A stretch of DNA of 64,000 nt from Fictibacillus sp. FJAT-27399. Its GTDB lineage: Bacteria > Bacillota > Bacilli > Bacillales > Fictibacillaceae. Positions within the stretch are counted from its first letter, which is position 1. Each line of letters begins with the position of its first letter. The translations under genes and the position numbers were made by a program. Of the stretch, positions 1 to 64,000 are shown in pieces. The stretch is from positions 84,814 through 148,813 of the forward strand of contig NZ_LMVC01000006.1 in NCBI RefSeq assembly GCF_001510655.1, in the 5' to 3' direction. The notes below the pieces were generated by a model, which saw only the letters and a list, made by a program, of their open reading frames with translations, was not told where the DNA came from and made no database searches.

Positions 1-109
1 CTTGCACCAAAAAGTAGGCGTTCACGCCGGTAAGGCTCACCGCACGCCCCGCGGAAAGCGAGCAGCCTGGAACGGAAATCAACAGCTTACAGACTTCTTG
101 GACAGCCCC
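1..109. repeat. GGGGCTGTCC-family dispersed repeat, copy 1 (cut by window edge)
   Basis: This is the right-hand part of the repeat found complete at 10399-10642 and 55507-55772. It shares the core GTAGGCGTTCACGCC, the CGGAAAGCGAGCAGCC segment and the terminal GGACAGCCCC at 100-109. The left half lies outside the window. It ends two bases before the stop codon of the minus-strand gene that follows, as the other copies end close to the stop of their right-hand minus-strand neighbour. Confidence 0.9.
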
Positions 110-111
110 TT

Positions 112-417
112 TTAATTTTTTACTTGGTCGATGGCGATCACAATGAAAACAGCGAGCACATGGCATCCGGCGAGTAATGCATAAAAAGATCCTCTCAATC
201 CGTCTATGAATAGGTGAACAATGGGAAAGAGAATCGTGATACATCCGAAGACCATTATAATGATACCGATTCGACTAGCCAATTTCTTTTCATTACGAGG
301 AAAAAAAGTCTGACGGTAACCAGCAACGAATGAAGCGGTACCTGAACATTTAATCATCCATCCCACAAATAAAATGAGTACACCGATTGCAGCTACACCG
401 AGAGATTTCAAAAGCAT
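112..417 (-). CDS. small membrane protein, DUF3784-like
   Basis: A 101-residue protein with three hydrophobic segments at about residues 5-24, 47-67 and 77-96, and a short basic cytoplasmic loop (PRNEKKLASR) between the first two. The pattern of an N-terminal helix, a GYR motif, a basic loop and then two more helices resembles the small DUF3784 membrane proteins of Firmicutes; function unknown. GGAGGG lies nine bases upstream of the ATG. It is monocistronic as far as visible, and its stop codon lies two bases from repeat copy 1. The family assignment is by resemblance only; the gene itself is well supported. Confidence 0.75.
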   Translation of the reverse strand: MLLKSLGVAAIGVLILFVGWMIKCSGTASFVAGYRQTFFPRNEKKLASRIGIIIMVFGCITILFPIVHLFIDGLRGSFYALLAGCHVLAVFIVIAIDQVKN

Positions 418-547
418 TCGCTTAATCCCTCCACCTTTTTTTCCATATTATAACATCGTTTCGGGGTTATGCCTTTTAGAAAAGAGGGGTTTTCGCATCT
501 CTTAAAGAAAGGATAAAGAAAACATTCAAAATGAAGGGGAATTTACG

Positions 548-1126
548 ATGAACAACGCAGCACTACGCTGTATGGAAGATCTTGTTTTCATGAGGCAGCT
601 TCACTTATTCGACCAGCCCGATGTCATTTTATATCATCCCGGACATTTTCCGGAATTAAATGAACAGCTGCTCTCCTTTTATGAAGAAAAAGGGGCAGAG
701 CTGATCCTGATTCCTGGGGTTTATAACTCGTTCTTGAAACAAAATGAATATAATTACTATGCTCCTCTTTTATCAAAAGCGGGAATTAGTGAGGATCGAC
801 TGATGGCCATACCAAACCGGAATGAAGCCAAAGGCGTAGAGAGTGTCATTCACTCTGCTTTCGAATTCTTAAATTCTACTCCTTATCGAAACGTTCTGTT
901 GGCCGGAAAGTCTTTCTTCTGTCGCCGTTTTTACCTTCTATCTTCTTTGTACGCAAGTGATGATAAAGTATTAGATGTTTTGCCTCTGCAAGATAATCGA
1001 GAAATTGTCCCTGAAAAATGGACTTTGAGTGAAAAAGGAAGGGCAAGGATACTCAACGAGGTTGAACAGTTGGCCTACATAAGTAATGAGAAGCTATCAA
1101 AGCAGTTAGAGGAGATGAGCAAATGA
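548..1126 (+). CDS. YdcF/DUF218 family protein
   Basis: A 192-residue soluble protein. The N-terminal half shows the DUF218 (YdcF/SanA/ElyC) layout: DVILYHPG near residue 24, a helix with LNEQLLSFYEEKG, then LILIPG. The middle has a second beta-strand region (RNVLLAGKSFFCRR). It lacks the transmembrane anchor found in ElyC/SanA, as do cytosolic YdcF proteins, which have been described as nucleotide binding without a settled reaction. AAGGGGA precedes the ATG. Its stop overlaps the start of the Nudix gene by four bases (ATGA), so the two are translationally coupled and probably act on a related small-molecule substrate (inference). Confidence 0.82.
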   Translation: MNNAALRCMEDLVFMRQLHLFDQPDVILYHPGHFPELNEQLLSFYEEKGAELILIPGVYNSFLKQNEYNYYAPLLSKAGISEDRLMAIPNRNEAKGVESVIHSAFEFLNSTPYRNVLLAGKSFFCRRFYLLSSLYASDDKVLDVLPLQDNREIVPEKWTLSEKGRARILNEVEQLAYISNEKLSKQLEEMSK

Positions 1127-1557
1127 AACGTGTAGATGTGGTTTATGTTTTATTGTGGGACGAACGAGCGGATAACATCTTAATGGTGAAGAACAGAGGG
1201 GAAAAAGGTTCCTATTATACGCTTCCCGGAGGAGCAGTAGAGGAAGGGGAAACCCTTGAACAGGGTGCTGTCCGTGAAGTGAGAGAAGAGACGGGCCTGG
1301 AGGTAGAAGTAGAGAATGTATTTGGAATATCAGAGGCCTTTTTTGAAGAAAGTAGGCATCATGTGATTTTCTTTACGTTCCTCGGTAAAATAACCGGTGG
1401 AAAGATTGGGACCCTTTGTCCTGATGAAATCGAGGAAGTTGCATGGATGGATTATATGGAAGCAGAGCCATATCTATATCTTCCGGATGGTGTAAAAGAA
1501 AGGATCAAATCCAATCATTCCATCTCCTATAGTCAGCGAGGAACCGTCAGAAGCTAA
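1123..1557 (+). CDS. Nudix hydrolase
   Basis: A 144-residue Nudix hydrolase. The full Nudix box GX5EX7REUXEEXGU is present at residues 37-59 (G37, E43, R51, E52, E55, E56, G58), so the metal-binding catalytic site looks intact. Such enzymes cleave nucleoside diphosphates linked to another moiety; the substrate cannot be told from sequence. It overlaps the upstream DUF218 gene by four bases and ends the two-gene operon, which is followed by a hairpin with a T-run at 1608-1646. An alternative role as a MutT-type sanitiser is possible. Confidence 0.92.
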   Translation: MKRVDVVYVLLWDERADNILMVKNRGEKGSYYTLPGGAVEEGETLEQGAVREVREETGLEVEVENVFGISEAFFEESRHHVIFFTFLGKITGGKIGTLCPDEIEEVAWMDYMEAEPYLYLPDGVKERIKSNHSISYSQRGTVRS

Positions 1558-1607
1558 AAAAGAAGTGCAGTATCCAAGAAAATAAGGACAATTATTTGAT
1601 GAAAAAG

Positions 1608-1646
1608 AAGCTTTCTCGAAGATGAGGGGAAGCTTTATTTTTTTTT
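1608..1646 (+). terminator. intrinsic terminator of the DUF218-Nudix operon
   Basis: AAGCTT-type arms (AAGCTTTC and GGGGAAGCTT) flank a short loop and are followed by a run of Ts at 1637-1646. Confidence 0.7.
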
Positions 1647-1681
1647 GAGGAGCATGCTGTGTTTTTAATGTGCAGGTAACG

Positions 1682-1820
1682 TGTTTGAATACTGATTTTT
1701 GAGTTTACATGCGGGTTTGTATGGTTTACTGTCCACTTTGCTGAGTTTACGTGCCGTTTTTCAGAGTTTACAGTCTGCTTTTTGCGCTTTACGTGCCAGA
1801 TCAAGCATGTTACATGCCAA
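1682..1820 (+). repeat. 21-bp-period intergenic array A1 (GTTTACRTGC units)
   Basis: Six degenerate units start at 1703, 1724, 1745, 1766, 1787 and 1808, exactly 21 bases apart, each led by GTTTAC or a one-base variant and mostly followed by ATGC, GTGC or similar. A weaker unit sits at 1682. The array lies between the convergent Nudix and metQ genes, flanked on both sides by terminators. It is the most diverged of the six arrays in this window. Confidence 0.85.
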
Positions 1821-1853
1821 ACACATCACCCCGCCCCATGCCCCATACCAAAA

Positions 1854-1883
1854 AAGAGCCAGGAGAAAATTCTCCAGGCTCTT
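1854..1883 (-). terminator. intrinsic terminator of metQ
   Basis: A near-perfect hairpin (AGAGCC-A-GGAGAA with TTCTCC-A-GGCTCT) and, on the minus strand, a T-run after the stem. It lies immediately 3' of the metQ stop. Confidence 0.85.
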
Positions 1884-1891
1884 ATTTCAAC

Positions 1892-2725
1892 TTATTTTGA
1901 AACAGGAAGGACGGCGCCTTTGTATTCTTTTTCAATAAACGTTTGGATCTTTTTAGAATGAAGAACTTCAACCAGGGTTTTAATGGCTTTCTTGTCTTTG
2001 TCTCCTTGGCGGACAGTGATGATGTTGGCAAATGGAGAATCAGGCCCTTCTAGTGCGATGGAATCTTTCTTTGGATTAAGTCCTGCATCGATGGCATAGT
2101 TCGTGTTGATGACGATAGCATCTCCTTCATTGTACTGATAGGCCTTTGTAAGAAGAGCTGGCTCGATGTCAGCCTTAAATTTAAGTTTCTTTGGATTTTC
2201 AACAATGTCTTTCAGCTGTGCTTTGTACCCGACGCCTGATTTAAGCTTGATCAATCCTGCTTTTTCAAAGATAGAAAGGATTCGGCCATGCTCAGCTACT
2301 GAATTGCTCAGAATTACTTTTGCACCGTCCGGCAAATCTTTTAGTGATTTGTATTTTTTAGAGTAAACGCCCATTGGTTCAATGTGAATGGCTCCGGCGT
2401 TTTCGAATTTATAGTTTGGATTTTCTTTCAATTGCTGCTCCAGGTAAGGAATGTGCTGGAAGTAGTTAGCATCGATCTCTTTATTGGCCAGCGCTTTGTT
2501 TGGCAGAACGTAATCTTGGAATTTAACGATCTTCAGGTCAATTCCTTTTTTCTTCAGCAAAGGAACCGCTTCTTTTAGAATGACAGCGTGCGGTACATTA
2601 GAGGCACCGACAGTTAATTTTTCTATCTTTTTCCCATCGCCGCTCGTGCTAGATGATCCGCATGCCGATAATGCTGCTGCGATCAATACTCCCAGTAATA
2701 ATAATCCCCATTTTTTTAATTTCAT
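1892..2725 (-). CDS. metQ: MetQ/NlpA methionine ABC transporter substrate-binding lipoprotein
   Basis: A 277-residue lipoprotein of the NlpA/MetQ family, the extracytoplasmic receptor for methionine import. It has a basic start, a hydrophobic stretch and the lipobox LSAC at residues 19-22, then typical motifs (KLTVGASNVPHA, ANYFQHIPYLEQ, NTNYAIDAGLNP). The upstream in-frame ATG at 2749 would add eight residues before the signal peptide; the ATG at 2725 was chosen because it gives a standard signal peptide. A SAM-I riboswitch precedes it, which fits methionine control. No metN ATPase or metP permease is adjacent, so it must work with a transporter encoded elsewhere. Confidence 0.93.
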   Translation of the reverse strand: MKLKKWGLLLLGVLIAAALSACGSSSTSGDGKKIEKLTVGASNVPHAVILKEAVPLLKKKGIDLKIVKFQDYVLPNKALANKEIDANYFQHIPYLEQQLKENPNYKFENAGAIHIEPMGVYSKKYKSLKDLPDGAKVILSNSVAEHGRILSIFEKAGLIKLKSGVGYKAQLKDIVENPKKLKFKADIEPALLTKAYQYNEGDAIVINTNYAIDAGLNPKKDSIALEGPDSPFANIITVRQGDKDKKAIKTLVEVLHSKKIQTFIEKEYKGAVLPVSK

Positions 2726-2794
2726 TGATTCCCCAACCCCCATTTTCATTTTTTGATAGTATTACACTGTCTTGAGAGCATGGAGTTAAACCAA

Positions 2795-2962
2795 AAGCCC
2801 TCAATCTCAAAAGAGACAGAGGGCTTCCGAATAAATCCGTTGACCTCTCATCTCTCAGCTTTCGCTGTTAGATTTAGCACCGTTTCCATACTTGTGATTC
2901 AGCATGAATGGTTGCCGGGCTTCATAGGGCTAATTCCCTCCACCTGCTCTTAATAAGAGTGT
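2795..2962 (-). promoter_or_regulatory. SAM-I (S-box) riboswitch with terminator
   Basis: On the minus strand the leader shows the S-box landmarks in order: an AAGAG-type P1 start, GCAGGTGGAGGGA, the GAAGCCCGGCAACC block, GGTGCTAA and the AGATGAGAG end. A strong terminator hairpin follows (arms AAGCCCTC and GAGGGCTT at about 2795-2826, then TTTT). High SAM should terminate transcription ahead of metQ. The aptamer covers about 2841-2962 and the expression platform about 2795-2840. Confidence 0.95.
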
Positions 2963-3283
2963 ACTCATATCAAATTACTTCGTATTATGGCAGGGATTCA
3001 AAATAATGTCAATTCCTTTTTTTCTTACAGAGCCATTGTATAAATATATTTATGGGTGTTAGTGTCGGAGCTCTTCAAGAAAAAGCGAACCTCTCGCAAT
3101 CCACTGTATCCAATTCAAAATCCACCATGTGCAGCGTTCCTTTCCTTGTTTCTGCCATCTATCATAGCGAAATTGGGGCATGTTCTCCAATTAAGTTGCC
3201 CTATTTGTAAAAAAATGCAGACAAAACATGTGGAAGAAGATATCATTACAGTATGATCTACACGGCATAAGGAGGTACGAAAT
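2963..3283. other. intergenic stretch without a supported gene
   Basis: It presumably holds the metQ promoter at the left and the promoter of the 62-residue gene at the right. A 66-codon open frame at 3056-3256 has no ribosome binding site or recognisable domain. Its end (CPICKKM...HVEEDIITV) looks slightly protein-like and could be a remnant. Confidence 0.4.
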
Positions 3284-3472
3284 ATGTCATCTGAAAATAA
3301 TGGGCAGCCTAAAAAGCTGAGCTATCAGGAAGCGATCAAGCAAAAGCTGGCTGAAAAAAAGCAGCAGCAGGCTAACGGAAAGCTTTCTACAAACCCGGTT
3401 AAATCAACCAAACAAATGAAAAGCCAGCAGACGAAAAAGGCCAACAACCAGCACCGTCGCACTGGCGTTTAA
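3284..3472 (+). CDS. small basic Lys/Gln-rich protein, unknown function
   Basis: A 62-residue hydrophilic protein rich in Lys, Gln and Asn with no predicted membrane segment. The N-terminal part (KLSYQEAIKQKLAEKKQQQ) can form an amphipathic helix, and the C-terminus is a basic tail (QTKKANNQHRRTGV). I do not recognise a named family. It is well supported as a gene by a strong AAGGAGG ribosome binding site just upstream of the ATG and a terminator immediately after the stop. The charge suggests a nucleic-acid or spore-core role, but that is a guess. Confidence 0.75.
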   Translation: MSSENNGQPKKLSYQEAIKQKLAEKKQQQANGKLSTNPVKSTKQMKSQQTKKANNQHRRTGV

Positions 3473-3483
3473 TTTTCACTATG

Positions 3484-3510
3484 AAACCCTTATATGAGGG
3501 TTTTTTTGTT
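3484..3510 (+). terminator. intrinsic terminator
   Basis: AAACCCT and AGGGTTT arms around TATATG, followed by TTTTTTT. Confidence 0.85.
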
Positions 3511-3529
3511 TACTTAGAAAGGAGTCCTC

Positions 3530-3994
3530 ATGAATATAATAAAACCAATTTTTCACCAGCTGGAGGCAGCCAACCATTACATTCTAAAAATTTTAGAAAT
3601 CATGGAAGAAAGCGACCTGGAACTTTCGCTGGGAGCGGAGAAAAGAACGTTACGGGAACTCTTAGCCCATCTAGCCGTAATCTATAAAGCGGACTTTATG
3701 ATCTTGAATGGGGCCACTCAGCAGGAGATGGAGGAGTTCTATGAAAAGCATCACCCCCAGACCATTGCGGAAATAAAGGAGATGCTTCTTGATCATTTTG
3801 CTTTTTTAAAAGAAAAGACGGCGTGTTTTTCGAATGAAGATTGGTCTGTTGTTACAACCTCGTGGTGGGGAGTGTCCTATTCAAGATATGAATGGATGCT
3901 GGAAATTCTCGGACATGTCTATCACCATAGAGGTCAGCTGCAGACGGTACTCGCCATAAATAGCAGAGACCCGAAAATTCAACTGTTTGAATAA
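3530..3994 (+). CDS. DinB-like four-helix protein
   Basis: A 154-residue protein of the DinB/YfiT-like metalloenzyme superfamily. It shows the four-helix pattern with putative metal-binding histidines in LLAHLAVIYKADF (helix 2) and in GHVYHHRGQL near residue 135. Members include bacillithiol-dependent S-transferases and many uncharacterised stress proteins, so the reaction is not assignable. A good AAGGAG site lies a few bases before the ATG. It is a single gene between two terminator-bounded units. A second, unrelated DinB-like gene is at 58506-59042. Confidence 0.85.
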   Translation: MNIIKPIFHQLEAANHYILKILEIMEESDLELSLGAEKRTLRELLAHLAVIYKADFMILNGATQQEMEEFYEKHHPQTIAEIKEMLLDHFAFLKEKTACFSNEDWSVVTTSWWGVSYSRYEWMLEILGHVYHHRGQLQTVLAINSRDPKIQLFE

Positions 3995-4122
3995 CATCAA
4001 TCTTTAATTCGCCTGGAAAGATAATCTCACCATTCCATTTTCAATAACATATCATAAGGTAGCGGTGTATGAGGACGAGCATTTCTTCTTGCATTGACTA
4101 CCCTTTTTAAGTTGGCGGTTTT

Positions 4123-4758
4123 ATGAAATTGAAAACGAGTACGAAAAAAGATTACCGCTGGCCGTCTGATGTTGCGATCGTCATCATCGGAGTCCTATTT
4201 AAACTTTTATCCAATATGGTGACAATCGGCCCGAACTGGCCGGTCATTGTCATTGCTTTTATCCTTTATATTCCTTTGCTTTACGCAGTTAGTTCTGAAC
4301 ATGATCTATGGTCGAGGAAATTTGCGATTCTTCGGGTTTTAGTTCTTACTTTTGCCTTGATGAGCAGCATGGTGGACTTGGTGTATTCTTTATTTTTTGG
4401 CATGCCGAGTGCCAGTGAATTATTTCAAAGTGCTGGTCTATTGTGGGCAGCGAACGTGCTGATTTTTGCGATCTGGTATTGGGAGATCGACAGAGGGGGG
4501 CCAATCCGGAGAAATTCAAAAAATCCAGGGAAGCCTGAATTTGGTTTTCCTCAGATGATGTCCTCTCTGCCAGAGTGGGAAGGGTGGAAGCCTAATTTCC
4601 TAGATTACTTATTTGTAGCCTTTAACACAAGTGTTGCTTTCAGTCCGGCGGATACGGCTGTATTTTCCCGGCGGGCGAAACTCCTGATGATGACACAATC
4701 GGTGATCTCACTTGTTGCGCTCGTTGTACTGGCGGCACGGGCAATTAATATCGTGTAA
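4123..4758 (+). CDS. integral membrane protein, DUF1345/ion-channel-like C-terminus
   Basis: A 211-residue membrane protein with about five hydrophobic segments (residues 16-32, 38-55, 66-88, 97-116 and 189-208). Between segments four and five is a pore-loop-like stretch (DYLFVAFNTSVAFSPADTAVFSRRAK) followed by a final helix, which resembles the end of DUF1345 and the two-TM ion-channel fold. The canonical TVGYGD selectivity filter is absent. The ribosome binding site is weak (GGCGG), so the start is less certain. It is a single gene, followed by a terminator. Channel activity is speculation. Confidence 0.65.
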   Translation: MKLKTSTKKDYRWPSDVAIVIIGVLFKLLSNMVTIGPNWPVIVIAFILYIPLLYAVSSEHDLWSRKFAILRVLVLTFALMSSMVDLVYSLFFGMPSASELFQSAGLLWAANVLIFAIWYWEIDRGGPIRRNSKNPGKPEFGFPQMMSSLPEWEGWKPNFLDYLFVAFNTSVAFSPADTAVFSRRAKLLMMTQSVISLVALVVLAARAINIV

Positions 4759-4785
4759 GGGATGGTGAATGCCATCCTTTTTTAA
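4759..4785 (+). terminator. intrinsic terminator
   Basis: GGATGG and CCATCC arms around TGAATG, followed by TTTTTT. Confidence 0.8.
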
Positions 4786-4786
4786 G

Positions 4787-4833
4787 TTTATAAAATGTTA
4801 AATTTTTCTTCACAGTTCCTCAACAATACTTAT
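4787..4833 (+). promoter_or_regulatory. PhoP-box-like repeats and promoter of tatAC
   Basis: Four hexamers spaced exactly 11 bases apart: TTTATA (4787), TTAAAT (4798), TTCACA (4809) and TCAACA (4820), matching TT[ATC]ACA to differing degrees. An AT-rich -10-like stretch follows. This is the arrangement of PhoP-activated promoters in Bacillus. The first two hexamers are poor matches, so the call rests mainly on the phase and on phoD downstream. Confidence 0.55.
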
Positions 4834-4880
4834 TTATCGTAGGAGGTAAGCGATAACGACATCCTTAAGGAGGAATTCCA

Positions 4881-5063
4881 ATGTTACAAAATATCGGTAT
4901 ACCCGGCTTGGTTATCATGTTAGTGATCGCGTTAATTATCTTCGGGCCTTCTAAACTTCCTGAGATTGGACGGGCATTTGGCAGCACACTCAGAGAATTT
5001 AAAAACTCTGCCAAAGATTTGATGAGTTCGGATGAAAAGGAAGAGAGAGCAGAACAGAAATAA
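4881..5063 (+). CDS. tatA: Sec-independent translocase subunit TatA
   Basis: A 60-residue TatA/Hcf106-type protein: an N-terminal membrane helix (residues 7-21), the [14 protein letters not shown] hinge (residues 21-34) and an amphipathic helix with an acidic/basic tail. It forms the pore-forming component of the twin-arginine translocase together with TatC encoded just downstream. AAGGAGGAA precedes the ATG. Its position next to tatC and phoD mirrors the dedicated TatAd-TatCd/PhoD system of Bacillus subtilis, although here the translocase genes come before phoD. Confidence 0.95.
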
Positions 5064-5123
5064 TAGAAGAAGGGGGTGGCCATTCGTCATCTCCTTCCTC
5101 TTATTTAGCAGAGGTGAAAAATT

Positions 5124-5870
5124 ATGAAGGATGTAGAAATGCTCCTAGTGGATCATCTAAGCGAGCTTCGAAAACGGCTGATCATTACCTTGGTTACATT
5201 TGCTCTATTTTTCATCGTTTCCTTTATTTATGTTCAGGACATCTATCACTGGCTAATCAGGGATTTGGACGAGAAGCTTGCGGTTCTTGGGCCAAGTGAT
5301 ATTCTGTGGGTGTATTTTATGATATCGGGCATCATCTCCATCGCACTGACGATTCCGGTGGCGGCTCACCAGATCTGGATGTTTGTGAAACCGGCACTCT
5401 CTAAACACGAAGCCAAAACGGCATTGTCCTACATACCGGCTTTATTTCTGCTGTTTATCACCGGTCTTGCCTTTGGCTATTTTGTTGTTTACCCGATGGT
5501 GCTGGATTTCCTGCTCTCGCTTTCAGATGGACAGTTTCAGACCTTCTTTACATCAGAAAAATATTTCAGGTTTATGATGAATCTCACGCTGCCGTTTGGC
5601 TTTTTGTTCGAGATTCCTCTCGTCATCATGTTTCTGACATCTATCGGCCTCGTAAATCCAAAACTTCTATCAAAAGCACGGAGAATCGCTTATTTTGTTT
5701 TAGTACTGATTGCGATTGTTATTACGCCGCCAGATTTCATGTCCGATTTTCTTGTCACAATTCCACTTTTGGTTCTGTATGAGTTCAGCATCACGTTATC
5801 CAAGATTGTTTACCGTAAAAAGCTGGCTAAGCAGGAGGATAATGTTGTGGAGCTGAGGAAGCCTTCGTGA
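5124..5870 (+). CDS. tatC: Sec-independent translocase subunit TatC
   Basis: A 248-residue TatC with the N-terminal HLSELRKRL signature (residues 9-17) and six hydrophobic segments. It is the substrate-recognising subunit that binds the twin-arginine signal. It starts about 60 bases after tatA with an AGAGGTG site. Length is normal for Bacillus TatC. The likely partner and substrate is PhoD encoded next. The stop codon is followed within ten bases by the 21-bp-period array A2 and then a terminator. Confidence 0.96.
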   Translation: MKDVEMLLVDHLSELRKRLIITLVTFALFFIVSFIYVQDIYHWLIRDLDEKLAVLGPSDILWVYFMISGIISIALTIPVAAHQIWMFVKPALSKHEAKTALSYIPALFLLFITGLAFGYFVVYPMVLDFLLSLSDGQFQTFFTSEKYFRFMMNLTLPFGFLFEIPLVIMFLTSIGLVNPKLLSKARRIAYFVLVLIAIVITPPDFMSDFLVTIPLLVLYEFSITLSKIVYRKKLAKQEDNVVELRKPS

Positions 5871-5879
5871 GTTTGAAGG

Positions 5880-5976
5880 AATACGCGCCGATTGGGCTGA
5901 AATACGCGCGAATCTTCTCGTTTTACGATCCAATCTCCCCAAAATACGATCCAATCTCACACAAATACGCGCCAAT
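5880..5976 (+). repeat. 21-bp-period intergenic array A2 (TACGCGCC units)
   Basis: Five units with TACG at 5882, 5903, 5924, 5945 and 5966, exactly 21 bases apart; cores TACGCGCCGAT, TACGCGCGAAT, TACGATCCAAT (twice) and TACGCGCCAAT. Because 21 is a multiple of three it creates a fortuitous open frame with a seven-residue YAPI/YDPI repeat, not treated as a gene. It lies between tatC and its terminator. Confidence 0.92.
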
Positions 5977-6009
5977 CAAAAAAGAGTGCTCCCCTCACTC
6001 TTTTTTAAA
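5977..6009 (+). terminator. intrinsic terminator of tatAC
   Basis: AAAAAAGAGTG and CACTCTTTTTT arms around a C-rich loop. Confidence 0.85.
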
Positions 6010-6193
6010 CTTCCAATTGTTAGGATTTTTTAAAGCGAATGTTAAAATTCACCTGGGCGAAAGTCCTTATCGTTTGTTGAGGGTTGACTGAATTTGCCCC
6101 TTCACGCATTGAAATATGTTGAAAAAAGATACAGGGGATGATAAAAGTCCTGAGAAGAAGGGCCTTCTCCTTTTATTCTCTTAAACTCCGGCC

Positions 6194-6235
6194 TTTACAT
6201 ATCTTTACGGTAGATTCACAAACAGGTTTTATACT
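6194..6235 (+). promoter_or_regulatory. PhoP box and -10 of phoD
   Basis: Hexamers TTTACA (6194), TTTACG (6204), TTCACA (6215) and GTTTTA (6226) are spaced 10-11 bases, followed directly by TATACT (6230-6235). There is no good -35 element. This is the layout of a PhoP-activated sigma-A promoter, which fits control of a phosphate-starvation phosphodiesterase. Confidence 0.72.
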
Positions 6236-6275
6236 GAGCCTCGTACGCTACTATTTCAATGAGAGGGGAATCAGC

Positions 6276-8027
6276 ATGGCAGATGAGAGGCATATGGAGG
6301 ATTGGATTAAGGAACTAACCGATAAGAGTAATGAGGACAAGAGGTTTGATCGTCGAAGCTTTCTAAAAGGAACCGGAAAGATCGCGGGATTATCTCTTGG
6401 TATGGTGTTGGCTCAGTCCATAGGAGGCTTTGAGGTTAACGCGGCTCCAAAGTTTCATAGCTACCCTTTTACCCTTGGTGTTGCGTCTGGTGATCCACTT
6501 TCCGATGGCGTCGTGCTGTGGACACGTCTTGCCCCAGATCCGCTGAATGGGGGCGGGGTGCCTGCACAAGCTGTTCCGGTAAAATGGGAGATTGCCAGAG
6601 ATGAACGTTTTCGCAACATCGTTCAGCAGGGAACAGAGTTGGCAAGGCCTGACCTCGCGCATTCCGTGCATGTTGAAGTGAGCGGGTTAAAACCTAACGA
6701 AGTCTATTATTATCGTTTTAAAAGCGGTTATGAACTGAGTCCGATCGGCAGAACGAAAACCTTGCCGGCGGCTGAATCAGCCGTGAAAGAATTAAAGTTT
6801 GCCTTTGCCTCCTGCCAGCAGTATGAACACGGATTCTATACGGCCTATAAGCATATGGCTGAAGAGGATCTGGATCTTGTGTTCCATCTGGGTGATTATA
6901 TTTACGAATATGGCCCGAACGAGTATATCGCGGCAACCGGAAATGTCCGTACGCACAGCAGTGCAGAGGTCATGTCGCTGGATGATTACCGCAACCGTCA
7001 TGCCCAGTATCGTTCTGATGCGAACCTGAAGGCTGCGCATGCTGCTTTCCCATGGGTTGTCACCTGGGATGACCATGAAGTTGAAAACAACTATGCGGAC
7101 AAGATTCCTGAAAAAGGACAATCCGTTGAAGCTTTCATCATTCGCCGGGCTGCCGCTTACCAAGCGTATTATGAACATATGCCGCTTCGTAAAACATCGC
7201 TGCCAAACGGGCCGGACATGCGTTTATACCGAAATTTCACATACGGAAACCTCGCTTCGTTCAATGTACTCGACACGCGCCAGTACCGGTCGGATCAAGC
7301 CAACGGAGACGGAAACAAACCACAGTCTCCTGAATCACTGGATCCTCGCCGTACTCTTATGGGGAAGGAACAGGAAAGCTGGCTCTTTAACAATCTGAGT
7401 ACTTCCAAGGCTCACTGGAATGTACTGGCTCAGCAGATTTTCTTTGCTCAATGGAATTTTGGGACAAGCGCTGCCCCTGTCTACAGCATGGATTCCTGGG
7501 ATGGCTATCCGGCACAGCGCCAGCGGGTTTTAGACTTTGTAAAAAGTAAAAACATGAACAATATGATTGTATTAACAGGGGATGTTCACGCGAGCTGGGC
7601 TTCCAACCTGCTGATGGATTTTGATAATCCGAAGTCAACAATCTTCGGTGCTGAATTTGTTGGAACTTCCATCACTTCCGGTGGAAATGGCGCCGATAAG
7701 CGAAAAGATACCGATCATATTTTGGAACAAAATTCGCATATCAAATTTTTTAATGACTACCGCGGCTATGTCCGCTGTAAGGTGACACCTGAACAATGGC
7801 AGTCTGACTATCGTGTTGTCCCTTTCGTAACAGAGCCAGGTGCCGCAGTATCTACACGAGCGTCCTATGTGTACCAAAAAGATCAGCTGGGGCTGAAGCG
7901 GGTATCAGCTTCCATTGTCCCACAGGGGCTAAAGATTTCAGAACAGGTAGAGGACGACCGCTTTACGGCTCATACGCATGCGCATAACAAGCAGATGGGT
8001 CAAATAAAGGAGAAAGTAAAACAGTAA
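6276..8027 (+). CDS. phoD: alkaline phosphatase/phosphodiesterase PhoD
   Basis: A 583-residue PhoD, the same length as I recall for the Bacillus subtilis enzyme. The N-terminus has a twin-arginine signal (FDRRSFLKGTG) followed by a hydrophobic stretch, then the PhoD catalytic domain with metal-binding motifs (FHLGDYIYEYG, TWDDHEVENNYAD, LTGDVHASWA). It hydrolyses phosphodiesters and teichoic acid under phosphate starvation. An in-frame upstream ATG at 6138 exists, but the ATG at 6276 has GAGAGGGGA ahead of it, yields the expected Tat signal, and lies after the Pho promoter. It is probably exported by TatA-TatC encoded upstream. Confidence 0.95.
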   Translation: MADERHMEDWIKELTDKSNEDKRFDRRSFLKGTGKIAGLSLGMVLAQSIGGFEVNAAPKFHSYPFTLGVASGDPLSDGVVLWTRLAPDPLNGGGVPAQAVPVKWEIARDERFRNIVQQGTELARPDLAHSVHVEVSGLKPNEVYYYRFKSGYELSPIGRTKTLPAAESAVKELKFAFASCQQYEHGFYTAYKHMAEEDLDLVFHLGDYIYEYGPNEYIAATGNVRTHSSAEVMSLDDYRNRHAQYRSDANLKAAHAAFPWVVTWDDHEVENNYADKIPEKGQSVEAFIIRRAAAYQAYYEHMPLRKTSLPNGPDMRLYRNFTYGNLASFNVLDTRQYRSDQANGDGNKPQSPESLDPRRTLMGKEQESWLFNNLSTSKAHWNVLAQQIFFAQWNFGTSAAPVYSMDSWDGYPAQRQRVLDFVKSKNMNNMIVLTGDVHASWASNLLMDFDNPKSTIFGAEFVGTSITSGGNGADKRKDTDHILEQNSHIKFFNDYRGYVRCKVTPEQWQSDYRVVPFVTEPGAAVSTRASYVYQKDQLGLKRVSASIVPQGLKISEQVEDDRFTAHTHAHNKQMGQIKEKVKQ

Positions 8028-8035
8028 ATGGGCTC

Positions 8036-8074
8036 AGAAACACAAAAGCGTAAAGCTGCTTTTGTGTTTTTTTT
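8036..8074 (+). terminator. intrinsic terminator of phoD
   Basis: ACACAAAAGC and GCTTTTGTGT arms followed by eight Ts. Confidence 0.9.
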
Positions 8075-8159
8075 GAATAGTTATTCGAAATATATTGAAT
8101 AAATAGTTCGTTAAATTTAGAATATATAGTAAGAAACTATAAAAGGAGGATGGAAAGTC

Positions 8160-9197
8160 TTGAAACACCTTTTATCCGTACAGCCCGCAGAAAAAGTCCA
8201 AGTGGCACTAGAATCTTCATCTGTATGGGAAGTCATACTTGGTATTGCCGGTTATACCTACGCACAATTAAGGCATTCCTTTGATTTGGACGAGCAATGG
8301 AAAGGTTGGAAAGGGGAAATGAACAGTACGCTTATTGAGCATCTGAAACAAATCCAAGAAACGAACTTGTGGTACGGAATGCTCCTGCTTCAAAACCGTT
8401 GGAACGCGAACACCCTTCAAGAATTTTCGAATCAACTGCAGAACATGACAGAGGAAGAATTTTATGAAATGCTCCTGCCCTATAAAAACCGGGAAGCCGA
8501 AGCAACTCGAAAGGAGACCGCCCTAAACTTTGGCCATAAGAACTGTTTTACAGAATATGCTGCGTACTTTGAAGCGCACGATTACTTGGAAGGCTATGTT
8601 CGATTGCTGGGAGAGCGGCCACGCGTTGAGTTAAGTTCGCTGATGTTATCCGCGATGGAAGAGTGGCATGGCTTTATAAGTGCAAAGCCAGCTTGGGAAA
8701 AATGGATGCAGGCACTTGCCCATGAAACAAGACAAATTGTGAAATATGAAGAGCCATTGGAAGAGATTGAACGAATTACAGGCGGCGTTAAGTATATTCC
8801 TGAACCATCAGTGTGGTACATAAAGCTTGTTCCCCATGTTTCTTACCGGCCATGGGTTCTGCAATTACGGACACCTGACACCATGCTTTTCTTTTATCCG
8901 GTAAACGAAGAATATTTAACCGAGCCAGGGGTTCCGTCCATAGAGCTGATCCGGGGGCATAAAGCGCTCGGAGACGAGTTTCGATTAAAACTTCTTTTTC
9001 TGCTTCAAAAAGGTCCATTATCACTGCAGGAATTGAGCGGACAGTTTCACATGTCAAAAACGACACTTCACCATCAGCTTTCCCTTTTAAAAGCCGCGAA
9101 GTTCGTTAGTGTTGATAAAGGGATCTATTCGGCAAATGTGAAACAGATCCAGTCTTTTTCGGAAAGATTAATCCAGTACTTGGGAAAAGAAGAATGA
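8160..9197 (+). CDS. ArsR-family winged-helix regulator with long N-terminal domain
   Basis: A 345-residue protein: an uncharacterised N-terminal region of about 265 residues and a C-terminal ArsR-type winged helix (HKALGDEFRLKLLFLL...LSLQELSGQFHMSKTTLHHQLSLLK). Such large ArsR/DUF5937-like regulators typically sit next to an MFS exporter, as here: the downstream gene overlaps by four bases. The start is a TTG ten bases after AAGGAGG; the nearer ATG at 8150 is in another frame. Its promoter region holds the near-repeats ATAGTTATTCG and ATAAATAGTTCG, which may be its own operator (inference). Confidence 0.85.
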   Translation: MKHLLSVQPAEKVQVALESSSVWEVILGIAGYTYAQLRHSFDLDEQWKGWKGEMNSTLIEHLKQIQETNLWYGMLLLQNRWNANTLQEFSNQLQNMTEEEFYEMLLPYKNREAEATRKETALNFGHKNCFTEYAAYFEAHDYLEGYVRLLGERPRVELSSLMLSAMEEWHGFISAKPAWEKWMQALAHETRQIVKYEEPLEEIERITGGVKYIPEPSVWYIKLVPHVSYRPWVLQLRTPDTMLFFYPVNEEYLTEPGVPSIELIRGHKALGDEFRLKLLFLLQKGPLSLQELSGQFHMSKTTLHHQLSLLKAAKFVSVDKGIYSANVKQIQSFSERLIQYLGKEE

Positions 9198-10411
9198 AAA
9201 GCTACTCGAGGTCGTTTAAAGCACTTTGGACCGGAGAGATGGTATCTGAATTTGGAGGAGCAGCAGGGGGCATTGTCAACGGATTGCTTCTGTATGAACT
9301 GACCGGCTCAAAAGAATGGATGGGAGCATTGTGGCTTGTTTACTTTCTACCTTCTCTAGTGCTGCAGGGAATCAGTGCTCCTTTTTTAAATCACGTAATA
9401 AAAGAAAAAGTGCTCCGAAACATTCAGCTCATCCGCATGGGTGCATACTTGCTGCCGCTGATCGGATCACTGCTCCATTCGCATGCGGGGACCATTTTAG
9501 GACTTGCCATTCTGCAATGCTGCTTAGGATTGCTGCAGCCGATCTATGCCAGTCTGTCGTTTTCTCTTTTGCCTGAAATCTGCAAAAAAGAGGAGCTGGC
9601 AGAAGCGAATGGATTGCTTGATGGAACGATACGGCTAATGAGTTTTCTTGCGCCTGGCGTAACTTCATTATTGCTGCTGATCAGTCCTGTGCCTCTTATT
9701 TACGCACTGTCTTCTTTCTTGTTTCTCGTTAGCTATTATGCCCTTTCACGAATACCGCCGCTTGAACCGAAAAGAGCAGCGGTGTGGACTAAACGATTTT
9801 GGTGGTCAGAGATGAAGCAGGGGTATCAGTACTTTTTTCAGTATCCATATCTCTTGAGGCTGACCCTTCTTTCATCAAGTGTCCAATTTGCTGTAGGAGC
9901 TGCCATGGTCCTGAGTGTTCCTCTGATTCGGAGTGAACTCAATGGAGAGAGGTGGGAGTATGCTGTTTTTTCAGGAGCTTTTCCGATCGGCTATGCGCTG
10001 GGGACCGTCCTAATAAAGCGAATTCCAAAATCGCCATGGACGATGTATTTTGGACTCGTAGCTGGAGGGATTTCCTTCCTTCTTCTTTTCGTGGTGACGT
10101 CGATTCCAGGGGCATGGATGTGCGAGTTGTTTGGTGGGATGGTATTCCCGCTGTTCAACGCTCAAAGCGCTGCTAATTTCCAGAAGGAAGCTCCCCGAGA
10201 GCGATTGGCCCAGTTAAGTGCCGTCCGCTTGCTGTTCATGAGAGCCACGATGCCTTTGGGGATCTTATTTGCTTCTTCAGCATTCATTCAACTCTCCATA
10301 CGCCAGACCTTTGGTGTGATCGGAACGGTTATTGTCTTGCCCGGTTTATTTTTTCTGATCAAGGAAAGTGGAAGGATACATTCTTTAAATAAACAAAAGG
10401 GGCTGTCCTGA
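9194..10411 (+). CDS. MFS transporter
   Basis: A 405-residue major facilitator protein with about twelve hydrophobic segments, of the MFS_3 drug/metabolite exporter type. It is translationally coupled to the ArsR-type regulator upstream (ATGA overlap), suggesting that the regulator senses the exported compound. An oddity is that the last codons and the stop (KGLS-stop) lie within the left end of the GGGGCTGTCC repeat at 10399, so insertion of the repeat has probably replaced the original C-terminus. The substrate is unknown. Confidence 0.88.
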   Translation: MKSYSRSFKALWTGEMVSEFGGAAGGIVNGLLLYELTGSKEWMGALWLVYFLPSLVLQGISAPFLNHVIKEKVLRNIQLIRMGAYLLPLIGSLLHSHAGTILGLAILQCCLGLLQPIYASLSFSLLPEICKKEELAEANGLLDGTIRLMSFLAPGVTSLLLLISPVPLIYALSSFLFLVSYYALSRIPPLEPKRAAVWTKRFWWSEMKQGYQYFFQYPYLLRLTLLSSSVQFAVGAAMVLSVPLIRSELNGERWEYAVFSGAFPIGYALGTVLIKRIPKSPWTMYFGLVAGGISFLLLFVVTSIPGAWMCELFGGMVFPLFNAQSAANFQKEAPRERLAQLSAVRLLFMRATMPLGILFASSAFIQLSIRQTFGVIGTVIVLPGLFFLIKESGRIHSLNKQKGLS

Positions 10412-10642
10412 AAGTCGAAAATTGACCTTCAGGCAGCTCCTTTGACGTGAAAAATCTTCAATGAAAAGTTGATTGGAGTGCAAGGTGCGAGACTCCTGCG
10501 GGACTAGCGTGACAGGTGAGACTCCCGCAGGCGCTTGCGCCAAAAAGTAGGCGTTCACGCCGGTAAGGCTCACCGCACGCCACGCGGAAAGCGAGCAGCC
10601 TGGAGCGGAGATCAACAGCTACCAGACTTCTTGGACAGCCCC
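10399..10642. repeat. GGGGCTGTCC-family dispersed repeat, copy 2 (complete)
   Basis: A 244-bp element bounded by the inverted termini GGGGCTGTCC and GGACAGCCCC. Internal palindromes such as GGCG-TTCA-CGCC are visible. It contains no open frame worth calling. It sits between two convergent genes, supplies the stop codon of the left one and ends three bases from the stop of the right one. It is closely similar to copies at 1-109 and 55507-55772, all in the same orientation. Confidence 0.93.
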
Positions 10643-10644
10643 AT

Positions 10645-11511
10645 TTATTGCTCTGGCAGCGGATCCTCCACATATTTACCATAATCGGGAATGGCAATCT
10701 TATCAAAATCTCGTGCTAATCTTGTGAGATTTTGTGAGAGCCATTCTCCTTTAACCGGGCGCCCATGTCCTGTAACCGCCATTGCGGGGTGCAACGACTC
10801 CAGTTTTTTTACCGATTGCCAGGCAGTCATCCAGTCGGGGGTAAAATAGCGGGGTGGTCCGCTGATCTCCAGTTCCTGTATGATGACGCTGTATAGATCC
10901 TCTTGTTTTACGGTGATAAAAGCATCCCCGGCGATCAAGGCCTTGTCAGAATCCCGAAACAAGGAAATATGGCCGTCAGTATGTCCAGGTGTATGAACCC
11001 AGCGCCAACCCGGCATTTCGGGAACAGTTCCATCTTCAGGGAGAGCGGTTACTCGTTGATCCAGATCAATCGATTCGTGCGGGAAAAGAAAGGACATTTT
11101 TGCCACCATACCTCCTTCCACAGAAGGATCTGGCTCTTGATAATCTTTCTTCCCAGTGACATAAGGCAGCTCAAGCCGGTGGGCATAGACAGGGACATCC
11201 CACTTTTTCAAAAGGCCAATGATGCCGCCGATATGATCAAAATGGGCATGCGTGAGAATGATGGCTTTCGGCCGTGAACCTTTTCCGAAGCGCTCTTCAG
11301 CCTCATAGATGATCTTTTCGGCCGAATCAGGCATACCGGCATCGACCAGTACCCAATCTTGCCCGTTTTCAGGCTTTCCGATAAAACAAAGATTAACGAT
11401 CTGGTTGGTATAGCTGTAAATATCGGGTGCGAGTTCTATTCCTTCACCAGAAGTGACCGAGCTGACTGGAATGTATTTATTCGTAGAAGCACTGCCCTCC
11501 ACATGATCCAT
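10645..11511 (-). CDS. MBL-fold metallo-hydrolase
   Basis: A 288-residue metallo-beta-lactamase-fold hydrolase. The zinc motif HAHFDH is at about residues 88-93, with further ligands in TPGHTDGH and in VTGHGRP. The domain resembles glyoxalase-II/YtnP-like and lactonase-type enzymes; the substrate is not assignable. The ATG at 11511 was chosen over an earlier in-frame start at 11532 because GGAGGG lies eight bases ahead of it. It is monocistronic, convergent with the MFS gene and separated from it by repeat copy 2. Confidence 0.88.
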   Translation of the reverse strand: MDHVEGSASTNKYIPVSSVTSGEGIELAPDIYSYTNQIVNLCFIGKPENGQDWVLVDAGMPDSAEKIIYEAEERFGKGSRPKAIILTHAHFDHIGGIIGLLKKWDVPVYAHRLELPYVTGKKDYQEPDPSVEGGMVAKMSFLFPHESIDLDQRVTALPEDGTVPEMPGWRWVHTPGHTDGHISLFRDSDKALIAGDAFITVKQEDLYSVIIQELEISGPPRYFTPDWMTAWQSVKKLESLHPAMAVTGHGRPVKGEWLSQNLTRLARDFDKIAIPDYGKYVEDPLPEQ

Positions 11512-11662
11512 ACTGAAGACCCTCCGTTCCATTTTTTCTCTACTCGTATAGGGTTTTCAATACGGTATAATTTATGCGGGAATCCCTTATTGTCAAGAGC
11601 ATGAAAGTGGAAAAAACAGCAGAATAAATGCTACCTTTGAAGAGGGAACAGGAGGACTGAAC

Positions 11663-12325
11663 ATGAATAAGTTAAAAGGACGGATACTGATTATGACATC
11701 CGTACAGGCGGAAAAAGAAGCCGTTCTTCGCGGATGGCATGATCCCCGAGTGGATGTTGTACTGGCAGGTGTCGGACCTGTGGCATCAGCCATCAATACG
11801 ATGAAGGCATTAAACGCCAATACATATGATCTTGTCATTAATGCAGGAATTGCCGGTGGTTTTGCCAATAGAGCTGACATTGGTTCACTGGTGATCGCAA
11901 ATGAAATTGTCTGTGCCGATTTAGGTGCTGAATCTCTCGATGGCTTCCTCAGTCTGGACGAGCTGGGATTTGGTTCTTCAACAAGAGTTGGAGTGGATGA
12001 AAGCATCGTTTTGGCAATATCTTCTGCACTGTCAAAAGCTGGACTAATCGCACAAACAGCACCGATTCTCACTCTTTCAAAGGTGACAGGCACCGCAGAA
12101 AGTACTGAAGAATTAATGGAACGGGAACCGGAAGCTGCAGCTGAAGCGATGGAAGGATACGGTGTGGCATTGGCATCACAGGAGTACAATCTGCCGGTGC
12201 TTGAAATCCGGGCGATCTCCAATACGGTAGGTCCTCGTGATCGTGAGGGATGGCGGATAAAAGATGCGCTGATATCCCTTGAATCAGCAAGTAAAGTTTT
12301 AATGGAGGTATTTAAAAATGGGTAA
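11663..12325 (+). CDS. mqnB: futalosine hydrolase MqnB
   Basis: A 220-residue nucleoside-phosphorylase-fold enzyme. Motifs such as VVLAGVGPVASAINT, VINAGIAGGFANRADIGSLVIA and the late ISNTVGPRDRE match futalosine hydrolase, which releases hypoxanthine from futalosine to give dehypoxanthine futalosine in menaquinone synthesis. The related MTA/SAH nucleosidase is an alternative, but the adjacent mqnD makes MqnB the better call. AGGAGG precedes the ATG. It is the first gene of a three-gene operon. Confidence 0.9.
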   Translation: MNKLKGRILIMTSVQAEKEAVLRGWHDPRVDVVLAGVGPVASAINTMKALNANTYDLVINAGIAGGFANRADIGSLVIANEIVCADLGAESLDGFLSLDELGFGSSTRVGVDESIVLAISSALSKAGLIAQTAPILTLSKVTGTAESTEELMEREPEAAAEAMEGYGVALASQEYNLPVLEIRAISNTVGPRDREGWRIKDALISLESASKVLMEVFKNG

Positions 12326-13172
12326 AATGAGCATCGCCTTTTCACCATGCCCGAATGATACGTTTGTGTTTCATGCATTGGTACATGGAATGGTGCCAGG
12401 CACCCCGGAATTTGATGTGACCTATGCCGATATTGACATTACAAACGGATTGGCTGCACGACAGGAGGGGCCAGATATACTAAAGATTTCGTATGCTGCA
12501 CTTCCTTGGGTGCTTGATCATTATGATTTGATTCCCTGCGGAGGAGCACTTGGACGAGGCTGCGGCCCGCTTGTTCTTGTGAATCAAGATGGCGAAGTAA
12601 GTCCGGACATGCTGTCAGGAAAAAGGGTTGCCGTGCCGAGCGAACGTTCTACGGCTTATTTGCTGTTCCGCCTATGGGCAGCTCAAAATGTACCAGGCGG
12701 AATTGGAGAAACAGTCGTAATGCCGTTTGACCAAATCATGCCGGCTGTTAAAGAAGGTAAGATTGATGCTGGCCTCGTCATTCATGAAGCCCGTTTTACC
12801 TATCAAAATTATGGCTTGAACCTGTTGGCCGATATGGGTAACTGGTGGGAAGAGGACACTGGGCTGCCGATACCGCTCGGTGCGATTATTGCACGCAAGT
12901 CGATGGATATTGAATCAATCACGAAATGGATTCGTTCCTCAGTTGCCTATGCGTGGGAATCTCCAGAAGCGTCAAGAGAATATGTCATGCAGCATGCAAG
13001 CGAACTATCACTCGATGTAGCTCAGCAGCACATCAACCTCTATGTGAATGAATTTACCGCTGATTTAGGGGAAAAGGGCTATGAAGCGATCATTTCTTTG
13101 CTTAATCGCGCAGCCAAAGAAGGTCTTGTACCGGAAAGAGACTATTCCACACTTTTAAAAATGGAGGACTAA
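12318..13172 (+). CDS. mqnD: 1,4-dihydroxy-6-naphthoate synthase MqnD
   Basis: A 284-residue periplasmic-binding-protein-fold enzyme of the MqnA/MqnD family. It starts with the hallmark SIAFSPCPNDTFVFHALVHG and has KISYAALPWVL and GLVIHEARFTY, typical of MqnD, which converts cyclic dehypoxanthine futalosine to 1,4-dihydroxy-6-naphthoate. It overlaps the mqnB stop by eight bases with GGAGG upstream. mqnA, mqnC and mqnE are not in this window and would have to be elsewhere for the pathway to be complete. Confidence 0.93.
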   Translation: MGKMSIAFSPCPNDTFVFHALVHGMVPGTPEFDVTYADIDITNGLAARQEGPDILKISYAALPWVLDHYDLIPCGGALGRGCGPLVLVNQDGEVSPDMLSGKRVAVPSERSTAYLLFRLWAAQNVPGGIGETVVMPFDQIMPAVKEGKIDAGLVIHEARFTYQNYGLNLLADMGNWWEEDTGLPIPLGAIIARKSMDIESITKWIRSSVAYAWESPEASREYVMQHASELSLDVAQQHINLYVNEFTADLGEKGYEAIISLLNRAAKEGLVPERDYSTLLKMED

Positions 13173-13175
13173 GTT

Positions 13176-13742
13176 ATGAATTCACTAAACATCGATTTTC
13201 ATAAAACAGCCCTCGTCATTATCGATCTTCAAAAAGGGATCGTCAAATTCCCTGGTGGACAAGAGGTAGTGGAGAAAGCTGCTGAATTGGTGAAGCTGTT
13301 CCGTCAAAAAGAGGGATTTATATCATTCGTGAACGTAGAGTTTCATGATGGAAAAGATGCATTGAAACCAGCCACTGACCAGCCTGCGTCTTCTGCTGAA
13401 CGGCCTGCCGATTGGGCTGAGTTTGCACCTGAACTTGGTGTTACGGACAATGATTACGTCGTCACGAAACGCCAATGGGGAGCTTTTTTCGGTACGGATC
13501 TTGATCTTCAGCTCAGACGCCGCGGAATTGACACCATTGTGCTCTGCGGGATTGCCACCAACATCGGTGTTGAAAGTACGGCGAGAGAAGCCTTCCAGTT
13601 TGGATACAACCAGGTTTTCATAACGGACGCGATGGTTGCGCTCAGCCAGGAAGAGCATGACGCATCCTGCCGCTTTATTTTTCCGAAAATCGGTAAGGTA
13701 AGGACGCTGGAGGAATTTTTGAAACACATTCACGTGAACTGA
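13176..13742 (+). CDS. isochorismatase-fold cysteine hydrolase
   Basis: A 188-residue isochorismatase-family hydrolase with the complete Asp-Lys-Cys triad: D17 in VIIDLQ, Lys in VTKRQWGAF and Cys in VLCGIATNIGVEST. Members hydrolyse isochorismate or amides such as nicotinamide. It starts three bases after mqnD, so it is co-transcribed with the futalosine genes. Isochorismate is the branch point of the classical menaquinone route, so its placement is suggestive, but the substrate is not proven. A strong terminator follows. Confidence 0.88.
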   Translation: MNSLNIDFHKTALVIIDLQKGIVKFPGGQEVVEKAAELVKLFRQKEGFISFVNVEFHDGKDALKPATDQPASSAERPADWAEFAPELGVTDNDYVVTKRQWGAFFGTDLDLQLRRRGIDTIVLCGIATNIGVESTAREAFQFGYNQVFITDAMVALSQEEHDASCRFIFPKIGKVRTLEEFLKHIHVN

Positions 13743-13778
13743 AAAGAAGGAAGGATTTCGGTCCTTCCTTCTTTTTTA
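13743..13778 (+). terminator. intrinsic terminator of the mqn operon
   Basis: AAGAAGGAAGGA and TCCTTCCTTCTT arms around TTTCGG, followed by TTTTTT. Confidence 0.92.
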
Positions 13779-13876
13779 ATGGCTGTTTTCGTAACCTTTG
13801 TTGCTAATTGAATATAAAGGGTTGTGTAATTATATATTAAAAGATAACATGGAAAAAATTGAAAGGAGGTATAAAA

Positions 13877-14053
13877 ATGACTTGGCTATTGGTCTTAATT
13901 TTAGGAATAATAGCGTTTGCTTTGTTTTTAGACTGGAGACGCAAAAAAAACAACAACAATTCTCGACCTCCAATAAACCCTGGTGCTAAGCCAGGAGAAA
14001 GCACTAATTATATGATGGGAGATAATAAATATACTGACGGTGGTGGTTCATAG
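13877..14053 (+). CDS. small single-pass membrane protein, unknown
   Basis: A 58-residue protein: one N-terminal transmembrane helix (residues 2-18), a basic stop-transfer (DWRRKKNNNN), then a hydrophilic tail ending MGDNKYTDGGGS. GAAAGGAGGT precedes the chosen ATG; an in-frame ATG 18 bases upstream overlaps that ribosome binding site and is rejected. I do not recognise the family. Its 3' end abuts a truncated gerA remnant on the opposite strand. Confidence 0.65.
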   Translation: MTWLLVLILGIIAFALFLDWRRKKNNNNSRPPINPGAKPGESTNYMMGDNKYTDGGGS

Positions 14054-14253
14054 AAAAGCAACAGAGCGTTTTTACCCTGAAAGGTTAGCTCCCTTTTGCA
14101 GATGTCATGAGAATGATCCAGGTAGTCTATTATTTTTTCTTTATTTTCATTGAGGCTGCTCGATGTTGGAATAACAGGCTGCTTCTTCTTGCGCAACCCT
14201 TCAGTAGCCGTTTGTGAGGACAGCTTTTTTGATTTTTTCCAAAATGACGCCAT
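14008..14253 (-). pseudogene. GerA-family spore germination protein, N-terminal remnant
   Basis: About 68 residues resemble the start of GerA-type germinant receptor A subunits: a basic N-terminal extension, then ENKEKIIDYLDHSHDICKRE and a short beta strand (KNALLLFYE). Intact proteins are nearly 500 residues. Here homology stops near 14049 and the remaining frame is merely antisense to the end of the small membrane gene. No b or c subunit genes are adjacent. It is most likely the leftover of a deleted gerA operon. Confidence 0.6.
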
Positions 14254-14410
14254 TTGCTTATCACCCCAGGTAAGATGCTGCTCTTAGTATGAGACGAGGA
14301 AAGAAAAATATGTAATAGATGAAGCTCAAGATGAAAGGTAACGATCGTTCAAGAATAAGACCTGTACGTGATGAATATCCATACTGTATAACGAGAGAGA
14401 GAGAGAATCT

Positions 14411-14922
14411 ATGGACCGGGAAGGAACGACCAATCCGGGTGATATTGCCCTGAAAGAAGGCTATCGAATCGAAGCGGCAGTAAAAGGGTTTCAGCATCCA
14501 ATCAGTTTATTATTTACGGCAAGTGGAAGGCTTATTGTCGGGGAAGCAGGTGTGGCAACAGGTTATGGCAGAGTGATAGAAGTAACTAGACAGGGAGATA
14601 AGGTCATGCAGAGGGATTTGAACCTCCGCTTACTGGCATCAATCAATATGGAAGCAAAATCTATGTTTCGCATAGAGGGAAAATTACGGCCGTTACGATA
14701 GATGGAGAAAAAGAGGATATCCTGACTGGCTTGCCAAGCCACGGAGATCATCACAATAATAAAGTGGTTTTTGGAAGAGACGATAAAATGTATTTTGGGC
14801 AAGGAACGGCTACCAATTCAGGAGTAGTCGGGAAAGACTCAGGATGGTTGAAGGTGTTCAGGTATTTTCATGATTATCCGGGCCAGGATATTACGTTGAA
14901 CGGACAAAACTTTAAAGTTTAG
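14411..14922 (+). pseudogene. glucose/sorbosone dehydrogenase-like protein, frameshifted and truncated
   Basis: The first frame (14411 to about 14620) gives a beta-propeller start typical of sorbosone dehydrogenase-like proteins (ALKEGYRIEAAVKGFQHPIS). Homology then continues in another frame from about 14623 (GFEPPLTGINQYGSKIYV) through GDHHNNKVVFG and YFGQGTATNSGVVG to GQNFKV, ending at 14922. The family normally continues for several hundred residues, so the gene has both a frameshift and a loss of its 3' part. It may be expressed as a short peptide but not as a working enzyme. Confidence 0.75.
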
Positions 14923-14923
14923 A

Positions 14924-15487
14924 TCATAGCCGTCTCCTCACATATTTTTTTAGAATAAACCATGTGATTTCCAGCCAGGCCAAACTATATCCCCACGTGA
15001 AAAGCAATAGGTACAGCCAAAGATAAAAGTTGCCGGTACTGTGGAATGCGGGCCCGAATAGAGGAAATTGAAATCCGATCAGCATGATGCAAATTCCAGA
15101 AATAAGACAAATGGAACCAGTGGTTACAATCAAAATACGTCTTTTAAAAAAAGTAAAGCCATGGCCCAATCCCAATCCAAGCAAACCGGTTGTAAAAATA
15201 AAAATCAATAATTCACTAGGCTGCACAATAACAAGGAGCAGACATGTTAAAACGAAGGAGTAAAACCCAAGAAGCGGAGAGATGATGGTGATCAAAACAA
15301 CAGGAAGAGTGGAAAGGGGACTGATGATGAGTCCGATCATCGGCAGAGTACCTCCAGCAGATTGCAGGAGTGCAGTCACTGCAGAAGCAATGGAAGTCAT
15401 TACGAGTAATGCAGTTTTAGAAAAGCGGTTCTGAACAGAGTATGCTGCCATTTCAACAAGGCGATCCATTCTTTTAAAAAGATACAT
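14924..15487 (-). CDS. hydrophobic membrane protein, unknown (ECF S-component-like)
   Basis: A 187-residue protein with six hydrophobic segments (about residues 25-45, 50-70, 73-92, 95-110, 118-138 and 150-178). Its general look, small and six-helix with short loops, is that of ECF transporter S components or DUF2232-type proteins, but no diagnostic motif is seen. AGGAGG lies five bases before the ATG. Upstream of the start is a perfect 8-bp palindrome (15518-15535). It is monocistronic within a decaying neighbourhood, and its own intactness is plausible but unproven. Confidence 0.6.
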   Translation of the reverse strand: MYLFKRMDRLVEMAAYSVQNRFSKTALLVMTSIASAVTALLQSAGGTLPMIGLIISPLSTLPVVLITIISPLLGFYSFVLTCLLLVIVQPSELLIFIFTTGLLGLGLGHGFTFFKRRILIVTTGSICLISGICIMLIGFQFPLFGPAFHSTGNFYLWLYLLLFTWGYSLAWLEITWFILKKYVRRRL

Positions 15488-15517
15488 AGAAGCCTCCTGC
15501 CATTCATTTTTTTACGT

Positions 15518-15535
15518 GACTATATCAATATAGTC
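15518..15535. promoter_or_regulatory. palindrome upstream of the membrane protein gene
   Basis: GACTATAT-CA-ATATAGTC, eight-base perfect arms, 31 bases upstream of the minus-strand start at 15487. It could be a regulator binding site; no cognate regulator is adjacent. Confidence 0.4.
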
Positions 15536-15638
15536 CTGAACGTAAGGGGCATTCCTATTTTTACCTATTTTTATATGAAGGTTTACCGTAAACGGGCACT
15601 TCAAATGAGGATGTTATGAATAACCACGATGGAGGATG

Positions 15639-15675
15639 GAAAGAGCCGGGGATTTCAACGCTCCAGGCTCTTCAT
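15639..15675 (-). terminator. intrinsic terminator of the 45-residue gene
   Basis: AAGAGCC and GGCTCTT arms around the gene's 3' flank. Confidence 0.7.
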
Positions 15676-15688
15676 CATTCAAGTTGAT

Positions 15689-15826
15689 TTATATCATTTC
15701 TTCTGTTTCTATATCTGGTTCTTCGTCGCTTTTGTTAAATTCCGGTCCGCCGTATTGCTCGTTGATCTCTTTAGCTAGTTGCTCCAGGAACTCATCTGAG
15801 AATAAGTGCCCTTCTTTTTTAGACAT
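15689..15826 (-). CDS. 45-residue acidic protein, unknown function
   Basis: A short gene encoding a hydrophilic, strongly acidic protein: it begins MSKKEGHLFSDEFLEQLAKE and ends in a run rich in Asp and Glu. It is supported by a perfect AAGGAGG ribosome binding site about seven bases before the ATG and a terminator hairpin just after the stop. No membrane segment or Cys motif is present. I do not recognise a family. It is divergent from the kimA riboswitch. Confidence 0.7.
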   Translation of the reverse strand: MSKKEGHLFSDEFLEQLAKEINEQYGGPEFNKSDEEPDIETEEMI

Positions 15827-15974
15827 TTTAAATCCTCCTTTTTTTCGGGAAGTTCAAAATTTCTTTGTATATTAAATATTACCCACATCTTTAAAATTAC
15901 CTTTAAGTAAAGTTTTTAATCTTTGTATTTACATTTTTTTAAGAGAGGAGTATTATTATCTAAGTTTCAAATTC

Positions 15975-16165
15975 TTAAATCGCTTAAACCAATTGGTGCG
16001 GGGGAACCATAATGGGCTTTTTTAAAAAGTCCTGGGGGTGAATCCTTAAGCAGGTAGGGCTACTCAATGGCCCGAATCCGACAGCTAACCTCGTAAGCGT
16101 TAATGAGAAGGAAATGAAGCTTGTGAGACTGGTAAACAAACGTCCGCAGGTCTATTAAAATTGGC
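15975..16165 (+). promoter_or_regulatory. c-di-AMP (ydaO-yuaA) riboswitch
   Basis: The leader contains the conserved blocks of the ydaO-yuaA class in order: ATCGCTTAAACC, GGTGCGGGGGAACC, a variable arm, GGGGGTGAATCC, AGGTAGGGCTACTC, GGCCCGAATCCGACAG and CTAACCTCGTAAGCG. It ends in GGGGGCTTTTTT, which could be part of the expression platform. Binding of c-di-AMP switches off the downstream potassium importer. Confidence 0.95.
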
Positions 16166-16224
16166 TTGGGGGCTTTTTTCATGTGCATCTATACACAAAT
16201 TTTTTATCGGCGGAGGAAAAAACA

Positions 16225-18048
16225 GTGTTTTCTTATTTAAAGAGACTATTAATCGGAAGACCGCTCAAATCAAATGAGCTGGGGGAGCAGAAGCTTAACA
16301 AAACAAAAGCTTTAGCCATTCTTTCCTCAGATGCGTTATCATCTGTTGCGTATGGACCGGAGCAGATCTTGATCGTCTTAGTTACGGTTGGTGCTGCGGC
16401 TTTCTGGTATTCCATTCCCATTGCGGTTGGTGTACTTATTCTTTTAACTGCACTTATTTTATCCTATCGGCAGATCATCTTTGCCTATCCACATGGCGGT
16501 GGGGCTTATGTTGTTTCAAGAGATAATTTAGGAGTGAATCCTGGATTAATCGCAGGCGGCTCGCTGCTGGTTGATTATATTTTAACCGTGGCAGTTAGTG
16601 TGTCAGCGGGTACAGATGCTATTACGTCTGCTTTCCCGGCGCTGCATTCTTATACTGTACCGATTGCGATTGTGTTTGTTTTGTTCCTTACAACTTTAAA
16701 TTTACGCGGGGTAACAGAATCTGCTTCAATTTTAGCTTATCCCGTTTATCTGTTTGTCCTAGCTTTATTTATCTTGATAGGTGTTGGATTGTATCAAATT
16801 TCAACGGGCCAGGTGCCTGCTGACTTACATACGTCTGTTGGAACACCAGTTGCCGGAATCAGTCTGTTTTTATTGCTGAAGGCCTTTGCTTCAGGCAGCT
16901 CAGCGTTAACAGGTGTAGAAGCCATTTCTAATGCTATACCGAATTTCAAGGATCCTGCCCCCAACAACGCGTCAAAGACGTTGATGGCCATGGGCGGATT
17001 ATTGGCTTTACTATTTTCAGGAATTGTTTATTTGGCTTATTATTATGGAATTACTCCAAGTGTAAAGGAGACAGTGGTTTCTCAAATTGCCGACCATACA
17101 TTTGGAAGAAACTATATGTATTATTTTATTCAGGGAACAACAGCATTAATTCTAATTTTGGCTGCAAACACAGGATATTCCGCTTTCCCGTTGCTCGCAG
17201 TTAACCTTGCAAAAGATAAATTTATCATGCGGATGTTTACCATTAGGGGTGACAGGCTTGGTTACTCAAATGGAATCATTACATTGGGAGTCAGCGCGAT
17301 TATCCTGATCATCCTGTTTAAAGGACAGACAGAACATCTTATTCCGCTTTATGCCGTCGGGGTGTTTATCCCCTTCACCTTGTCTCAGTCAGGCATGATC
17401 GTGAAATGGATCAGGGAAAAACCAAAGGGATGGGTATCAAAGCTTATTATCAATGCAACCGGAGCTCTCATCAGTTTAACGGTAACCCTGATGTTCTTCT
17501 TTACTAAATTTCCACAGGTGTGGCCGGTATTAATCTTCTTGCCGATCATCGTCATCATCTTTCATAAGATCAAAACACATTATGAATTAGTAGGGGAACA
17601 ATTAAGAATTAAACCGGATCAGCAGCCGAAGACGATTGAAGGCAACGTCATTATCGTACCTGTAGCAGGAATTACACAAGTTGTTGAAAACTCCATCAAT
17701 TTTGCTACCTCACTTACAGATCAGGTCATAGCGGTATATGTTGCATTTGAGCGTGAGGACGAAAGAATATTCGAAGAAAAATGGAAGAAATGGCAGCCGA
17801 ATGTGCGCCTCGTTACGCTGCATTCCCATTATCGAAGCATTATCCAGCCATTGACGAAATTTATTGACACGGTACAGCATAAAGCGAATGAAAATAACTA
17901 TCAAGTAACCGTATTGATACCTCAGTTCATTACGAAGAAAAGCTGGCATAATATTCTTCATAACCAGTCAAGCTTACTGATTCGAGCGTATTTGCTCTTT
18001 AAACGAGATGTGGTTATTGCGACCGTGCCTTACCGTTTTAAAAAATAG
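16225..18048 (+). CDS. kimA: high-affinity potassium importer KimA
   Basis: A 607-residue APC-superfamily transporter closely resembling KimA (formerly YdaO) of Bacillus subtilis: RLLIGRPLKS start, ALAILSSDALSSVAYG, GGGAYVVSRDNLG, GGSLLVDYILTVAVS, about twelve membrane segments, and a C-terminal cytoplasmic USP-like domain that binds c-di-AMP in the B. subtilis protein. The GTG at 16225 was chosen because GGAGG lies eight bases upstream and it gives the same length as the B. subtilis protein; the in-frame ATG at 16183 has no such site. It is controlled by the upstream riboswitch. Confidence 0.96.
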   Translation: MFSYLKRLLIGRPLKSNELGEQKLNKTKALAILSSDALSSVAYGPEQILIVLVTVGAAAFWYSIPIAVGVLILLTALILSYRQIIFAYPHGGGAYVVSRDNLGVNPGLIAGGSLLVDYILTVAVSVSAGTDAITSAFPALHSYTVPIAIVFVLFLTTLNLRGVTESASILAYPVYLFVLALFILIGVGLYQISTGQVPADLHTSVGTPVAGISLFLLLKAFASGSSALTGVEAISNAIPNFKDPAPNNASKTLMAMGGLLALLFSGIVYLAYYYGITPSVKETVVSQIADHTFGRNYMYYFIQGTTALILILAANTGYSAFPLLAVNLAKDKFIMRMFTIRGDRLGYSNGIITLGVSAIILIILFKGQTEHLIPLYAVGVFIPFTLSQSGMIVKWIREKPKGWVSKLIINATGALISLTVTLMFFFTKFPQVWPVLIFLPIIVIIFHKIKTHYELVGEQLRIKPDQQPKTIEGNVIIVPVAGITQVVENSINFATSLTDQVIAVYVAFEREDERIFEEKWKKWQPNVRLVTLHSHYRSIIQPLTKFIDTVQHKANENNYQVTVLIPQFITKKSWHNILHNQSSLLIRAYLLFKRDVVIATVPYRFKK

Positions 18049-18053
18049 TTGAT

Positions 18054-18098
18054 GAAAAAAACACTTCCGAAGATTTTACCTCACGGAAGTGTTTTTTC
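18054..18098. terminator. bidirectional terminator between kimA and the MFS gene
   Basis: AACACTTCCG and CGGAAGTGTT arms with A-run and T-run on either side. The last codons and stop of the minus-strand MFS gene lie inside it. Confidence 0.88.
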
Positions 18099-19274
18099 TG
18101 TTTTAGGATGGATTCGTAAGGCTGATAAGCTCCGCTTGCGTTCTGACATTGAAATCAAAGCGGTAGCCAGGGCGATAATAATGAAACATCCGCCGACGGT
18201 TGCATTGGATTCTACGGTAGATTGCTCAATCACAAAACCGCCGATGGCAGAACCGAACGCAATACCAAAGTGAAGCGCCGTGTTATTCAGGCTTTGCTGG
18301 ATATCCGACGTTTCAGCAGTGGAGGATTCGATAAGATAGCTTTGCATCGCGGGTGTAATGGCCCAGCTCAGCATGCTCCAGATAATCATCACGCTCAAGA
18401 AAAACGGAAGGGAAAACGTTGTATAAGGAATAACGAACATCGTAAACCCGAAAAGGATGATAAATCCAATAATAGAGCGTTTCGTACCCAAACGGTCAGC
18501 AAGAAAACCTCCAACACCTCCGCCAGCTACCGCCGCACAGCCAAAGACGAGATAAACAATGCTTACCCACGTTCCGTTCAGGCCAAGGGCTGTTTTTAAG
18601 AAGGGTGTTAAATATCCATAAAGCGTCAAGTGGCCGGCCAAAAAGAGGAAGGACGTTAACTGGCCGAACAGAAGCTTTCGGTTTTTCAGCGTCTTTATCT
18701 GTATCATAAGGGAAACAGCAGGTTTTGAAGCCATTTGCTCCATAAAAAAGTAAACCCCAGCTATGGAAAGCAGCGTCAATCCGGCGATCAAAATAAAAGG
18801 AGCACGCCAGCCGAATGCATTTCCAAGCATTAATCCGATCGGAACTCCAAGCACGAGCGAGGCACTGATTCCCATGAAAACGACACCGATGGCACGAGCA
18901 CGATATTTTTCAGATACGATATTAGATGCGATTGTGATGCACAGAACAACCAGCAGAGAGCCGCTTGCCGCTGATAGGATTCGAGCAATCAAGAGCACAC
19001 TGTATGTCGGGCTGAAGATCGCAATGCCGTTTCCGGCAAAAAACACGAGCAGTGTCAGCAGGGTAAGGCGTTTTCTTTCTACTTTAGATGTCATCATAAG
19101 AAGAAGAGGTGAGGCGACCGCAAAAACAAGCGAAAATGCTGTGATCAGAAAACCGGCATGGCCGATGCTGACATGTAAGTCTTCCGCCACGAGATCAAGT
19201 ATTCCGCCAATGATCAATTCAACCATACCTACAACAAAAGATACGATGGTCAATAAGTAAACACGTTTATTCAT
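18081..19274 (-). CDS. MFS transporter (DHA1 type)
   Basis: A 397-residue twelve-segment major facilitator protein of the AraJ/YtbD-like drug:H+ antiporter group, with the loop 2-3 motif in abbreviated form and the motif GVPIGLMLGNAFGWRAPF typical of segment five. It is divergently transcribed from a TrmB-family regulator 143 bases away, which probably controls it. An inverted repeat, GTTAC and GTAAC around nine bases, lies just upstream of its start (about 19304-19322). The substrate is unknown. Confidence 0.88.
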   Translation of the reverse strand: MNKRVYLLTIVSFVVGMVELIIGGILDLVAEDLHVSIGHAGFLITAFSLVFAVASPLLLMMTSKVERKRLTLLTLLVFFAGNGIAIFSPTYSVLLIARILSAASGSLLVVLCITIASNIVSEKYRARAIGVVFMGISASLVLGVPIGLMLGNAFGWRAPFILIAGLTLLSIAGVYFFMEQMASKPAVSLMIQIKTLKNRKLLFGQLTSFLFLAGHLTLYGYLTPFLKTALGLNGTWVSIVYLVFGCAAVAGGGVGGFLADRLGTKRSIIGFIILFGFTMFVIPYTTFSLPFFLSVMIIWSMLSWAITPAMQSYLIESSTAETSDIQQSLNNTALHFGIAFGSAIGGFVIEQSTVESNATVGGCFIIIALATALISMSERKRSLSALRIHPKTEKTLP

Positions 19275-19417
19275 AGCTATTCATCCTTTTGTGAAAAAGT
19301 TACCACTGTAATAGTAACATTTATAAAAAGAAAAACAAGATAAAAGTTTGTTTGTACATAAATTGGAAAGGACTGTGTTATGATTTACATAGTGATTAAA
19401 GTCAAGGAGTCAAAAAC

Positions 19418-20176
19418 ATGCTGCAGCAATTCGGATTTACTCAATATGAAAGCCAGGTTTATCAATCCTTAATCACCGAGGATCAGCCGCTGGATGCTAC
19501 CGGTATTGTCAAACGTTCTGGAGTTCCCCGTTCCAAAGTGTATGAGGTGCTTCACCGTCTGGCGGAAAAAGGAATGATCATGGAATCAACGGTGGAAAAA
19601 AAGCGGCTGTATACCGCACTGCCGATCGAGGCAACGATTAAAAAGCTCAAAGCCGACTTTGAGGCCAATGTACAGCAGCTTAGAGAAGCACAGATAAAAA
19701 AAACAGTAACCGACGACCGGGTGTGGACGCTGAAAGACAATCAATCCATCCAATCTGTCCTGCAAGGTCTGCTGCAGGGAGCGGAACAATCCATTATCAT
19801 TTCTGGGTGGGCGGATGACTTAACAGGCTATCTCCCATTACTGGAAGAGAAATGTAAAAACGGGCTTTCAGTAAAAATTCATGTGATCGGTGAACTCTCC
19901 ACGGAAATTCCGGACGTCTCGACCTTAATACCAGATACGCAGCACGGAACGTTGGAGAGAAGCCGGATCCTGATCGTGGACGAAGAGGAGATGCTCTTTG
20001 CTGGGATGGAAGATACGGCCTGGCAAGCCATTCGGACGAAATCACGTCCTCTCGTCAAATTCTTCGCGGAATTCTTTTATCATGATGTGGCACTAACAGA
20101 AATCACAAGAAAATACAAAGACACCGTCATGAAGGATGAAGCTGTAAGGAATGTTCTGTTGAACTTAAGATATTAG
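19418..20176 (+). CDS. TrmB-family transcriptional regulator
   Basis: A 252-residue TrmB-type regulator: an N-terminal winged helix (FGFTQYESQVYQSLI, GIVKRSGVPRSKVYEVLHRLAEKGMI), a linker coiled coil (residues 70-95) and a C-terminal ligand domain with PLD-like strands. TrmB proteins respond to sugars or other metabolites. AAGGAG precedes the ATG. The divergent MFS gene is the obvious target. A promoter-like TATGAT and palindromic sequence lie in the shared intergenic region. Confidence 0.88.
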   Translation: MLQQFGFTQYESQVYQSLITEDQPLDATGIVKRSGVPRSKVYEVLHRLAEKGMIMESTVEKKRLYTALPIEATIKKLKADFEANVQQLREAQIKKTVTDDRVWTLKDNQSIQSVLQGLLQGAEQSIIISGWADDLTGYLPLLEEKCKNGLSVKIHVIGELSTEIPDVSTLIPDTQHGTLERSRILIVDEEEMLFAGMEDTAWQAIRTKSRPLVKFFAEFFYHDVALTEITRKYKDTVMKDEAVRNVLLNLRY

Positions 20177-20547
20177 CTCTGTTAGTCAATGTTGTTGATT
20201 TCTGGTGGGGCGGATTGAACCGCCTTCGGAAAAACAGAAGGGTAAAAGCAAGCTTTTTCCCGTCTGCTTTTCTGGCGCTTCATTTGTTTCACAAATCAGC
20301 AGGCTCTTATCATTCGCCTGCTATCACCCCTTATTATTGGGAAAAAACTTGAGGGACTCTTTTAAGCATCAGTTTGCGAAGCCCATTAAGATTGAAAATC
20401 CACAATATGCTTTTGTAAAGCCAAGATATAATAAGAATAATAGCTCCTGCATAGCAGGGGCTATTTATTTGGAGAAATTTAACGAATTGAAAATGTCCCA
20501 AATAGGGTAAAGACTCCTATAACGAAAATCAGACAGGAGATGTTATT
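20177..20547. other. intergenic stretch with hairpins, no supported gene
   Basis: It holds a small hairpin (GGCGG-N6-CCGCC at 20209-20224) and a terminator-like hairpin (20441-20468: AATAGC-CCTGC with GCAGG-GCTATT, then TTATTT). The promoter of the next gene should be after 20470. No convincing reading frame or known RNA motif was recognised. Confidence 0.5.
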
Positions 20548-21297
20548 TTGGAGAATCAGAAGCCAGTGATCGGGATTACATGCTCAACAAAGGACATAGG
20601 AGGTCAGGAAACGGCCTATTTGCACTATAGCTATGCTACTTCTGTTATGAAGGCGGGTGGTGTTCCAGTCATACTTCCTATGGGTGACAAAGAAACGGTG
20701 AAAGAATGGGCAGCCCTGTGTGATGGCATACTGCTCAGCGGGGGAGAGGACATGGATCCACTGCAAATTGGAGCAGAACCGCATCCTAATCTTGGAAAAG
20801 TCATTCCGGAACGAGACGAAACAGAAATCAACCTCATCAACTATGCACAGAATAATAATATTCCTATCTTTGCGATCTGCCGGGGAATTCAGGTATTGAA
20901 CGGAGCTTTGGGTGGCACGCTGGTGCAGGATCTAAATGAAGAGAGAGAGGATGTCATTAAACATTATCAGGACGGTGCGCGTTCGGCTGCCACTCATTCC
21001 ATCAGCGTAGATAAAGGTACGCTTTTATCCGAAATTCTTGGAACTGAGGATATATCGGTTAATAGTTTTCATCATGGGGCAGTAGATGAAGTGGCACCGG
21101 GCTTAAAAGCTGCGGCCTATGCTTCAGACGGAGTGATTGAAGCTTTAGAAAGCACGGATCTAGAGAAAAGCTGGATGCTAGCAGTTCAATGGCATCCGGA
21201 AGATATGACAGAAGTAAGTGATGAAATGCATCAATTGTTTGTTCATTTCGTGCAAAAATGCCATGAGTTGTTGGAGAAGGAACAGCCCGCTCTCTAA
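20548..21297 (+). CDS. peptidase C26 / gamma-glutamyl-GABA hydrolase-like amidotransferase
   Basis: A 249-residue class I glutamine-amidotransferase-like hydrolase (peptidase C26, PuuD-like). The catalytic triad is visible: C111 in FAICRGIQVLNGALGG, H216 and E218 in AVQWHPED. The motifs GGVPVILP, LLSGGEDMDP, IPERDETE and NSFHHGAV are typical. These enzymes hydrolyse gamma-glutamyl amides such as gamma-glutamyl-GABA. The start is TTG with AGGAGA ahead; no better in-frame ATG is present. It is monocistronic and followed by a terminator. The exact substrate is not certain. Confidence 0.9.
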   Translation: MENQKPVIGITCSTKDIGGQETAYLHYSYATSVMKAGGVPVILPMGDKETVKEWAALCDGILLSGGEDMDPLQIGAEPHPNLGKVIPERDETEINLINYAQNNNIPIFAICRGIQVLNGALGGTLVQDLNEEREDVIKHYQDGARSAATHSISVDKGTLLSEILGTEDISVNSFHHGAVDEVAPGLKAAAYASDGVIEALESTDLEKSWMLAVQWHPEDMTEVSDEMHQLFVHFVQKCHELLEKEQPAL

Positions 21298-21327
21298 TCA
21301 GTAATGTATTAATAGGAAATCAGGTCA

Positions 21328-21361
21328 TAAAAAAAGAGCTGTTCATCAGCTCTTTTTTTAG
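21328..21361. terminator. bidirectional terminator
   Basis: AAAAAAAGAGCTG and CAGCTCTTTTTTT arms between convergent genes. Confidence 0.9.
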
Positions 21362-22251
21362 TTTCCTTTAGGGGGGACGAACAGTGAGAGATGTTGTTTC
21401 AGCACATTTGCTTGAAACGGAAGAGGCTCGCCTTCATCTCCATCAATATTGACCACAAGCTGTTCTGAAGCGGAAACCTTCAGTGAAGCCGACTTGATAT
21501 ATTCCACATCATTGTGTTCTTGTAGCTCACCCTTGATCAGTTTTGGGATGATGTTTAACGTACCAGGAAAAGAAATGTTTTTGACCACGTAAATATGAAA
21601 GATCCCGTCATTCACCTTCGCATGAGGCGCAAGCTTTTCAAAACCTCCTACGGAATTGGTAAGTGCGGTAATTAATAAATACGCTTTTCCCTCCCATTCG
21701 CCTTGATCATGCGAGATGGTCAAGGCGAATGGTGTTTTATTAATGATAGCCTTCATTCCTTCCACAAAATAAGCAAACGGCCCGAGCAGTGTTTTTTGCT
21801 CTGTACTCACGTTGTAGGAGGCTTCGGCAATGGCTCCCACCGCCAGAACATTCATAAAGTGTCTGTCATTGATCTTACCGATATCTGCTTTTTTAAAGTG
21901 CTGGGAAGGAAGAATCTTTATAGCTTCAGAAGGGTCAAGCGGAATGTTCAGCGCTCTTGCGAAATCGTTGACCGTACCGAGCGGAATGATTCCAAAATCG
22001 GGCCGGTGCTCTTGTTCAGCGAGTCCGTTGACTGCCTCACTAACTGTACCATCTCCGCCCATGGATACTACGGTATCATAGTGAAGTTCACATGCTTTTC
22101 TTGCAAACTCCTCAGCGTCGCCTTCTTTTCTTGTTTCACTAACGGTCACTTCCTCATGAAATTTTTGAAGTGTTCGTTCCGCCTCCGGAAGAAGATCCTT
22201 CGCTTGTTCCTTTCCAGAAGAAGGATTCAAGATAATCATCGCCTTTGTCAT
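21358..22251 (-). CDS. diacylglycerol kinase-family lipid kinase
   Basis: A 297-residue protein of the DagK/YegS lipid kinase family. It shows IILNPSSGK at the N-terminus, the catalytic GGDGT motif at residues 65-69, PLGTVNDFAR near residue 102, and the C-terminal beta-sandwich with VNIDGDEGEPLPF. It phosphorylates a lipid such as diacylglycerol or undecaprenol; the specific lipid is not determined. A purine-rich GGGGGG site precedes the ATG. It is monocistronic. Confidence 0.9.
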   Translation of the reverse strand: MTKAMIILNPSSGKEQAKDLLPEAERTLQKFHEEVTVSETRKEGDAEEFARKACELHYDTVVSMGGDGTVSEAVNGLAEQEHRPDFGIIPLGTVNDFARALNIPLDPSEAIKILPSQHFKKADIGKINDRHFMNVLAVGAIAEASYNVSTEQKTLLGPFAYFVEGMKAIINKTPFALTISHDQGEWEGKAYLLITALTNSVGGFEKLAPHAKVNDGIFHIYVVKNISFPGTLNIIPKLIKGELQEHNDVEYIKSASLKVSASEQLVVNIDGDEGEPLPFQANVLKQHLSLFVPPKGN

Positions 22252-22420
22252 AGGCCCCCCCTTTTTCTACTGTATTCCTAAATAAGAGAGTACCCGTTAC
22301 GGGTTGATTTCTAACTTGCAGGGGCAGTAAAGCTTTCGGGTACACTGGCCCTTTCATGAAAGGAAAAAGATGTTCTCTGTCGAATGAAAGAAGGTAGTGG
22401 ATGTCGAAAGGGAGTATCAC

Positions 22421-23551
22421 ATGGAATTTACCATTAATAAAGAGTATTTGAGCCAAGCTGTTTCGGATGTCAGTAAAGCGGTATCGGCACGGACAACATT
22501 GCCGATTCTATCTGGAATAAAGATAGCTGCTGACTATAACCGCCTTACCCTGACCGGAAGCAATGCTGAGATCGTGATTGAGCGTGTGCTGCATTCCGAT
22601 GTGCAAGGGGAGAGCATGATGGCAGTACATAAAACCGGAAGTATAGTTGTTTCTGCAAAATATTTAAATGACCTTATCAAAAAACTGCCGGGTGATCTGC
22701 TGGTTAAGGTTGGGGAAAATCATTCGGTATCCATTCAATCAGAAGATATTGTTGTATCACTAAAAGGATTTCATGCAGGGGAGTTTCCTCGCCTCACGAT
22801 GTCACAGCCTGAAGCCAGCCATAAGTTACCAGGCACCGTTCTAGCTGATATGATCAAACGAACGATGTTTGCTGTCAGTAAAAATGGAGCACGGCCTGTC
22901 CTGACGGGTGTGCATTTTGTCTTTGATCAAAATTTTTTCTGCAGCACCGCTACCGACTCTCTGAGACTGGCAACCTATAAACGCAATATCGGCGCCAATT
23001 TGACCGGCTCATTTATCGTGCCTCAGCCTGCTCTGCATGAGTTTTTAAAGCTAATGGGGAGCTACACGGGTGAAGTCACCTTAAAGCTTACTGAAAGCTA
23101 TATTGAGTTTTCAACCGATGTTTTTTCTTTTTATTCGAGGCTCATTGCCGGAAAGTATCCAAACACGGCATCCTTGATTCCGAACGAATTTAAAACGGTT
23201 ATTACTTTGCAGGCCAGTGATTTCTTAAAAGGAATTGACCGGGCAGCATTGTTTGCAGGGGAGTGGAAAAATAATAATGTGAATCTAACCCTTCTGGAGG
23301 GGAAAAAGCTCGGGATCTCTTCCCGATCTATGGAATCAGGCACCATCCATGAGATCCAGAACATTAACAGTTTAGAAGGCGAGGAAGAACTCAGTATTTC
23401 TCTTGATGGGAAGTTTCTGACGGAAGCTCTGCGCGGAATAAAAGATGAAGAAATCAAAATCAGTTTCAGCGGGTCCATGAAGCCTGTTTTGATCGAATCT
23501 GTTTCTGATTCTCCTTATCAGCATCTTATTTCTCCCGTGAGAGCGTATTGA
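22421..23551 (+). CDS. dnaN2: DNA polymerase III beta-clamp paralogue
   Basis: A 376-residue sliding-clamp protein with all three clamp domains: MEFTINKEYLSQAVSDVSKA, LPILSGIKI, RPVLTGVHF with TATDSLRLA, and the final SPVRAY resembling the clamp C-terminus ILPVRTY. Sequence is clearly divergent from the canonical Bacillus DnaN. The gene stands alone, without dnaA, recF or gyrB, so it is probably a second clamp, as found in some Bacillus species (inference). The ATG at 22421 follows AAAGGGAG; an earlier in-frame start at 22397 lacks one. The symbol is descriptive only. Confidence 0.88.
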   Translation: MEFTINKEYLSQAVSDVSKAVSARTTLPILSGIKIAADYNRLTLTGSNAEIVIERVLHSDVQGESMMAVHKTGSIVVSAKYLNDLIKKLPGDLLVKVGENHSVSIQSEDIVVSLKGFHAGEFPRLTMSQPEASHKLPGTVLADMIKRTMFAVSKNGARPVLTGVHFVFDQNFFCSTATDSLRLATYKRNIGANLTGSFIVPQPALHEFLKLMGSYTGEVTLKLTESYIEFSTDVFSFYSRLIAGKYPNTASLIPNEFKTVITLQASDFLKGIDRAALFAGEWKNNNVNLTLLEGKKLGISSRSMESGTIHEIQNINSLEGEEELSISLDGKFLTEALRGIKDEEIKISFSGSMKPVLIESVSDSPYQHLISPVRAY

Positions 23552-23596
23552 TGGGGAGAAGAGGGTTTGCTCTTGGGGTTTGGAAGGCGGATTGTC

Positions 23597-23715
23597 GTTT
23601 ACCCGCTAAAACAAGTGATTTACCCGCCGAAACGAAGCAAATACCCGCCAAAATAAAAAAATACCCGCGGAAATAGGACGTTTACCCGCCAAAACCTTAT
23701 TATAATAAACTAGCG
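23597..23715 (+). repeat. 21-bp-period intergenic array A3 (TTTACCCGCC units)
   Basis: Five units, with the TACCCG core at 23600, 23621, 23642, 23662 and 23683 (steps 21, 21, 20, 21), each a variant of TTTACCCGCCAAAA plus a variable spacer, followed by ATAATAAACTAGCGG. The same order of spacers recurs in A4 and A5. It lies between the convergent clamp and lsrF genes beside a terminator. Confidence 0.93.
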
Positions 23716-23727
23716 GATAATCAATAC

Positions 23728-23813
23728 AAAAAGCACCGGCGCTCTGAAGTGACCCCGAAAAGTTAGAGTTTTTACTCTAACTTTTGGGGTGCAGTATACT
23801 CCCGGTGCTTTTT
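23728..23813. terminator. terminator of lsrF with an inserted IS-end-like palindrome
   Basis: The outer hairpin arms AAAAAGCACCGG (23728-23739) and CCGGTGCTTTTT (23802-23813) form a bidirectional terminator. Its loop is enlarged by a second hairpin with 17-18-base arms (23752-23769 and 23774-23790), bounded by TG and CA and containing CCCCAAAAGTTAGAG, which looks like back-to-back terminal repeats of an IS3-type element. Confidence 0.8.
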
Positions 23814-23817
23814 CCGC

Positions 23818-24612
23818 TTATTTCACTTTCACATTTGCAGCATTCTCGTAAACTTCCAGCGCTTCTTTTACACTCGCATTCTTACGGACAATCTCATGGA
23901 TCGCCTGAATCATGGCGCCTGGATGCTCTGACTGCCAGATGTTTCTGCCCATATCAACGCCGGCTGCGCCTTCCTGCATGGCGTTATACGTCAGATTTAA
24001 TGCATCCTTCATGGTATCCAGCTTAGGTCCGCCAGCGATGACTACTGGAACGGGGCAAGTGCCCGTCACTTTTTCAAAGTTTTCGCAGTAATAGGTTTTA
24101 ATAATATCAGCGCCCATTTCTGCACCGATTCGAGAGGCTAGGGCCAGGAAGCGTGCTTCGCGCTTTTGCAGTTCCTTTGCAACAGCAGTAATCGCAAGGA
24201 CAGGTATGCCGTAGTCGTGAGCTTCGGTTACAACAGAGGCCAAGTTTGAAACGGTTTGAGTTTCATAGTCTGAGCCCACAAAGATCGAAACACCAACGCC
24301 TACGACATTATGGCGGATCGCTTCTTTCATCGGAGTGACAATATGTTCATTAGCCAAATCCTTGCCCACTACACTAGGGCCACCTGATACCCTCATTAAC
24401 ACTGGTTTTTCACAGTTTTCAGGTATGCAGGCAGAGAGGGCTCCTCTTGTCGCAAATAAGGAATCTGTATAGGAGAGCAGCTCTTTTACGGTTTCTCCCG
24501 GTTTCTCTAGCCCGTGAATAGGACCCAGGAAATAACCGTGATCAATGGCAAGCATGACTGCTTTTCCCTCAGGCAGTATTTGATTCATTCGGTTTTTTAA
24601 TCCCCAACTCAT
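23818..24612 (-). CDS. lsrF: LsrF, 3-hydroxy-5-phosphonooxypentane-2,4-dione thiolase
   Basis: A 264-residue class I aldolase-fold protein of the LsrF/FbaB/DeoC group. The N-terminus (MSWGLKNRMNQILPEGKAVMLAIDHGY) and the Schiff-base lysine (GADIIKTYYCENF, K172) match LsrF, which transfers an acetyl group from the isomerised phospho-autoinducer-2 to CoA. The ATG at 24612 follows AAGGAG and starts four bases after the cupin stop. It is the last gene of the minus-strand lsrR-lsrK-cupin-lsrF operon. Confidence 0.93.
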   Translation of the reverse strand: MSWGLKNRMNQILPEGKAVMLAIDHGYFLGPIHGLEKPGETVKELLSYTDSLFATRGALSACIPENCEKPVLMRVSGGPSVVGKDLANEHIVTPMKEAIRHNVVGVGVSIFVGSDYETQTVSNLASVVTEAHDYGIPVLAITAVAKELQKREARFLALASRIGAEMGADIIKTYYCENFEKVTGTCPVPVVIAGGPKLDTMKDALNLTYNAMQEGAAGVDMGRNIWQSEHPGAMIQAIHEIVRKNASVKEALEVYENAANVKVK

Positions 24613-24616
24613 ATGA

Positions 24617-24988
24617 TCACTCCTTCTCAAGATCTGGATTGTCTACAACAACAGAATCTTTTTCTTGTATATGCGGTGATTTAATAAATACAGCTTTAAA
24701 ATTTTGTTGAGATTGATTGATGAGATAGTGAGCTTCGTTTGGCCGGACTTGAAGCATGTCACCAGTTTTGGCAGGCACTCGCACACCATCAATATAGAAA
24801 TCTATGGAACCTTCTAGTACATAAAAAATTTCTTCGCATGTCGTATGATAGTGATTTGGGAAATCCTGGTCAGGCTTCAGCACGACGACACCAAGGTCTA
24901 CATTTGGACCTTTCGTTAAATATTTAGGGCCATGATCTCCGAAGCGGAATTCATTTTCTGCCTCATTCACTTTCAGCAAAACAGCCAC
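24617..24988 (-). CDS. cupin-domain protein in the LsrG position
   Basis: A 123-residue single-domain cupin with both motifs intact: motif 1 HYHTTCEEIFYVLEG (metal ligands H46, H48, E52) and motif 2 GDMLQVRPNEAHYLIN (H87). It lies between lsrK and lsrF, where the phospho-DPD isomerase LsrG (an ABM-fold protein) would be expected, and no LsrG is present. A plausible role is therefore isomerisation of phospho-DPD to the LsrF substrate by a non-homologous enzyme; this is inference from context. AAGGGG-type purines precede the ATG. Confidence 0.85.
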   Translation of the reverse strand: MAVLLKVNEAENEFRFGDHGPKYLTKGPNVDLGVVVLKPDQDFPNHYHTTCEEIFYVLEGSIDFYIDGVRVPAKTGDMLQVRPNEAHYLINQSQQNFKAVFIKSPHIQEKDSVVVDNPDLEKE

Positions 24989-25013
24989 CCCTTTTCCTCT
25001 GTATTTATGACGG

Positions 25014-26576
25014 TCAAACAGAACCAGGTGCTTTCCACATATGATGGGTCAGCCCTTGGTCAGAGAGTGCCAGATGCTCCTTGTATACGGCCTGCCAATT
25101 CTCAAAAATCTTCGCATAAAGGATATGATTTTCTTTATTTGGTTCATATGTGTTCTCCCATTGAACGATTTCAAGGGCAGCTTTTTCAATGGATGAGTAA
25201 ATGCCCGCTCCATAACCAGCGACGATCGCTGTTCCGAGGGCGGCAGCTTCCTTCACAAGCGGAACCTTCACCTTGACTCCGAGCACGTCAGAAAGGATCT
25301 GGCACCAAAGCTTGCCTTTAGAAGCTCCTCCGGCAAAAATGACTTCATCGGGATAGTAGCCGGTGTGCTCCTGTATCATTTTTAAGTTTCCCAAGGTCAC
25401 CAGGGCTGCATTTTCTTCAATCGCCCGGAACAACTCCTTTTTGCCGCAGCGCTCGGGATCGAGAGAAAGATTCGTAAAAGAAGGGGAGGCATGGCGCCAG
25501 GAAATAAAGTTCATCACATCTGAAAAAATAGGCATGATGCCATAAGAGCCCACAGGAACTTCAGCTGCCTGTTCTTCCAGCAATTCATAGGGGTCTCTTC
25601 CAAGCTCTCTTGCACGATTCTTTTCTTCTGTACAAAAGGCATCCCGAAACCAGCGCATAACGAGGCCAGGGAAGAAGACTATGGTTTCATACTGCCAAAG
25701 ATGGGACACAGCATGACAATTGATTCGTATGCGCTGTTTAGGATCGGGGACAGGGGCAGTGACGTTAACTTCTTGCTGCCAAAAGCTTCCTCCGGAAACA
25801 AGGGTCTGACCTTCCTTCACTACTCCAACACCTACGGAGGCGAGCTGAGCATCACCTCCACCTGAAAATACGGCTGTACCTTCAGCCAATCCGGTGAACT
25901 TTGCAGTTTCAGCTGCAACATGCCCAAGTAATGTTCCTGCTTCATGGACAGGTGGGAATAGGCTGCTCTTCATTCCGCATTCCTTGGTAATCTGCTCATC
26001 CCAAGTGCGTTCTTTTATATTAAAGATGCCGCTTGTGCAGCCATTGGAAGGGTCGGCTTGCAGTTTTCCGCAAAGCTTATAGAGGAGCCAATCATTAAGC
26101 ATCGTGATGGCCGCTGTCTCATTATAGATTTCAGGCTGATTTTTCTTGATCCATAAAAGACGAGGCAATGCTCCCAGCGCAAAGGTTTGGCCGGAAAGGC
26201 TGTACAGGTCTTCTTCAATAAGTGGGCGAAGCTGTTTTAAATCTGTCACTTCTTCTGAAGCACGTGAGTCCACGTTGGAGCATGCCCAAATTTCCTGGCC
26301 GTCTTTGTTGTAAAGAACAAAACCTTCCCGCATGCTTGTTGCACTGATTCCTTTTATACATTGAGGTGTGATTTCGGCTTGCTGCACGGCATCTTTTATG
26401 CATTCCACAGCTATTCTCCAGTTCTCTTTTACATCAAAATTCATAGAGCCGGGAAAGCGCGGATCTGCCGGATGATCCCATTCCTGCTGTGACAATGACA
26501 GTTGATTGCCTTTCGTATCGAATAAAACCGCACGAATACTACCCGTTCCTGCATCAAGTGCTAGGATGGCATCCAT
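25014..26576 (-). CDS. lsrK: autoinducer-2 kinase LsrK
   Basis: A 520-residue FGGY-family kinase. The N-terminal ILALDAGTGSIRAVLFD and GSMNFDVKENWRIA, followed by SATSMREGFVLYN and WACSNVDSRA, closely follow LsrK. It phosphorylates AI-2 in the cytoplasm, trapping it and generating the inducer that relieves LsrR. It overlaps the lsrR end by 16 bases. Length is normal for LsrK (about 520-530). Regulation is expected through LsrR. Confidence 0.95.
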   Translation of the reverse strand: MDAILALDAGTGSIRAVLFDTKGNQLSLSQQEWDHPADPRFPGSMNFDVKENWRIAVECIKDAVQQAEITPQCIKGISATSMREGFVLYNKDGQEIWACSNVDSRASEEVTDLKQLRPLIEEDLYSLSGQTFALGALPRLLWIKKNQPEIYNETAAITMLNDWLLYKLCGKLQADPSNGCTSGIFNIKERTWDEQITKECGMKSSLFPPVHEAGTLLGHVAAETAKFTGLAEGTAVFSGGGDAQLASVGVGVVKEGQTLVSGGSFWQQEVNVTAPVPDPKQRIRINCHAVSHLWQYETIVFFPGLVMRWFRDAFCTEEKNRARELGRDPYELLEEQAAEVPVGSYGIMPIFSDVMNFISWRHASPSFTNLSLDPERCGKKELFRAIEENAALVTLGNLKMIQEHTGYYPDEVIFAGGASKGKLWCQILSDVLGVKVKVPLVKEAAALGTAIVAGYGAGIYSSIEKAALEIVQWENTYEPNKENHILYAKIFENWQAVYKEHLALSDQGLTHHMWKAPGSV

Positions 26577-27562
26577 TCTTTTTTTGTCGCCTCCTTCTGC
26601 ATTAATTGAATAGCACTTTCTTCATCCGTGATTAAAGTTTGAACATATCCGCCTTTCAATGCCCCGTAAATGGCATCGATTTTCGTTTGTCCTCCTGCTA
26701 CTCCGACCACACTTTTCATTCCTTTTAGTTTAGAGATGGGTATTCCAATTCTGCGTTCATGGTGAGGGAGAGTGAGGAGTTCTCCGGCAGCATTGTAAAA
26801 TAGGCCGAGGATATCGCCGACTCCATTCTGTTTCTTGATTGTCGTCATTTCTTTTAAGGTTATTTTTTCTTCTTTAATAATGGTGGCATCTGATGACAAT
26901 CCGCCTATTCCGACGAGCATGACAGAAGAAACACCTGCAAGCTCGAGGATATCGCTCACAGCAGGCTCGGAAAGAATGCTTGAGGCCATTTGTTGAGAGG
27001 AGGCAAGAAATGGTGCCGGGATAATATGAAACCGGCCCTGAAATTTGCTAAGCCCGCCATCAAGAGAATAATTTTTCTTTTGAAAATAATAGTTTACTCC
27101 GCCAGTCAGCGTAACAATGGATACATTGGCTGCCGGGTCAAGTGACAGGTGCTGCAGTGTACGGGTAACGGCTTCACCCCAGCCAATCCCGAGAAGCTGT
27201 TCGGAAGTCAAGGTGCTTTCAAGGTATTGTGCTGCCGCTTTTGCTAAGGAGTCTGACAGGTTGGAAGCAGGAGTTGGAATAATGAAGGCATCGGAGAGAC
27301 CAAATGTTTCTATAACATCTCTTTCGGTGCTCAAACAGTTGATTCCGTTCCCTCGAATGTTAAATTGAACAATTCCGTCAGAACGGGCTTTTTCCAGCAT
27401 ACGGACGATCTTGTTTCGGGAAAGATCCAGCAGTTCGGCAATTTCATTTTGTGTCAGGTTGTTTTTATAGTAGTGCCAGGCTACTTTTACGATTAAATTC
27501 TCCTCATAAGTGGACCTTTTCATGAGTTTCATCCTTTCCACATATGACCGTTGCTTCAACAT
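26561..27562 (-). CDS. lsrR: LsrR-type repressor (SorC/DeoR sugar-binding family)
   Basis: A 333-residue SorC-family regulator: an N-terminal helix-turn-helix (YYKNNLTQNEIAELLDLSRNKIVRMLEKARSDGIV) and a large phosphosugar-binding domain (GIGWGEAVTRTL, VGVAGGQTKIDAI). In the lsr system it represses both divergent operons until phospho-AI-2 binds. The ATG at 27562 was chosen because GGAGG lies five bases upstream. It is the first gene of the minus-strand operon, divergent from lsrA. Confidence 0.92.
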   Translation of the reverse strand: MLKQRSYVERMKLMKRSTYEENLIVKVAWHYYKNNLTQNEIAELLDLSRNKIVRMLEKARSDGIVQFNIRGNGINCLSTERDVIETFGLSDAFIIPTPASNLSDSLAKAAAQYLESTLTSEQLLGIGWGEAVTRTLQHLSLDPAANVSIVTLTGGVNYYFQKKNYSLDGGLSKFQGRFHIIPAPFLASSQQMASSILSEPAVSDILELAGVSSVMLVGIGGLSSDATIIKEEKITLKEMTTIKKQNGVGDILGLFYNAAGELLTLPHHERRIGIPISKLKGMKSVVGVAGGQTKIDAIYGALKGGYVQTLITDEESAIQLMQKEATKKEWMPS

Positions 27563-27718
27563 ATGTTCCTCCAAAAATGATTATGCCCGCTATTCAACGT
27601 GTGAAAATGGGTTCTAAGGAATCATTTGCTAAGATAAAATGCTACAAATACCACTTATTCTTTCCCAACAAAAATTAGCGGCAATAAAAATTGTTTGATT
27701 GAAAGGCAGGTGAATCCA

Positions 27719-29227
27719 ATGGGTGAAGAATCCCTGTTACAAATGTCTGAGATCAAAAAGCAATTTTCTGAGAATCTGGTTTTGAAAGGCGTGGACATGA
27801 GTGTATTATCCGGCCACATTCATGCTTTGATTGGTGGAAATGGAGCAGGAAAGTCTACTCTAATGAAAATCATAACCGGGCTGTATCAAGCAGATTCCGG
27901 GCAATTGCTGATGAAAGGGGAGCAGGTCCATTTCAACTCTCCGGCAGAAGCACATAAGAAAGGCATTTATCTCGTTCCGCAAGAACCTTTAATCTTTCCG
28001 AATATGTCAGTGGAGGAAAACATTTCGATTGGCCTCAAACAGCCGAAAAAGAACGTTAAACAAAAGATTAGGGAACTTAATACTAGACTTGGCTGGAATT
28101 TGGATCTTTCTCGATTGGCATCGACGCTCTCCATTGCCGAGCAGCAGCTGGTTGAATTGCTGAGAGGCCTTATGCGTGATGCTGAGCTGCTGATTCTGGA
28201 TGAGCCGACCTCCACACTAACCCACCATGAAATATCAAGCCTGTTCAGAATTGTTAAACAGCTGGCAAGCAGCGGAAAGGGAATTGTATATATTACTCAC
28301 CGCTTTTCGGAAATCTTCGAGCTTGCCCATCATATATCCGTTTTGCGTGACGGAGTGATCAGTGCTTCAGGCCCTGTTTCTCAGTTTTCCTATGAAAAGC
28401 TGGTTCAGAACCTTATGCCTGAAGGAAAAACATTTGATTCAAAAGCTTCAGTCAGTCCTTGTAGACAGGAAGGAAAGGCAGAGGACAAAACTCCAATTTT
28501 GTCTGTAAAAAATCTATTTGGCAAGCGGTTTCGTTCTGTGTCGTTCACTGTTTGCAAGGGTGAAGTGGTAGGAATAGCAGGAATCGTTGGGGCAGGGAGA
28601 ACTGAACTAGCTGAAGCGATTTTTGGCATATCACAGTGCGCTTCAGGAGAAGTTTGTCTTGAAGGCGAAGATATTTCAACTTTATCTGTCAGAAAGCGGA
28701 TCGACAGAGGCCTCGTTTATATACCGGAGGATCGATATGCACACGGTATATTTTCAATTGCATCGTTAAAAGGAAATTTAACCTCAGCCATACTTCATAA
28801 GGGAAAAGGATGGATCATTCCATTTAAGCAAGAACAAAAGATAGCGGAACAGTACATCAGCCAGCTTAATGTGAAGGCGTTAAATTGCCGCCAGTCTGCC
28901 GAGTCCTTATCAGGAGGAAATCAGCAGAAAATTGTATTAGGAAAGTATCTGGCTGCCAAGCCAAAGGTAATCTTGTTTGATGAGCCTACTAGAGGAATAG
29001 ATGCGAGTGCACGGCTGGATATCTATGAATTGATTTCAGAGCTGAAGAAAGAGGGAATCAGTATCGTTCTCATTTCATCGGATCCAGAAGAAATTATGGC
29101 GTTGAGTGACCATGTTTGGGTGATGCACGAAGGAAAGCTGGTCAAAAAACTGGAGGACGATGCCATTACACTGGATCAGATTACGAGTGCTTCCTTTGGT
29201 GTGGAAGAGGAGGTAACTGCTCCATGA
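27719..29227 (+). CDS. lsrA: autoinducer-2 ABC transporter ATP-binding protein LsrA
   Basis: A 502-residue tandem ATPase of the sugar ABC (RbsA-like) class. First half: Walker A GGNGAGKST (about 39-47), degenerate signature LSIAEQQLVELL, Walker B LLILDEPTSTL. Second half: degenerate Walker A GIVGAGRTELAEAIFG, signature LSGGNQQKIVLGKYL, Walker B VILFDEPTRGID. It energises AI-2 import with LsrC and LsrD. The ATG at 27719 has AGGTG upstream; an earlier in-frame TTG at 27695 is less likely. Confidence 0.94.
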   Translation: MGEESLLQMSEIKKQFSENLVLKGVDMSVLSGHIHALIGGNGAGKSTLMKIITGLYQADSGQLLMKGEQVHFNSPAEAHKKGIYLVPQEPLIFPNMSVEENISIGLKQPKKNVKQKIRELNTRLGWNLDLSRLASTLSIAEQQLVELLRGLMRDAELLILDEPTSTLTHHEISSLFRIVKQLASSGKGIVYITHRFSEIFELAHHISVLRDGVISASGPVSQFSYEKLVQNLMPEGKTFDSKASVSPCRQEGKAEDKTPILSVKNLFGKRFRSVSFTVCKGEVVGIAGIVGAGRTELAEAIFGISQCASGEVCLEGEDISTLSVRKRIDRGLVYIPEDRYAHGIFSIASLKGNLTSAILHKGKGWIIPFKQEQKIAEQYISQLNVKALNCRQSAESLSGGNQQKIVLGKYLAAKPKVILFDEPTRGIDASARLDIYELISELKKEGISIVLISSDPEEIMALSDHVWVMHEGKLVKKLEDDAITLDQITSASFGVEEEVTAP

Positions 29228-30264
29228 AACTCCTATTGAGATTGATGCAAATCCGAGAGGCATCTATCTTATTGTTCATTCTTTTATTTGTAGGCTGTAT
29301 AGGTCTTGTAAACCCTGCATTTACAAGTGGGGATTCCCTCGGTTTGATTTTGAAGTCCAGTATGATTCTTCTCGTTTTGGCAGTCGGCCAATCGTTTGTC
29401 TTAATAACCGCAAATATTGACGTATCAGTGGGTTCTACTATGGGACTTTCTGCAGCGGTCTGCGGGATGATGCTTACTCATGGGGTGTCAGGATCTCTTT
29501 CAGCCGCCGCTGCTTTGCTTATCGGTTCATGTATTGGGGCTGCCAATGGTTTAGGCGTTTCGTTCTTTCGTATCCCGTCAATCATCATGACATTAGGGAC
29601 TCTGGGAATTGTAAGAGGATATATGCTGTTTTATACAGAGGGTAAATGGATTGAGGATATTCCATTCTATTTTAAAAAACTGTCTTCAGCAGAATTTCTC
29701 GGGATTCAACTTCCGGTTTGTATTGGAATCATAGCCGCTGTAGTGGCCTATCTCTTTCTTACCAGATCCTCAGGGGGCCGATACTTTTATGCGGTAGGGG
29801 ATAATGAGGCAGGAGCAAGGCTAATCGGTCTTCCTGTTAGATCCATTACAGTGCTGGCGTTTACTTTCTCCGGTTTATCGGCATCGATTGCCGCCTGCCT
29901 GTTTGTCATGAACATCGGTTTTGTGCCGAATCAAACCGGTACAGGAATTGAATTGCAGGTCATTGCGGCAGCCGTCCTTGGAGGTGTAAGTCTTTCAGGA
30001 GGCAAGGGTTCTTTGTTTGGTGCAGCTCTGGGAGCCATCTTTCTTGAGGTGATCAATAATTCTTTGGTCTTTCTGAAGGTTCCTGCCTACTGGAACAACG
30101 CCATATCCGGATTTCTTCTGCTTTTGATCGTAACAGGAGACAGCAGGTTTCAGCTCTGGCTGCAAAGCAATGGGAAAAAGAAACAGCAAGAACAGGAAAA
30201 TATGAGCCGTTCTAAACTACCGAAGTCAGGAGAGGGCGGATATGAAGATAAAGTGGTTCTATAG
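29224..30264 (+). CDS. lsrC: autoinducer-2 ABC transporter permease LsrC
   Basis: A 346-residue RbsC-type permease with eight to ten hydrophobic segments, including the SVGSTMGLSAAV loop, the FFRIPSIIMTLGTLGIVRG stretch and the C-terminal AAVLGGVSLSGGKGSLFGAALGAIFLEVINN signature. It forms the transmembrane channel with LsrD. The ATG overlaps the lsrA stop (ATGA) with GAGGAGGT upstream, so it is translationally coupled. An upstream in-frame start inside lsrA was rejected. Confidence 0.94.
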   Translation: MKLLLRLMQIREASILLFILLFVGCIGLVNPAFTSGDSLGLILKSSMILLVLAVGQSFVLITANIDVSVGSTMGLSAAVCGMMLTHGVSGSLSAAAALLIGSCIGAANGLGVSFFRIPSIIMTLGTLGIVRGYMLFYTEGKWIEDIPFYFKKLSSAEFLGIQLPVCIGIIAAVVAYLFLTRSSGGRYFYAVGDNEAGARLIGLPVRSITVLAFTFSGLSASIAACLFVMNIGFVPNQTGTGIELQVIAAAVLGGVSLSGGKGSLFGAALGAIFLEVINNSLVFLKVPAYWNNAISGFLLLLIVTGDSRFQLWLQSNGKKKQQEQENMSRSKLPKSGEGGYEDKVVL

Positions 30265-31258
30265 ATGGGAGTTCTTCCTCTTGCTTATATTCATTGTGGA
30301 AATCGGCATTTTCGGATGGCTTAGCCCAGGTTTTCTCAATGTGAACAATCTGTTGTTCAGTATGAATGATTTCATGTTTATCAGCATTGCAGCCATTCCA
30401 ATGACACTCGTCATTATTTCAGGGGGAATTGATGTTTCGATCGGTTCTATCATGGGTCTTTGCTCTATTATTCTGGGAGTCTCCTGGTCTCACGGAGTGA
30501 ATGTGTGGCTGGCGGTATTGATTGCAATCTCCTGCGGATTGGCTGCAGGTCTTCTTAATGGACTGATCATTCTATATAGCAGAGTAGAGCCGCTCGTGGT
30601 GACATTAGGCAGTATGTTTCTTTTTTCTGGATTAGCGCTTGTTATTTCCGGCGGATCAAAGGCATCAGGGTATGAGGGTATCAGTGGTTTTCCAGATGCC
30701 TTCGTACAGCTTGGCAATGGGAGTTTCATAGGTATTCCCAATCCGCTCTGGTTCTTGATCGGTATGACAGCTGTCTTTTGTACATTGCTCCATTTTACGA
30801 AATACGGAAGAAGTGTGTATCTTGTCGGCATTAACAGCAAGGCTGCATTCTATAGCGGTTTGCGAATCAAGTGGATATCGCTAAGCACGTATATCTTATC
30901 TGGATTGGGAGGTGGTTTAGGCGGCGTACTGCTAACATCTTACTTCAGTTCAGCTCGAGCAGATTTAGGTTCTGAAGCTGTATTGCCTGTCATTACTGCA
31001 GTGGTTCTGGGTGGAACGAGCATCATCGGCGGCAAAGGGTCGATTGCAGGTACCGTGATTGCCAGTATTGTTATCGGCTTTATGCAATATGGCCTTCAAA
31101 TGATCGGTCTGACGAGTGAACAGGCGAGTATTGTAATTGGGGCTATGCTGATTATTTCAGTCATGGCAAGGCAAAGTTCCTATCAGAAAGTCAATCAATG
31201 GTTCAGGCAAAGTAAAACAAATTCTTCTGATCTTACGTACAAGGGGGAAATGAGATGA
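30242..31258 (+). CDS. lsrD: autoinducer-2 ABC transporter permease LsrD
   Basis: A 338-residue RbsC-type permease. The N-terminal region ([52 protein letters not shown]) matches LsrD well. It overlaps lsrC by 23 bases and lsrB by four, indicating tight operon structure. With LsrC it forms the heterodimeric membrane channel for AI-2. Confidence 0.94.
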
Positions 31259-32310
31259 AAAGAAGAAGTGCCTTATCTTTGTTCCTTATTTTTGCATTAA
31301 TGATTTCATTGATGGCTGCCTGCAGCAGCGGTGACAGTAAACCGAAGGCCAAAGAGGCAAAGGATGTTAAGCTGGCGTTCATCCCGAAGCTGACAGGTGT
31401 AGGGTTCTTCACGTCTGGTGGTGAAGGGGCCAAGGAAATGGCTGACAAACTTGGCGTCAAACTGAAATACGACGGACCTTCAGAAGCTACTGTTTCCGGG
31501 CAAGTAAAATACATTAACAGTTTTGTGAACCAGGGTTATGATGCGATCATGGTGTCTTCAACCTCAGTTGACGGCCTCTCTCAAACATTAAAGCGTGCAA
31601 AGCAAAAAGGAGTGAAGGTACTGACTTGGGATTCAGATGTAAATCCAAAGGACCGATCGTTCTATATCAATCAGGGAACACCGCAGCAGCTTGGCCAGCT
31701 TCTCATCGATATGACGGCTTCTCAGATTGGCGATAAAGGGAAAGTAGCTTTCTTCTATTCCAGTCCTACGGTTACTGATCAAAATCAATGGGTAAAGGAA
31801 GCGAAAGCCATTATCGCAAAAAAATATCCAGGATGGGAGATAGTCACAACTCAATACGGTGAAAATAACGCGCAGAAATCATTATCCGTGGGTGAGGGAA
31901 TCTTGAAAACCTATCCTGATGTGGATGCGGTCATCTGTCCGGATGCTACTGCTCTGCCGGCCATGGCACAAGCCGCTGAAAACCTCAAAAAAGCCGGAAA
32001 GGTAACTGTCACTGGATTTTCAACACCAAATGTCATGCGTGATTTTGTTAAACGCGGTACCGTAAAACAATTCGGCTTATGGGATGTTAAACAGCAGGGA
32101 GCACTCGCTACCTACGTTTCCTACCTGATGACGGTCAAAGGCAAGACTCTCAAAGTAGGAGACTCGTTTGAAGTGCCGGGTATAGGAAAAGTAAAAATTG
32201 AGCCAAATACCATTCAGGGCTATGATTATCAATCCAAAGACAGTGGCATTATCTTGCTCCCTGAACGCGTCATATTCACGAAAGATAATATTGATAAGTA
32301 CAAATTTTAA
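31255..32310 (+). CDS. lsrB: autoinducer-2-binding lipoprotein LsrB
   Basis: A 351-residue lipoprotein receptor with lipobox MAAC at residues 19-22. The residues used by LsrB to bind AI-2 appear conserved: Lys in [12 protein letters not shown], Asp in TWDSDVNP, Asp-Gln in VTDQNQW, and Pro and Ala in CPDATALP. This supports true AI-2 binding rather than a ribose-type ligand. It is the last gene of lsrACDB and is followed by array A4 and a terminator. Confidence 0.95.
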
Positions 32311-32349
32311 TTCTGCAGTTAGGATTTGGAGGGAGTGTGGCAAAATTAC

Positions 32350-32470
32350 CGTTTACCCTCCAAACAAGTGATTTACCCGCCGAATCGGAGGTAATACTCG
32401 CCAAAATAAAAAAATACCCGCTAAAACAGGACATTTACCCGCCAAAACTGGGTTATGGTAAACCAGCGAC
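32350..32470 (+). repeat. 21-bp-period intergenic array A4 (TTTACCCGCC units)
   Basis: Five units with the TAC core at 32354, 32374, 32395, 32415 and 32436 (steps 20, 21, 20, 21). Spacers run in the same order as in A3 (AAGTGA, then A-rich, then AGGACA) and it ends ATGGTAAACCAGCG. It lies between convergent lsrB and a DUF5316-like gene next to a terminator. Confidence 0.92.
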
Positions 32471-32490
32471 CCACTAATTCAGCCAAATAA

Positions 32491-32525
32491 AAGAAGAGAC
32501 TCGAATCTGAGTCTCTTCCTTTTTA
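32491..32525. terminator. bidirectional terminator
   Basis: AAGAAGAGACTC and GAGTCTCTTCCTT arms around GAATCT. Confidence 0.88.
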
Positions 32526-32825
32526 TTAAAGGTAATTCTGTACTACGTAATAGCTGACTGCAACGATCAGGTTTGGCAAAGCGAACAATAGTAAGAGGGT
32601 GGAATAGCGTATTCTGTCTTGGCGATTCTCTTTGGTCTCACTGAAGTAATTTGCCCGGAACCGGTCACCGTCAATAAAAGCCCCAGTGAAAAGACCCGCA
32701 GCTAATAGCGAAACCAGGCCAATGCTGCCAGACACATTGAGCAGCAAGCTCCAGTCATTCAAAATAAATGCACTTAATAAAACAGCAGCACCGACAATCA
32801 ACCCCGCAATAAAAAACCTTTTCAT
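32526..32825 (-). CDS. small membrane protein, DUF5316-like
   Basis: A 99-residue protein with three hydrophobic segments (residues 4-22, 26-47 and 73-95) and a polar loop (DGDRFRANYFSETKENRQDR). This organisation resembles DUF5316 proteins of Bacillus, which have no known role. The ATG at 32825 has AGGAGG eight bases upstream; a longer start at 32861 is rejected. It is monocistronic. Confidence 0.72.
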   Translation of the reverse strand: MKRFFIAGLIVGAAVLLSAFILNDWSLLLNVSGSIGLVSLLAAGLFTGAFIDGDRFRANYFSETKENRQDRIRYSTLLLLFALPNLIVAVSYYVVQNYL

Positions 32826-33001
32826 AAAATCAGCCTCCTGTGTCTTGGATATACTGATCACATCTTTAAATTTCCATTACTACAATAATACCATTTATAT
32901 CCAGCCTGTAAATGTAGTATATTCACTAAAAATTTCATTGTAAACAGCAGGCTGGCATTTTATAATAAGAACAAATGTTCGTTATATTGGGGGTGGTAAA
33001 A

Positions 33002-33211
33002 TTGGATGAGCAAATTCGGTATCATTTTATGTATAAGGAAAGAATGGCCGTTACCAATGAGATTATCATTCAGTTTATGGATTTTCAGGGTAAGCGTTTA
33101 GTAAGGGCGACAGCTCAGGATCTGAACAGCAGCAACAACCAAAAGTTAAAAGAAGATGCCAGAAAGCAGTGGGACCGGATAAAAAGGGCGGAGACCATGG
33201 AGCAGAAATAG
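33002..33211 (+). CDS. short conserved-looking hypothetical protein
   Basis: A 69-residue soluble protein with a TTG start six bases after GGGGGTGG. It contains MAVTNEIIIQFMDFQGKRLVRATAQDLNS-like strands (shown in part here: EIIIQFMDF and GKRLVRATAQDL) followed by a charged helix (KLKEDARKQWDRIKRAE). I do not recognise the family. An in-frame ATG at 32975 lacks a ribosome binding site. The function is unknown. Confidence 0.6.
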   Translation: MDEQIRYHFMYKERMAVTNEIIIQFMDFQGKRLVRATAQDLNSSNNQKLKEDARKQWDRIKRAETMEQK

Positions 33212-33515
33212 CTGGCTGGCTATAAAAGAAGAGGAGGCAAGACATAGTGGATACCACAATGAATGGTACACGGCGTGCAGCTGCGGGATGTGGAGGAAGA
33301 GGATCTGAAGCTGCAATAGATTCTTGGTGAACTGAGTCTTTTTTCACAGATAAAAGGATTATTTTGTAAAATATTGTAGAAAAGTTCAGAATTTTTGATA
33401 TAATTAAGATGTGTAACTGATTGGTTCACAGAAGGAGGAATGTTATTGAGGTAAAATGCAGTGCTATATCACCCAAGGGGCTGGGGATCTTTCAATTGAG
33501 AGGGGTAAGTGGTTA
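33212..33515. other. intergenic region with the comK promoter
   Basis: A promoter-like TTGTAG (33375-33380), an 18-base spacer and TATAAT (33399-33404) precede comK. A short A-rich/T-rich stretch (GAAAAGTTCAGAATTTT) nearby only loosely resembles a ComK box (AAAA-N5-TTTT). The first 130 bases have no supported gene. Confidence 0.5.
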
Positions 33516-34037
33516 ATGACAAATAAGGTGATGGTTCCAAATAAACAATATGAAATCAATGTAGACACCATGGCATTACTGCCTTTCTGCGATGAGTATG
33601 GCAAGTTACATACGAAGGTTCTTGAAAGAAACAGAACGTTGTGTGTTTGCGGAAAACCCAAGTCTGTTATCACTTTTAGCTGCGGTTACTATGGGTCAAG
33701 CTATAAGGGCCGGAAGGATGGGGCTTCTCATATAATGGGAATCCGGTCTCGGGCTCCAATTGTTATCAGTGAGCAGCTGGGCATCTTTTTCATTCCTCTT
33801 GAATCTCCGAACAATGACACATGCATCTGGATTGCTCAGGCCCATGTAAAACAGGTCAAGGCAACCTCCTCCGACACATCAGACATCATTTTTTCGAACG
33901 ATACCTTCATTTCAGTCAACCAGGCTAAAAGTACGCTTGAAGCTAAAATCCATCGTGCGTCACATTATCGTTTTATTTTGGAACTGCGGATCAATGAGAA
34001 AAAAACGATTTATGCACATCGTTTTTTCCGGCCTTAA
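33516..34037 (+). CDS. comK: competence transcription factor ComK
   Basis: A 173-residue ComK homologue, somewhat shorter than the 192 residues of Bacillus subtilis ComK. Recognisable blocks are YEINVDTMALLP at the N-terminus, CGYYGSSYKGRKDG, ISEQLGIFFIPLESP, CIWIAQAHVKQVKA and NEKKTIYAHRFF near the end. It activates late competence genes for DNA uptake. The ATG at 33516 was chosen by alignment with ComK starts and a nearby GAGGGG; an upstream in-frame ATG at 33456 would add 20 residues. Note that a nuclease gene of the ComK regulon, nucA, is truncated at 56.2 kb. Confidence 0.88.
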   Translation: MTNKVMVPNKQYEINVDTMALLPFCDEYGKLHTKVLERNRTLCVCGKPKSVITFSCGYYGSSYKGRKDGASHIMGIRSRAPIVISEQLGIFFIPLESPNNDTCIWIAQAHVKQVKATSSDTSDIIFSNDTFISVNQAKSTLEAKIHRASHYRFILELRINEKKTIYAHRFFRP

Positions 34038-34050
34038 ATTTAACCAAATG

Positions 34051-34085
34051 AAGACCCTGGTTGCTCTGCGCGCCAGGGTTTTATT
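34051..34085 (+). terminator. intrinsic terminator of comK
   Basis: ACCCTGG and CCAGGGT arms around TTGCTCTGCGCG followed by TTTATT. Confidence 0.82.
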
Positions 34086-34223
34086 GTATCTAAAGAGATT
34101 GAATGGGACTTATTGATTAAAGGTGCCAGGCACCATGTGCCCTTTTTTATTTTATCCAGTACAGGGCTTGTGAACTTTGAATACGATGAATATAACAATC
34201 GAAGAAAGAAAGGTTGTGTATTC

Positions 34224-34583
34224 ATGTTTGAAATAAGGCCATCGCGGTTTGGCAGAGGCATCTTTGCTACCCGCAGCATAAAAAAAGGAGAGCTGATCCA
34301 TAGAGCTCCCGTTATAGCGAGTCCTAAAGAAGAATGCAAATATATGATTAAAACGGTCTTGGCGGACTATGTTTTTAACTGGGGTGATGGGTATGCCATC
34401 GCACTGGGTTACGGATCGCTGTTTAATCATTCCTATTCCCCAAATGCCAAGTATAAACTTAAAAAAAGTGAGTTAATGATTGATTTTTATGCGTATAAAG
34501 ACATTAATGCGGATGAAGAAATTCTGGTGAATTATAATGGGGATCCTGAGGATGACAGAGAACTATGGTTTAAACCGATATGA
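34224..34583 (+). CDS. SET-domain protein
   Basis: A 119-residue protein consisting of little more than a SET domain: RFGRGIFATRSIKKGELI at the start, YGSLFNHSYSPNAKY (the NHxxxPNA cofactor motif) in the middle, and INADEEILVNYNGD (the catalytic-tyrosine region) near the end. SET domains are SAM-dependent protein lysine methyltransferases; bacterial substrates are mostly unknown. The ATG at 34224 follows AAAGG. It is monocistronic with a downstream terminator. Confidence 0.88.
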   Translation: MFEIRPSRFGRGIFATRSIKKGELIHRAPVIASPKEECKYMIKTVLADYVFNWGDGYAIALGYGSLFNHSYSPNAKYKLKKSELMIDFYAYKDINADEEILVNYNGDPEDDRELWFKPI

Positions 34584-34611
34584 AGGCGGTATCCGCCTAA
34601 CTAGGACATAA

Positions 34612-34651
34612 AAAAAGGAGTTTCAATCATACCCGATTGGACTCCTTTTTG
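34612..34651. terminator. bidirectional terminator
   Basis: AAAAAGGAGT-CAATC and GATTG-ACTCCTTTTT arms between convergent genes. Confidence 0.9.
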
Positions 34652-34665
34652 TATCTGAAGGTCAT

Positions 34666-35118
34666 TCACTCAAAAAAGCTGTTCTTTAATTCCTCTGTCA
34701 TTTCCCTGACGAGCTCAGGCCGGCCATGAAATTGAGCAGGTGTATTTTGAAAGAGTTCGATTCTCCACATTCCATTCGTTTTAACGGCAACGAGGGTCTG
34801 ATGAGCGTTAAGGTCGGGGTTCAAATCATCTTTCCCGTCCGGCACCATTCCGACGATCGACCGTAAAAGGGCACTTTCATTGCTTAATAGCTTAATGCCT
34901 TTAACTTTAAAGACATAGGCGGGAGTCGGATGATTTGCAAAGATCGGCTCAAGGTGAGAAAAAATTTCTTTATTTCCGATGACGTGGCTGCCGTCAAATC
35001 CGATTAATTCTCCCCCTGTCAGAAACAGTTCCGCCATGCCGGCACTGTTTCGTTCGTTCCAGGCTTCAATCAACTGGCGGTATAGCTGCATTACATCTTC
35101 AAGAGCAGTAGAACCCAT
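34666..35118 (-). CDS. SnoaL/SgcJ-like NTF2-fold protein
   Basis: A 150-residue NTF2-fold protein with the pattern of SgcJ/EcaC-type proteins: an N-terminal helix pair (ALEDVMQLYRQLIEAWNERN), LFLTGGELIGFDG, and strands ending HQTLVAVKTNGMWRIELFQNTPAQFHGRP. Members are small-molecule binding or isomerase-like proteins; the substrate is unknown. GGAGGG lies seven bases before the chosen ATG. It is monocistronic. Confidence 0.8.
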   Translation of the reverse strand: MGSTALEDVMQLYRQLIEAWNERNSAGMAELFLTGGELIGFDGSHVIGNKEIFSHLEPIFANHPTPAYVFKVKGIKLLSNESALLRSIVGMVPDGKDDLNPDLNAHQTLVAVKTNGMWRIELFQNTPAQFHGRPELVREMTEELKNSFFE

Positions 35119-35310
35119 AGAATATCCCTCCAAGTACAGTATACTTATAGCTTGGCCTTATACAAGTCTATCGTCAAGTCCTGCTTTCTATCAAATTGGA
35201 CAGCCTTTTTTTATTTCTAGGGATAGCTGCACCAATCGGGATTGATAGAATCGCATATACTAGTTTCATAAGGGTTTCCCTTTGTATCCTCTTTATAAGG
35301 AGGTGAGGGA

Positions 35311-35439
35311 ATGATTACTCTAGTCACAATTGTGCTTGCATTACTCCTTTTGGTTGCATTGCTCGTAGCGGTACTTCTTGGTACACCAGAGCAGCAAACA
35401 ATTATCCGGGATGCGATCATTGCGATTCTTAGTGCTTAA
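35311..35439 (+). CDS. 42-residue single-helix membrane peptide
   Basis: A very short gene with an optimal AAGGAGGTGA ribosome binding site and a strong terminator downstream. It begins with a Leu/Val-rich hydrophobic helix (residues 2-24), then a short polar tail (GTPEQQTIIRDAIIAILSA). Size and character would fit a small membrane regulatory protein or a type I toxin-like peptide; nothing in the sequence decides between these. No antisense RNA gene was recognised. Confidence 0.65.
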   Translation: MITLVTIVLALLLLVALLVAVLLGTPEQQTIIRDAIIAILSA

Positions 35440-35467
35440 TCAGCATAGAAACTAGATCCCCTTATGA

Positions 35468-35508
35468 GAAAAATCTCCGGAAGCTCATGTTTCCGGAGAT
35501 TTTTTATT
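35468..35508 (+). terminator. intrinsic terminator
   Basis: AAATCTCCGGAA and TTCCGGAGATTT arms around GCTCATGT, then TTTT. Confidence 0.92.
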
Positions 35509-35697
35509 GCAATTCTGCACGTTCTGAATGTTATCGCCGTATTCCCCTAAGATTTTCTTCCAATTTCCATAAATCAATCGGAAACTTTCGAAAAAATACG
35601 AAAAGAAAAAGCAGGACTGGCTTTCCTAATGTCAAAGATAAAGCGTGTAGGAGAATTCCTACTTTTAAAATTCAATTCAGATGCAGGAGGGATCACC

Positions 35698-36036
35698 ATG
35701 AAACGCATCCTAACATTTGAACCCAATAAGCCGGATCCTACAGACGTTGCTCACATCATTAAAGATGCTGCAGAATATGCCAATAAAGAGTGTTACAGGA
35801 CCGATCTGCTGTCAGTCAATCATATTAATGTCCTATTGCATGTCATTGAATTGCTGCAAGAAGAAAAACAGGAGCAAATTCAGTCCGCTCAAGAAAATTT
35901 GAGAGAATGGAGTGTGCGGTGGGAACAAGGTGATGTTCATTTTGTTCCTGAACTCATGAATATGGTAAACAGCATGGTGCAAAATCCATCGCCTCTCTTA
36001 AAACAGGTGGGTACTATCGCTTCAAACGAATATTAA
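35698..36036 (+). CDS. hypothetical helical protein
   Basis: A 112-residue soluble, mostly helical, acidic protein (MKRILTFEPNKPDPTDVAHI start). No domain recognised. The ATG at 35698 has GGAGGG seven bases upstream, preferred over an in-frame ATG at 35629. It is followed 83 bases later by another small acidic gene in the same direction, so the two could be one transcript. Confidence 0.65.
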   Translation: MKRILTFEPNKPDPTDVAHIIKDAAEYANKECYRTDLLSVNHINVLLHVIELLQEEKQEQIQSAQENLREWSVRWEQGDVHFVPELMNMVNSMVQNPSPLLKQVGTIASNEY

Positions 36037-36119
36037 AAGTTTTTTTAACAAAATTCCTCTGCGGTGCATACGATGTTTATGGGTATTTGCCTACGATGCA
36101 TACAGGGGGAGTGGATAAT

Positions 36120-36518
36120 ATGACAGAAAAAAATGACATTCAAGAACAAGAGAGTGAAGAGGTTAGCGGCAGAGAGGCTTTGGATGTTAACGGCATAATG
36201 AATTTAGCAGGAAGTATTCTTAACAAAGACGATGATTCCATTGATCTTAGCAGCATGATGATGATGGCTGCAAACTTGTTAAAAGACGATAGCCTTCTTG
36301 GAAACTTAGGTTTTGCTCAAGCCTCCGATGCTATCGTCGAAGATGAACAGCAAAATAGTGAGCTGGAGTGGCTGTCACGGCAGCTGCATGATCTCACCCA
36401 TCAAAATATTGAGCTGAAGGAAGAATTGGTTGCCATTAAGGAACAGATCTCTGAGACGAAAGAAGCGATAGCACAGCTTGTAGAGGCTTCAAAAAAACGC
36501 TGGTGGCAGCTCAAATGA
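36120..36518 (+). CDS. hypothetical coiled-coil protein
   Basis: A 132-residue acidic protein. The N-terminal third is Asp/Glu/Ser-rich, the middle is Met/Leu-rich (DLSSMMMMAANLLKDD), and residues 80-125 form a probable coiled coil (LEWLSRQLHDLTHQNIELKE and onwards) ending in a basic-aromatic KKRWWQLK. The ATG at 36120 follows GGGGGAG. The architecture suggests a self-associating structural or coat-like protein, but no family was recognised. A terminator follows. Confidence 0.65.
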   Translation: MTEKNDIQEQESEEVSGREALDVNGIMNLAGSILNKDDDSIDLSSMMMMAANLLKDDSLLGNLGFAQASDAIVEDEQQNSELEWLSRQLHDLTHQNIELKEELVAIKEQISETKEAIAQLVEASKKRWWQLK

Positions 36519-36520
36519 AG

Positions 36521-36557
36521 ACAAAAACGGAAGGCCTCTTAGAGGTGTTCCGTTTTT
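36521..36557. terminator. bidirectional terminator
   Basis: AAAACGGAA-CCTCT and AGAGG-TTCCGTTTT arms. Confidence 0.85.
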
Positions 36558-36559
36558 AG

Positions 36560-36761
36560 TTTGTTTGCTTTTTAATTTCTTCATATTTTTGAACCCATCA
36601 AGGAAATGCTTTGTTAAAGGGTACGGGTTTGAAATCTTCCCATGTACAACGATATGGGTGGTTGTTCCCATGGCACACAATTCGCAATTTCCGTTTCCTT
36701 TTACAAATTTAAAGCCATATACGGTTCTTGACCGTTTATTTTCTTCAACCCAGGTGTCCAA
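36560..36761 (-). pseudogene. possible gene remnant on the minus strand
   Basis: The minus-strand frame reads TVYGFKFVKGNGNCELC, TTTHIVVHGK and YPLTKHFLDGF, which looks like real protein, but there is no ribosome binding site or ATG at its start, and the frame runs through a terminator into the neighbouring gene. It is treated as a possible 5'-truncated remnant of an unidentified gene. Confidence 0.3.
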
Positions 36762-36775
36762 GCTATTTTAACAAT

Positions 36776-36812
36776 AAAATGCTCAGCACTTTTAAGAGTT
36801 GAGCTTTTTATT
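36776..36812 (+). terminator. terminator-like hairpin
   Basis: GCTCA-CACTTTT and AGAGT-TGAGC arms followed by TTTTT. Confidence 0.65.
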
Positions 36813-36856
36813 ATGTTTAAGGCCGTCCAATAGAACATGCAGGCCAAACAGAAACT

Positions 36857-37324
36857 GTGGTTCACCATGAACAACTGCTGAAGCGCTTTATACAATGGCT
36901 TCTTATCCTTACAGCGGTAACGGCAATTCACCCCGATGTGCTTAAAGTCTCGCATCACTTTATGCATCTAACCGACATATCCATGATCATTCCAGGCCTT
37001 TTAGGCGTCACGATCACAGGGATCTTTTTGTCGATTAAGACCCATTGGTTAGTAAAACATTACTGGCTTATCACGAAAGAAATCATCACTCTCATCACAC
37101 TGGGCATCGGAAATGTTTTAAACATTTGGGTCCAATGCACAATCAAGTTAACATCAATACAAGGGCTGGATGCCTTAAAGGATCCCACCTATCTTCATGA
37201 TCGAAATATGATGATTTTTAGTGCAGTTATTCAGACCTCCTTATTGCTTTTTGTCATTGTCATTTCTGTGATTAAGCCATGGGGCAAGCGAAAGAAAAAG
37301 CAGTTCAGCCAATTGTTAAAATGA
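36857..37324 (+). CDS. DUF2269-like membrane protein, N-terminus probably disrupted
   Basis: A 155-residue membrane protein with hydrophobic segments at about 12-25, 41-60, 73-93 and 118-142. The middle (HHFMHLTDISMIIPGLLGV, HWLVKHYWLITKEIITLI) resembles Bacillus DUF2269-type membrane proteins. The GTG start has no ribosome binding site. In a different frame, an ATG at 36837 gives KQKLWFTMNN, which resembles the usual start of the family, then a stop at about 36879. A frameshift or small deletion near 36870 is therefore likely, and the gene may be non-functional. Confidence 0.5.
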   Translation: MVHHEQLLKRFIQWLLILTAVTAIHPDVLKVSHHFMHLTDISMIIPGLLGVTITGIFLSIKTHWLVKHYWLITKEIITLITLGIGNVLNIWVQCTIKLTSIQGLDALKDPTYLHDRNMMIFSAVIQTSLLLFVIVISVIKPWGKRKKKQFSQLLK

Positions 37325-37393
37325 AAGTGAAACCTTTTGCGGATGTCAAAAGCCCTGTTTTAATGGATGGATACTAAATATTCAGAAAATAAG

Positions 37394-37438
37394 TTTACGT
37401 TAAAACTATAGAATGATAAAATATTGGTGAAACGTTTC
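37394..37438 (+). promoter_or_regulatory. promoter and operator O1 of the GH144-like glucanase gene
   Basis: TTTACG (37394-37399), a 17-base spacer and TAAAAT (37417-37422) form a sigma-A-like promoter. The palindrome GAAACGTTTC (37429-37438) sits at the expected transcription start. The same palindrome occurs four more times upstream of the sugar genes at 42.2-42.6 kb. Confidence 0.8.
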
Positions 37439-37472
37439 GATAAAATAAAATAAATCAGTGAGAGGAGAAAAA

Positions 37473-38816
37473 ATGAAGAAGCTAATGCATGTGGTGATCG
37501 CTTCAGTATGTATTCTTTTTACCGTCTGTTCAGCTACTGCGGCTCAGGCCTCTGAACATAACCAGGCTGCATTTCAAAATGATTTGAAAGCGATTGCAAA
37601 GGATACCTATTCTTATTTTAGTGATTATACCGATCCACAAACGGGGTTAACGAGTGATACGGTCAGGCTCCCAAACGGAAAAGTTGAAGAAGCCAAACAT
37701 ACATCACCCACCAATATTTCAATGTATCTCCTGAGTACCATATCTGCGCAGGAAATGGGCTTTATTTCGCGAAAGGAAGCCGTTCAGCGCATCCAAACAA
37801 CACTCCATACACTGAACAGCTTAAAGAAGTGGAACGGCTTATTTTACAATTGGTACAATACGGACGGCTCTCTTAAAACGGACTGGGGACAATTTATTTC
37901 GCAGGTAGACAATAGCTGGCTGACGGCGGGATTAATGACCGCAGGACAGGCTTATAAGGAGCTCTATCCGCAAACAAGCAAACTTGTAAAGGCGATGGAT
38001 TACAAGACACTTTATGATCCGGAAGTCGGACAGTTCCGTGGCGGCTATGATGTTGTGACGGGTAAATTGACTGAACATCATTATGGGATGTTTTATACCG
38101 AGCCAAGACTGGGGAGTTATATCGCCATCGGCAAAGGAGATGTACCAAGGGATCATTGGTGGAAAATGTACAGAACCCTTCCGCCTGAATGGGATTGGCA
38201 GTCACAGATTCCAGAAGGACCAACTGCAGAGTATGACGGTGTCTCAGTTTTCGAGGGGCATTATGAGTACAAGGGTGTAAAGTATGTACCGAGCTGGGGA
38301 GGAAGCATGTTTGAGGGGCTGATGCCGGGCCTTGTGTTAAATGAGAAAAAATATGGCAAGAACGCACTTGGTTTAAATAACGAGCGGCATGTTCAGCTGC
38401 AAAGGGCGTTTGCGAAGGAGAAAGGCTATAGGGCTTGGGGATTCTCTCCTGCTGCCACTCCTGAAGGCTACAGTGAGTTCGCAGCAACACCCCTTGGAAC
38501 ATCGGGTTATAAAGATGATGGTACGGTAACGGCTCATGCATCGTTTCTTGCACTGGACTATGCACCAACAGCCGTCCGTAAAAACCTTGATGAGCTTAGT
38601 AAATTGCACGTTTATGGGAAATATGGGTTTTATGACTCCGTAAATGTAAAGAGCGGGGAAGTGGCCAAAGCCTACCTGGCGCTGGATCAGGGAATGATTA
38701 TGGTATCGATCGCCAACCATGTGAAGCATGATGTGATCCGTAATTACTTCCATCAAGATCCTATCGCTGAAAAACCGCTAGATTTGCTGAAAAGGGAAGA
38801 GTTTTCGATTAAATAA
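37473..38816 (+). CDS. secreted glycoamylase-like (GH144-type) endo-beta-1,2-glucanase candidate
   Basis: A 447-residue secreted protein with a signal peptide cleaved after about residue 28 (ending TAAQA). The mature part matches the glycoamylase-like domain (PF10091): SPTNISMYLLSTISAQEMGF, LFYNWYNTDGSLKT, VDNSWLTAGLM, PSWGGSMFEGLMPGL, GFSPAATPEGYSEFA and DDGTVTAHASFLALDY. GH144 endo-beta-1,2-glucanases belong to this fold. With the beta-1,2-glucooligosaccharide genes next door and an identical operator, extracellular cleavage of beta-1,2-glucan is the best inference; activity is not proven. The ATG at 37473 was chosen after GAGGAG. Confidence 0.83.
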   Translation: MKKLMHVVIASVCILFTVCSATAAQASEHNQAAFQNDLKAIAKDTYSYFSDYTDPQTGLTSDTVRLPNGKVEEAKHTSPTNISMYLLSTISAQEMGFISRKEAVQRIQTTLHTLNSLKKWNGLFYNWYNTDGSLKTDWGQFISQVDNSWLTAGLMTAGQAYKELYPQTSKLVKAMDYKTLYDPEVGQFRGGYDVVTGKLTEHHYGMFYTEPRLGSYIAIGKGDVPRDHWWKMYRTLPPEWDWQSQIPEGPTAEYDGVSVFEGHYEYKGVKYVPSWGGSMFEGLMPGLVLNEKKYGKNALGLNNERHVQLQRAFAKEKGYRAWGFSPAATPEGYSEFAATPLGTSGYKDDGTVTAHASFLALDYAPTAVRKNLDELSKLHVYGKYGFYDSVNVKSGEVAKAYLALDQGMIMVSIANHVKHDVIRNYFHQDPIAEKPLDLLKREEFSIK

Positions 38817-38819
38817 TGA

Positions 38820-38858
38820 AAGAACGGCTGCCCGAGTGGGTATGCCGCTCTTTTTTTG
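38820..38858 (+). terminator. intrinsic terminator
   Basis: AGA-CGGC and GCCG-TCT arms followed by TTTTTTT. Confidence 0.75.
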
Positions 38859-38881
38859 TGTGATTTGAATGCTTGATTGCT

Positions 38882-39000
38882 GTTTACCCGCGAAAACGTG
38901 AGGGATATCCGCGGAAATGAGAGATTTACCCGCCAAAATAAAAAAATACCCGCCAAAACAGCACATTTACCTGCCAAAAGCTGATTATAGTAAACTACGA
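38882..39000 (+). repeat. 21-bp-period intergenic array A5 (TTTACCCGCC units)
   Basis: Five units with the TAC/TAT core at 38885, 38906, 38927, 38947 and 38968 (steps 21, 21, 20, 21, the same pattern as A3), ending TATAGTAAACTACG. It lies between the convergent glucanase and permease genes, with a terminator on each side. Confidence 0.93.
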
Positions 39001-39023
39001 ACTCTCATACTGTCAGGTGCACA

Positions 39024-39060
39024 CACAAAAAAACGCAGACTGCTAAAAGTCTGCGTGCTT
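39024..39060 (-). terminator. intrinsic terminator of the sugar ABC operon
   Basis: ACGCAGACT and AGTCTGCGT arms; T-run on the minus strand. Confidence 0.88.
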
Positions 39061-39064
39061 GGCT

Positions 39065-39946
39065 TTATTTCATCCCAGAAATGGTGTAGCCCTCAATAAT
39101 ATGCTTTTGAAACAGCATGAAGATGATCACGATCGGTACGACCATAAAGGTTGAACCGGCCATCTGCAAGGCGAAGTTGCCGCCATACTGTCCTTTTAAA
39201 AGAGAAAGCCCGACAGACAGGGTATACAGTTTTTCATCGTTGGCGATGATCAAAGGCCATAGGAAGCTGTTCCAGCCGGCGATAAATGTCAGGATCCCCT
39301 GAACAGCCAGGATGGGTTTAGAGATCGGCAAGATAATCTGAATGAACACCCGGAATTCACTGGCTCCATCGAGGCGTGCGGCTTCAAGCAGCTCATCTGG
39401 AATGGTAGACATGAACTGACGGAACAAAAAGATGCTGAACGCCCCGACTAATCCTGGTAAAACAATTCCGGCCATCGTATTCGTCAGGTGAAGCTGGTTC
39501 AAGATCAGGTATACGGGGATCATCGTTACTTGCCCGGGAATCATCATCGTAGCGAGTACGAGGTAGAACAATTTTTCCCGCCCTTTGAATTGGTACTTGG
39601 CAAAAGCATATCCCGCCATCGCGTTTAAGAACAAACCCGCGAATGAACAAAGCACTACGATGATTGTGTTCCGCAAATAAACCGTGAAGTTCATGTTTTC
39701 AAACAGGTTGGTAAAGTTCTCAAGCGTAAATTCATGTGGCAAAAAGGTTGGCGGGATCTGCATGACTTCCATTTCCGGTTTGAACGCAGATAAGATCATC
39801 CAAATAAATGGAATAGAGACGAGAAATCCACCGAGAGCCAAAATGATTCCGGTTACCCATTGCTGGCCACTGGCCGTTCTTCGGGCTTTAACTGAAGCAT
39901 TAGCTTGCGTCTTTGCTTTTATCGCAGTCATCTCTAAATTCTCCAT
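39065..39946 (-). CDS. carbohydrate ABC transporter permease (MalG type)
   Basis: A 293-residue CUT1-family permease with six membrane segments and the EAA loop (EAARLDGASEFRVFIQIILPISKP). It forms the channel for beta-1,2-glucooligosaccharides together with the upstream MalF-type protein, by comparison with the Listeria innocua lin1839-lin1843 locus. The chosen ATG lies one base after the stop of the upstream permease with AGAGGTGG ahead. No ATPase gene is in the locus, so a shared MsmX-type ATPase is expected. Confidence 0.93.
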   Translation of the reverse strand: MENLEMTAIKAKTQANASVKARRTASGQQWVTGIILALGGFLVSIPFIWMILSAFKPEMEVMQIPPTFLPHEFTLENFTNLFENMNFTVYLRNTIIVVLCSFAGLFLNAMAGYAFAKYQFKGREKLFYLVLATMMIPGQVTMIPVYLILNQLHLTNTMAGIVLPGLVGAFSIFLFRQFMSTIPDELLEAARLDGASEFRVFIQIILPISKPILAVQGILTFIAGWNSFLWPLIIANDEKLYTLSVGLSLLKGQYGGNFALQMAGSTFMVVPIVIIFMLFQKHIIEGYTISGMK

Positions 39947-39947
39947 C

Positions 39948-40832
39948 TTAATAGTCCACCTCTTTTTTCTGCAATCGGAATTGAAGCAGCGTGATGATAA
40001 TGATCGCAATAAACAAAATGAAAGATCCGGCAGCGGCATATCCGAAATTACTGAGCTGGAAGCCATTTCTGTAAATAAACAGCGCAACAGAGGTGGTACT
40101 GTCGAGAGGGCCGCCCTTTGTCATGACTAGCGGTTCTTCAAAAAATTGAAGCCAGCCGATCATGGTAGTGATTGAAACGAAAAAGATCGCGTAACGCAGG
40201 AGCGGAAGGGTGATTTTCGTCAATTGCTTCCAGTTGGTTGCTCCGTCAAGCTGTGCGGCTTCATAGTAAGTTTTCGGTATCCCTTGGAGAGCTGCCAAAA
40301 AGATAATCATGTTCACCCCGATTCCCCGCCAGACAGCGAGTGCGATCAGTGATACTTTCGACATGTTCGGATCGGTGAGCCATGGAACAGGAGGCAGGTG
40401 AAGCCAATTCAGTACATAATTGAATAGTCCGAGCTGTGGATTGTACAGGTAGCTCCATACAACGGCGACTGCTACCACGTTTGTGATCGAAGGCATATAA
40501 AAGATCACACGGAAGGCCCGGAAAATGCGTGATTTGCCGAAGTTGATCAACAAAGCGATGGCCAAAGAACAAACAATGACCAAAGGCACACCGATTACTA
40601 CATAAAAAAGCGTATTAAACAAGGACTTCATAAAAATAGGATCTTTAAAAACCTGAATGTAATTTTCCAATCCGACAAAATGAATCATCGACCAGTCGCC
40701 CAAACCTTCGAGACTGATGTCCGTAAAACTGATGACAAGAGCAACGACGATTGGAAACAGAGAAAACAGGCCTAAAAGGAGAAGGGCAGGTGCGATAAAT
40801 AAGTAAGGCGTTTTGGTGTTTATGGCTTTCAT
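39948..40832 (-). CDS. carbohydrate ABC transporter permease (MalF type)
   Basis: A 294-residue CUT1 permease with six membrane segments and the EAA loop (EAAQLDGATNWKQLTKITLPLLR). Partner of the downstream MalG-type permease. AAGGAG lies six bases before the ATG at 40832; the earlier in-frame start at 40853 is rejected. It follows the binding-protein gene by 85 bases that contain a perfect hairpin, which may set permease levels below receptor levels. Confidence 0.93.
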   Translation of the reverse strand: MKAINTKTPYLFIAPALLLLGLFSLFPIVVALVISFTDISLEGLGDWSMIHFVGLENYIQVFKDPIFMKSLFNTLFYVVIGVPLVIVCSLAIALLINFGKSRIFRAFRVIFYMPSITNVVAVAVVWSYLYNPQLGLFNYVLNWLHLPPVPWLTDPNMSKVSLIALAVWRGIGVNMIIFLAALQGIPKTYYEAAQLDGATNWKQLTKITLPLLRYAIFFVSITTMIGWLQFFEEPLVMTKGGPLDSTTSVALFIYRNGFQLSNFGYAAAGSFILFIAIIIITLLQFRLQKKEVDY

Positions 40833-40877
40833 GTTTCGCTCCTTTCTGCGCATCGATCTAATCTGGGAATGTAAAGG

Positions 40878-40906
40878 GATAACTAGCAGAAAGGCTGCTA
40901 GTTATC
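40878..40906 (-). other. perfect intercistronic stem-loop in the ABC operon
   Basis: GATAACTAGCAG (40878-40889) and CTGCTAGTTATC (40895-40906) are perfect 12-base arms with a five-base loop, lying between the binding-protein and permease genes. There is no T-run, so it is more likely an mRNA-stabilising or processing hairpin that keeps receptor transcripts in excess than a full terminator. Confidence 0.8.
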
Positions 40907-40917
40907 AGGGTTTGTCT

Positions 40918-42177
40918 TTATTTATTTAAAAGATCCTCCGCTTTTTTGTTGAACGCGTTCATTTCTTTTTTCGGTGTGGTTTGGCCGCGGTAAATCTTTT
41001 CAAAGCTGCTTAAGTATTCTTGAGCGACCGGCTCCCATTGTTTGATGACAGGCATTGGTTTGGAATCTTTCATCTGTTCGCCGAACGTTGTGTAGAACTT
41101 GTTGTCTTTCAGTGACTGATCTTCCCATGCTTTTTTAGTAGAAGGAAGAGAATTTGTCATATTCATCCATTTCAGCTGAGTTTCAGGCTTGTTCATAAAT
41201 GCCAGGAATTTCAGTGAAGCATCTTTGTGTTTTGTATATTGGAAGACAGAAAGATTGGAACCGCCAAGTGCTGATAGATTGTTTTCCTTTTTAGGAAGGA
41301 CAGCGGTTGCCCATTTTCCTTTTAAGTCTGGTGCCTGGTCGTTAATGAGTTTAACCATCCACGGACCGCTTATAAACATTGGCAGAATACCGTCACCGCG
41401 GAATCCTTGTACGATATCAATACCAGCGTCTTTTGGCGCAGATCCGTTTTTAAAGAAGCTGTTTAAATAATCGACCGCTTCCACAAACTTTGGATCATTG
41501 AAATGAGGTTTGCCTTGGCTATCGAGCAATTCCGCTCCGTTTTGTCGGGCAAACATAAAGCCTAAGCTTTGTTCTTTGACATCAAGGCTGATGCCGTACT
41601 TATTCTTCCCGCGCTCAGACAGTTTCTTGGCAGCTGCACTTAGTTCTTCCCACGTTGTTGGAGCTTCACTGAAACCGGCTTTCTTTAAAAGATCGGTACG
41701 GTAGAAGAGGACGCGTGTGTCGATATACCATGGAACACCGACCGTTTGGTTTTTATATTTGGTTGTTTCTATAGAACCGGCATAATAGTTGGACGGGTCG
41801 AGCTCTGGGTATTTTTTTACATAAGGTTTTAAATCCAGCAAAGCTTTGGCGGATCCGAATTCTGGAATCCATGTCGTTCCCATCTGCAAAACATCCGGCC
41901 CTTTTTTAGCAGCAACAGCTGTTAGCAGCTTATCGTGGGCAGTCTCCCAAGGGATCGCCTGAACCTTAACATCAATTTTTGGATTTTCTTTTTCAAAGGC
42001 TTCGGCTATCTTGGGTAATGATTTGGCTTCTTCTCCCATTCCCCAGACATTAATCACTGTCTTTCCGCTTCCTGATGAACTGGCTGAACAGCCTGTGAGC
42101 GCACCTGACATGAGGAATGCTCCTGCCAAAGAACCGACGATTAGCTTTTTGTTGAGTTTAGGTAACCAGTTTTTCAT
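40918..42177 (-). CDS. sugar ABC transporter substrate-binding lipoprotein (sophorooligosaccharide type)
   Basis: A 419-residue cluster-B sugar-binding protein. Basic start, hydrophobic segment and lipobox LTGC near residue 30 indicate a lipoprotein. Motifs VINVWGMGEEAKSLPKIAEA, DVLQMGTTWIPEF and FISGPWMVKLIND are typical of oligosaccharide receptors. By its place in the locus it should bind beta-1,2-glucooligosaccharides, as the Listeria receptor in the equivalent operon does. GGGGGAG precedes the ATG. It is the first gene of the minus-strand operon, behind the operator cluster. Confidence 0.92.
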   Translation of the reverse strand: MKNWLPKLNKKLIVGSLAGAFLMSGALTGCSASSSGSGKTVINVWGMGEEAKSLPKIAEAFEKENPKIDVKVQAIPWETAHDKLLTAVAAKKGPDVLQMGTTWIPEFGSAKALLDLKPYVKKYPELDPSNYYAGSIETTKYKNQTVGVPWYIDTRVLFYRTDLLKKAGFSEAPTTWEELSAAAKKLSERGKNKYGISLDVKEQSLGFMFARQNGAELLDSQGKPHFNDPKFVEAVDYLNSFFKNGSAPKDAGIDIVQGFRGDGILPMFISGPWMVKLINDQAPDLKGKWATAVLPKKENNLSALGGSNLSVFQYTKHKDASLKFLAFMNKPETQLKWMNMTNSLPSTKKAWEDQSLKDNKFYTTFGEQMKDSKPMPVIKQWEPVAQEYLSSFEKIYRGQTTPKKEMNAFNKKAEDLLNK

Positions 42178-42615
42178 ATTTGCTCCCCCTATACGTTGAT
42201 CAATTTTTGGGTCTTATCCATTTTACTTCTTCACTGCAGGTTAATTCTAGTAAAGTATTCCTTTTCAGTGAAACGTTTCTATTACTAGCAAAAAAATATA
42301 GAAGAAGATTTTCAATGCTTTTTATTGAAACGTTTCGACAGGGCTATTATAATTCATAATGAAATCGTTTACAACCGAATTTTTCAAATGTATTTTAAAA
42401 AAATAAATATTCTAACTATTTATGTTTATGAATCCCTTTGCCTGCAAGGGATTCAGCAAGAGACATTAGTGAAACGTTTCAATTCTTTCATTGACGATGA
42501 TGTTTGGAACCCTTTATAATCCTCTTTGAATAGTAATCGAAACGTTTCTACGTATTTCGGAATGATAAGTTACATCTATATTGCACGTATATTAAAGCCG
42601 ATTGGAGGAAATGAA
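42178..42615. promoter_or_regulatory. divergent promoter region with four GAAACGTTTC operators
   Basis: Operators at 42270-42279, 42327-42336, 42471-42480 and 42539-42548. Two plus-strand promoters are visible: TTGAAA-N17-TATAAT (42325-42353), with an operator over the -35, and TTGACG-N18-TATAAT (42491-42520), with operators on either side. The region separates the divergent binding-protein and GH3 genes, and the operator spacings (57, 144 and 68 bases) would allow looping by a LacI-type tetramer. Confidence 0.85.
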
Positions 42616-44781
42616 ATGCCAGACCAAACATTACATTCTCTTGTAAAAGAAATGACTCTAAATGAAAAAATTGCTCAGCTTATCCAGCTGGCCGCTCCTT
42701 TTTTTGAAGGATCAAAAGAACAAGGAGAGATAACGGGGCCGATGGCAGAAATGGGCGTTACGAAGGAAACAGTCAGAAATAGCGGTTCGGTCCTTGGGGC
42801 ATCCGGCGCGAAAGAGGTGCGTGAGATACAGGAAGCACATCTTAAAACCAACCGGCTGGGCATTCCGCTCTTGATCATGGCGGACATTGTTCATGGATTT
42901 AAGACGATTTTTCCGGTACCGCTTGCGATCGGGTGCTCATGGGATATCAAGCTTGCGGAAAAAAGTGCGGAGATTGCCGCCGCTGAAGCCTCCGTAGCAG
43001 GTGTTCATGTAACGTTTGCCCCGATGGTCGACCTCGTCCGTGATCCGCGATGGGGAAGAGTCATGGAATCCACAGGAGAAGATCCTTATTTAAACAGTGA
43101 ATTTGCTCGCGCCTTTGTTCGTGGTTTTCAAGGAGATGACCTAACATCCGATACTTCCCGTGTTGCAGCTTGCGTCAAGCATTTCGCGGCGTACGGAGCC
43201 GGGGAAGGGGGACGTGATTATAATACAGTAGACATGTCTGAACGGCAGCTGAGGGAAATGTACTTGCCGGCCTATAAAGCAGCATTGGATGAAGGCTGTG
43301 AGATGGTCATGACCGCTTTTAACACGGTGGACGGCATACCAGCCTCAGGAAATAAGAGGCTGATGCGCGGTCTCTTGAGAAAGGAATGGGGATTTGACGG
43401 CGTCCTCATCTCAGATTGGGGTGCAGTAAAAGAACTGATTCCCCATAGCGTGGCAGTGGATGAAAAAGAAGCAGCCGCCAAAGCGCTTACGGCGGGTGTC
43501 GATATTGAAATGATGACATTGTGCTATGTGAATCACTTAAAGGAGTTAATTGAAAACCGTGAAGTATCAGAAGATCTGCTGGATGAAGCTGTACTCCGCA
43601 TTCTTGCATTAAAGAAGAAGCTCGGGCTGTTTGAAAACCCTCATCGCGGAACGGATGAACAAAGAGAGCAGGAAGTGATTATGAGTGAGCCGCACAGAGC
43701 GGTGGCGAGAGAACTTGCAGCCAAGTCTTGCGTTCTATTAAAAAATGAAAATGTCCTTCCTCTTCAATCCGGCCAAAAGGTTGCCCTAATTGGCCCATTT
43801 GCACAAAACGGAGATATTCTTGGGCCGTGGTCATGGAAAGGTTCTAGAGAAGCAGCGATTCAACTGTATGATGGGCTGAAGGAAAGACTGGCTCATGATA
43901 GATTATCCGTTGCAAAAGGCTGCGGTATTGAAACTGGTACGGAGGAAGAGCTTCAGCAGGCTCTTGAAACAGCAGCTCATGCAGATATCGTTGTTCTTGC
44001 GCTTGGCGAAAACTCAGATATGAGCGGAGAAGCTGGGAGCCGAAGCGACATCAGACTGCCTGAAATTCAGCACGAACTGCTCTCAGCTTTAAAAAAAATC
44101 GGCAAACCAATTGTCACCGTTTTGTTTAACGGCCGTCCTCTCGATCTTAGGGATGTTACTGAGCAGTCAGACGCTATCCTCGAAGCTTGGTTTCCTGGAA
44201 CAGAAGGAGGCCACGCGGTGGCAGAACTTCTTTTAGGAAAAGTAAATCCGTCCGGAAAGCTGTCAATGTCGTTTCCACATTCGGTGGGGCAGGTGCCGGT
44301 TTATTATAACTGCTTTAATACTGGGAGGCCTCAAGGTGCACCAGATGCACAAGAACGCTATGTTTCTCAGTATCTTGATGTGCCGAACGAAGCGCTTTAT
44401 CCGTTTGGGTTTGGATTAAGCTACACGTCATTCAGCTACGGAGAGCCGGTATTATCAAGTAATGTTTTAAAACCGGGTGAAGCGATTCAGCTATCCATTA
44501 CAGTCGCGAACACAGGAGATCGGGATGGAGAAGAGACGGTACAGCTTTATGTGAGAGACATGGCGGGTGAAGTTGTCCGTCCGCTGAAAGAGTTGAAGGC
44601 GTTCGAGAAAGTGGCGCTTGTGTCCGGAGAGAAAAAGGAAATCATCTTTACTTTAAAAGAAGAACAACTGAGATACCATCATTCAGATTTAACGTTAGCG
44701 AGCGATCCCGGAGCCTATACCGCTTATGTGGGCCCTTGCAGCTGCAATGTGAAGGAAGTAACGTTTTCTTTAGTTAAATAA
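42616..44781 (+). CDS. GH3 beta-glucosidase
   Basis: A 721-residue glycoside hydrolase family 3 enzyme with no signal peptide, so intracellular. The N-terminal barrel has FAPMVDLVRDPRWGRVMES, the KHFAAYGA motif and the nucleophile region GVLISDWGAV; a C-terminal alpha/beta sandwich and a fibronectin-III-like domain follow. In the equivalent Listeria locus the GH3 enzyme hydrolyses sophorose, and the same is inferred here. The ATG at 42616 follows GGAGG. The gene is the first of the plus-strand unit, with the GH94 gene 23 bases downstream. Confidence 0.93.
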   Translation: MPDQTLHSLVKEMTLNEKIAQLIQLAAPFFEGSKEQGEITGPMAEMGVTKETVRNSGSVLGASGAKEVREIQEAHLKTNRLGIPLLIMADIVHGFKTIFPVPLAIGCSWDIKLAEKSAEIAAAEASVAGVHVTFAPMVDLVRDPRWGRVMESTGEDPYLNSEFARAFVRGFQGDDLTSDTSRVAACVKHFAAYGAGEGGRDYNTVDMSERQLREMYLPAYKAALDEGCEMVMTAFNTVDGIPASGNKRLMRGLLRKEWGFDGVLISDWGAVKELIPHSVAVDEKEAAAKALTAGVDIEMMTLCYVNHLKELIENREVSEDLLDEAVLRILALKKKLGLFENPHRGTDEQREQEVIMSEPHRAVARELAAKSCVLLKNENVLPLQSGQKVALIGPFAQNGDILGPWSWKGSREAAIQLYDGLKERLAHDRLSVAKGCGIETGTEEELQQALETAAHADIVVLALGENSDMSGEAGSRSDIRLPEIQHELLSALKKIGKPIVTVLFNGRPLDLRDVTEQSDAILEAWFPGTEGGHAVAELLLGKVNPSGKLSMSFPHSVGQVPVYYNCFNTGRPQGAPDAQERYVSQYLDVPNEALYPFGFGLSYTSFSYGEPVLSSNVLKPGEAIQLSITVANTGDRDGEETVQLYVRDMAGEVVRPLKELKAFEKVALVSGEKKEIIFTLKEEQLRYHHSDLTLASDPGAYTAYVGPCSCNVKEVTFSLVK

Positions 44782-44804
44782 ATTGAAAGATTTGAGGGGG
44801 ATCC

Positions 44805-47800
44805 ATGATTACCAAAACAATGCCCACATTTGATATACAGGCAGGGAACTACAGGTTTACTTTTTTAAACAGCGGAGATCTTTTCGAAGCGGTTCATCAA
44901 GGAATCATGATTAACCAATGGCAGTCCAATCCAATTGATGGCGCGCTGAACAATCTGTATCTGCGCATTCACGGCGGGGATAGCATTCAATATTTTCCAA
45001 TGCTCGGCAGCCATTCAAACAGCAAGGTCAGTCATTCAGCTTCACAAGTGGTTTGGGAAGGTAAGTCAGCAAATGTGCACTATAAGGTTGCATTTTCCCT
45101 TACCAGCCAGGGCGTTTGGTTCTGGGAGGTTGAAACGGAAGGCAAGGGCGTTGAAATTGATGTTATTTATGCACAGGATATCGGGCTTGCAGATAAAGGA
45201 GCAGTACGGACGAATGAAGCTTTCGTTTCTCAATATATTGATCATTCTGTTTACGAAGATGGGGAAAAGGGCTATGTTGTTTGCTCGCGTCAAAACCAGC
45301 CGAACTCCGGAGGGTTTCCTTATTTGCAGCAAGGTTCTTTAACAAGGGCCACAGCCTTTTCGACGGACGGATATCAGTTCTTCGGGCTCTCCTATAAAGA
45401 AACGAATGAGCCTGAGATCCTAAAAAAAGAAAAGCTTGAAAATGAAGTCTATCAATATGAATTTGGGTTCACAGCTCTTCAGTCATCTCGAGTATTACTA
45501 TCCGGAAAAGAACGGTTTGTTTTTTACGGACTGTTTAAAGAAAATCATCCGGAAGCGGTAGCTGAACTGGCATTTCAACAAGAGTTACAGAGTGCTTGGG
45601 ACACGGTCAAAGGTCAGAAGCCAGAAGAATGCAATGCTTTAGAGCCAGTACAGTTATCCTCCAGATTCGGAGATCCGCTTACGTCTATTTCGTTCACAGA
45701 AGAAGAACTTAACCAACTCTACCCTGATCGCCAATTGGAAGAGTACGACGGTGAATGCCTGCTCTCTTTTTTTACTGCAACGTTTGAGCACGTGGTTCTG
45801 AAGGAAAAAGAGCTGATCGTCGAACGGCCCCACGGACATATTATTGTATCCGGAAACAATGCAGGCATCACGGAAGAAGTCATTACGTCCACTTCCTACA
45901 TGTATGGTGTGTTTAACTCACATATCGTTAAGGGCAATACCTCGTTCAATAAAATGATGACCAATATGAGAAATGCGCTGAATGTGATGAAAACTTCCGG
46001 ACAGCGGATCTATGTGGAAATGGATGGGCAGTATCGCTTGCTCACCATGCCTTCCATCTACGAGATCGGATTTAATTATGCCCGCTGGTTCTATAAAACT
46101 GCCAAGGATACATTGAGAATCACCAGCTATACAACTGTTGATTCTCCTGTTATTCACTTGGAAGTCCAATCGTTAAGCGGAAAGCCATATCGTTTCCTTG
46201 TAACGAATCAGATTTCCATGAACAACAATGAATATGAAGTCCCGTACCGTATGGAGAAAAGCGGGAATGTTCTCTCGTTCTTTGCAGATGAATCATCAGA
46301 CAGTGCAAAGACGTATCCGAACCTTCGATATGACATGAATGTAACGGGAACAGGCATGAGAGTAAGGGATGAGGAGCTGTTTGGCGAGAGCATTGAAACA
46401 GGATCAAGTTCGCTCGCTGTGCTTGAACTTGAAGCAGCAAGTGAATGGACGCTTTCTGTTCAGGGACAGCTCTACGGAGAAGAATCTCATTTCACCAAGA
46501 AAGATACTGAAAAAGAAATTGAACGATTTCAGGAATTCTACCATTCTGTTAACAAAGGCTTTCGTGTAAGCCAGCATGGCGGTGATAATGAAGAACTGCA
46601 GAAGGTGAACGCGATCTCATGGTGGTATACGCACAACATGCTCGTTCATTATTCTGTGCCCCATGGTTTGGAACAGTATGGAGGCGCCGCTTGGGGAACG
46701 AGAGACGTATGCCAGGGGCCTGCAGAATATTTTACAGCGACACAAAATTATGAAGCTATTCGTGAAATTATTAAGACAGTCTACTCCCACCAATACGAAA
46801 GCACCGGCAATTGGCCGCAGTGGTTCATGTTTGACCGTTATTACAAAATACAGCAGCAGGAGAGCCACGGGGATATTATCGTTTGGCCGTTAAAAGCGCT
46901 CAGTGATTATTTAGCGGCAACAAGTGATTACAGCTTGCTTGAGGAGATCATTCCGTACACTGAAGACAACGGTGAGTTTACGGTGAAAGAGGAATCCCTT
47001 TTTGACCACGTAAAGAAACAAATCGACTATATAAAGAAAAACTTTTTGCATGATACCTATCTTTCGTCATATGGAGACGGGGATTGGGATGATACGCTTC
47101 AGCCTGCAAATGCTCAATTGAAACAATATATGATCAGCAGCTGGACCGTGTCGTTAACCTATCAAGTGATGACTCAATTTTCCAGGCAGCTTGCAGCGAT
47201 TGATCAAGCCCAGGCAGATGAGCTTAAGGACTTGGCTGCGGGGATTGAGTCTGATTTTAACAGATACATTCTTTCAGACGGTGTGATTCCAGGCTTTATC
47301 TACATGGAGGAACCAGGGAAAGAAGAACTGATGCTGCACCCGAAGGATACAAAGACGGGCATTCAGTATCGCCTGCTTCCGATGACGCGAAGCATGATCA
47401 GTGAACTCTTAAGTCCAGAACAGGCAGCAGAACATTATGAGCTGATCAAAAATCATATGCTCTGCCCGGATGGTGTAAGGCTCATGAACCAACCGGCCCA
47501 TTATGCAGGAGGTGTCAGCACCCATTTTAAACGTGCTGAGCAGGCAGCGAACTTCGGAAGAGAAGTGGGGCTTCAATATGTCCACGCTCATATCCGTTTT
47601 GTAGAGGCGATGGCCAAGCTTGGAAAAACTGAAGAAGCTTGGGACGGACTGGCTGTGATCAATCCGATCGGTATCCAGAAGGTGGTACCAAACGCTGAGC
47701 GAAGACAAAGCAATGCGTACTTCAGCAGTTCGGACGGTAAATTCAATACACGTTATGAAGCACAAGAACGCTTTAAAGAACTTAGAGAGGGGACCGTTCA

Positions 47801-48155
47801 GGTAAAGGGCGGATGGCGCATTTATTCCAGCGGTCCGGGAATCTTTATGAATCAGCTCATCTCAAGCTGTCTTGGCGTCCGGCAAGAAGGAGATATCCTT
47901 GTCATTGACCCTGTTCTGCCTAAAAAATTGGACGGCTTAGTGTTTGATTTTCATGTGAATGGAGTGCCCGTCTCGTTCCACTATGATCTAAGCGGGGAAC
48001 ATGAGAGCGGAGTGTCCGTTAATGGAAATCCGGTTTCTGCTGATCGTTTCTCTAACCGTTACCGAAAAGGCGGTTTTAAGATCAGTAAGAGTGAGCTTGA
48101 GGCTGTATATCAACAGGATAAGTCAGTAACAAATGTGATTGAGGTCAGGTTGTAA
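44805..48155 (+). CDS. GH94 1,2-beta-oligoglucan phosphorylase
   Basis: A 1116-residue GH94 phosphorylase, a size characteristic of 1,2-beta-oligoglucan phosphorylases rather than cellobiose phosphorylases (about 800). An N-terminal beta-sandwich region is followed by an (alpha/alpha)6 barrel with YGGAAWGTRDVCQGPAEYF, GNWPQWFMFD and the general-acid motif YGDGDWDDTLQPAN, then a C-terminal sandwich. It phosphorolyses beta-1,2-glucooligosaccharides to glucose 1-phosphate, saving ATP. GAGGGGG precedes the ATG. It is co-transcribed with the GH3 gene. Confidence 0.92.
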   Translation: MITKTMPTFDIQAGNYRFTFLNSGDLFEAVHQGIMINQWQSNPIDGALNNLYLRIHGGDSIQYFPMLGSHSNSKVSHSASQVVWEGKSANVHYKVAFSLTSQGVWFWEVETEGKGVEIDVIYAQDIGLADKGAVRTNEAFVSQYIDHSVYEDGEKGYVVCSRQNQPNSGGFPYLQQGSLTRATAFSTDGYQFFGLSYKETNEPEILKKEKLENEVYQYEFGFTALQSSRVLLSGKERFVFYGLFKENHPEAVAELAFQQELQSAWDTVKGQKPEECNALEPVQLSSRFGDPLTSISFTEEELNQLYPDRQLEEYDGECLLSFFTATFEHVVLKEKELIVERPHGHIIVSGNNAGITEEVITSTSYMYGVFNSHIVKGNTSFNKMMTNMRNALNVMKTSGQRIYVEMDGQYRLLTMPSIYEIGFNYARWFYKTAKDTLRITSYTTVDSPVIHLEVQSLSGKPYRFLVTNQISMNNNEYEVPYRMEKSGNVLSFFADESSDSAKTYPNLRYDMNVTGTGMRVRDEELFGESIETGSSSLAVLELEAASEWTLSVQGQLYGEESHFTKKDTEKEIERFQEFYHSVNKGFRVSQHGGDNEELQKVNAISWWYTHNMLVHYSVPHGLEQYGGAAWGTRDVCQGPAEYFTATQNYEAIREIIKTVYSHQYESTGNWPQWFMFDRYYKIQQQESHGDIIVWPLKALSDYLAATSDYSLLEEIIPYTEDNGEFTVKEESLFDHVKKQIDYIKKNFLHDTYLSSYGDGDWDDTLQPANAQLKQYMISSWTVSLTYQVMTQFSRQLAAIDQAQADELKDLAAGIESDFNRYILSDGVIPGFIYMEEPGKEELMLHPKDTKTGIQYRLLPMTRSMISELLSPEQAAEHYELIKNHMLCPDGVRLMNQPAHYAGGVSTHFKRAEQAANFGREVGLQYVHAHIRFVEAMAKLGKTEEAWDGLAVINPIGIQKVVPNAERRQSNAYFSSSDGKFNTRYEAQERFKELREGTVQVKGGWRIYSSGPGIFMNQLISSCLGVRQEGDILVIDPVLPKKLDGLVFDFHVNGVPVSFHYDLSGEHESGVSVNGNPVSADRFSNRYRKGGFKISKSELEAVYQQDKSVTNVIEVRL

Positions 48156-48254
48156 CTGCAGAAACCGTGTCCAGCTCGAGCGCTTGTCGGACTTGAACAG
48201 GACGCTTTTGCTTTTCTAATCTAACAGCAATCACCATCAAAATGCGAGAACGAT

Positions 48255-48275
48255 GTATAATAGAGATAACGTTTT
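48255..48275 (+). promoter_or_regulatory. -10 and degenerate operator of the lacI-type gene
   Basis: TATAAT (48255-48260) followed by GATAACGTTTTC, a two-mismatch relative of the GAAACGTTTC operator, suggesting autoregulation. No clear -35 element was found. Confidence 0.45.
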
Positions 48276-48300
48276 CATAGACAGATTGGAGTGTGTCCAG

Positions 48301-49263
48301 GTGGTCAGTATTAAGGATATTGCAAAACAAGCTGGTGTTTCCATTTCAACCGTATCGTATGCCTTGAATGGAAGCCGGAAAGTCACGCAGGAAACCACCG
48401 CTAAAATTTTAGCAATCGCCAAGGAATTGAACTATATTCCTAACGCAGCGGCTCGAACGCTAAAGAAGCGGGAAACAAAAATTGCCGGTGTTTTCTTAAC
48501 CAATTACAGTGGTGCTTTTTATGGTGAACTGCAGCAAGGGATGCTCGATCAGCTGGCACACCATGGATATGAGCTGATCGTTTGCAGCGGCAAGGAATCC
48601 CACCGTTTTCTCCCTGAAGGAATGATCGACGGTGCCATTATATTGGACGCCAACTTTTCAAGTGAAGAACTGATCAGTTACGCAGACCGAGGCCATAAAC
48701 TTGTTGTTCTGGATCGTGAACTGAAGCATGAAAATATCACTCAAGTATTACTCGACAATAAAACCGGAGCAAAGCTTGCGATTGAACATGCCGCAGATCA
48801 AGGTCATAAGAAGCTGATCATCGTGACAGGCCCTCAAGCGTCCTTTGATTCGGATCAGCGCCTGCAGCAGGCACTGGCCACGGCTGAAAAGAACGGCCTT
48901 GAATGCCATGTCATCCAAGGCGATTTTAACAAACCGACAGGAGAGAAAGCAGCGAGAAAAATCGTTGAATCGTACTCCGGCCCAGTCGCTGTCTTTTGTC
49001 TGAATGACGAGATGGCGATAGGCATGTACAATTTTTTGTCTAAAACAGAGTACCGCATAGGAAAGCACATTCACATTATCGGTTTTGACAATATTGAAGT
49101 CGCACAATATACGCATCCACGCCTAACAACTATTGATTACTCCAAGCGGGAGTGGGGAGCGGCAGGGGCGGAGCAGCTGATCAAACTCATCCGAAAGGAA
49201 ACAGCACCTTCTAAAAAAATCGGTGTAACTCTTGTAGAGGGAGAGTCTCTCCAAAAGGTTTAA
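48301..49263 (+). CDS. LacI-family regulator of the beta-1,2-glucan locus
   Basis: A 320-residue LacI/GalR repressor: the DNA-binding head VSIKDIAKQAGVSISTVSYALNG, the hinge helix AARTLKKRETKIAGVFL and a periplasmic-binding-protein-like ligand domain (GMIDGAIILDA, FCLNDEMAIGMYNFL, GFDNIEVAQYTHPRLTTI). It is presumed to bind GAAACGTTTC operators and be induced by a short glucooligosaccharide such as sophorose. The GTG at 48301 is chosen because the conserved head starts there and GGAG lies about ten bases upstream. Confidence 0.9.
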   Translation: MVSIKDIAKQAGVSISTVSYALNGSRKVTQETTAKILAIAKELNYIPNAAARTLKKRETKIAGVFLTNYSGAFYGELQQGMLDQLAHHGYELIVCSGKESHRFLPEGMIDGAIILDANFSSEELISYADRGHKLVVLDRELKHENITQVLLDNKTGAKLAIEHAADQGHKKLIIVTGPQASFDSDQRLQQALATAEKNGLECHVIQGDFNKPTGEKAARKIVESYSGPVAVFCLNDEMAIGMYNFLSKTEYRIGKHIHIIGFDNIEVAQYTHPRLTTIDYSKREWGAAGAEQLIKLIRKETAPSKKIGVTLVEGESLQKV

Positions 49264-49268
49264 TCAGT

Positions 49269-49308
49269 AAAAAGGGAAGGCAGCCCTGGTGGCTCCTTCC
49301 CTTTTGGC
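49269..49308. terminator. bidirectional terminator
   Basis: AAAAGGGAAGG and CCTTCCCTTTT arms. Confidence 0.92.
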
Positions 49309-49309
49309 A

Positions 49310-49960
49310 TTATTGAAACTTGTTAGGAAATTGCTTAATGATTCCGCCGGTTAGTGTATCGGCCATCTTGATGATATGGTCCTCGCCAAGATCAAACGCT
49401 GAAATGTCGCCGTTCCAATTTTGCTTTAGGCGATTAGCGACTTGATCGGTAACGAATTGGAGATGGATATATAACATCTCCTTTAACGTTTTTTCCGGCC
49501 AGTTCGGATTGGCAGAGCTTAAAAATCGTGCGATATTGTCTGCGTTCCTGTACCAGGCGGTGTTGTATTTTTTGAAGTCTGCCTGATTTCCTGTTTTAGC
49601 GGCCGCTGTTAATTTTCCTGCAAGAACGATGTGCTCGGTCAGCAGCTCGCCCAATTTATTGCCTGCTGCCTCTCCGTAGTAAGGTTTGATGGCATTTCCT
49701 ATGTCTTTTTGATTCTTTAAAAGCCTCGCCAGGACTTGATCCTGGTCCTTTAATCCTGCGACTGCACTGACAATATAGCTTCTTGTCCAGATGGTGTGGT
49801 CGATCCAGAGCTTTCGCAGGTCGCCCTGAAGTTTAACGGCCGAAACGCTCAGGCACTGCTGCTGGACACGGGGTGCTGTTTTAGCTTGTGCGCTTAAAGG
49901 TGAGAAGATTAAGCAGGCAGCAAGCACCGGCATTGAAAATTTCAAAAGATGTTTTTTCAT
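49310..49960 (-). CDS. secreted helical protein of unknown function
   Basis: A 216-residue exported protein: a signal peptide with cleavage after LSAQA (about residue 26), then an all-helical domain rich in His, Trp and Tyr (LRKLWIDHTIWTRSYIVSA, AIKPYYGEAAGNKLGELLTEHI, YNTAWYRNADNIARFL, MLYIHLQFVTDQV). I recall similar proteins in Bacillus genomes with unreliable names such as acetylglutamate kinase or glycosyltransferase, neither of which fits this fold. A ferritin-like bundle is possible. AAGGAGG precedes the ATG. It is monocistronic. Confidence 0.8.
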   Translation of the reverse strand: MKKHLLKFSMPVLAACLIFSPLSAQAKTAPRVQQQCLSVSAVKLQGDLRKLWIDHTIWTRSYIVSAVAGLKDQDQVLARLLKNQKDIGNAIKPYYGEAAGNKLGELLTEHIVLAGKLTAAAKTGNQADFKKYNTAWYRNADNIARFLSSANPNWPEKTLKEMLYIHLQFVTDQVANRLKQNWNGDISAFDLGEDHIIKMADTLTGGIIKQFPNKFQ

Positions 49961-50217
49961 GCTGTTTTCCTCCTTTTCTTTTCGTGCTGTCTTATTTTTG
50001 GAAAAAATGCCTGTTTTTATGAATACTTATTGAGTTTCTATCTATAATGAAGTAGTATGAAAGTAATAAAAATCGGAAGGGTGAACAAAGGGCGATGAAC
50101 AACTAATCTTATTTCTTAGAAAAACATTCGTATAAACAATTGCGATCATTTTTTTCTGGATAGGATTAGTACAGCCTTTTGATTCAGCCCAATTAGAATC
50201 ATGCCCGAATTGCGCGC

Positions 50218-50288
50218 ATGTTCTCTGTCTTTTTTGCGGCGTAACAAGAGCCTCCTGTCCAGAATGATGGATCAGGAGGTTATTTTTT
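50218..50288 (+). promoter_or_regulatory. attenuator-like leader of the MFS gene
   Basis: A hairpin with arms CCTCCTGTCC (50251-50260) and GGA-CAGGAGG (50269-50279) is followed directly by TTATTTTTT and then the MFS ATG. The 3' arm contains the only ribosome binding site of the gene, so the structure can both terminate transcription and hide the site. A tiny frame encoding MFSVFFAA (50218-50244) ends six bases before the hairpin and could be a leader peptide, but it has no clear ribosome binding site. Confidence 0.6.
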
Positions 50289-51539
50289 ATGAACGAAACA
50301 GCATCTCAACCAAAAGTAAGCATGGGTGCATTATTCCAGAACCGGTTTATCCGGACGATATTGCTTTCTGTTTTTTTTCTGCAGATTGGCATTTGGGTAA
50401 GGAACTATTCCATCCTGCTGTACGTTATTGAAAAAACAAACGAAAATCCAGTGGCCGTTTCCCTCATCTCGGTAGCGGAATTCGCGCCAATCTTTCTGTT
50501 TTCCTTTATTGGCGGGACGTTTGCAGACCGCTGGAGACCGAAGCGGACGATGGTATGGTGCGATCTTTTAAGTGCAATATCAGTATTTGTGGTTCTTTTA
50601 ACCTTGATACTAGGAAGCTGGAAGGTCATTTTCTTTGCGACCCTCGTATCTTCCATCCTTTCTCAGTTTTCACAGCCGTCAGGAATGAAGCTCTTTAAGC
50701 TTCATGTCCCGGCAGAACTTGTCCAAATGGGGATGTCGATGTATCAAACGGTATTTGCTCTGTTTATGATTCTTGGACCGATTATCGGTACATTCGTGTA
50801 TCAGCATTTCGGCATCATGGCAGCGATTGGTGTCATGGGCGTGGCGTTCTTATTATCAGCGGGTACCCTTCTTATGCTGCCTGCAGACCGTGTAGATGAT
50901 GAGGAAAAAGCAACCACGACATTAATGCAGGAAATGAAGGATGGCTTTCGTTATGTGTTAGGCAGCAAGCCTTTAACCTTGCTTGGGGGCTGTTTTGCAG
51001 CTGCCGGGCTCGCGATCGGCCTGACTCAGCCGCTCGGTGTCTTTTTGATAACTGAACGGCTCGGACTTCCTAAAGAACAGCTGCAATGGCTGATGGCGGC
51101 CTTTGGAATTGGCATGATTCTTGGGGGAGGATTGACCATTTCCATGTCTAAAAAAATCATGCCGCAGGTGCTATTAGCGATGGGATTGGCGGCCAGCGCG
51201 ATTGGTTTTATCGGAATGGGATTCTCAACTGTACTATGGTTCACACTTGCAGCTCAATTCTTTTCCGGTCTCTTTATGCCATGCATCCATATCGGGATCA
51301 ATACAATGATTTTGCAAAATACAGAAGAGGCATTCATTGGGCGTGTTAACGGCATCTTAAATCCGCTCTTTATGGGAGCGATGGTGATTACCATGTCGGT
51401 CGCAGGCTGGATGAAATCGCACTTATCGATCGTTCTGATCTATGAAGTGGCGGCACTCCTCCTTTTTGTAGGAGTGGCCACCTTGCTGCCGCTTATGAAA
51501 AAGAGCGGGGTAAAGCAGGAGATTAGGGGAGAAGTATAG
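50289..51539 (+). CDS. MFS efflux transporter (macrolide-efflux-like)
   Basis: A 416-residue twelve-segment transporter of the MFS_3 group that includes Mef-type macrolide exporters; loop 2-3 has GGTFADRWRPKRTMVWCD. Its ribosome binding site AGGAGG is inside a terminator-like hairpin, an arrangement typical of inducible resistance genes. The next genes downstream include an aminoglycoside adenylyltransferase-like gene. The drug or metabolite exported is unknown. Confidence 0.87.
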   Translation: MNETASQPKVSMGALFQNRFIRTILLSVFFLQIGIWVRNYSILLYVIEKTNENPVAVSLISVAEFAPIFLFSFIGGTFADRWRPKRTMVWCDLLSAISVFVVLLTLILGSWKVIFFATLVSSILSQFSQPSGMKLFKLHVPAELVQMGMSMYQTVFALFMILGPIIGTFVYQHFGIMAAIGVMGVAFLLSAGTLLMLPADRVDDEEKATTTLMQEMKDGFRYVLGSKPLTLLGGCFAAAGLAIGLTQPLGVFLITERLGLPKEQLQWLMAAFGIGMILGGGLTISMSKKIMPQVLLAMGLAASAIGFIGMGFSTVLWFTLAAQFFSGLFMPCIHIGINTMILQNTEEAFIGRVNGILNPLFMGAMVITMSVAGWMKSHLSIVLIYEVAALLLFVGVATLLPLMKKSGVKQEIRGEV

Positions 51540-51546
51540 AATGAAT

Positions 51547-51580
51547 GAACGCCTGGTTATAGAGCCGGGCGTTTTTTTCA
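51547..51580 (+). terminator. intrinsic terminator of the MFS gene
   Basis: ACGCC-GG and CC-GGCGT arms followed by TTTTTTT. Confidence 0.85.
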
Positions 51581-51616
51581 TACATTAATGTAAGCATTGG
51601 TTGAAGGAGAGAGAAT

Positions 51617-51871
51617 ATGAAGCAGAAGGGCGATTCTTTATATAAAGTATGGATCGGTTTGTTCGTGTTGACCATTTTCATTGGACTGCTGACCGTCTGG
51701 ATTGATGTGGCCTGGATAAAAAAAGTGCTATGGTCCGTACTGCTGCTGTTCAGTATGGTCGCAGCCACAGCAATGTACCCGGGATCCGGAAATTCTTCCA
51801 AAAAACATAAGGACAATGTAACCAGCATTTACGAATTAAAAAAGAAAAAAAGCCGAAGAAAAGGAATGTAG
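51617..51871 (+). CDS. small membrane protein, unknown
   Basis: An 84-residue protein with two hydrophobic segments (residues 10-29 and 33-52) and a very basic C-terminal tail (SIYELKKKKSRRKGM). GAAGGAGAGAG precedes the ATG. It lies 24 bases upstream of the ANT(6)-like gene and may be co-transcribed. No family recognised. Confidence 0.65.
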   Translation: MKQKGDSLYKVWIGLFVLTIFIGLLTVWIDVAWIKKVLWSVLLLFSMVAATAMYPGSGNSSKKHKDNVTSIYELKKKKSRRKGM

Positions 51872-51895
51872 CAGTAAAGGGGGGAGAAGGAAAAC

Positions 51896-52750
51896 ATGCT
51901 TGGAAAAATAGTAGAGTTTGCAAAGAAGGAAAAACGGATTCGAGCTGTTATTTTGAATGGTTCTCGTGTAAATCCGAACGTGCCGCCGGATATTTTTCAA
52001 GACTACGATGTTCTTTTTGTTACAAAAGATGTACCGTACTATATTAAAAACCGAAGCTGGATTTCATCATTCGGTGAAATCATGATCATGCAGACTCCTG
52101 ATGCCATGGGGACGCGGGAGTTATGGGGAACGAACGAAAAGTTTACGTATCTGATGCAGTTTATGGATGGTGAACGCATCGATCTTACTTTTTATTCTGA
52201 AGAAAAGGTCCAAGACATGGTGCATGACAGCTTGAGTAAGGTGGTTCTGGACAAGGACGGGAATTTTCCTGATTTGCCTGAATCAAGTAATCGAGACTAC
52301 ATAACAAATCGTCCTTCAGAAAAAGATTTTTCGGATTGCTGCAACGAGTTCTGGTGGGTGAGTACCTATATTGCCAAAGGATTATGGAGGCGTGAACTTC
52401 CATATGCCAAAGCGATGTTTGACGGGCCAGTCCGCGATATGCTAGTACTTATGCTGAAATGGCATATTGGAATGAGGCACGACTTTTCTGTAGACTCCGG
52501 AAAGCACGGCAAGTATTTCATGTTCTTGCTTAAGCCTGAGCAGTATGATCAGTTCGTTAAAACCTATACGGACGGTGAGTATGAGAATATGTGGGAAGCC
52601 CTTTTCGAGATGGGCAGCCTTTTCCGGAAGGCAGCCTTTGAACTTGCAGACTGCTTGGGATTCAGTTATCCCTATGAGGAAGACCAAAAAGTAACCGCAC
52701 ATTTAAAATATATCCGTCACCTGCCTGCAGATACGAACAGGATGTATTGA
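51896..52750 (+). CDS. aminoglycoside 6-adenylyltransferase-like protein (AadK/ANT(6))
   Basis: A 284-residue nucleotidyltransferase, the same length as I recall for Bacillus subtilis AadK. The nucleotide-binding motif is NGSRVNPNVPPDIFQDYDV (residues 21-39); later FMDGERIDLTFY and DCCNEFWWVSTYIAKGL match the streptomycin adenylyltransferase family. It would adenylylate streptomycin at the 6-hydroxyl if it follows the family. Substrate and actual resistance are unproven. GGGGGAGAAGG precedes the ATG. Confidence 0.9.
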   Translation: MLGKIVEFAKKEKRIRAVILNGSRVNPNVPPDIFQDYDVLFVTKDVPYYIKNRSWISSFGEIMIMQTPDAMGTRELWGTNEKFTYLMQFMDGERIDLTFYSEEKVQDMVHDSLSKVVLDKDGNFPDLPESSNRDYITNRPSEKDFSDCCNEFWWVSTYIAKGLWRRELPYAKAMFDGPVRDMLVLMLKWHIGMRHDFSVDSGKHGKYFMFLLKPEQYDQFVKTYTDGEYENMWEALFEMGSLFRKAAFELADCLGFSYPYEEDQKVTAHLKYIRHLPADTNRMY

Positions 52751-52790
52751 AACTGAAACGATAAAAATTTAAACAAAGAGGGTGTACGTA

Positions 52791-53657
52791 TTGTCTAATA
52801 CTGCCAATGGTACAAGACAGCTACGAACAAACCGAAATGATTTACGTGCTGATTGTGAGAATTGCTTCGGATTGTGCTGTACGGCACTGCCTTTTGCTTC
52901 ATCGGCAGATTTCCCAGTCGATAAAGACGGTGGGGTTCCTTGCTCCAATTTAACACTGGATTTTAAATGCTCGATTCATCAAAATTTAAGACAGGAAGGG
53001 TTCAGAGGCTGTTCCGTATATGACTGTTTTGGAGCGGGGCAAAAAGTTTCAAAAGTAACGTTCGAGGGCAAAGACTGGCGAACAGATTCAGTCAGAGCAG
53101 ATCTGATGTTTACTGTCTTTCCTAAAATGCAGCAGCTTCAAGAAATGCTTTGGTATTTGGATGAAGCACTGACATTGGAGACCTCGCTTCCAATTCGTGA
53201 TGATCTGAGATCAGTGTTCAGTAAGACAGAACGGCTTACGCTGCTTGATCCTAAGGATATTGTTGAACTAGATATACCGGCACACCGGGCAGTTGTTAAT
53301 GCTCTTCTTTTAAAAGTCAGTGAATTGTATCGAAAGCATATTCACTCCCAACATCATAAGAAAAGCTTTGGCCGGGGAGTGGACTTTATGGGAGCTGCTT
53401 TACGAAAAGCAGATTTTAGAGGAGCCAGCTTAAGAGGGGCTTATTTTATTGCTTCCGATCTGAGAGAAGCCGATCTTAGGGGGGCAGACCTTATCGGAGC
53501 AGATTTCCGGGATGCTGATCTTAGAGGCGCTGATCTGACGGGAAGCATTTTTCTCACTCAAGCCCAAGTGAATGCAGCAAAAGGAGATGCCCGGACAAAG
53601 CTGCCGCGGCTTCTCACAAAGCCAGCACATTGGGTGCATGCAAGCCGAAAAATTTAA
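52791..53657 (+). CDS. pentapeptide-repeat protein with Cys-rich N-terminal domain
   Basis: A 288-residue protein in two parts. The N-terminal domain (residues about 15-85) contains nine cysteines in pairs (CENCFGLCC, CSNL, KCSIHQ, GCSVYDC), suggesting a metal or Fe-S site. The C-terminal region has about ten A[D/N]LXX pentapeptides (ALRKADFRGASLRGAYF and onwards), which fold as a right-handed quadrilateral helix. Some pentapeptide proteins protect gyrase from quinolones, but the Cys domain is not part of those. TTG at 52791 was preferred, six bases after AGAGGGTG; a GTG at 52782 is the alternative. Confidence 0.85.
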   Translation: MSNTANGTRQLRTNRNDLRADCENCFGLCCTALPFASSADFPVDKDGGVPCSNLTLDFKCSIHQNLRQEGFRGCSVYDCFGAGQKVSKVTFEGKDWRTDSVRADLMFTVFPKMQQLQEMLWYLDEALTLETSLPIRDDLRSVFSKTERLTLLDPKDIVELDIPAHRAVVNALLLKVSELYRKHIHSQHHKKSFGRGVDFMGAALRKADFRGASLRGAYFIASDLREADLRGADLIGADFRDADLRGADLTGSIFLTQAQVNAAKGDARTKLPRLLTKPAHWVHASRKI

Positions 53658-53702
53658 ACATTCTGAAAAGGTGTGGTAGAACTGTAGTTAAGAGGTGATA
53701 GC

Positions 53703-54668
53703 ATGCACTATAAAAAATTGGGCAGGACAGGATTGGATGTATCGTCGATTTGTTTAGGAACGATGGCATTTGGCAGGTGGATTGACGAGGAGGCATCGCA
53801 TTCCATCATAGCCAGCGCACTGGAACAGGGCATCAACTTTATTGATACGGCCAATTATTATGGAAAAGGCCAGGATACGGAGATCCCCTATGGAACAGGA
53901 GAGTCTGAAGAAATTATCGGACGGGCACTGAAGGGAAAAAGAGAGAACGTCGTCTTAGCAACAAAAGTGGGCATCCGAATGGGCCATGGCAAGAATGAAT
54001 CCGGTCTATCGCGAGGTCATATAATGAAGGAAGTAGATCGATCTCTGAGCCGCCTGCAAACCGATTACATCGATTTGTACCAGGTTCACTTTTTTGACAA
54101 CAGCACACCATTGGAAGAGACGCTTCGAACACTTGATGATCTCGTACGAAGCGGTAAAGTGCGATATATCGGCTGTTCAAATTATGCCGCCTGGCAGATC
54201 ATGAAATCACATGGAATTAGTGAAAAAATGAATCTGGAGAAATACGTTTCTGTGCAGCCGCAATTTAATATGCTGTCCAGAGGGATTGAACAGGAGCTGC
54301 TGCCGTTTTGTGAGTCTGAAGAGGTCGGCGTGATGGTATACAGCCCATTGGGCAGAGGGATGTTATCCGGTAAATATAAGAATGCTGATGATGTTCCTGA
54401 AGAAAGCCGGGCGGCAAAGGGAGAGCGGCTCATTCAAAATTATTTCACTCCCAAAAATTTTGAACTTGTCAGCCAGTATCGCCAACTGGCTGATAATAAC
54501 AAGGTGAGCCTCTCTCAGTTCGCTCTTTCCTGGGTTTTAAATCAGCCTGCAGTCACTTCGGCCATCGTGGGGGCAAGCAAAGTGCATCATGTCACAGAGG
54601 CGGTAAAAATCAGCGATTGGCACTGGAGTGAAGAGTTGCTGCAGAAAGTGAATGAAATAGTAGTTTAA
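53703..54668 (+). CDS. aldo/keto reductase
   Basis: A 321-residue aldo/keto reductase of the YhdN/potassium-channel-beta-like group. The catalytic set is visible: Asp in FIDTANYYGKG, the tyrosine following it, Lys in LATKVGI and His in LYQVHFFD. The NADPH site includes the late IVGASKVHHVTEAV. The substrate is unknown. AGAGGTGA precedes the ATG. A terminator follows at 54782. Confidence 0.93.
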   Translation: MHYKKLGRTGLDVSSICLGTMAFGRWIDEEASHSIIASALEQGINFIDTANYYGKGQDTEIPYGTGESEEIIGRALKGKRENVVLATKVGIRMGHGKNESGLSRGHIMKEVDRSLSRLQTDYIDLYQVHFFDNSTPLEETLRTLDDLVRSGKVRYIGCSNYAAWQIMKSHGISEKMNLEKYVSVQPQFNMLSRGIEQELLPFCESEEVGVMVYSPLGRGMLSGKYKNADDVPEESRAAKGERLIQNYFTPKNFELVSQYRQLADNNKVSLSQFALSWVLNQPAVTSAIVGASKVHHVTEAVKISDWHWSEELLQKVNEIVV

Positions 54669-54781
54669 GAGGTTCACACCGTTCAAAAGCAGAAGGGATC
54701 AGCAGATGATGAAATTTGGGATCAGCGAGTGTACTCAATATTAAAGCCGGATTGGATAAAGGGAAGTAAATAAGTCTTGGG

Positions 54782-54808
54782 GACGGGCCGCTGGTCTGTC
54801 TTTTTTTA
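54782..54808 (+). terminator. intrinsic terminator
   Basis: GAC-GG-CC and GG-GTC imperfect arms followed by TTTTTTT; the last 110 bases before it hold no intact gene. Confidence 0.6.
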
Positions 54809-54930
54809 GTTTTATATGTGAAGTTTATCACATACTCCTGCAAGTAAATCCATTACAATCAAGGTGTACTAAGAGAGCAGGAACAAAGCGTGTGTTGAGC
54901 AGGCAAACTAATATTCGGGAGGAATGCGTT

Positions 54931-55270
54931 ATGGCTAAACGCTTATGCTCAATATTGCAAAGCAGATGCTGATTATGTGATTAAAGTACCAGAATCTTTA
55001 TCTTTTGAAGAAGTTGCACCCATTTTTTGTGCAGGTGTTACCACCTATAAAGCTTTAAAAATAAGTGAAGCTAAACCAGGTGATTGGGTAGCGATATTCG
55101 GAATCGGGGGTCTTGGCCATGTAGCCGTCCAATATGCTAAAGCCATGGGATTTCATATTGTGGCAGTGGATACGAGTGATGATAAATTAGAACTTGCAAA
55201 GGATTTAGGAGCTGAACTTACTGTAAACGCAGTTAAAGAAGATGCTGCAGCCATCACTTGCAAAGGATAG
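54931..55270 (+). pseudogene. zinc alcohol dehydrogenase (AdhP-like), internal fragment
   Basis: A central section of a zinc-dependent alcohol dehydrogenase: [38 protein letters not shown] and the Rossmann motif [19 protein letters not shown] ribosome binding site (GGAGG) and ATG GCT AAA at 54931 are joined directly to the middle of the gene in a different frame, so the catalytic N-terminal part has been deleted. The 3' end is lost at about 55268. Confidence 0.85.
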
Positions 55271-55273
55271 AGA

Positions 55274-55415
55274 AGGGATCTTGATCTCACCCGTCGACCT
55301 GAACCAGGAGTACTATGATTCTACTAAAGCATGGCGGGATAACGCCATGAATCACAAGTTTCACAGCGGAACACTTGTCAATGATCCCCGAAGTGCAAAC
55401 AGAAAGGAACTTTGA
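55274..55415 (+). pseudogene. C-terminal remnant of an unidentified gene fused to the adh fragment
   Basis: The frame EGILISPVDLNQEYYDSTK, then RDNAMNHKFHSG and ANRKEL with a stop at 55413-55415, looks like genuine protein and has no start of its own. It directly follows the broken adh fragment in another frame, so a deletion has joined two unrelated genes. I do not recognise the source. Confidence 0.4.
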
Positions 55416-55506
55416 AAGTTTTTTTAGTGCATTGAGCGCTTTCTAGCACTTGGGTGTAATATTCGTGCGGCATTGTTTTTCAGTTTATTTTTCCAAATGC
55501 AAAAAA

Positions 55507-55772
55507 GGGGCTGTCCAGAAAGTCGAAAATTGACCTTCAGGCAGCCACTTTTTGGCTTGAAAATCTTCAATGAAAAGTTGATTGAAGTGGAAGGTGCGAG
55601 ACTCCTGCGGGACTAGCGTGACAGGTGAGACTCCCGCCGGTGCTTGCACCAAAAAGTAGGCGTTCACGCCGGTAAGGCTCACCGCACGCCCCGCGAAAGT
55701 AGGAGCTTCCGCCGGTAAAGGCGAGCAGCCTGGAACGGAAATCAACAGCTTACAGACTTCTTGGACAGCCCC
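55507..55772. repeat. GGGGCTGTCC-family dispersed repeat, copy 3 (complete, longer)
   Basis: A 266-bp copy with the same termini (GGGGCTGTCC at 55507, GGACAGCCCC ending 55772). It is about 22 bases longer than copy 2 because the segment AAAGTAGG...TTC...CGCCGGTAA is present twice, the second time diverged. Its right end lies 19 bases from the comJ stop. Confidence 0.93.
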
Positions 55773-55791
55773 TTCCTCACTTCACTTCGTT

Positions 55792-56187
55792 TTAATTTGG
55801 TACAAACTGCAGTTCATAGCGCACTTTATACTGGCCGTTCGCTTTCGGCTGCCCCAGTGGAACCGTATCAGCAAAGAGTGTATATTCACCAGGTTCAATG
55901 GTGAACTCCAAGCTGTTGGCACCAACGCTTGATACCATAATTCCTTCTGCTTCAACCTTGAAAGGAAGAGAAAACGTGTGCGTTGAATTCGCGTTTTCGT
56001 CATAATGGAGAGGTGAAGAGACAGCAATCTCACATTTGTAGTCCGACACTGCCTCGAAAGAAATGAGTCCGTCCCTCAGGATGTAGCCACGTTTGATATC
56101 GGCAGCTGTCCAGTCTAAAAAGGGTTTTTTGATCCCTTTGTTGTATACAATTAATTGGGAGTAGGAAACGGTTAGCTCACTTATCAA
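55792..56187 (-). CDS. comJ: ComJ, competence nuclease inhibitor
   Basis: A 131-residue ComJ (Nin) homologue: ELTVSYSQLIVYNKG, PFLDWTAADIKRGYILRDGLISFEA, TFSLPFKV and the late FTIEPGEYTLFADTVPLG correspond to the Bacillus subtilis protein, which inhibits the membrane nuclease NucA. GGAGG precedes the ATG. The gene follows a 5'-truncated nucA, so its normal partner appears to be missing here. Confidence 0.88.
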   Translation of the reverse strand: MISELTVSYSQLIVYNKGIKKPFLDWTAADIKRGYILRDGLISFEAVSDYKCEIAVSSPLHYDENANSTHTFSLPFKVEAEGIMVSSVGANSLEFTIEPGEYTLFADTVPLGQPKANGQYKVRYELQFVPN

Positions 56188-56233
56188 ATCGGTGTGCCTC
56201 CTTTTGAAAAGTTAAACGCTCTTCATGTTTACC

Positions 56234-56500
56234 TTATTGAACGATGAACAAAACCTTAGTTCCATCAGGATAGTCTTCAAGCTGGTTGCCGGCACAAGAA
56301 CCTGCACCACGATTATCGGATGGAGTTACATAGCGGATGTCTGCCCCGTATCCGCCTTCTTCGCACATCGCCATAGGCCACTCATCTCGATCGTAGCCCG
56401 GCTTGGTAGGAATGCCTTTAAGCGACTCTTCTCTGCGCTGATCGGCACCCCCGTTACTTATTGTACTCTTAAATAATAGTGCTATATCATTAAATTGGTT
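56234..56500 (-). pseudogene. nucA: 5'-truncated DNA-entry nuclease nucA
   Basis: Only the C-terminal 88 codons or so remain: [14 protein letters not shown], the catalytic-region motif [36 protein letters not shown] and [11 protein letters not shown] to the stop. Upstream the frame closes at 56501 with no start codon, signal anchor or ribosome binding site. A usually conserved Trp appears as Cys in GAGSCAGN. The gene order nucA-comJ is as in Bacillus subtilis. Confidence 0.85.
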
Positions 56501-56628
56501 TTACTGAAATGTTAAGGGATTTTATCGGTTAATAGGACCATCGTAGAATTGATGCTTTTTTAATGAAAAACTAGGAAAGCTGCCCTAAGCTGACTCTTCA
56601 TTTAAATAAAGCAAAAGGAGGAAGAGAT

Positions 56629-57165
56629 ATGAAAACCTATATTGCATGGCTGAGGGGAATTAATGTAGGCGGCCATAAAAAAATAAAGATGGAAACTTTG
56701 CGTGGACTTTTGGAATCGATGGGGCTTCAAAAGGTTAAAACATACATTCAGAGCGGGAATGTCATTCTTCAAGCTGATGAAGAGGAGAAGACACTTCAGA
56801 AAAAAATAGAAGACAAAATTCTTGAGGAATTTGGTTTTGACGTAACCGTCATGCTGAGAACTCAGCATGAGTTAGAGGAAGCGATCTCCTCCGTTCCATT
56901 TGAAGTCTATGAATTAAAAGAGAGTGAAACGATTCACGTTATCTTCTTTCCGGAGGAGCCAGCGGAATCAGCCATTGAAATACTGAAGCCCTATAAAAAT
57001 GAGGACCTGGATTTTGTGGTCAGGAACCGGGAACTTTATCTTTTATACCGTAAAAGCCTTAGAGACATAAAATTTCCTGTTCAGAAATTGAAGATTCCCG
57101 GCACAATGAGAAATTGGAACACCGTCAATAAGATGGCAGCCTTGGGGAAAACCATCGACGAATAG
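56629..57165 (+). CDS. DUF1697 family protein
   Basis: A 178-residue DUF1697 protein with the hallmark N-terminus YIAWLRGINVGGHKKIKM and YIQSGNVIL, and a C-terminal half with LYLLYRKSLRDIKF and MRNWNTVNKM. The family is widespread and uncharacterised. AAAGGAGGAAG precedes the ATG. It is the first of a short plus-strand series followed by a GNAT pseudogene. Confidence 0.92.
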   Translation: MKTYIAWLRGINVGGHKKIKMETLRGLLESMGLQKVKTYIQSGNVILQADEEEKTLQKKIEDKILEEFGFDVTVMLRTQHELEEAISSVPFEVYELKESETIHVIFFPEEPAESAIEILKPYKNEDLDFVVRNRELYLLYRKSLRDIKFPVQKLKIPGTMRNWNTVNKMAALGKTIDE

Positions 57166-57201
57166 AAAGAAGAGATGGATCAATAGAAAGGAAGAAGAAA
57201 T

Positions 57202-57549
57202 ATGTTATTGAGAGAAGCCGAGGAGAAGGATATCCCTGAACTTGCAGATTTGAAGGGAGAACTAGGGTATCCAACAGAAACAAAAGCGATGGAGGAGCGG
57301 TTTGCTAAAATCGCAGTTCACCCACACAATTGTAGCAGAAAATTATTGCGTTGGTTGTTAAAGAAGAGGTTCGTAATCAAAAGATCGGCCAGCAGCTGCT
57401 CGAACAGGCTGAAGGGTGGGCAGGCAGAAATGGCGTTCGAAAGCTGGCTGTGAATACCGGGAAAACGGAGAGTGGAGTCCCATCTCTTTTATAAAAACAG
57501 AGGTTTTGAAGAGACAGGGGCAGGGTTTTACAAATCGCTGGAAAAATAG
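57202..57549 (+). pseudogene. GNAT acetyltransferase, broken
   Basis: The start (LLREAEEKDIPELADLKGE) and the later cofactor motif (VVKEEVRNQKIGQQLLEQAE), then HLFYKNRGFEETGAGFYKSL, are all from a GNAT-fold acetyltransferase, but they lie in three different frames and the middle (after VHPHN) is missing. At least one deletion and two frameshifts are needed, so it is a pseudogene. Confidence 0.85.
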
Positions 57550-57560
57550 GAGGAGTTCAA

Positions 57561-58067
57561 ATGGAAGTCAGAGAACTGGCAGCAGTGGACGCTGAGGAAT
57601 ATTGGACACTAAGGCTGGAGGCATTGATGCTTTCTCCAGAGGCATTTGCAACGAGTTATGAGGAAGCGGTTAAGCGGAAGAATCCGATTGAACAAGTAAA
57701 AGAAAATTTCAGTGCTGATGGGAGCCATACATTTGGCGCCTTTTTAGATGGAGACATGGTCGGCATCGTCACCCTCATACAAGAAAGCCATAGGAAAATG
57801 AGCCATAAAGCCAATATCTTTGCCATGTATGTGACCTCCCGCAGCAGGGGAAAAGGTGCAGGAACAGCTTTAATGGAAGCTGCGATCCAAAAAGCAAAGG
57901 ATATGGAAGAAATCGAGAAGATCAACCTGACTGTCGTTTCAAGCAACGAAAGCGCAAAAAAGCTGTATACCAGCTTGGGCTTTGCATCGTATGGAACGGA
58001 AACAAGGGCAATGCAGGTCGACGGCGTTTTTTATGATGAGGACCATATGGAACTGTTTGTGAAATAA
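57561..58067 (+). CDS. GNAT family N-acetyltransferase
   Basis: A 168-residue GNAT-fold acetyltransferase with the acetyl-CoA motif VTSRSRGKGAGTALMEAAI (Q/RxxGxG/A) and the final YTSLGFASYGTETRAMQ. It transfers acetyl to an amine on an unknown small molecule or protein. AGGAGG precedes the ATG by eight bases. It lies directly downstream of a broken GNAT gene, perhaps after an ancestral duplication. Confidence 0.92.
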   Translation: MEVRELAAVDAEEYWTLRLEALMLSPEAFATSYEEAVKRKNPIEQVKENFSADGSHTFGAFLDGDMVGIVTLIQESHRKMSHKANIFAMYVTSRSRGKGAGTALMEAAIQKAKDMEEIEKINLTVVSSNESAKKLYTSLGFASYGTETRAMQVDGVFYDEDHMELFVK

Positions 58068-58172
58068 CGGTAATCTAAGCTGCTGACCATCTCAACTCTT
58101 TTCTGCAAAAGACTAATCCTCCTGCTTCCATGGTAAAATAACGGGAGATGAGAAGATGGTGAGGAGGTTTTT

Positions 58173-58457
58173 ATGGATTTAAACTATTTTTATACGTTTA
58201 AGGAAGTGGCGAAGTGGGGCAGCTTTACCCGGGCTGGTCAGGAACTGGGCTACGCGCAATCAAGTGTGACCACCCAGGTTAAAAAACTGGAAGACCAATA
58301 CAAAGTAAGGCTCTTTGAGCGTTCCGGACAAAAGATGGTGCTCACCCAATCAGGGGAGGATCTGCTTTTTTATGTGGACAAAATCCTCAGCCTGCTTAAA
58401 GAAGCGAGCGAGCGCCTGACCGATGAAAGAAACCTGCGAGGCAGTATACGGAAATAA
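58173..58457 (+). pseudogene. LysR-type regulator reduced to its DNA-binding domain
   Basis: A 94-residue stub that keeps the complete LysR winged helix (DLNYFYTFKEVAKWGSFTRA, LGYAQSSVTTQVKKLE, LFERSGQKMVLTQSGE) and the linker helix, but no effector domain; the family is about 300 residues. GAGGAGG precedes the ATG and a terminator follows the stop directly, so transcription would still give a DNA-binding protein. It could act as a dominant or constitutive binder, but degeneration is simpler. Confidence 0.75.
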
Positions 58458-58505
58458 AAAACAGGCTCTCATTACACCCATTAAAGGGGATGAGAGCTTG
58501 TTTTC
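58457..58505. terminator. bidirectional terminator
   Basis: AAAACAGGCTCTCAT and ATGAGAGCTTGTTTT arms between the LysR stub and the DinB-like gene. Confidence 0.85.
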
Positions 58506-59042
58506 TTATTGCTTTGGAAAATCTTCGCTGGTAAAATAACGTTCCTTTAAAATCCCAAGATGATGTTTCTCATGGCCTGCAATAATATAAGCAATAGCCC
58601 TGACAGTAACGTCTGAACCATTTGCATTCCCTCTTCGGGTCCATGTTTCCTCATCTATGCTTTTTATTAACAGTATCGTAGACTGGCGGACAACTTGTGC
58701 TTGCTGTAATAACTCAGAAAGCGGCTGTCTGTCAAAGTAGGTCTGTTCCACATAGGCATTTTCATCAAAACCAGGAAGCATCCCTTTATCGCCTCGTGCG
58801 ATCGAAAGCAGCCGAAACCCCATAATTCCTTCCGTATCCGTCATATGCCCGATGACTTCTTTTATGCTCCACTTGTAAGGCCCATATCTAAACAGTCCTT
58901 GCTGTTCGGTAAGGTTTTGAACCAACTGCCGCGTTTCTTTAGCCTGTTCTTCTAATAGATTGACGATGTCCTGTTCAGGCAGAGCCTTTATGTATTTCTC
59001 GTAATAGGAATTATACTCATTGGTATCTGGTTTGCTTCGCAA
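58506..59042 (-). CDS. DinB-like four-helix protein
   Basis: A 178-residue DinB/YfiT superfamily protein: WSIKEVIGHMTDTEGIMGFR (metal His in helix 2) and AYIIAGHEKHHLGILKER (the HxxxH pair in helix 4). The spacing suits the bacillithiol-transferase-like group, whose members bind a divalent metal with three His. The TTG at 59042, eight bases after GAGGGGG, was preferred to the longer frame starting at 59105. The substrate is unknown. Confidence 0.85.
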   Translation of the reverse strand: MRSKPDTNEYNSYYEKYIKALPEQDIVNLLEEQAKETRQLVQNLTEQQGLFRYGPYKWSIKEVIGHMTDTEGIMGFRLLSIARGDKGMLPGFDENAYVEQTYFDRQPLSELLQQAQVVRQSTILLIKSIDEETWTRRGNANGSDVTVRAIAYIIAGHEKHHLGILKERYFTSEDFPKQ

Positions 59043-59253
59043 TCCAATATCCCCCTCTAATCGTTTTATTGTAACTATAATATGAACCTTAAAAAGAATA
59101 AACAAAATTGTCTGGCATTAGAATGGAGATTAAAGTTAGAATGGATGTATATGGAATTTAGGGATAATTAAGTTTGGGGTGAAAGAGATGGTGAAAACAG
59201 TGAAATAACCCTCCTGCAAAAGAATAGTCAATACTTTTCAGGAGGGAAAAACA

Positions 59254-59877
59254 ATGGAAAAGAACGAGTTTGAAAGCTGGAAAAAAAGCCATATGCTGAA
59301 GGCGCATGTAACCAATCCGAATCTTGTAGTCGGGGAATATACCTATTATTCTGGTTTTTATCACAAGGAACATTTTCAAGATTATTGTGTTCGATACCTT
59401 TCTGAGAAAAAGGGTGAAGACCAGCTGATCATCGGCAAATTCTGTTCGATCGGTTCAGGTGCTGTCTTTATCATGTCAGGAAACCAAGGTCATCGGTACG
59501 ACTGGACGACAACCTATCCTTTCTTTTATACAGATGATGACTGGGGAGGGAGCTGTGACGGGTACAGACCTTCAGGTGATACAGTAATAGGCAATGACGT
59601 GTGGATCGGAACGGAGTCAATGATTATGCCCGGTGTACGAATCGGTGATGGAGCGGTTATTGCGGCGAGGGCAGTGGTTACAAAAGACGTCGGACCTTAC
59701 ACGATCGTAGGCGGAAACCCTGCCAAAGTGATTAAGAAGAGGTTTACTGATACTCAGATCAGTATGCTGATGGAGATGAGATGGTGGGGCTGGCCAGAAG
59801 AGAAAATAAAGAGATATATGAAGCTCCTCTGTTCTGGGAGAATAAAAGAACTATATAAAGAGCACATACGAGGATAA
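59254..59877 (+). CDS. CatB/Vat-like xenobiotic acetyltransferase
   Basis: A 207-residue left-handed beta-helix acyltransferase of the type B chloramphenicol acetyltransferase/streptogramin acetyltransferase family: [19 protein letters not shown], the catalytic-His region NQGHRYDW, and hexapeptide repeats ([34 protein letters not shown]). The drug target is not certain. GGAGGG precedes the ATG. It is monocistronic with a strong terminator. Confidence 0.9.
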
Positions 59878-59880
59878 TTG

Positions 59881-59918
59881 AAAGAGGCACCCGATTAAAA
59901 ATGGAGTGCCTCTTTTTT
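59881..59918 (+). terminator. intrinsic terminator of the catB-like gene
   Basis: AAAGAGGCAC and GTGCCTCTTT arms followed by TTT. Confidence 0.9.
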
Positions 59919-59920
59919 GA

Positions 59921-60003
59921 ATTGGTGCGTATTTGTTGAAGATTGGCGCGTATTCTTGTGAGTTCGGCGCGTAAAGGTGCTTAATCGGCGCGTATTCCAC
60001 TTA
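59921..60003 (-). repeat. 21-bp-period intergenic array A6 (TACGCGCC units, minus strand)
   Basis: Four units with GCGTA at 59927, 59948, 59969 and 59990, exactly 21 bases apart. The reverse complement core is TACGCGCC(A/G)A, identical to array A2. It lies between convergent catB-like and EamA genes directly after a terminator. Confidence 0.93.
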
Positions 60004-60005
60004 AC

Positions 60006-60908
60006 TCAAGAAGATTTCTTCAGTTTCACTCCTGCTTTGTTTGTTCTGGGTTTTTTCGATGAGAGATAAACCCCGGCAAAGATGATGAGGAGGCCGATAA
60101 CCAAGTTGGGGGTAACAGGCTCTCTCAAAAGGACATATCCCCAAATCATGGCGCTGGCGGGGATCAGATAGGTGACTGTAGCTGCGAACTCTGGGCTTCC
60201 GTTTTTATTCAAGTAAAAATAGATAAGCTGGCCCAGACCCGAACCAAAACAACCGAGGCCGATCAAGGCAAACAACGGCTTAGGATGAAGAAGTTGCTGG
60301 AAATGAACAGGCTCGGTAAAAAGTACGCCGATTAGGCCGACGGCTGCACCAGTCAGTAAGGTGAAAAATGTAATGACGGCAACGCCCACTCCTGACAAAT
60401 ACCTTTTGGTGAGCTGTCCAGAAAGGCCGTAACAGACGGCGGCAAGAAGCATTGTGCCGATTCCTACGAACTGAGTTCCAAACAAATGGCCGAATTGAAA
60501 GTCCATAAGAACCAGTATGCCGAAAAATCCAATGAGAATTCCGATCCACTGCTGCTTGTTTAACCTGTAGGAAAACAAAAAGAAACCAATTAAACCGGTC
60601 CAGATCGGTGTCGTCGCATTTAGGATGGAAGCCGTATTGGACTGGATGACTGTCTCACTTAATGAGATCAGTCCCCAAGCTAAACCGCAGTTGAAAATTC
60701 CGGTAATGATCAGCCATTTAATGGGAAGCTTGTTTTTTATCTCTTTTCTCTTGCTCCAAATAACTGGTAAAAGAATAAGTGCTCCAGCCAGTGTCCGTAA
60801 AAATACGACTCCCCATACGCCAGCAGGCTCAAGCAGCCATTTCATAAACACGAAAGATAGTCCCCAAATAAGGCTTAAGCCCGCAAGTGCAGCATATAAA
60901 CGAATCAT
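60006..60908 (-). CDS. EamA/DMT family transporter
   Basis: A 300-residue protein with ten hydrophobic segments in two EamA repeats (first GLSLIWGLSFVFMKWLL; second AAVCYGLSGQLTKRYL and YLIPASAMIWGYVLLREPVTP). These are drug/metabolite exporters. The substrate is unknown. AAGGAAA precedes the ATG. It is monocistronic and convergent with the CatB-like gene. Confidence 0.92.
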   Translation of the reverse strand: MIRLYAALAGLSLIWGLSFVFMKWLLEPAGVWGVVFLRTLAGALILLPVIWSKRKEIKNKLPIKWLIITGIFNCGLAWGLISLSETVIQSNTASILNATTPIWTGLIGFFLFSYRLNKQQWIGILIGFFGILVLMDFQFGHLFGTQFVGIGTMLLAAVCYGLSGQLTKRYLSGVGVAVITFFTLLTGAAVGLIGVLFTEPVHFQQLLHPKPLFALIGLGCFGSGLGQLIYFYLNKNGSPEFAATVTYLIPASAMIWGYVLLREPVTPNLVIGLLIIFAGVYLSSKKPRTNKAGVKLKKSS

Positions 60909-61060
60909 GTTTTTTCCTTCTTTCTCATAAACGGTTTCAATTCATTTATCGTAATGCAAATGACGGAAAAAGGAAAGGTCTCTTTCCTCTTTCCGATTCC
61001 AAGAACGTTTGTTACTATAATTTGGAATAGTTTACAATGAAAAGGTTGGAGCTGAAGACC

Positions 61061-61636
61061 ATGGTTCGTGTAATAAAACTGGAAGAAATAACAGAACGGC
61101 TTGTGATCAGACCTTATATAACCAATGATTACAGAAATTGGTACACTCACTATTCTCATTGTTATCCATCGCGCAATAAGTTTGATGAAGGCAAAATCGA
61201 TTTGTCTGATTATACCGAAGCCTGGTTTGATGAAATGGTAAACAAACACCAGCAACTAATGGATAAGGATGTAGCCTATATCCTCGGTGTGTTCAGAAAA
61301 GACGATGGAGCACATGTCGGCGTTATCGATCTATCAACCTTGATGCGGAATGAATTTCAATGGGGAAGGATCGGCTATACGATATTAAATACATACTGGG
61401 AGCATGGCTATGGAAAAGAAGCAGTCAAAGCTGTACTGAATATGGCTTTTACCCAGCTAGGATACCACAGGATTGAAGCCCACATTAATATGGACAATAC
61501 TGCCTCTATAAAATTGGCTGAATCTGTTGGTATGGAATTCGAATGTGTAAGGAGAGATTTTATTTTTGAGTTTGGGGAATGGACCGATCATCTTGTTTAT
61601 TTTAGGAACGCTAAGCAGCAGCGAACTTTGGCATGA
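61061..61636 (+). CDS. RimJ/RimL-like GNAT acetyltransferase
   Basis: A 191-residue GNAT of the RimJ/RimL type: ITERLVIRPYITNDYRNWY at the start, the acetyl-CoA region YTILNTYWEHGYGKEAVKAV, and YHRIEAHINMDNTASIKLAESVGMEFE. Such enzymes acetylate protein N-termini or small molecules. The ATG at 61061 has GGAG nine bases ahead; an in-frame ATG at 61037 has none. Confidence 0.9.
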   Translation: MVRVIKLEEITERLVIRPYITNDYRNWYTHYSHCYPSRNKFDEGKIDLSDYTEAWFDEMVNKHQQLMDKDVAYILGVFRKDDGAHVGVIDLSTLMRNEFQWGRIGYTILNTYWEHGYGKEAVKAVLNMAFTQLGYHRIEAHINMDNTASIKLAESVGMEFECVRRDFIFEFGEWTDHLVYFRNAKQQRTLA

Positions 61637-61793
61637 TAATGGTAAAAAAGACCATAAGCAAATAGTTGTGCAAACTGTGCAATTTTTTGATAAGATTAAG
61701 CGTGTTAAATGTTAAGTGTTGCTTCTTTCTTGTGAAACAAGCAGCATAATGTTTAATGTAAATGAAAGGGTTTTCTAGAAAGGTGGAACGATT

Positions 61794-63119
61794 TTGGACG
61801 CTTATTTGCTTCTCGTCACGTTACTAGCCATTGTGATCGTTATTCTTGGTGTATCATGGTTAAAGTGGCATGCTTTTATTAGTTTACTTGTGGCCAGTTT
61901 ATTTCTGGCCATCGCTACAGGATTGTCTCTTGACAAAATTGTAAGCGCCTACGAAACTGGGGTAGGCGGAGTCTTAGGCCATTTAGTCGGTATTCTGGCT
62001 CTAGGCACAATTTTAGGAAAAATGATGGCTGAATCAGGTGCTGGAATGCAGGTTGCTGATTTCTTCGTTCGAAAGTTCGGTGTGAAGAAATTGCCATGGG
62101 CGATGCTTTTCTCAGGTTTCATCATCGGTATACCTGTATTCTTTGAAGTCGGAATCCTGATCGTATTGCCGCTTGTTATTTCTATTCATAAGACAACAAA
62201 ACAAAATATCTTATTGATCGCGTTGCCTGTTATTGCAGGATTATCTATCGTGCACGGACTTGTGCCTCCGCACCCTGGCGCATTGACAGCGATTAGCATT
62301 TACAAGGCGAACCTGGGTACAGTATTGATCTACTCTCTGATCATCGCTATTCCAGCTGCCATAATTGCAGGACCGCTTTTTGCAAAATGGGTTCATAAAC
62401 GTGTTGTGCCTCAGGGGGAGCCTGAGCTGATCCGCTTCAATACCAATTATAAAAAACTTCCTCATACAGGACTTTCATTCTTTATTATTTTATTGCCTGT
62501 CCTATTGATGGTATTGGCAGCAGTCGCACCTTATATGGCGATTTCCAAAGGGGCAGAAAAGATTATGGCATTTATCGGAAGTCCGATTATTGCCTTGCTG
62601 ATCGCGGTGTTTGCTGCATTTTATTTCCTTGGTATCCGTCAAGGAATGGACAGGAATATGCTGAAAAAATTCTCTGAAGAAAGCCTGCTTCCTGTTGGCT
62701 CTATCATACTCATCATCGGTGCTGGCGGAGGTTTCAAGCAAATTCTAATTGACAGCGGTGTAGGGAATACGATTGGGCAGATGTCTCAGCACTTATCACT
62801 TTCTCCACTCGTCCTGGCCTTTTTAATTGCGGGTCTGATCCGGATTGCAACAGGGTCCGCAACCGTCGCTTTAACAACGGCGGCGGGAATCGTTTCTCCA
62901 ATTATTGAACATATGTCTGGCGTTAACCTTGAACTTCTTGTCATTGCAACGGGTGCAGGCTCACTTATGTTCTCTCATGTCAATGATGCCGGATTCTGGA
63001 TGGTAAAAGAATATCTTGGCTTAACAGTGAATGAAACCTTTAAAACATGGACTGTGCTTGAAACTATTCTGTCCTTCACTGCTTTCGGGGGAGCACTGAT
63101 ACTGAATATGTTTGTATAA
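61794..63119 (+). CDS. GntP-family gluconate:H+ symporter
   Basis: A 441-residue permease with about twelve to fourteen hydrophobic segments and typical GntP motifs (GVGGVLGHLVGILALGTILGK, SGFIIGIPVFFEVGILI, PPHPGALTAI, GLIRIATGSATVALTTAAGI, SHVNDAGFWMVKEYLG). It imports gluconate or a related acid sugar. The start is TTG after AGGTGG. No gluconate kinase or regulator of the GntR type is next to it. A terminator follows. Confidence 0.93.
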   Translation: MDAYLLLVTLLAIVIVILGVSWLKWHAFISLLVASLFLAIATGLSLDKIVSAYETGVGGVLGHLVGILALGTILGKMMAESGAGMQVADFFVRKFGVKKLPWAMLFSGFIIGIPVFFEVGILIVLPLVISIHKTTKQNILLIALPVIAGLSIVHGLVPPHPGALTAISIYKANLGTVLIYSLIIAIPAAIIAGPLFAKWVHKRVVPQGEPELIRFNTNYKKLPHTGLSFFIILLPVLLMVLAAVAPYMAISKGAEKIMAFIGSPIIALLIAVFAAFYFLGIRQGMDRNMLKKFSEESLLPVGSIILIIGAGGGFKQILIDSGVGNTIGQMSQHLSLSPLVLAFLIAGLIRIATGSATVALTTAAGIVSPIIEHMSGVNLELLVIATGAGSLMFSHVNDAGFWMVKEYLGLTVNETFKTWTVLETILSFTAFGGALILNMFV

Positions 63120-63124
63120 GATGG

Positions 63125-63163
63125 CAAAAAAGCATTGGAATGATTTTCCAATGCTTTTTTTAC
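63125..63163. terminator. intrinsic terminator of gntP
   Basis: AAAGCATTGGAA and TTCCAATGCTTT arms around TGATT, followed by TTTT. Confidence 0.92.
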
Positions 63164-63249
63164 TGGATTTTTTTAGATCAATGATTTTCTTAAGTTGCGC
63201 AAATATCGCTGCCTGATGAAAAGAAAGTAGAGCACATGAGCAACAAGAA

Positions 63250-63392
63250 AGATGGGGATCGAACGCTTGAAAATCAGCTGTCACAGCATCAAAGTTTTTG
63301 ACTGCGAACGTTACAAATCCATACTTCTGCAAAAAGTTTTCCAGTAATTCGACAAGGCGGCTGTCATCTTCTACGATAAAGATTTTAAACAT
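63250..63392 (-). pseudogene. response-regulator N-terminal remnant (BceR-like)
   Basis: A ribosome binding site (AAGGAG) and 47 residues resembling a receiver-domain start (MFKIFIVEDDSRLVELLENF, FDAVTADFQAFDPHL), as in BceR/YxdJ-type regulators. After PHL the sequence no longer gives a receiver domain; the phospho-acceptor Asp, output domain and histidine kinase are absent. Degenerate. Confidence 0.75.
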
Positions 63393-63571
63393 TTGTACTC
63401 TCCTTAAGTAATCTATGGTTTAAAGTGTACTAGAAGAAACAAATAATTCCAATACATCTCTGTACCACTGCGAGGAAATTACATCTGCATTAAAAAATAA
63501 ATTTCCGGGTGGCCATGGTCTTTGGATTTGTTATAATGTTCATCATATTCTACGTAAAGCGAGTGATTGGA

Positions 63572-64000
63572 ATGGATGCGAAAGAACGTGAATTGCTGCA
63601 GCTTATTGAAAAAAGCGGCCGCCTTGAAACATCAACGATTGCCAAACTGATGGGCATATCAGAAGAGGAAACGAAACAGATTATTAAAAAGCTTGAAAAC
63701 GAAAAAGTCATTCTCGGATATTCAGCTATCATCAATTGGACAAAGGGCACAGATGAGGGAGCAGTTACCGCGATGATTGACGTCAAGGTCACACCTAAGC
63801 GCGGAGTAGGGTTTGATAAAGTGGCTGAACGGATCTACCGTTTTCCAGAAGTGAAAGCGGTCTATCTCATGTCAGGTGTCTACGATTTGTCAGTTTCCAT
63901 TGAAGGGAAAACAATGGCTGAAGTCGGAAGGTTTGTCTCTGAAAAACTATCAACCATCGATTCTGTTATTTCCACAACCACCCATTTTATCTTGAAAAAA
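63572..64000 (+). CDS. Lrp/AsnC-family regulator, YugG-like (runs off window)
   Basis: At least 143 residues of a Lrp/AsnC protein: an N-terminal helix-turn-helix (LLQLIEKSGRLETSTIAKLM, ETKQIIKKLENEKVILGYSA) and the RAM ligand domain (VTAMIDVKVTPKRGVGFDKV, YLMSGVYDLSVSIEGK). It is very similar in layout to YugG of Bacillus subtilis, a regulator of amino acid-related genes. The ribosome binding site is weak. The frame is still open at the last base, with only a few residues expected to be missing. Confidence 0.9.
   Translation, partial: MDAKERELLQLIEKSGRLETSTIAKLMGISEEETKQIIKKLENEKVILGYSAIINWTKGTDEGAVTAMIDVKVTPKRGVGFDKVAERIYRFPEVKAVYLMSGVYDLSVSIEGKTMAEVGRFVSEKLSTIDSVISTTTHFILKK

Follow-up and report, generated by a model that had tools for sequence, protein, structure and literature searches.

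Helically phased direct-repeat arrays behind genes in Fictibacillus: candidate DNA sites for a putative protein

The arrays of 21-base direct repeats behind tatC and behind an EamA-type transporter gene of Fictibacillus sp. FJAT-27399 were found to belong to a dispersed family of head-to-tail arrays at gene ends. On balance, these arrays are probably helically phased sites on double-stranded DNA for a putative, probably dimeric protein, which would form a nucleoprotein patch at the ends of transcription units. Action at the level of the DNA is well supported; the binding protein, its dimeric and cooperative mode of binding and its role are what we infer. Throughout, the window denotes the whole stretch of 64,000 nucleotides that was analysed, the source genome is the genome from which it comes, and the sister genome (G023) is a Fictibacillus genome with a complete chromosome, collinear with the source genome and about 92–98% identical to it in aligned blocks.

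Arrays A2 and A6 and the family around them

The two arrays, their surroundings and the related arrays of the window are located as follows.

1703 to 1826, plus strand: related array of class F3b, six units at steps of 21 bases (TACATGC, TACTGTCC, TACGTGCC); six units in the sister genome too
5124 to 5870, plus strand: tatC, an open reading frame matching Pfam TatC PF00902 (E 2.6e-61)
5867 to 6091, plus strand: YAPI-type open frame spanning A2, regarded as spurious; it crosses the terminator and is without a Pfam match
5879 to 5978, plus strand: array A2 (class F2), five units at steps of 21, 21, 21 and 21, directly 3' of the tatC stop codon and 5' of the tatC terminator
5978 to 6006, plus strand: intrinsic terminator 3' of A2, a hairpin and T run seen in the sequence, the hairpin also in the fold of the stretch containing the terminator
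23597 to 23715, plus strand: related array of class F1, five units at steps of 21, 21, 20 and 21, end motif TTATAATAAACTAGCG; five units in the sister genome
32351 to 32468, plus strand: related array of class F1, five units at steps of 20, 21, 20 and 21, end motif TTATGGTAAACCAGCG; two units in the sister genome
38882 to 39000, plus strand: related array of class F1, five units at steps of 21, 21, 20 and 21, end motif TTATAGTAAACTACG, between two terminators; five units in the sister genome
59851 to 60000, minus strand: YAPI-type open frame spanning A6, regarded as spurious; it crosses the terminator and is without a Pfam match
59881 to 59918, both directions: intrinsic terminator of a hexapeptide-transferase gene (plus) and of the EamA gene with A6 (minus), seen in the sequence, with its hairpin in the fold
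59919 to 59997, minus strand: array A6 (class F2), four units at steps of 21, 21 and 21, placed 8 bp after the EamA stop codon (minus strand) and 5' of the terminator
60006 to 60908, minus strand: EamA-type transporter gene whose 3' end bears A6, an open reading frame matching Pfam EamA PF00892 (E 3.3e-46)
11520 to 11635 of locus L044 (elsewhere in the source genome), minus strand: duplicated F2 array of the tatC tail, 152 bases 3' of a TauE-type gene

The positions of TAC were read directly from the sequence. For A2 (plus strand) they are 5882, 5903, 5924, 5945 and 5966, giving four exact 21-base steps, and for A6 (minus strand) 59994, 59973, 59952 and 59931, giving three. The exact step across five and four units described in the earlier note was thus borne out. 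The core quoted there, TACGCGCC, proved exact in part of the units only: it is intact in two of the five A2 units, the remaining three being TACGCGCG, TACGATCC and TACGATCC, and in three of the four A6 units, the remaining one being TACGCACC. The neighbours of the two arrays, as identified by Pfam and open reading frames, are tatC, the EamA gene and the hexapeptide-transferase gene. The first base of A2 lies about 9 bases past the tatC stop, and the end of the array meets the tatC terminator. A6, read in its own orientation, starts 8 bp past the EamA stop and is followed by the hexapeptide-transferase terminator in reverse. The spacing from tatC and from the terminators was about as previously given; the EamA stop ahead of A6 had been overlooked, and its position means that A2 and A6 share the layout of stop codon, array and terminator.

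The tail of tatC (from 5814), the array and the terminator, together about 190 bp, are duplicated 3' of the TauE-type gene at L044, with 148 of 196 aligned positions in agreement. Judged from this copy, segments of gene tail, array and terminator can apparently travel as one unit.

A chain scan, combining a unit matrix with a chain of 18–23 base steps, was applied to the intergenic DNA of the source genome. It returned 16 arrays of at least three units, six of them in the window, from 366 intergenic stretches (101 kb) of a 580-kb sample. This sample joined the window to 20 stretches of a single contig and six further stretches, and part of it had been picked at known matches. The same scan of the same 366 gaps returned no array after reversal and none after shuffling, so the phased arrays exceed chance expectation. 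Autocorrelation of the intergenic DNA gave a signal that was too diluted. A pattern search of the whole source genome for TACSCGCC cores at steps of 19–22 bases found 15 pairs, and the reversed pattern gave 0.

A sequence-only model was then built from 15 F1 arrays. With the cut-off for per-genome counts set at E 0.1, it matched 62 places in the source genome and 60 in the sister genome. The chain scan of 86 stretches of the sister genome (1.72 Mb) found 61 arrays of at least three units, a number that gives no density since most of these stretches had been picked at model matches; the reversed control yielded none in the last round and two in the first. Both methods agreed on 55 of the 60 model matches. 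The five that the re-trained scan missed included two two-unit arrays and the A6 orthologue, and it added six arrays absent from the model matches, two of which are doubtful members of class F5. A prior-free histogram of steps was compiled from the same 1.72 Mb, which is mostly stretches picked at matches, and there 452 of the 466 same-strand core pairs closer than 90 bp lay at 20/21, 41/42, 62/63 or 83/84 bases. The reversed control held 17 pairs in total, with at most one per distance. Core pairs on opposite strands showed no excess in the 1.72 Mb (10, versus 18 reversed).

The suggestion that the arrays vary around a single recognition-like sequence was supported, as was their position beside terminators. 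The division into two subfamilies was not, as at least five related classes were distinguished in Fictibacillus. The site common to all classes spans about 13 bp, approximately TTTACNN[GT]C[CG]RAA, and recurs at 20/21-bp steps. The details that follow are those of the sister genome. Class F1 has the cores TACCCGCC, TACTGTCC, TACTGGCC, TACAAGCC and others, usual steps of 21, 21, 20 and 21, an end motif near TTATGGTAAACT, and five units in 22 of 28 arrays. Class F3 (core TACTTGCG) has six units in 15 of 18 arrays and ends near CATTTTCATAAAAA, and class F3b (core TACRTGC) has six units in seven of eight. Both arrays of class F4, which is of the TACTGGCGC type, have six units. Four units are present in all three arrays of F2, the class of A2 and A6, one of them with a doubtful first unit. 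Class F5 comprises two weak, doubtful arrays.

Information per position was high within the site and fell almost to zero across the spacer, both for F1 (130 units) and for F3 (79 units, the four rRNA-linked F3 arrays being excluded). The starts of TTT and AAA cluster at unit offsets 1 and 11–12, and A/T tracts recur about every 10–11 bp. A 20-unit array in a genome of another family (G134) has two unit types and 20/21 steps, both mostly alternating; with such steps the helical phase is kept and the reading frame is broken.

Placement, distribution and inheritance

Gene boundaries in the sister genome were taken from a simple open-frame caller. Convergent gene pairs flank 24 of 60 arrays; among background gaps (120 bases or longer) the count is 104 of 668. 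The 3' end of the array faces the 3' end of a gene in 42 of 61 cases, 28 of these at a distance of 36–81 bp. Between co-directional genes, 18 arrays are antisense and 10 sense. Several arrays sit past the terminator of the upstream gene or between two terminators. Near-identical F3 and F3b arrays were present, in antisense, 3' of the 5S genes in all four rRNA operons read in this genome (L228, L229, L230 and L231). The strands of the arrays are mixed on both replication arms.

The dnaA gene of the sister genome starts at base 22. Its dif site is at 2,270,425, where 26 of 28 bases match the dif query. All 60 model matches lie at 0.02–1.57 or 2.90–4.33 Mb, the nearest 0.63 Mb from dif, and a gap as large was produced by 0 of 200,000 uniform draws when five rRNA-linked matches were left out. 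No array was found by the chain scan in 20 evenly spread 20-kb stretches between 1.60 and 2.79 Mb. Likewise, a core-independent scan for 20/21 periodicity found none at 47/84 in 420 kb near dif, compared with 53 in 1300 kb of the arms that had been selected for arrays. The earlier note had envisaged that its two subfamilies might mark different genome regions or replichores. The answer differs, in that all classes alike keep clear of 1.33 Mb around dif in this complete chromosome. Class F3 (TACTTGCG) does lie closer to the origin than F1 (the CCGCC/TGTCC class; Mann–Whitney p = 0.0008, a value inflated by rRNA-operon copies), and F2 (the GCGCC class), with three arrays in the scan and the A6 orthologue missed, is too small for a regional assignment. 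Another dispersed repeat of the sister genome is also thinner near dif, with 3 copies in 420 kb versus 29 in 1300 kb. For the draft source genome, exclusion from the dif region follows by orthology with the sister genome only. The arrays of G134 lie at 1.57–2.05 Mb, near its GC-skew flip at 2.2–2.4 Mb. The exclusion was seen in one lineage only and is not general.

Model matches at E 1e-4 numbered 22, 31, 7 and 14 in four further Fictibacillus genomes, and there was none at this cut-off in another member of the genus (G022). Six genomes outside the genus had 1, 2, 2, 16, 11 and 7. Pairs of TACSCGCC were present in 4 of 34 family members, all of them Fictibacillus; the reversed pattern occurred four times, in two other genomes without a true match. 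In the order, a one-mismatch pattern with a fixed 21-base step was found in 16 of 299 genomes and 9 of 116 genera, and its reverse in one genome, where it matched twice. The exact pattern with other limits was found in 8 of 397 genomes, and its reverse in none. Given that 283 of the 299 genomes are without the strict pattern and G022 is without a match, the array system is dispensable. Among the matches listed (the best 80 of 117 stretches, mostly from G+C-rich genomes, with 12 Bacillales loci inspected), arrays of at least three units were seen in Peribacillus, Neobacillus, Siminovitchia and Alteribacillus. Long, locally repeated TTTACTCGCCAATT arrays were observed in Peribacillus sp. SI8-4 among the matches listed (L062, L081 and L093), with more than 20 units in L093. 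Two long arrays of relatives had no match to plasmids. Searches of the open-licence literature, including searches with unit sequences, found no published description of the arrays.

At the places of all six window arrays, an array is also present in the sister genome, and this count is unbiased as to presence. Compared with the window, A2 and A6 have one unit fewer there, one F1 array has two units instead of five, and three arrays are unchanged. Among orthologous pairs from the two genomes, the array was at the same place in 21 of 21, a figure biased by the counting of arrays with matching flanks only and by the picking of most sister-genome stretches at matches. Whole units were gained or lost in six of the 21 pairs, which differ by 21, 22 or 63 bases. 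Substitutions between the two genomes were counted as 80/1171 for sites, 69/677 for spacers and 336/5125 for flanks. The flanks thus change as slowly as the sites, which indicates that constraint within the species is weak.

Twenty-two loci from other Fictibacillus species were compared with the sister genome. Ten of them map to six places that bear an array there; the rest were without usable flanks or ambiguous, save locus 338225, whose counterpart in the sister genome has no array, a presence/absence difference. Five units and their direction are kept in five genomes at locus 114733 and in two genomes at locus 558603, with spacers and central core letters differing at both. Locus L182 belongs to the neighbouring place 562602 and not to 558603. 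The same number and direction are kept in two genomes at locus 3304042, where the spacers differ and the core letters are similar. At locus 3151459, six F3 units in one species correspond to five units of a different core in another. At locus 626631, the arrays of two species differ in class and point in opposite directions. The array behind EamA has four units in the source genome, three in the sister genome and three in G025; the re-trained matrix did not re-find the A6 orthologues in the cross-species comparison. At comparable loci, place and direction are mostly kept, and unit number often, while the spacers and often two central core letters change. The layout of the arrays persists between species, and arrays are also replaced, gained and lost.

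Competing explanations and the proposed nucleoprotein patch

The frames over A2 and A6 were considered as protein-coding repeats of YAPI-type heptads. The steps of F2 arrays are multiples of three, except for a 20-base step to the doubtful first unit at 626631, and GTG codons lie closely 5' of the frame in A2, A6 and the copied array. These features would suit translation; however, the frames over A2 and A6 run across intrinsic terminators before any stop is reached, which makes a protein unlikely. The YAPI frame also has a stop inside the array segment in three of seven F2 arrays, in one of them before the last unit (the other forward frames likewise have stops in three of seven each), and two of the seven are without an upstream in-frame start codon. 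For three YAPI frames Pfam gave no match, arrays gain and lose entire units, and the same wobble (R after CC, [GT]CC) is present in classes whose 20-bp steps break the frame. The earlier note had taken the frames to be spurious, and its view was strengthened by the crossed terminators, the in-frame stops and missing starts, the lack of a Pfam family and the 20-bp steps of the sister classes. Coding repeats were rejected on these grounds and are scarcely credible. The arrays may account for one kind of spurious repeat protein in Bacillales annotation.

An element acting in the 3' untranslated region, with UACGCGCC repeats in the tatC and EamA mRNAs binding a protein or aiding termination or stability, was judged unlikely. 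It would be consistent with A2, A6 and the copied tatC-tail array, all of which lie in sense, preceded by a stop codon or gene tail and followed by a terminator. The arrays alone, however, folded no better than shuffled sequences (z 1.22, 1.13 and 0.03), no consensus structure was obtained across 15 F1 arrays, and no Rfam match fell on the arrays, the only above-threshold matches in the window being two riboswitches. RNA structure at the arrays was rejected on these three results. Moreover, the alternation of 20 and 21 steps suits a helix rather than a flexible strand. Many arrays are not part of the upstream transcript or run antisense to the neighbouring genes (18 antisense and 10 sense in co-directional settings), and for this reason an RNA element was rejected as a general explanation. 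A2 and A6 themselves do lie in transcripts, and for these two an RNA role is conceivable.

A passive or selfish dispersed tandem repeat, spread by segment copying and unequal exchange and tolerated behind terminators without a host function, was considered possible but rather improbable. The copying of tatC tail, array and terminator behind the TauE-type gene (148/196 positions) points in this direction, as do the whole-unit differences of 21, 22 or 63 bases in 6 of 21 orthologous pairs, the patchy taxonomic distribution, the presence/absence difference at 338225 and the rarity of another dispersed repeat near dif. Against it, unit number, phase and direction persist where the spacers have lost similarity between species, information is concentrated in the site, and sites change less than spacers (80/1171 versus 69/677).

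In another explanation, the arrays are nucleoid-occlusion sites. If they replaced classical Noc-binding sites, they would be bound by Noc, and a noc gene is present beside parB. The palindrome ATTTCCCGGGAAAT, which we take to be the consensus of the classical sites, had no exact and two one-mismatch matches in 1.72 Mb of the sister genome. With two mismatches there were 14 matches, compared with a mean of 5.9 (maximum 18) for 40 shuffled palindromes, so weaker classical Noc sites may be present. The roughly 60 loci of the sister genome resemble the Noc sites of Bacillus subtilis, about 70 in number, and the SlmA sites of Escherichia coli, described as some 60–70 scattered sites absent from the terminus (PMC4331003). 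Noc sites are described as discrete palindromes (PMC4331003), whereas the array units are not palindromic, do not match ATTTCCCGGGAAAT and vary freely in their central letters. Furthermore, the arrays of G134, which show no terminus exclusion, occur on the terminus side, and other Bacillales have no such arrays. This explanation is considered very unlikely. A relation to the Xer system or a mobile element, in which the arrays would be remnants or accessory sites of recombination, appears still harder to credit. Of 28 F1 end motifs, 5 match the XerD arm of this genome's dif with at most one mismatch and 11 with at most two; one mismatch or fewer was seen in 2 of 20,000 random 24-base windows. 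However, 23 of the 28 are beyond one mismatch and most have one extra central base, the other classes end differently, the arrays avoid the dif region, and no associated gene was seen. The resemblance of the F1 end motif to the XerD arm, a likeness of sequence, is a lead only.

The preferred reading is that of phased sites on double-stranded DNA. Each unit holds one site, approximately TTTAC-NN[GT]-C[CG]RAA and some 13 bp long, and the units follow head to tail every 20–21 bp. As this step corresponds to two helical turns, all sites lie on one face of the helix. A putative dimeric DNA-binding protein most probably occupies neighbouring sites, usually five or six, in a cooperative manner and bends or wraps the DNA, giving a compact or wrapped nucleoprotein patch where transcription units end. 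Such a patch could mark or organise the chromosome and separate adjacent transcription units, as suggested for enterobacterial BIMEs. A2 (tatC) and A6 (EamA) are members of class F2 whose position within a 3' untranslated region is taken to be incidental. An organising or insulating role at the ends of transcription units would be the most economical reading. The geometry of an Lrp/AsnC-type octamer would fit the arrays, which is a lead only.

Several known systems can be compared. Iterons of plasmid origins comprise four to seven direct repeats, set about two turns of the helix apart and bound by an initiator on one face. The arrays are likewise direct repeats spaced about two helical turns, but they occupy about 60 dispersed chromosomal loci behind genes with no linked initiator gene seen, whereas iterons belong to one origin. 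BIMEs bind gyrase, IHF and DNA polymerase I and have a suggested role in chromosome organisation and termination (PMC2817692). Like BIME/REP elements, which are many small interspersed extragenic elements with regular spacing (PMC2817692), the arrays exist in many intergenic copies at gene ends (62 and 60 per genome, with 24/60 convergent versus 104/668 gaps). Unlike REP sequences, which are palindromes in alternating orientation, they have non-palindromic units, which are helically phased and always in head-to-tail order. The TAACTGA direct repeats of Beggiatoaceae form 169 intergenic sets in one genome and are patchy in their taxonomy (PMC4679880). They are similar to the arrays as many small intergenic direct-repeat sets of patchy distribution; they differ in being seven bases long, mostly just 5' of start codons and proposed to act post-transcriptionally (PMC4679880), the arrays being phased at 21 bp and behind genes.

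If the arrays do bind a protein, about 60 addressed and precisely phased sites would be available per Fictibacillus genome, and more in some relatives, providing a new route to Gram-positive chromosome folding, gene-end insulation and clearance of the dif region. With a conserved layout and changing core letters, the partner protein could be searched for by matching the change in specificity. A broader proposal is put forward tentatively, as a possibility that we would not yet count on. It postulates a hitherto undescribed chromosome-marking system of Bacillales, in which a candidate protein would assemble helically phased patches of five or six sites downstream of genes, at about 60 lasting addresses that in Fictibacillus are excluded from the 1.3-Mb dif region. 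The central core letters of individual arrays would change from one species to the next, with place, direction and usually unit number left as they are. Were this true, the changing specificity of the protein or protein set would be readable from the DNA.

Other features seen alongside the arrays

The other dispersed repeat is about 185–200 bp long and forms a family separate from the arrays. It was noted at L044 (5896–6095), and 32 places were counted across the 1.72 Mb read from the sister genome, with weaker matches in the window at 10450–10541 and 55676–55703. The draft contig of the source genome, near 1.25–1.37 Mb, jumps from the 2.4 Mb region of the sister genome to its 1.1 Mb region, which may reflect a rearrangement or a misjoin. 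The Rfam matches of the window were a c-di-AMP riboswitch at 15971–16114 (plus strand) and a SAM riboswitch at 2845–2959 (minus strand). The terminator behind the array at 23597–23715 contains an insert of about 57 bases with an inverted repeat (window positions about 23742–23796), which is absent from the sister genome and looks like a small mobile hairpin element.
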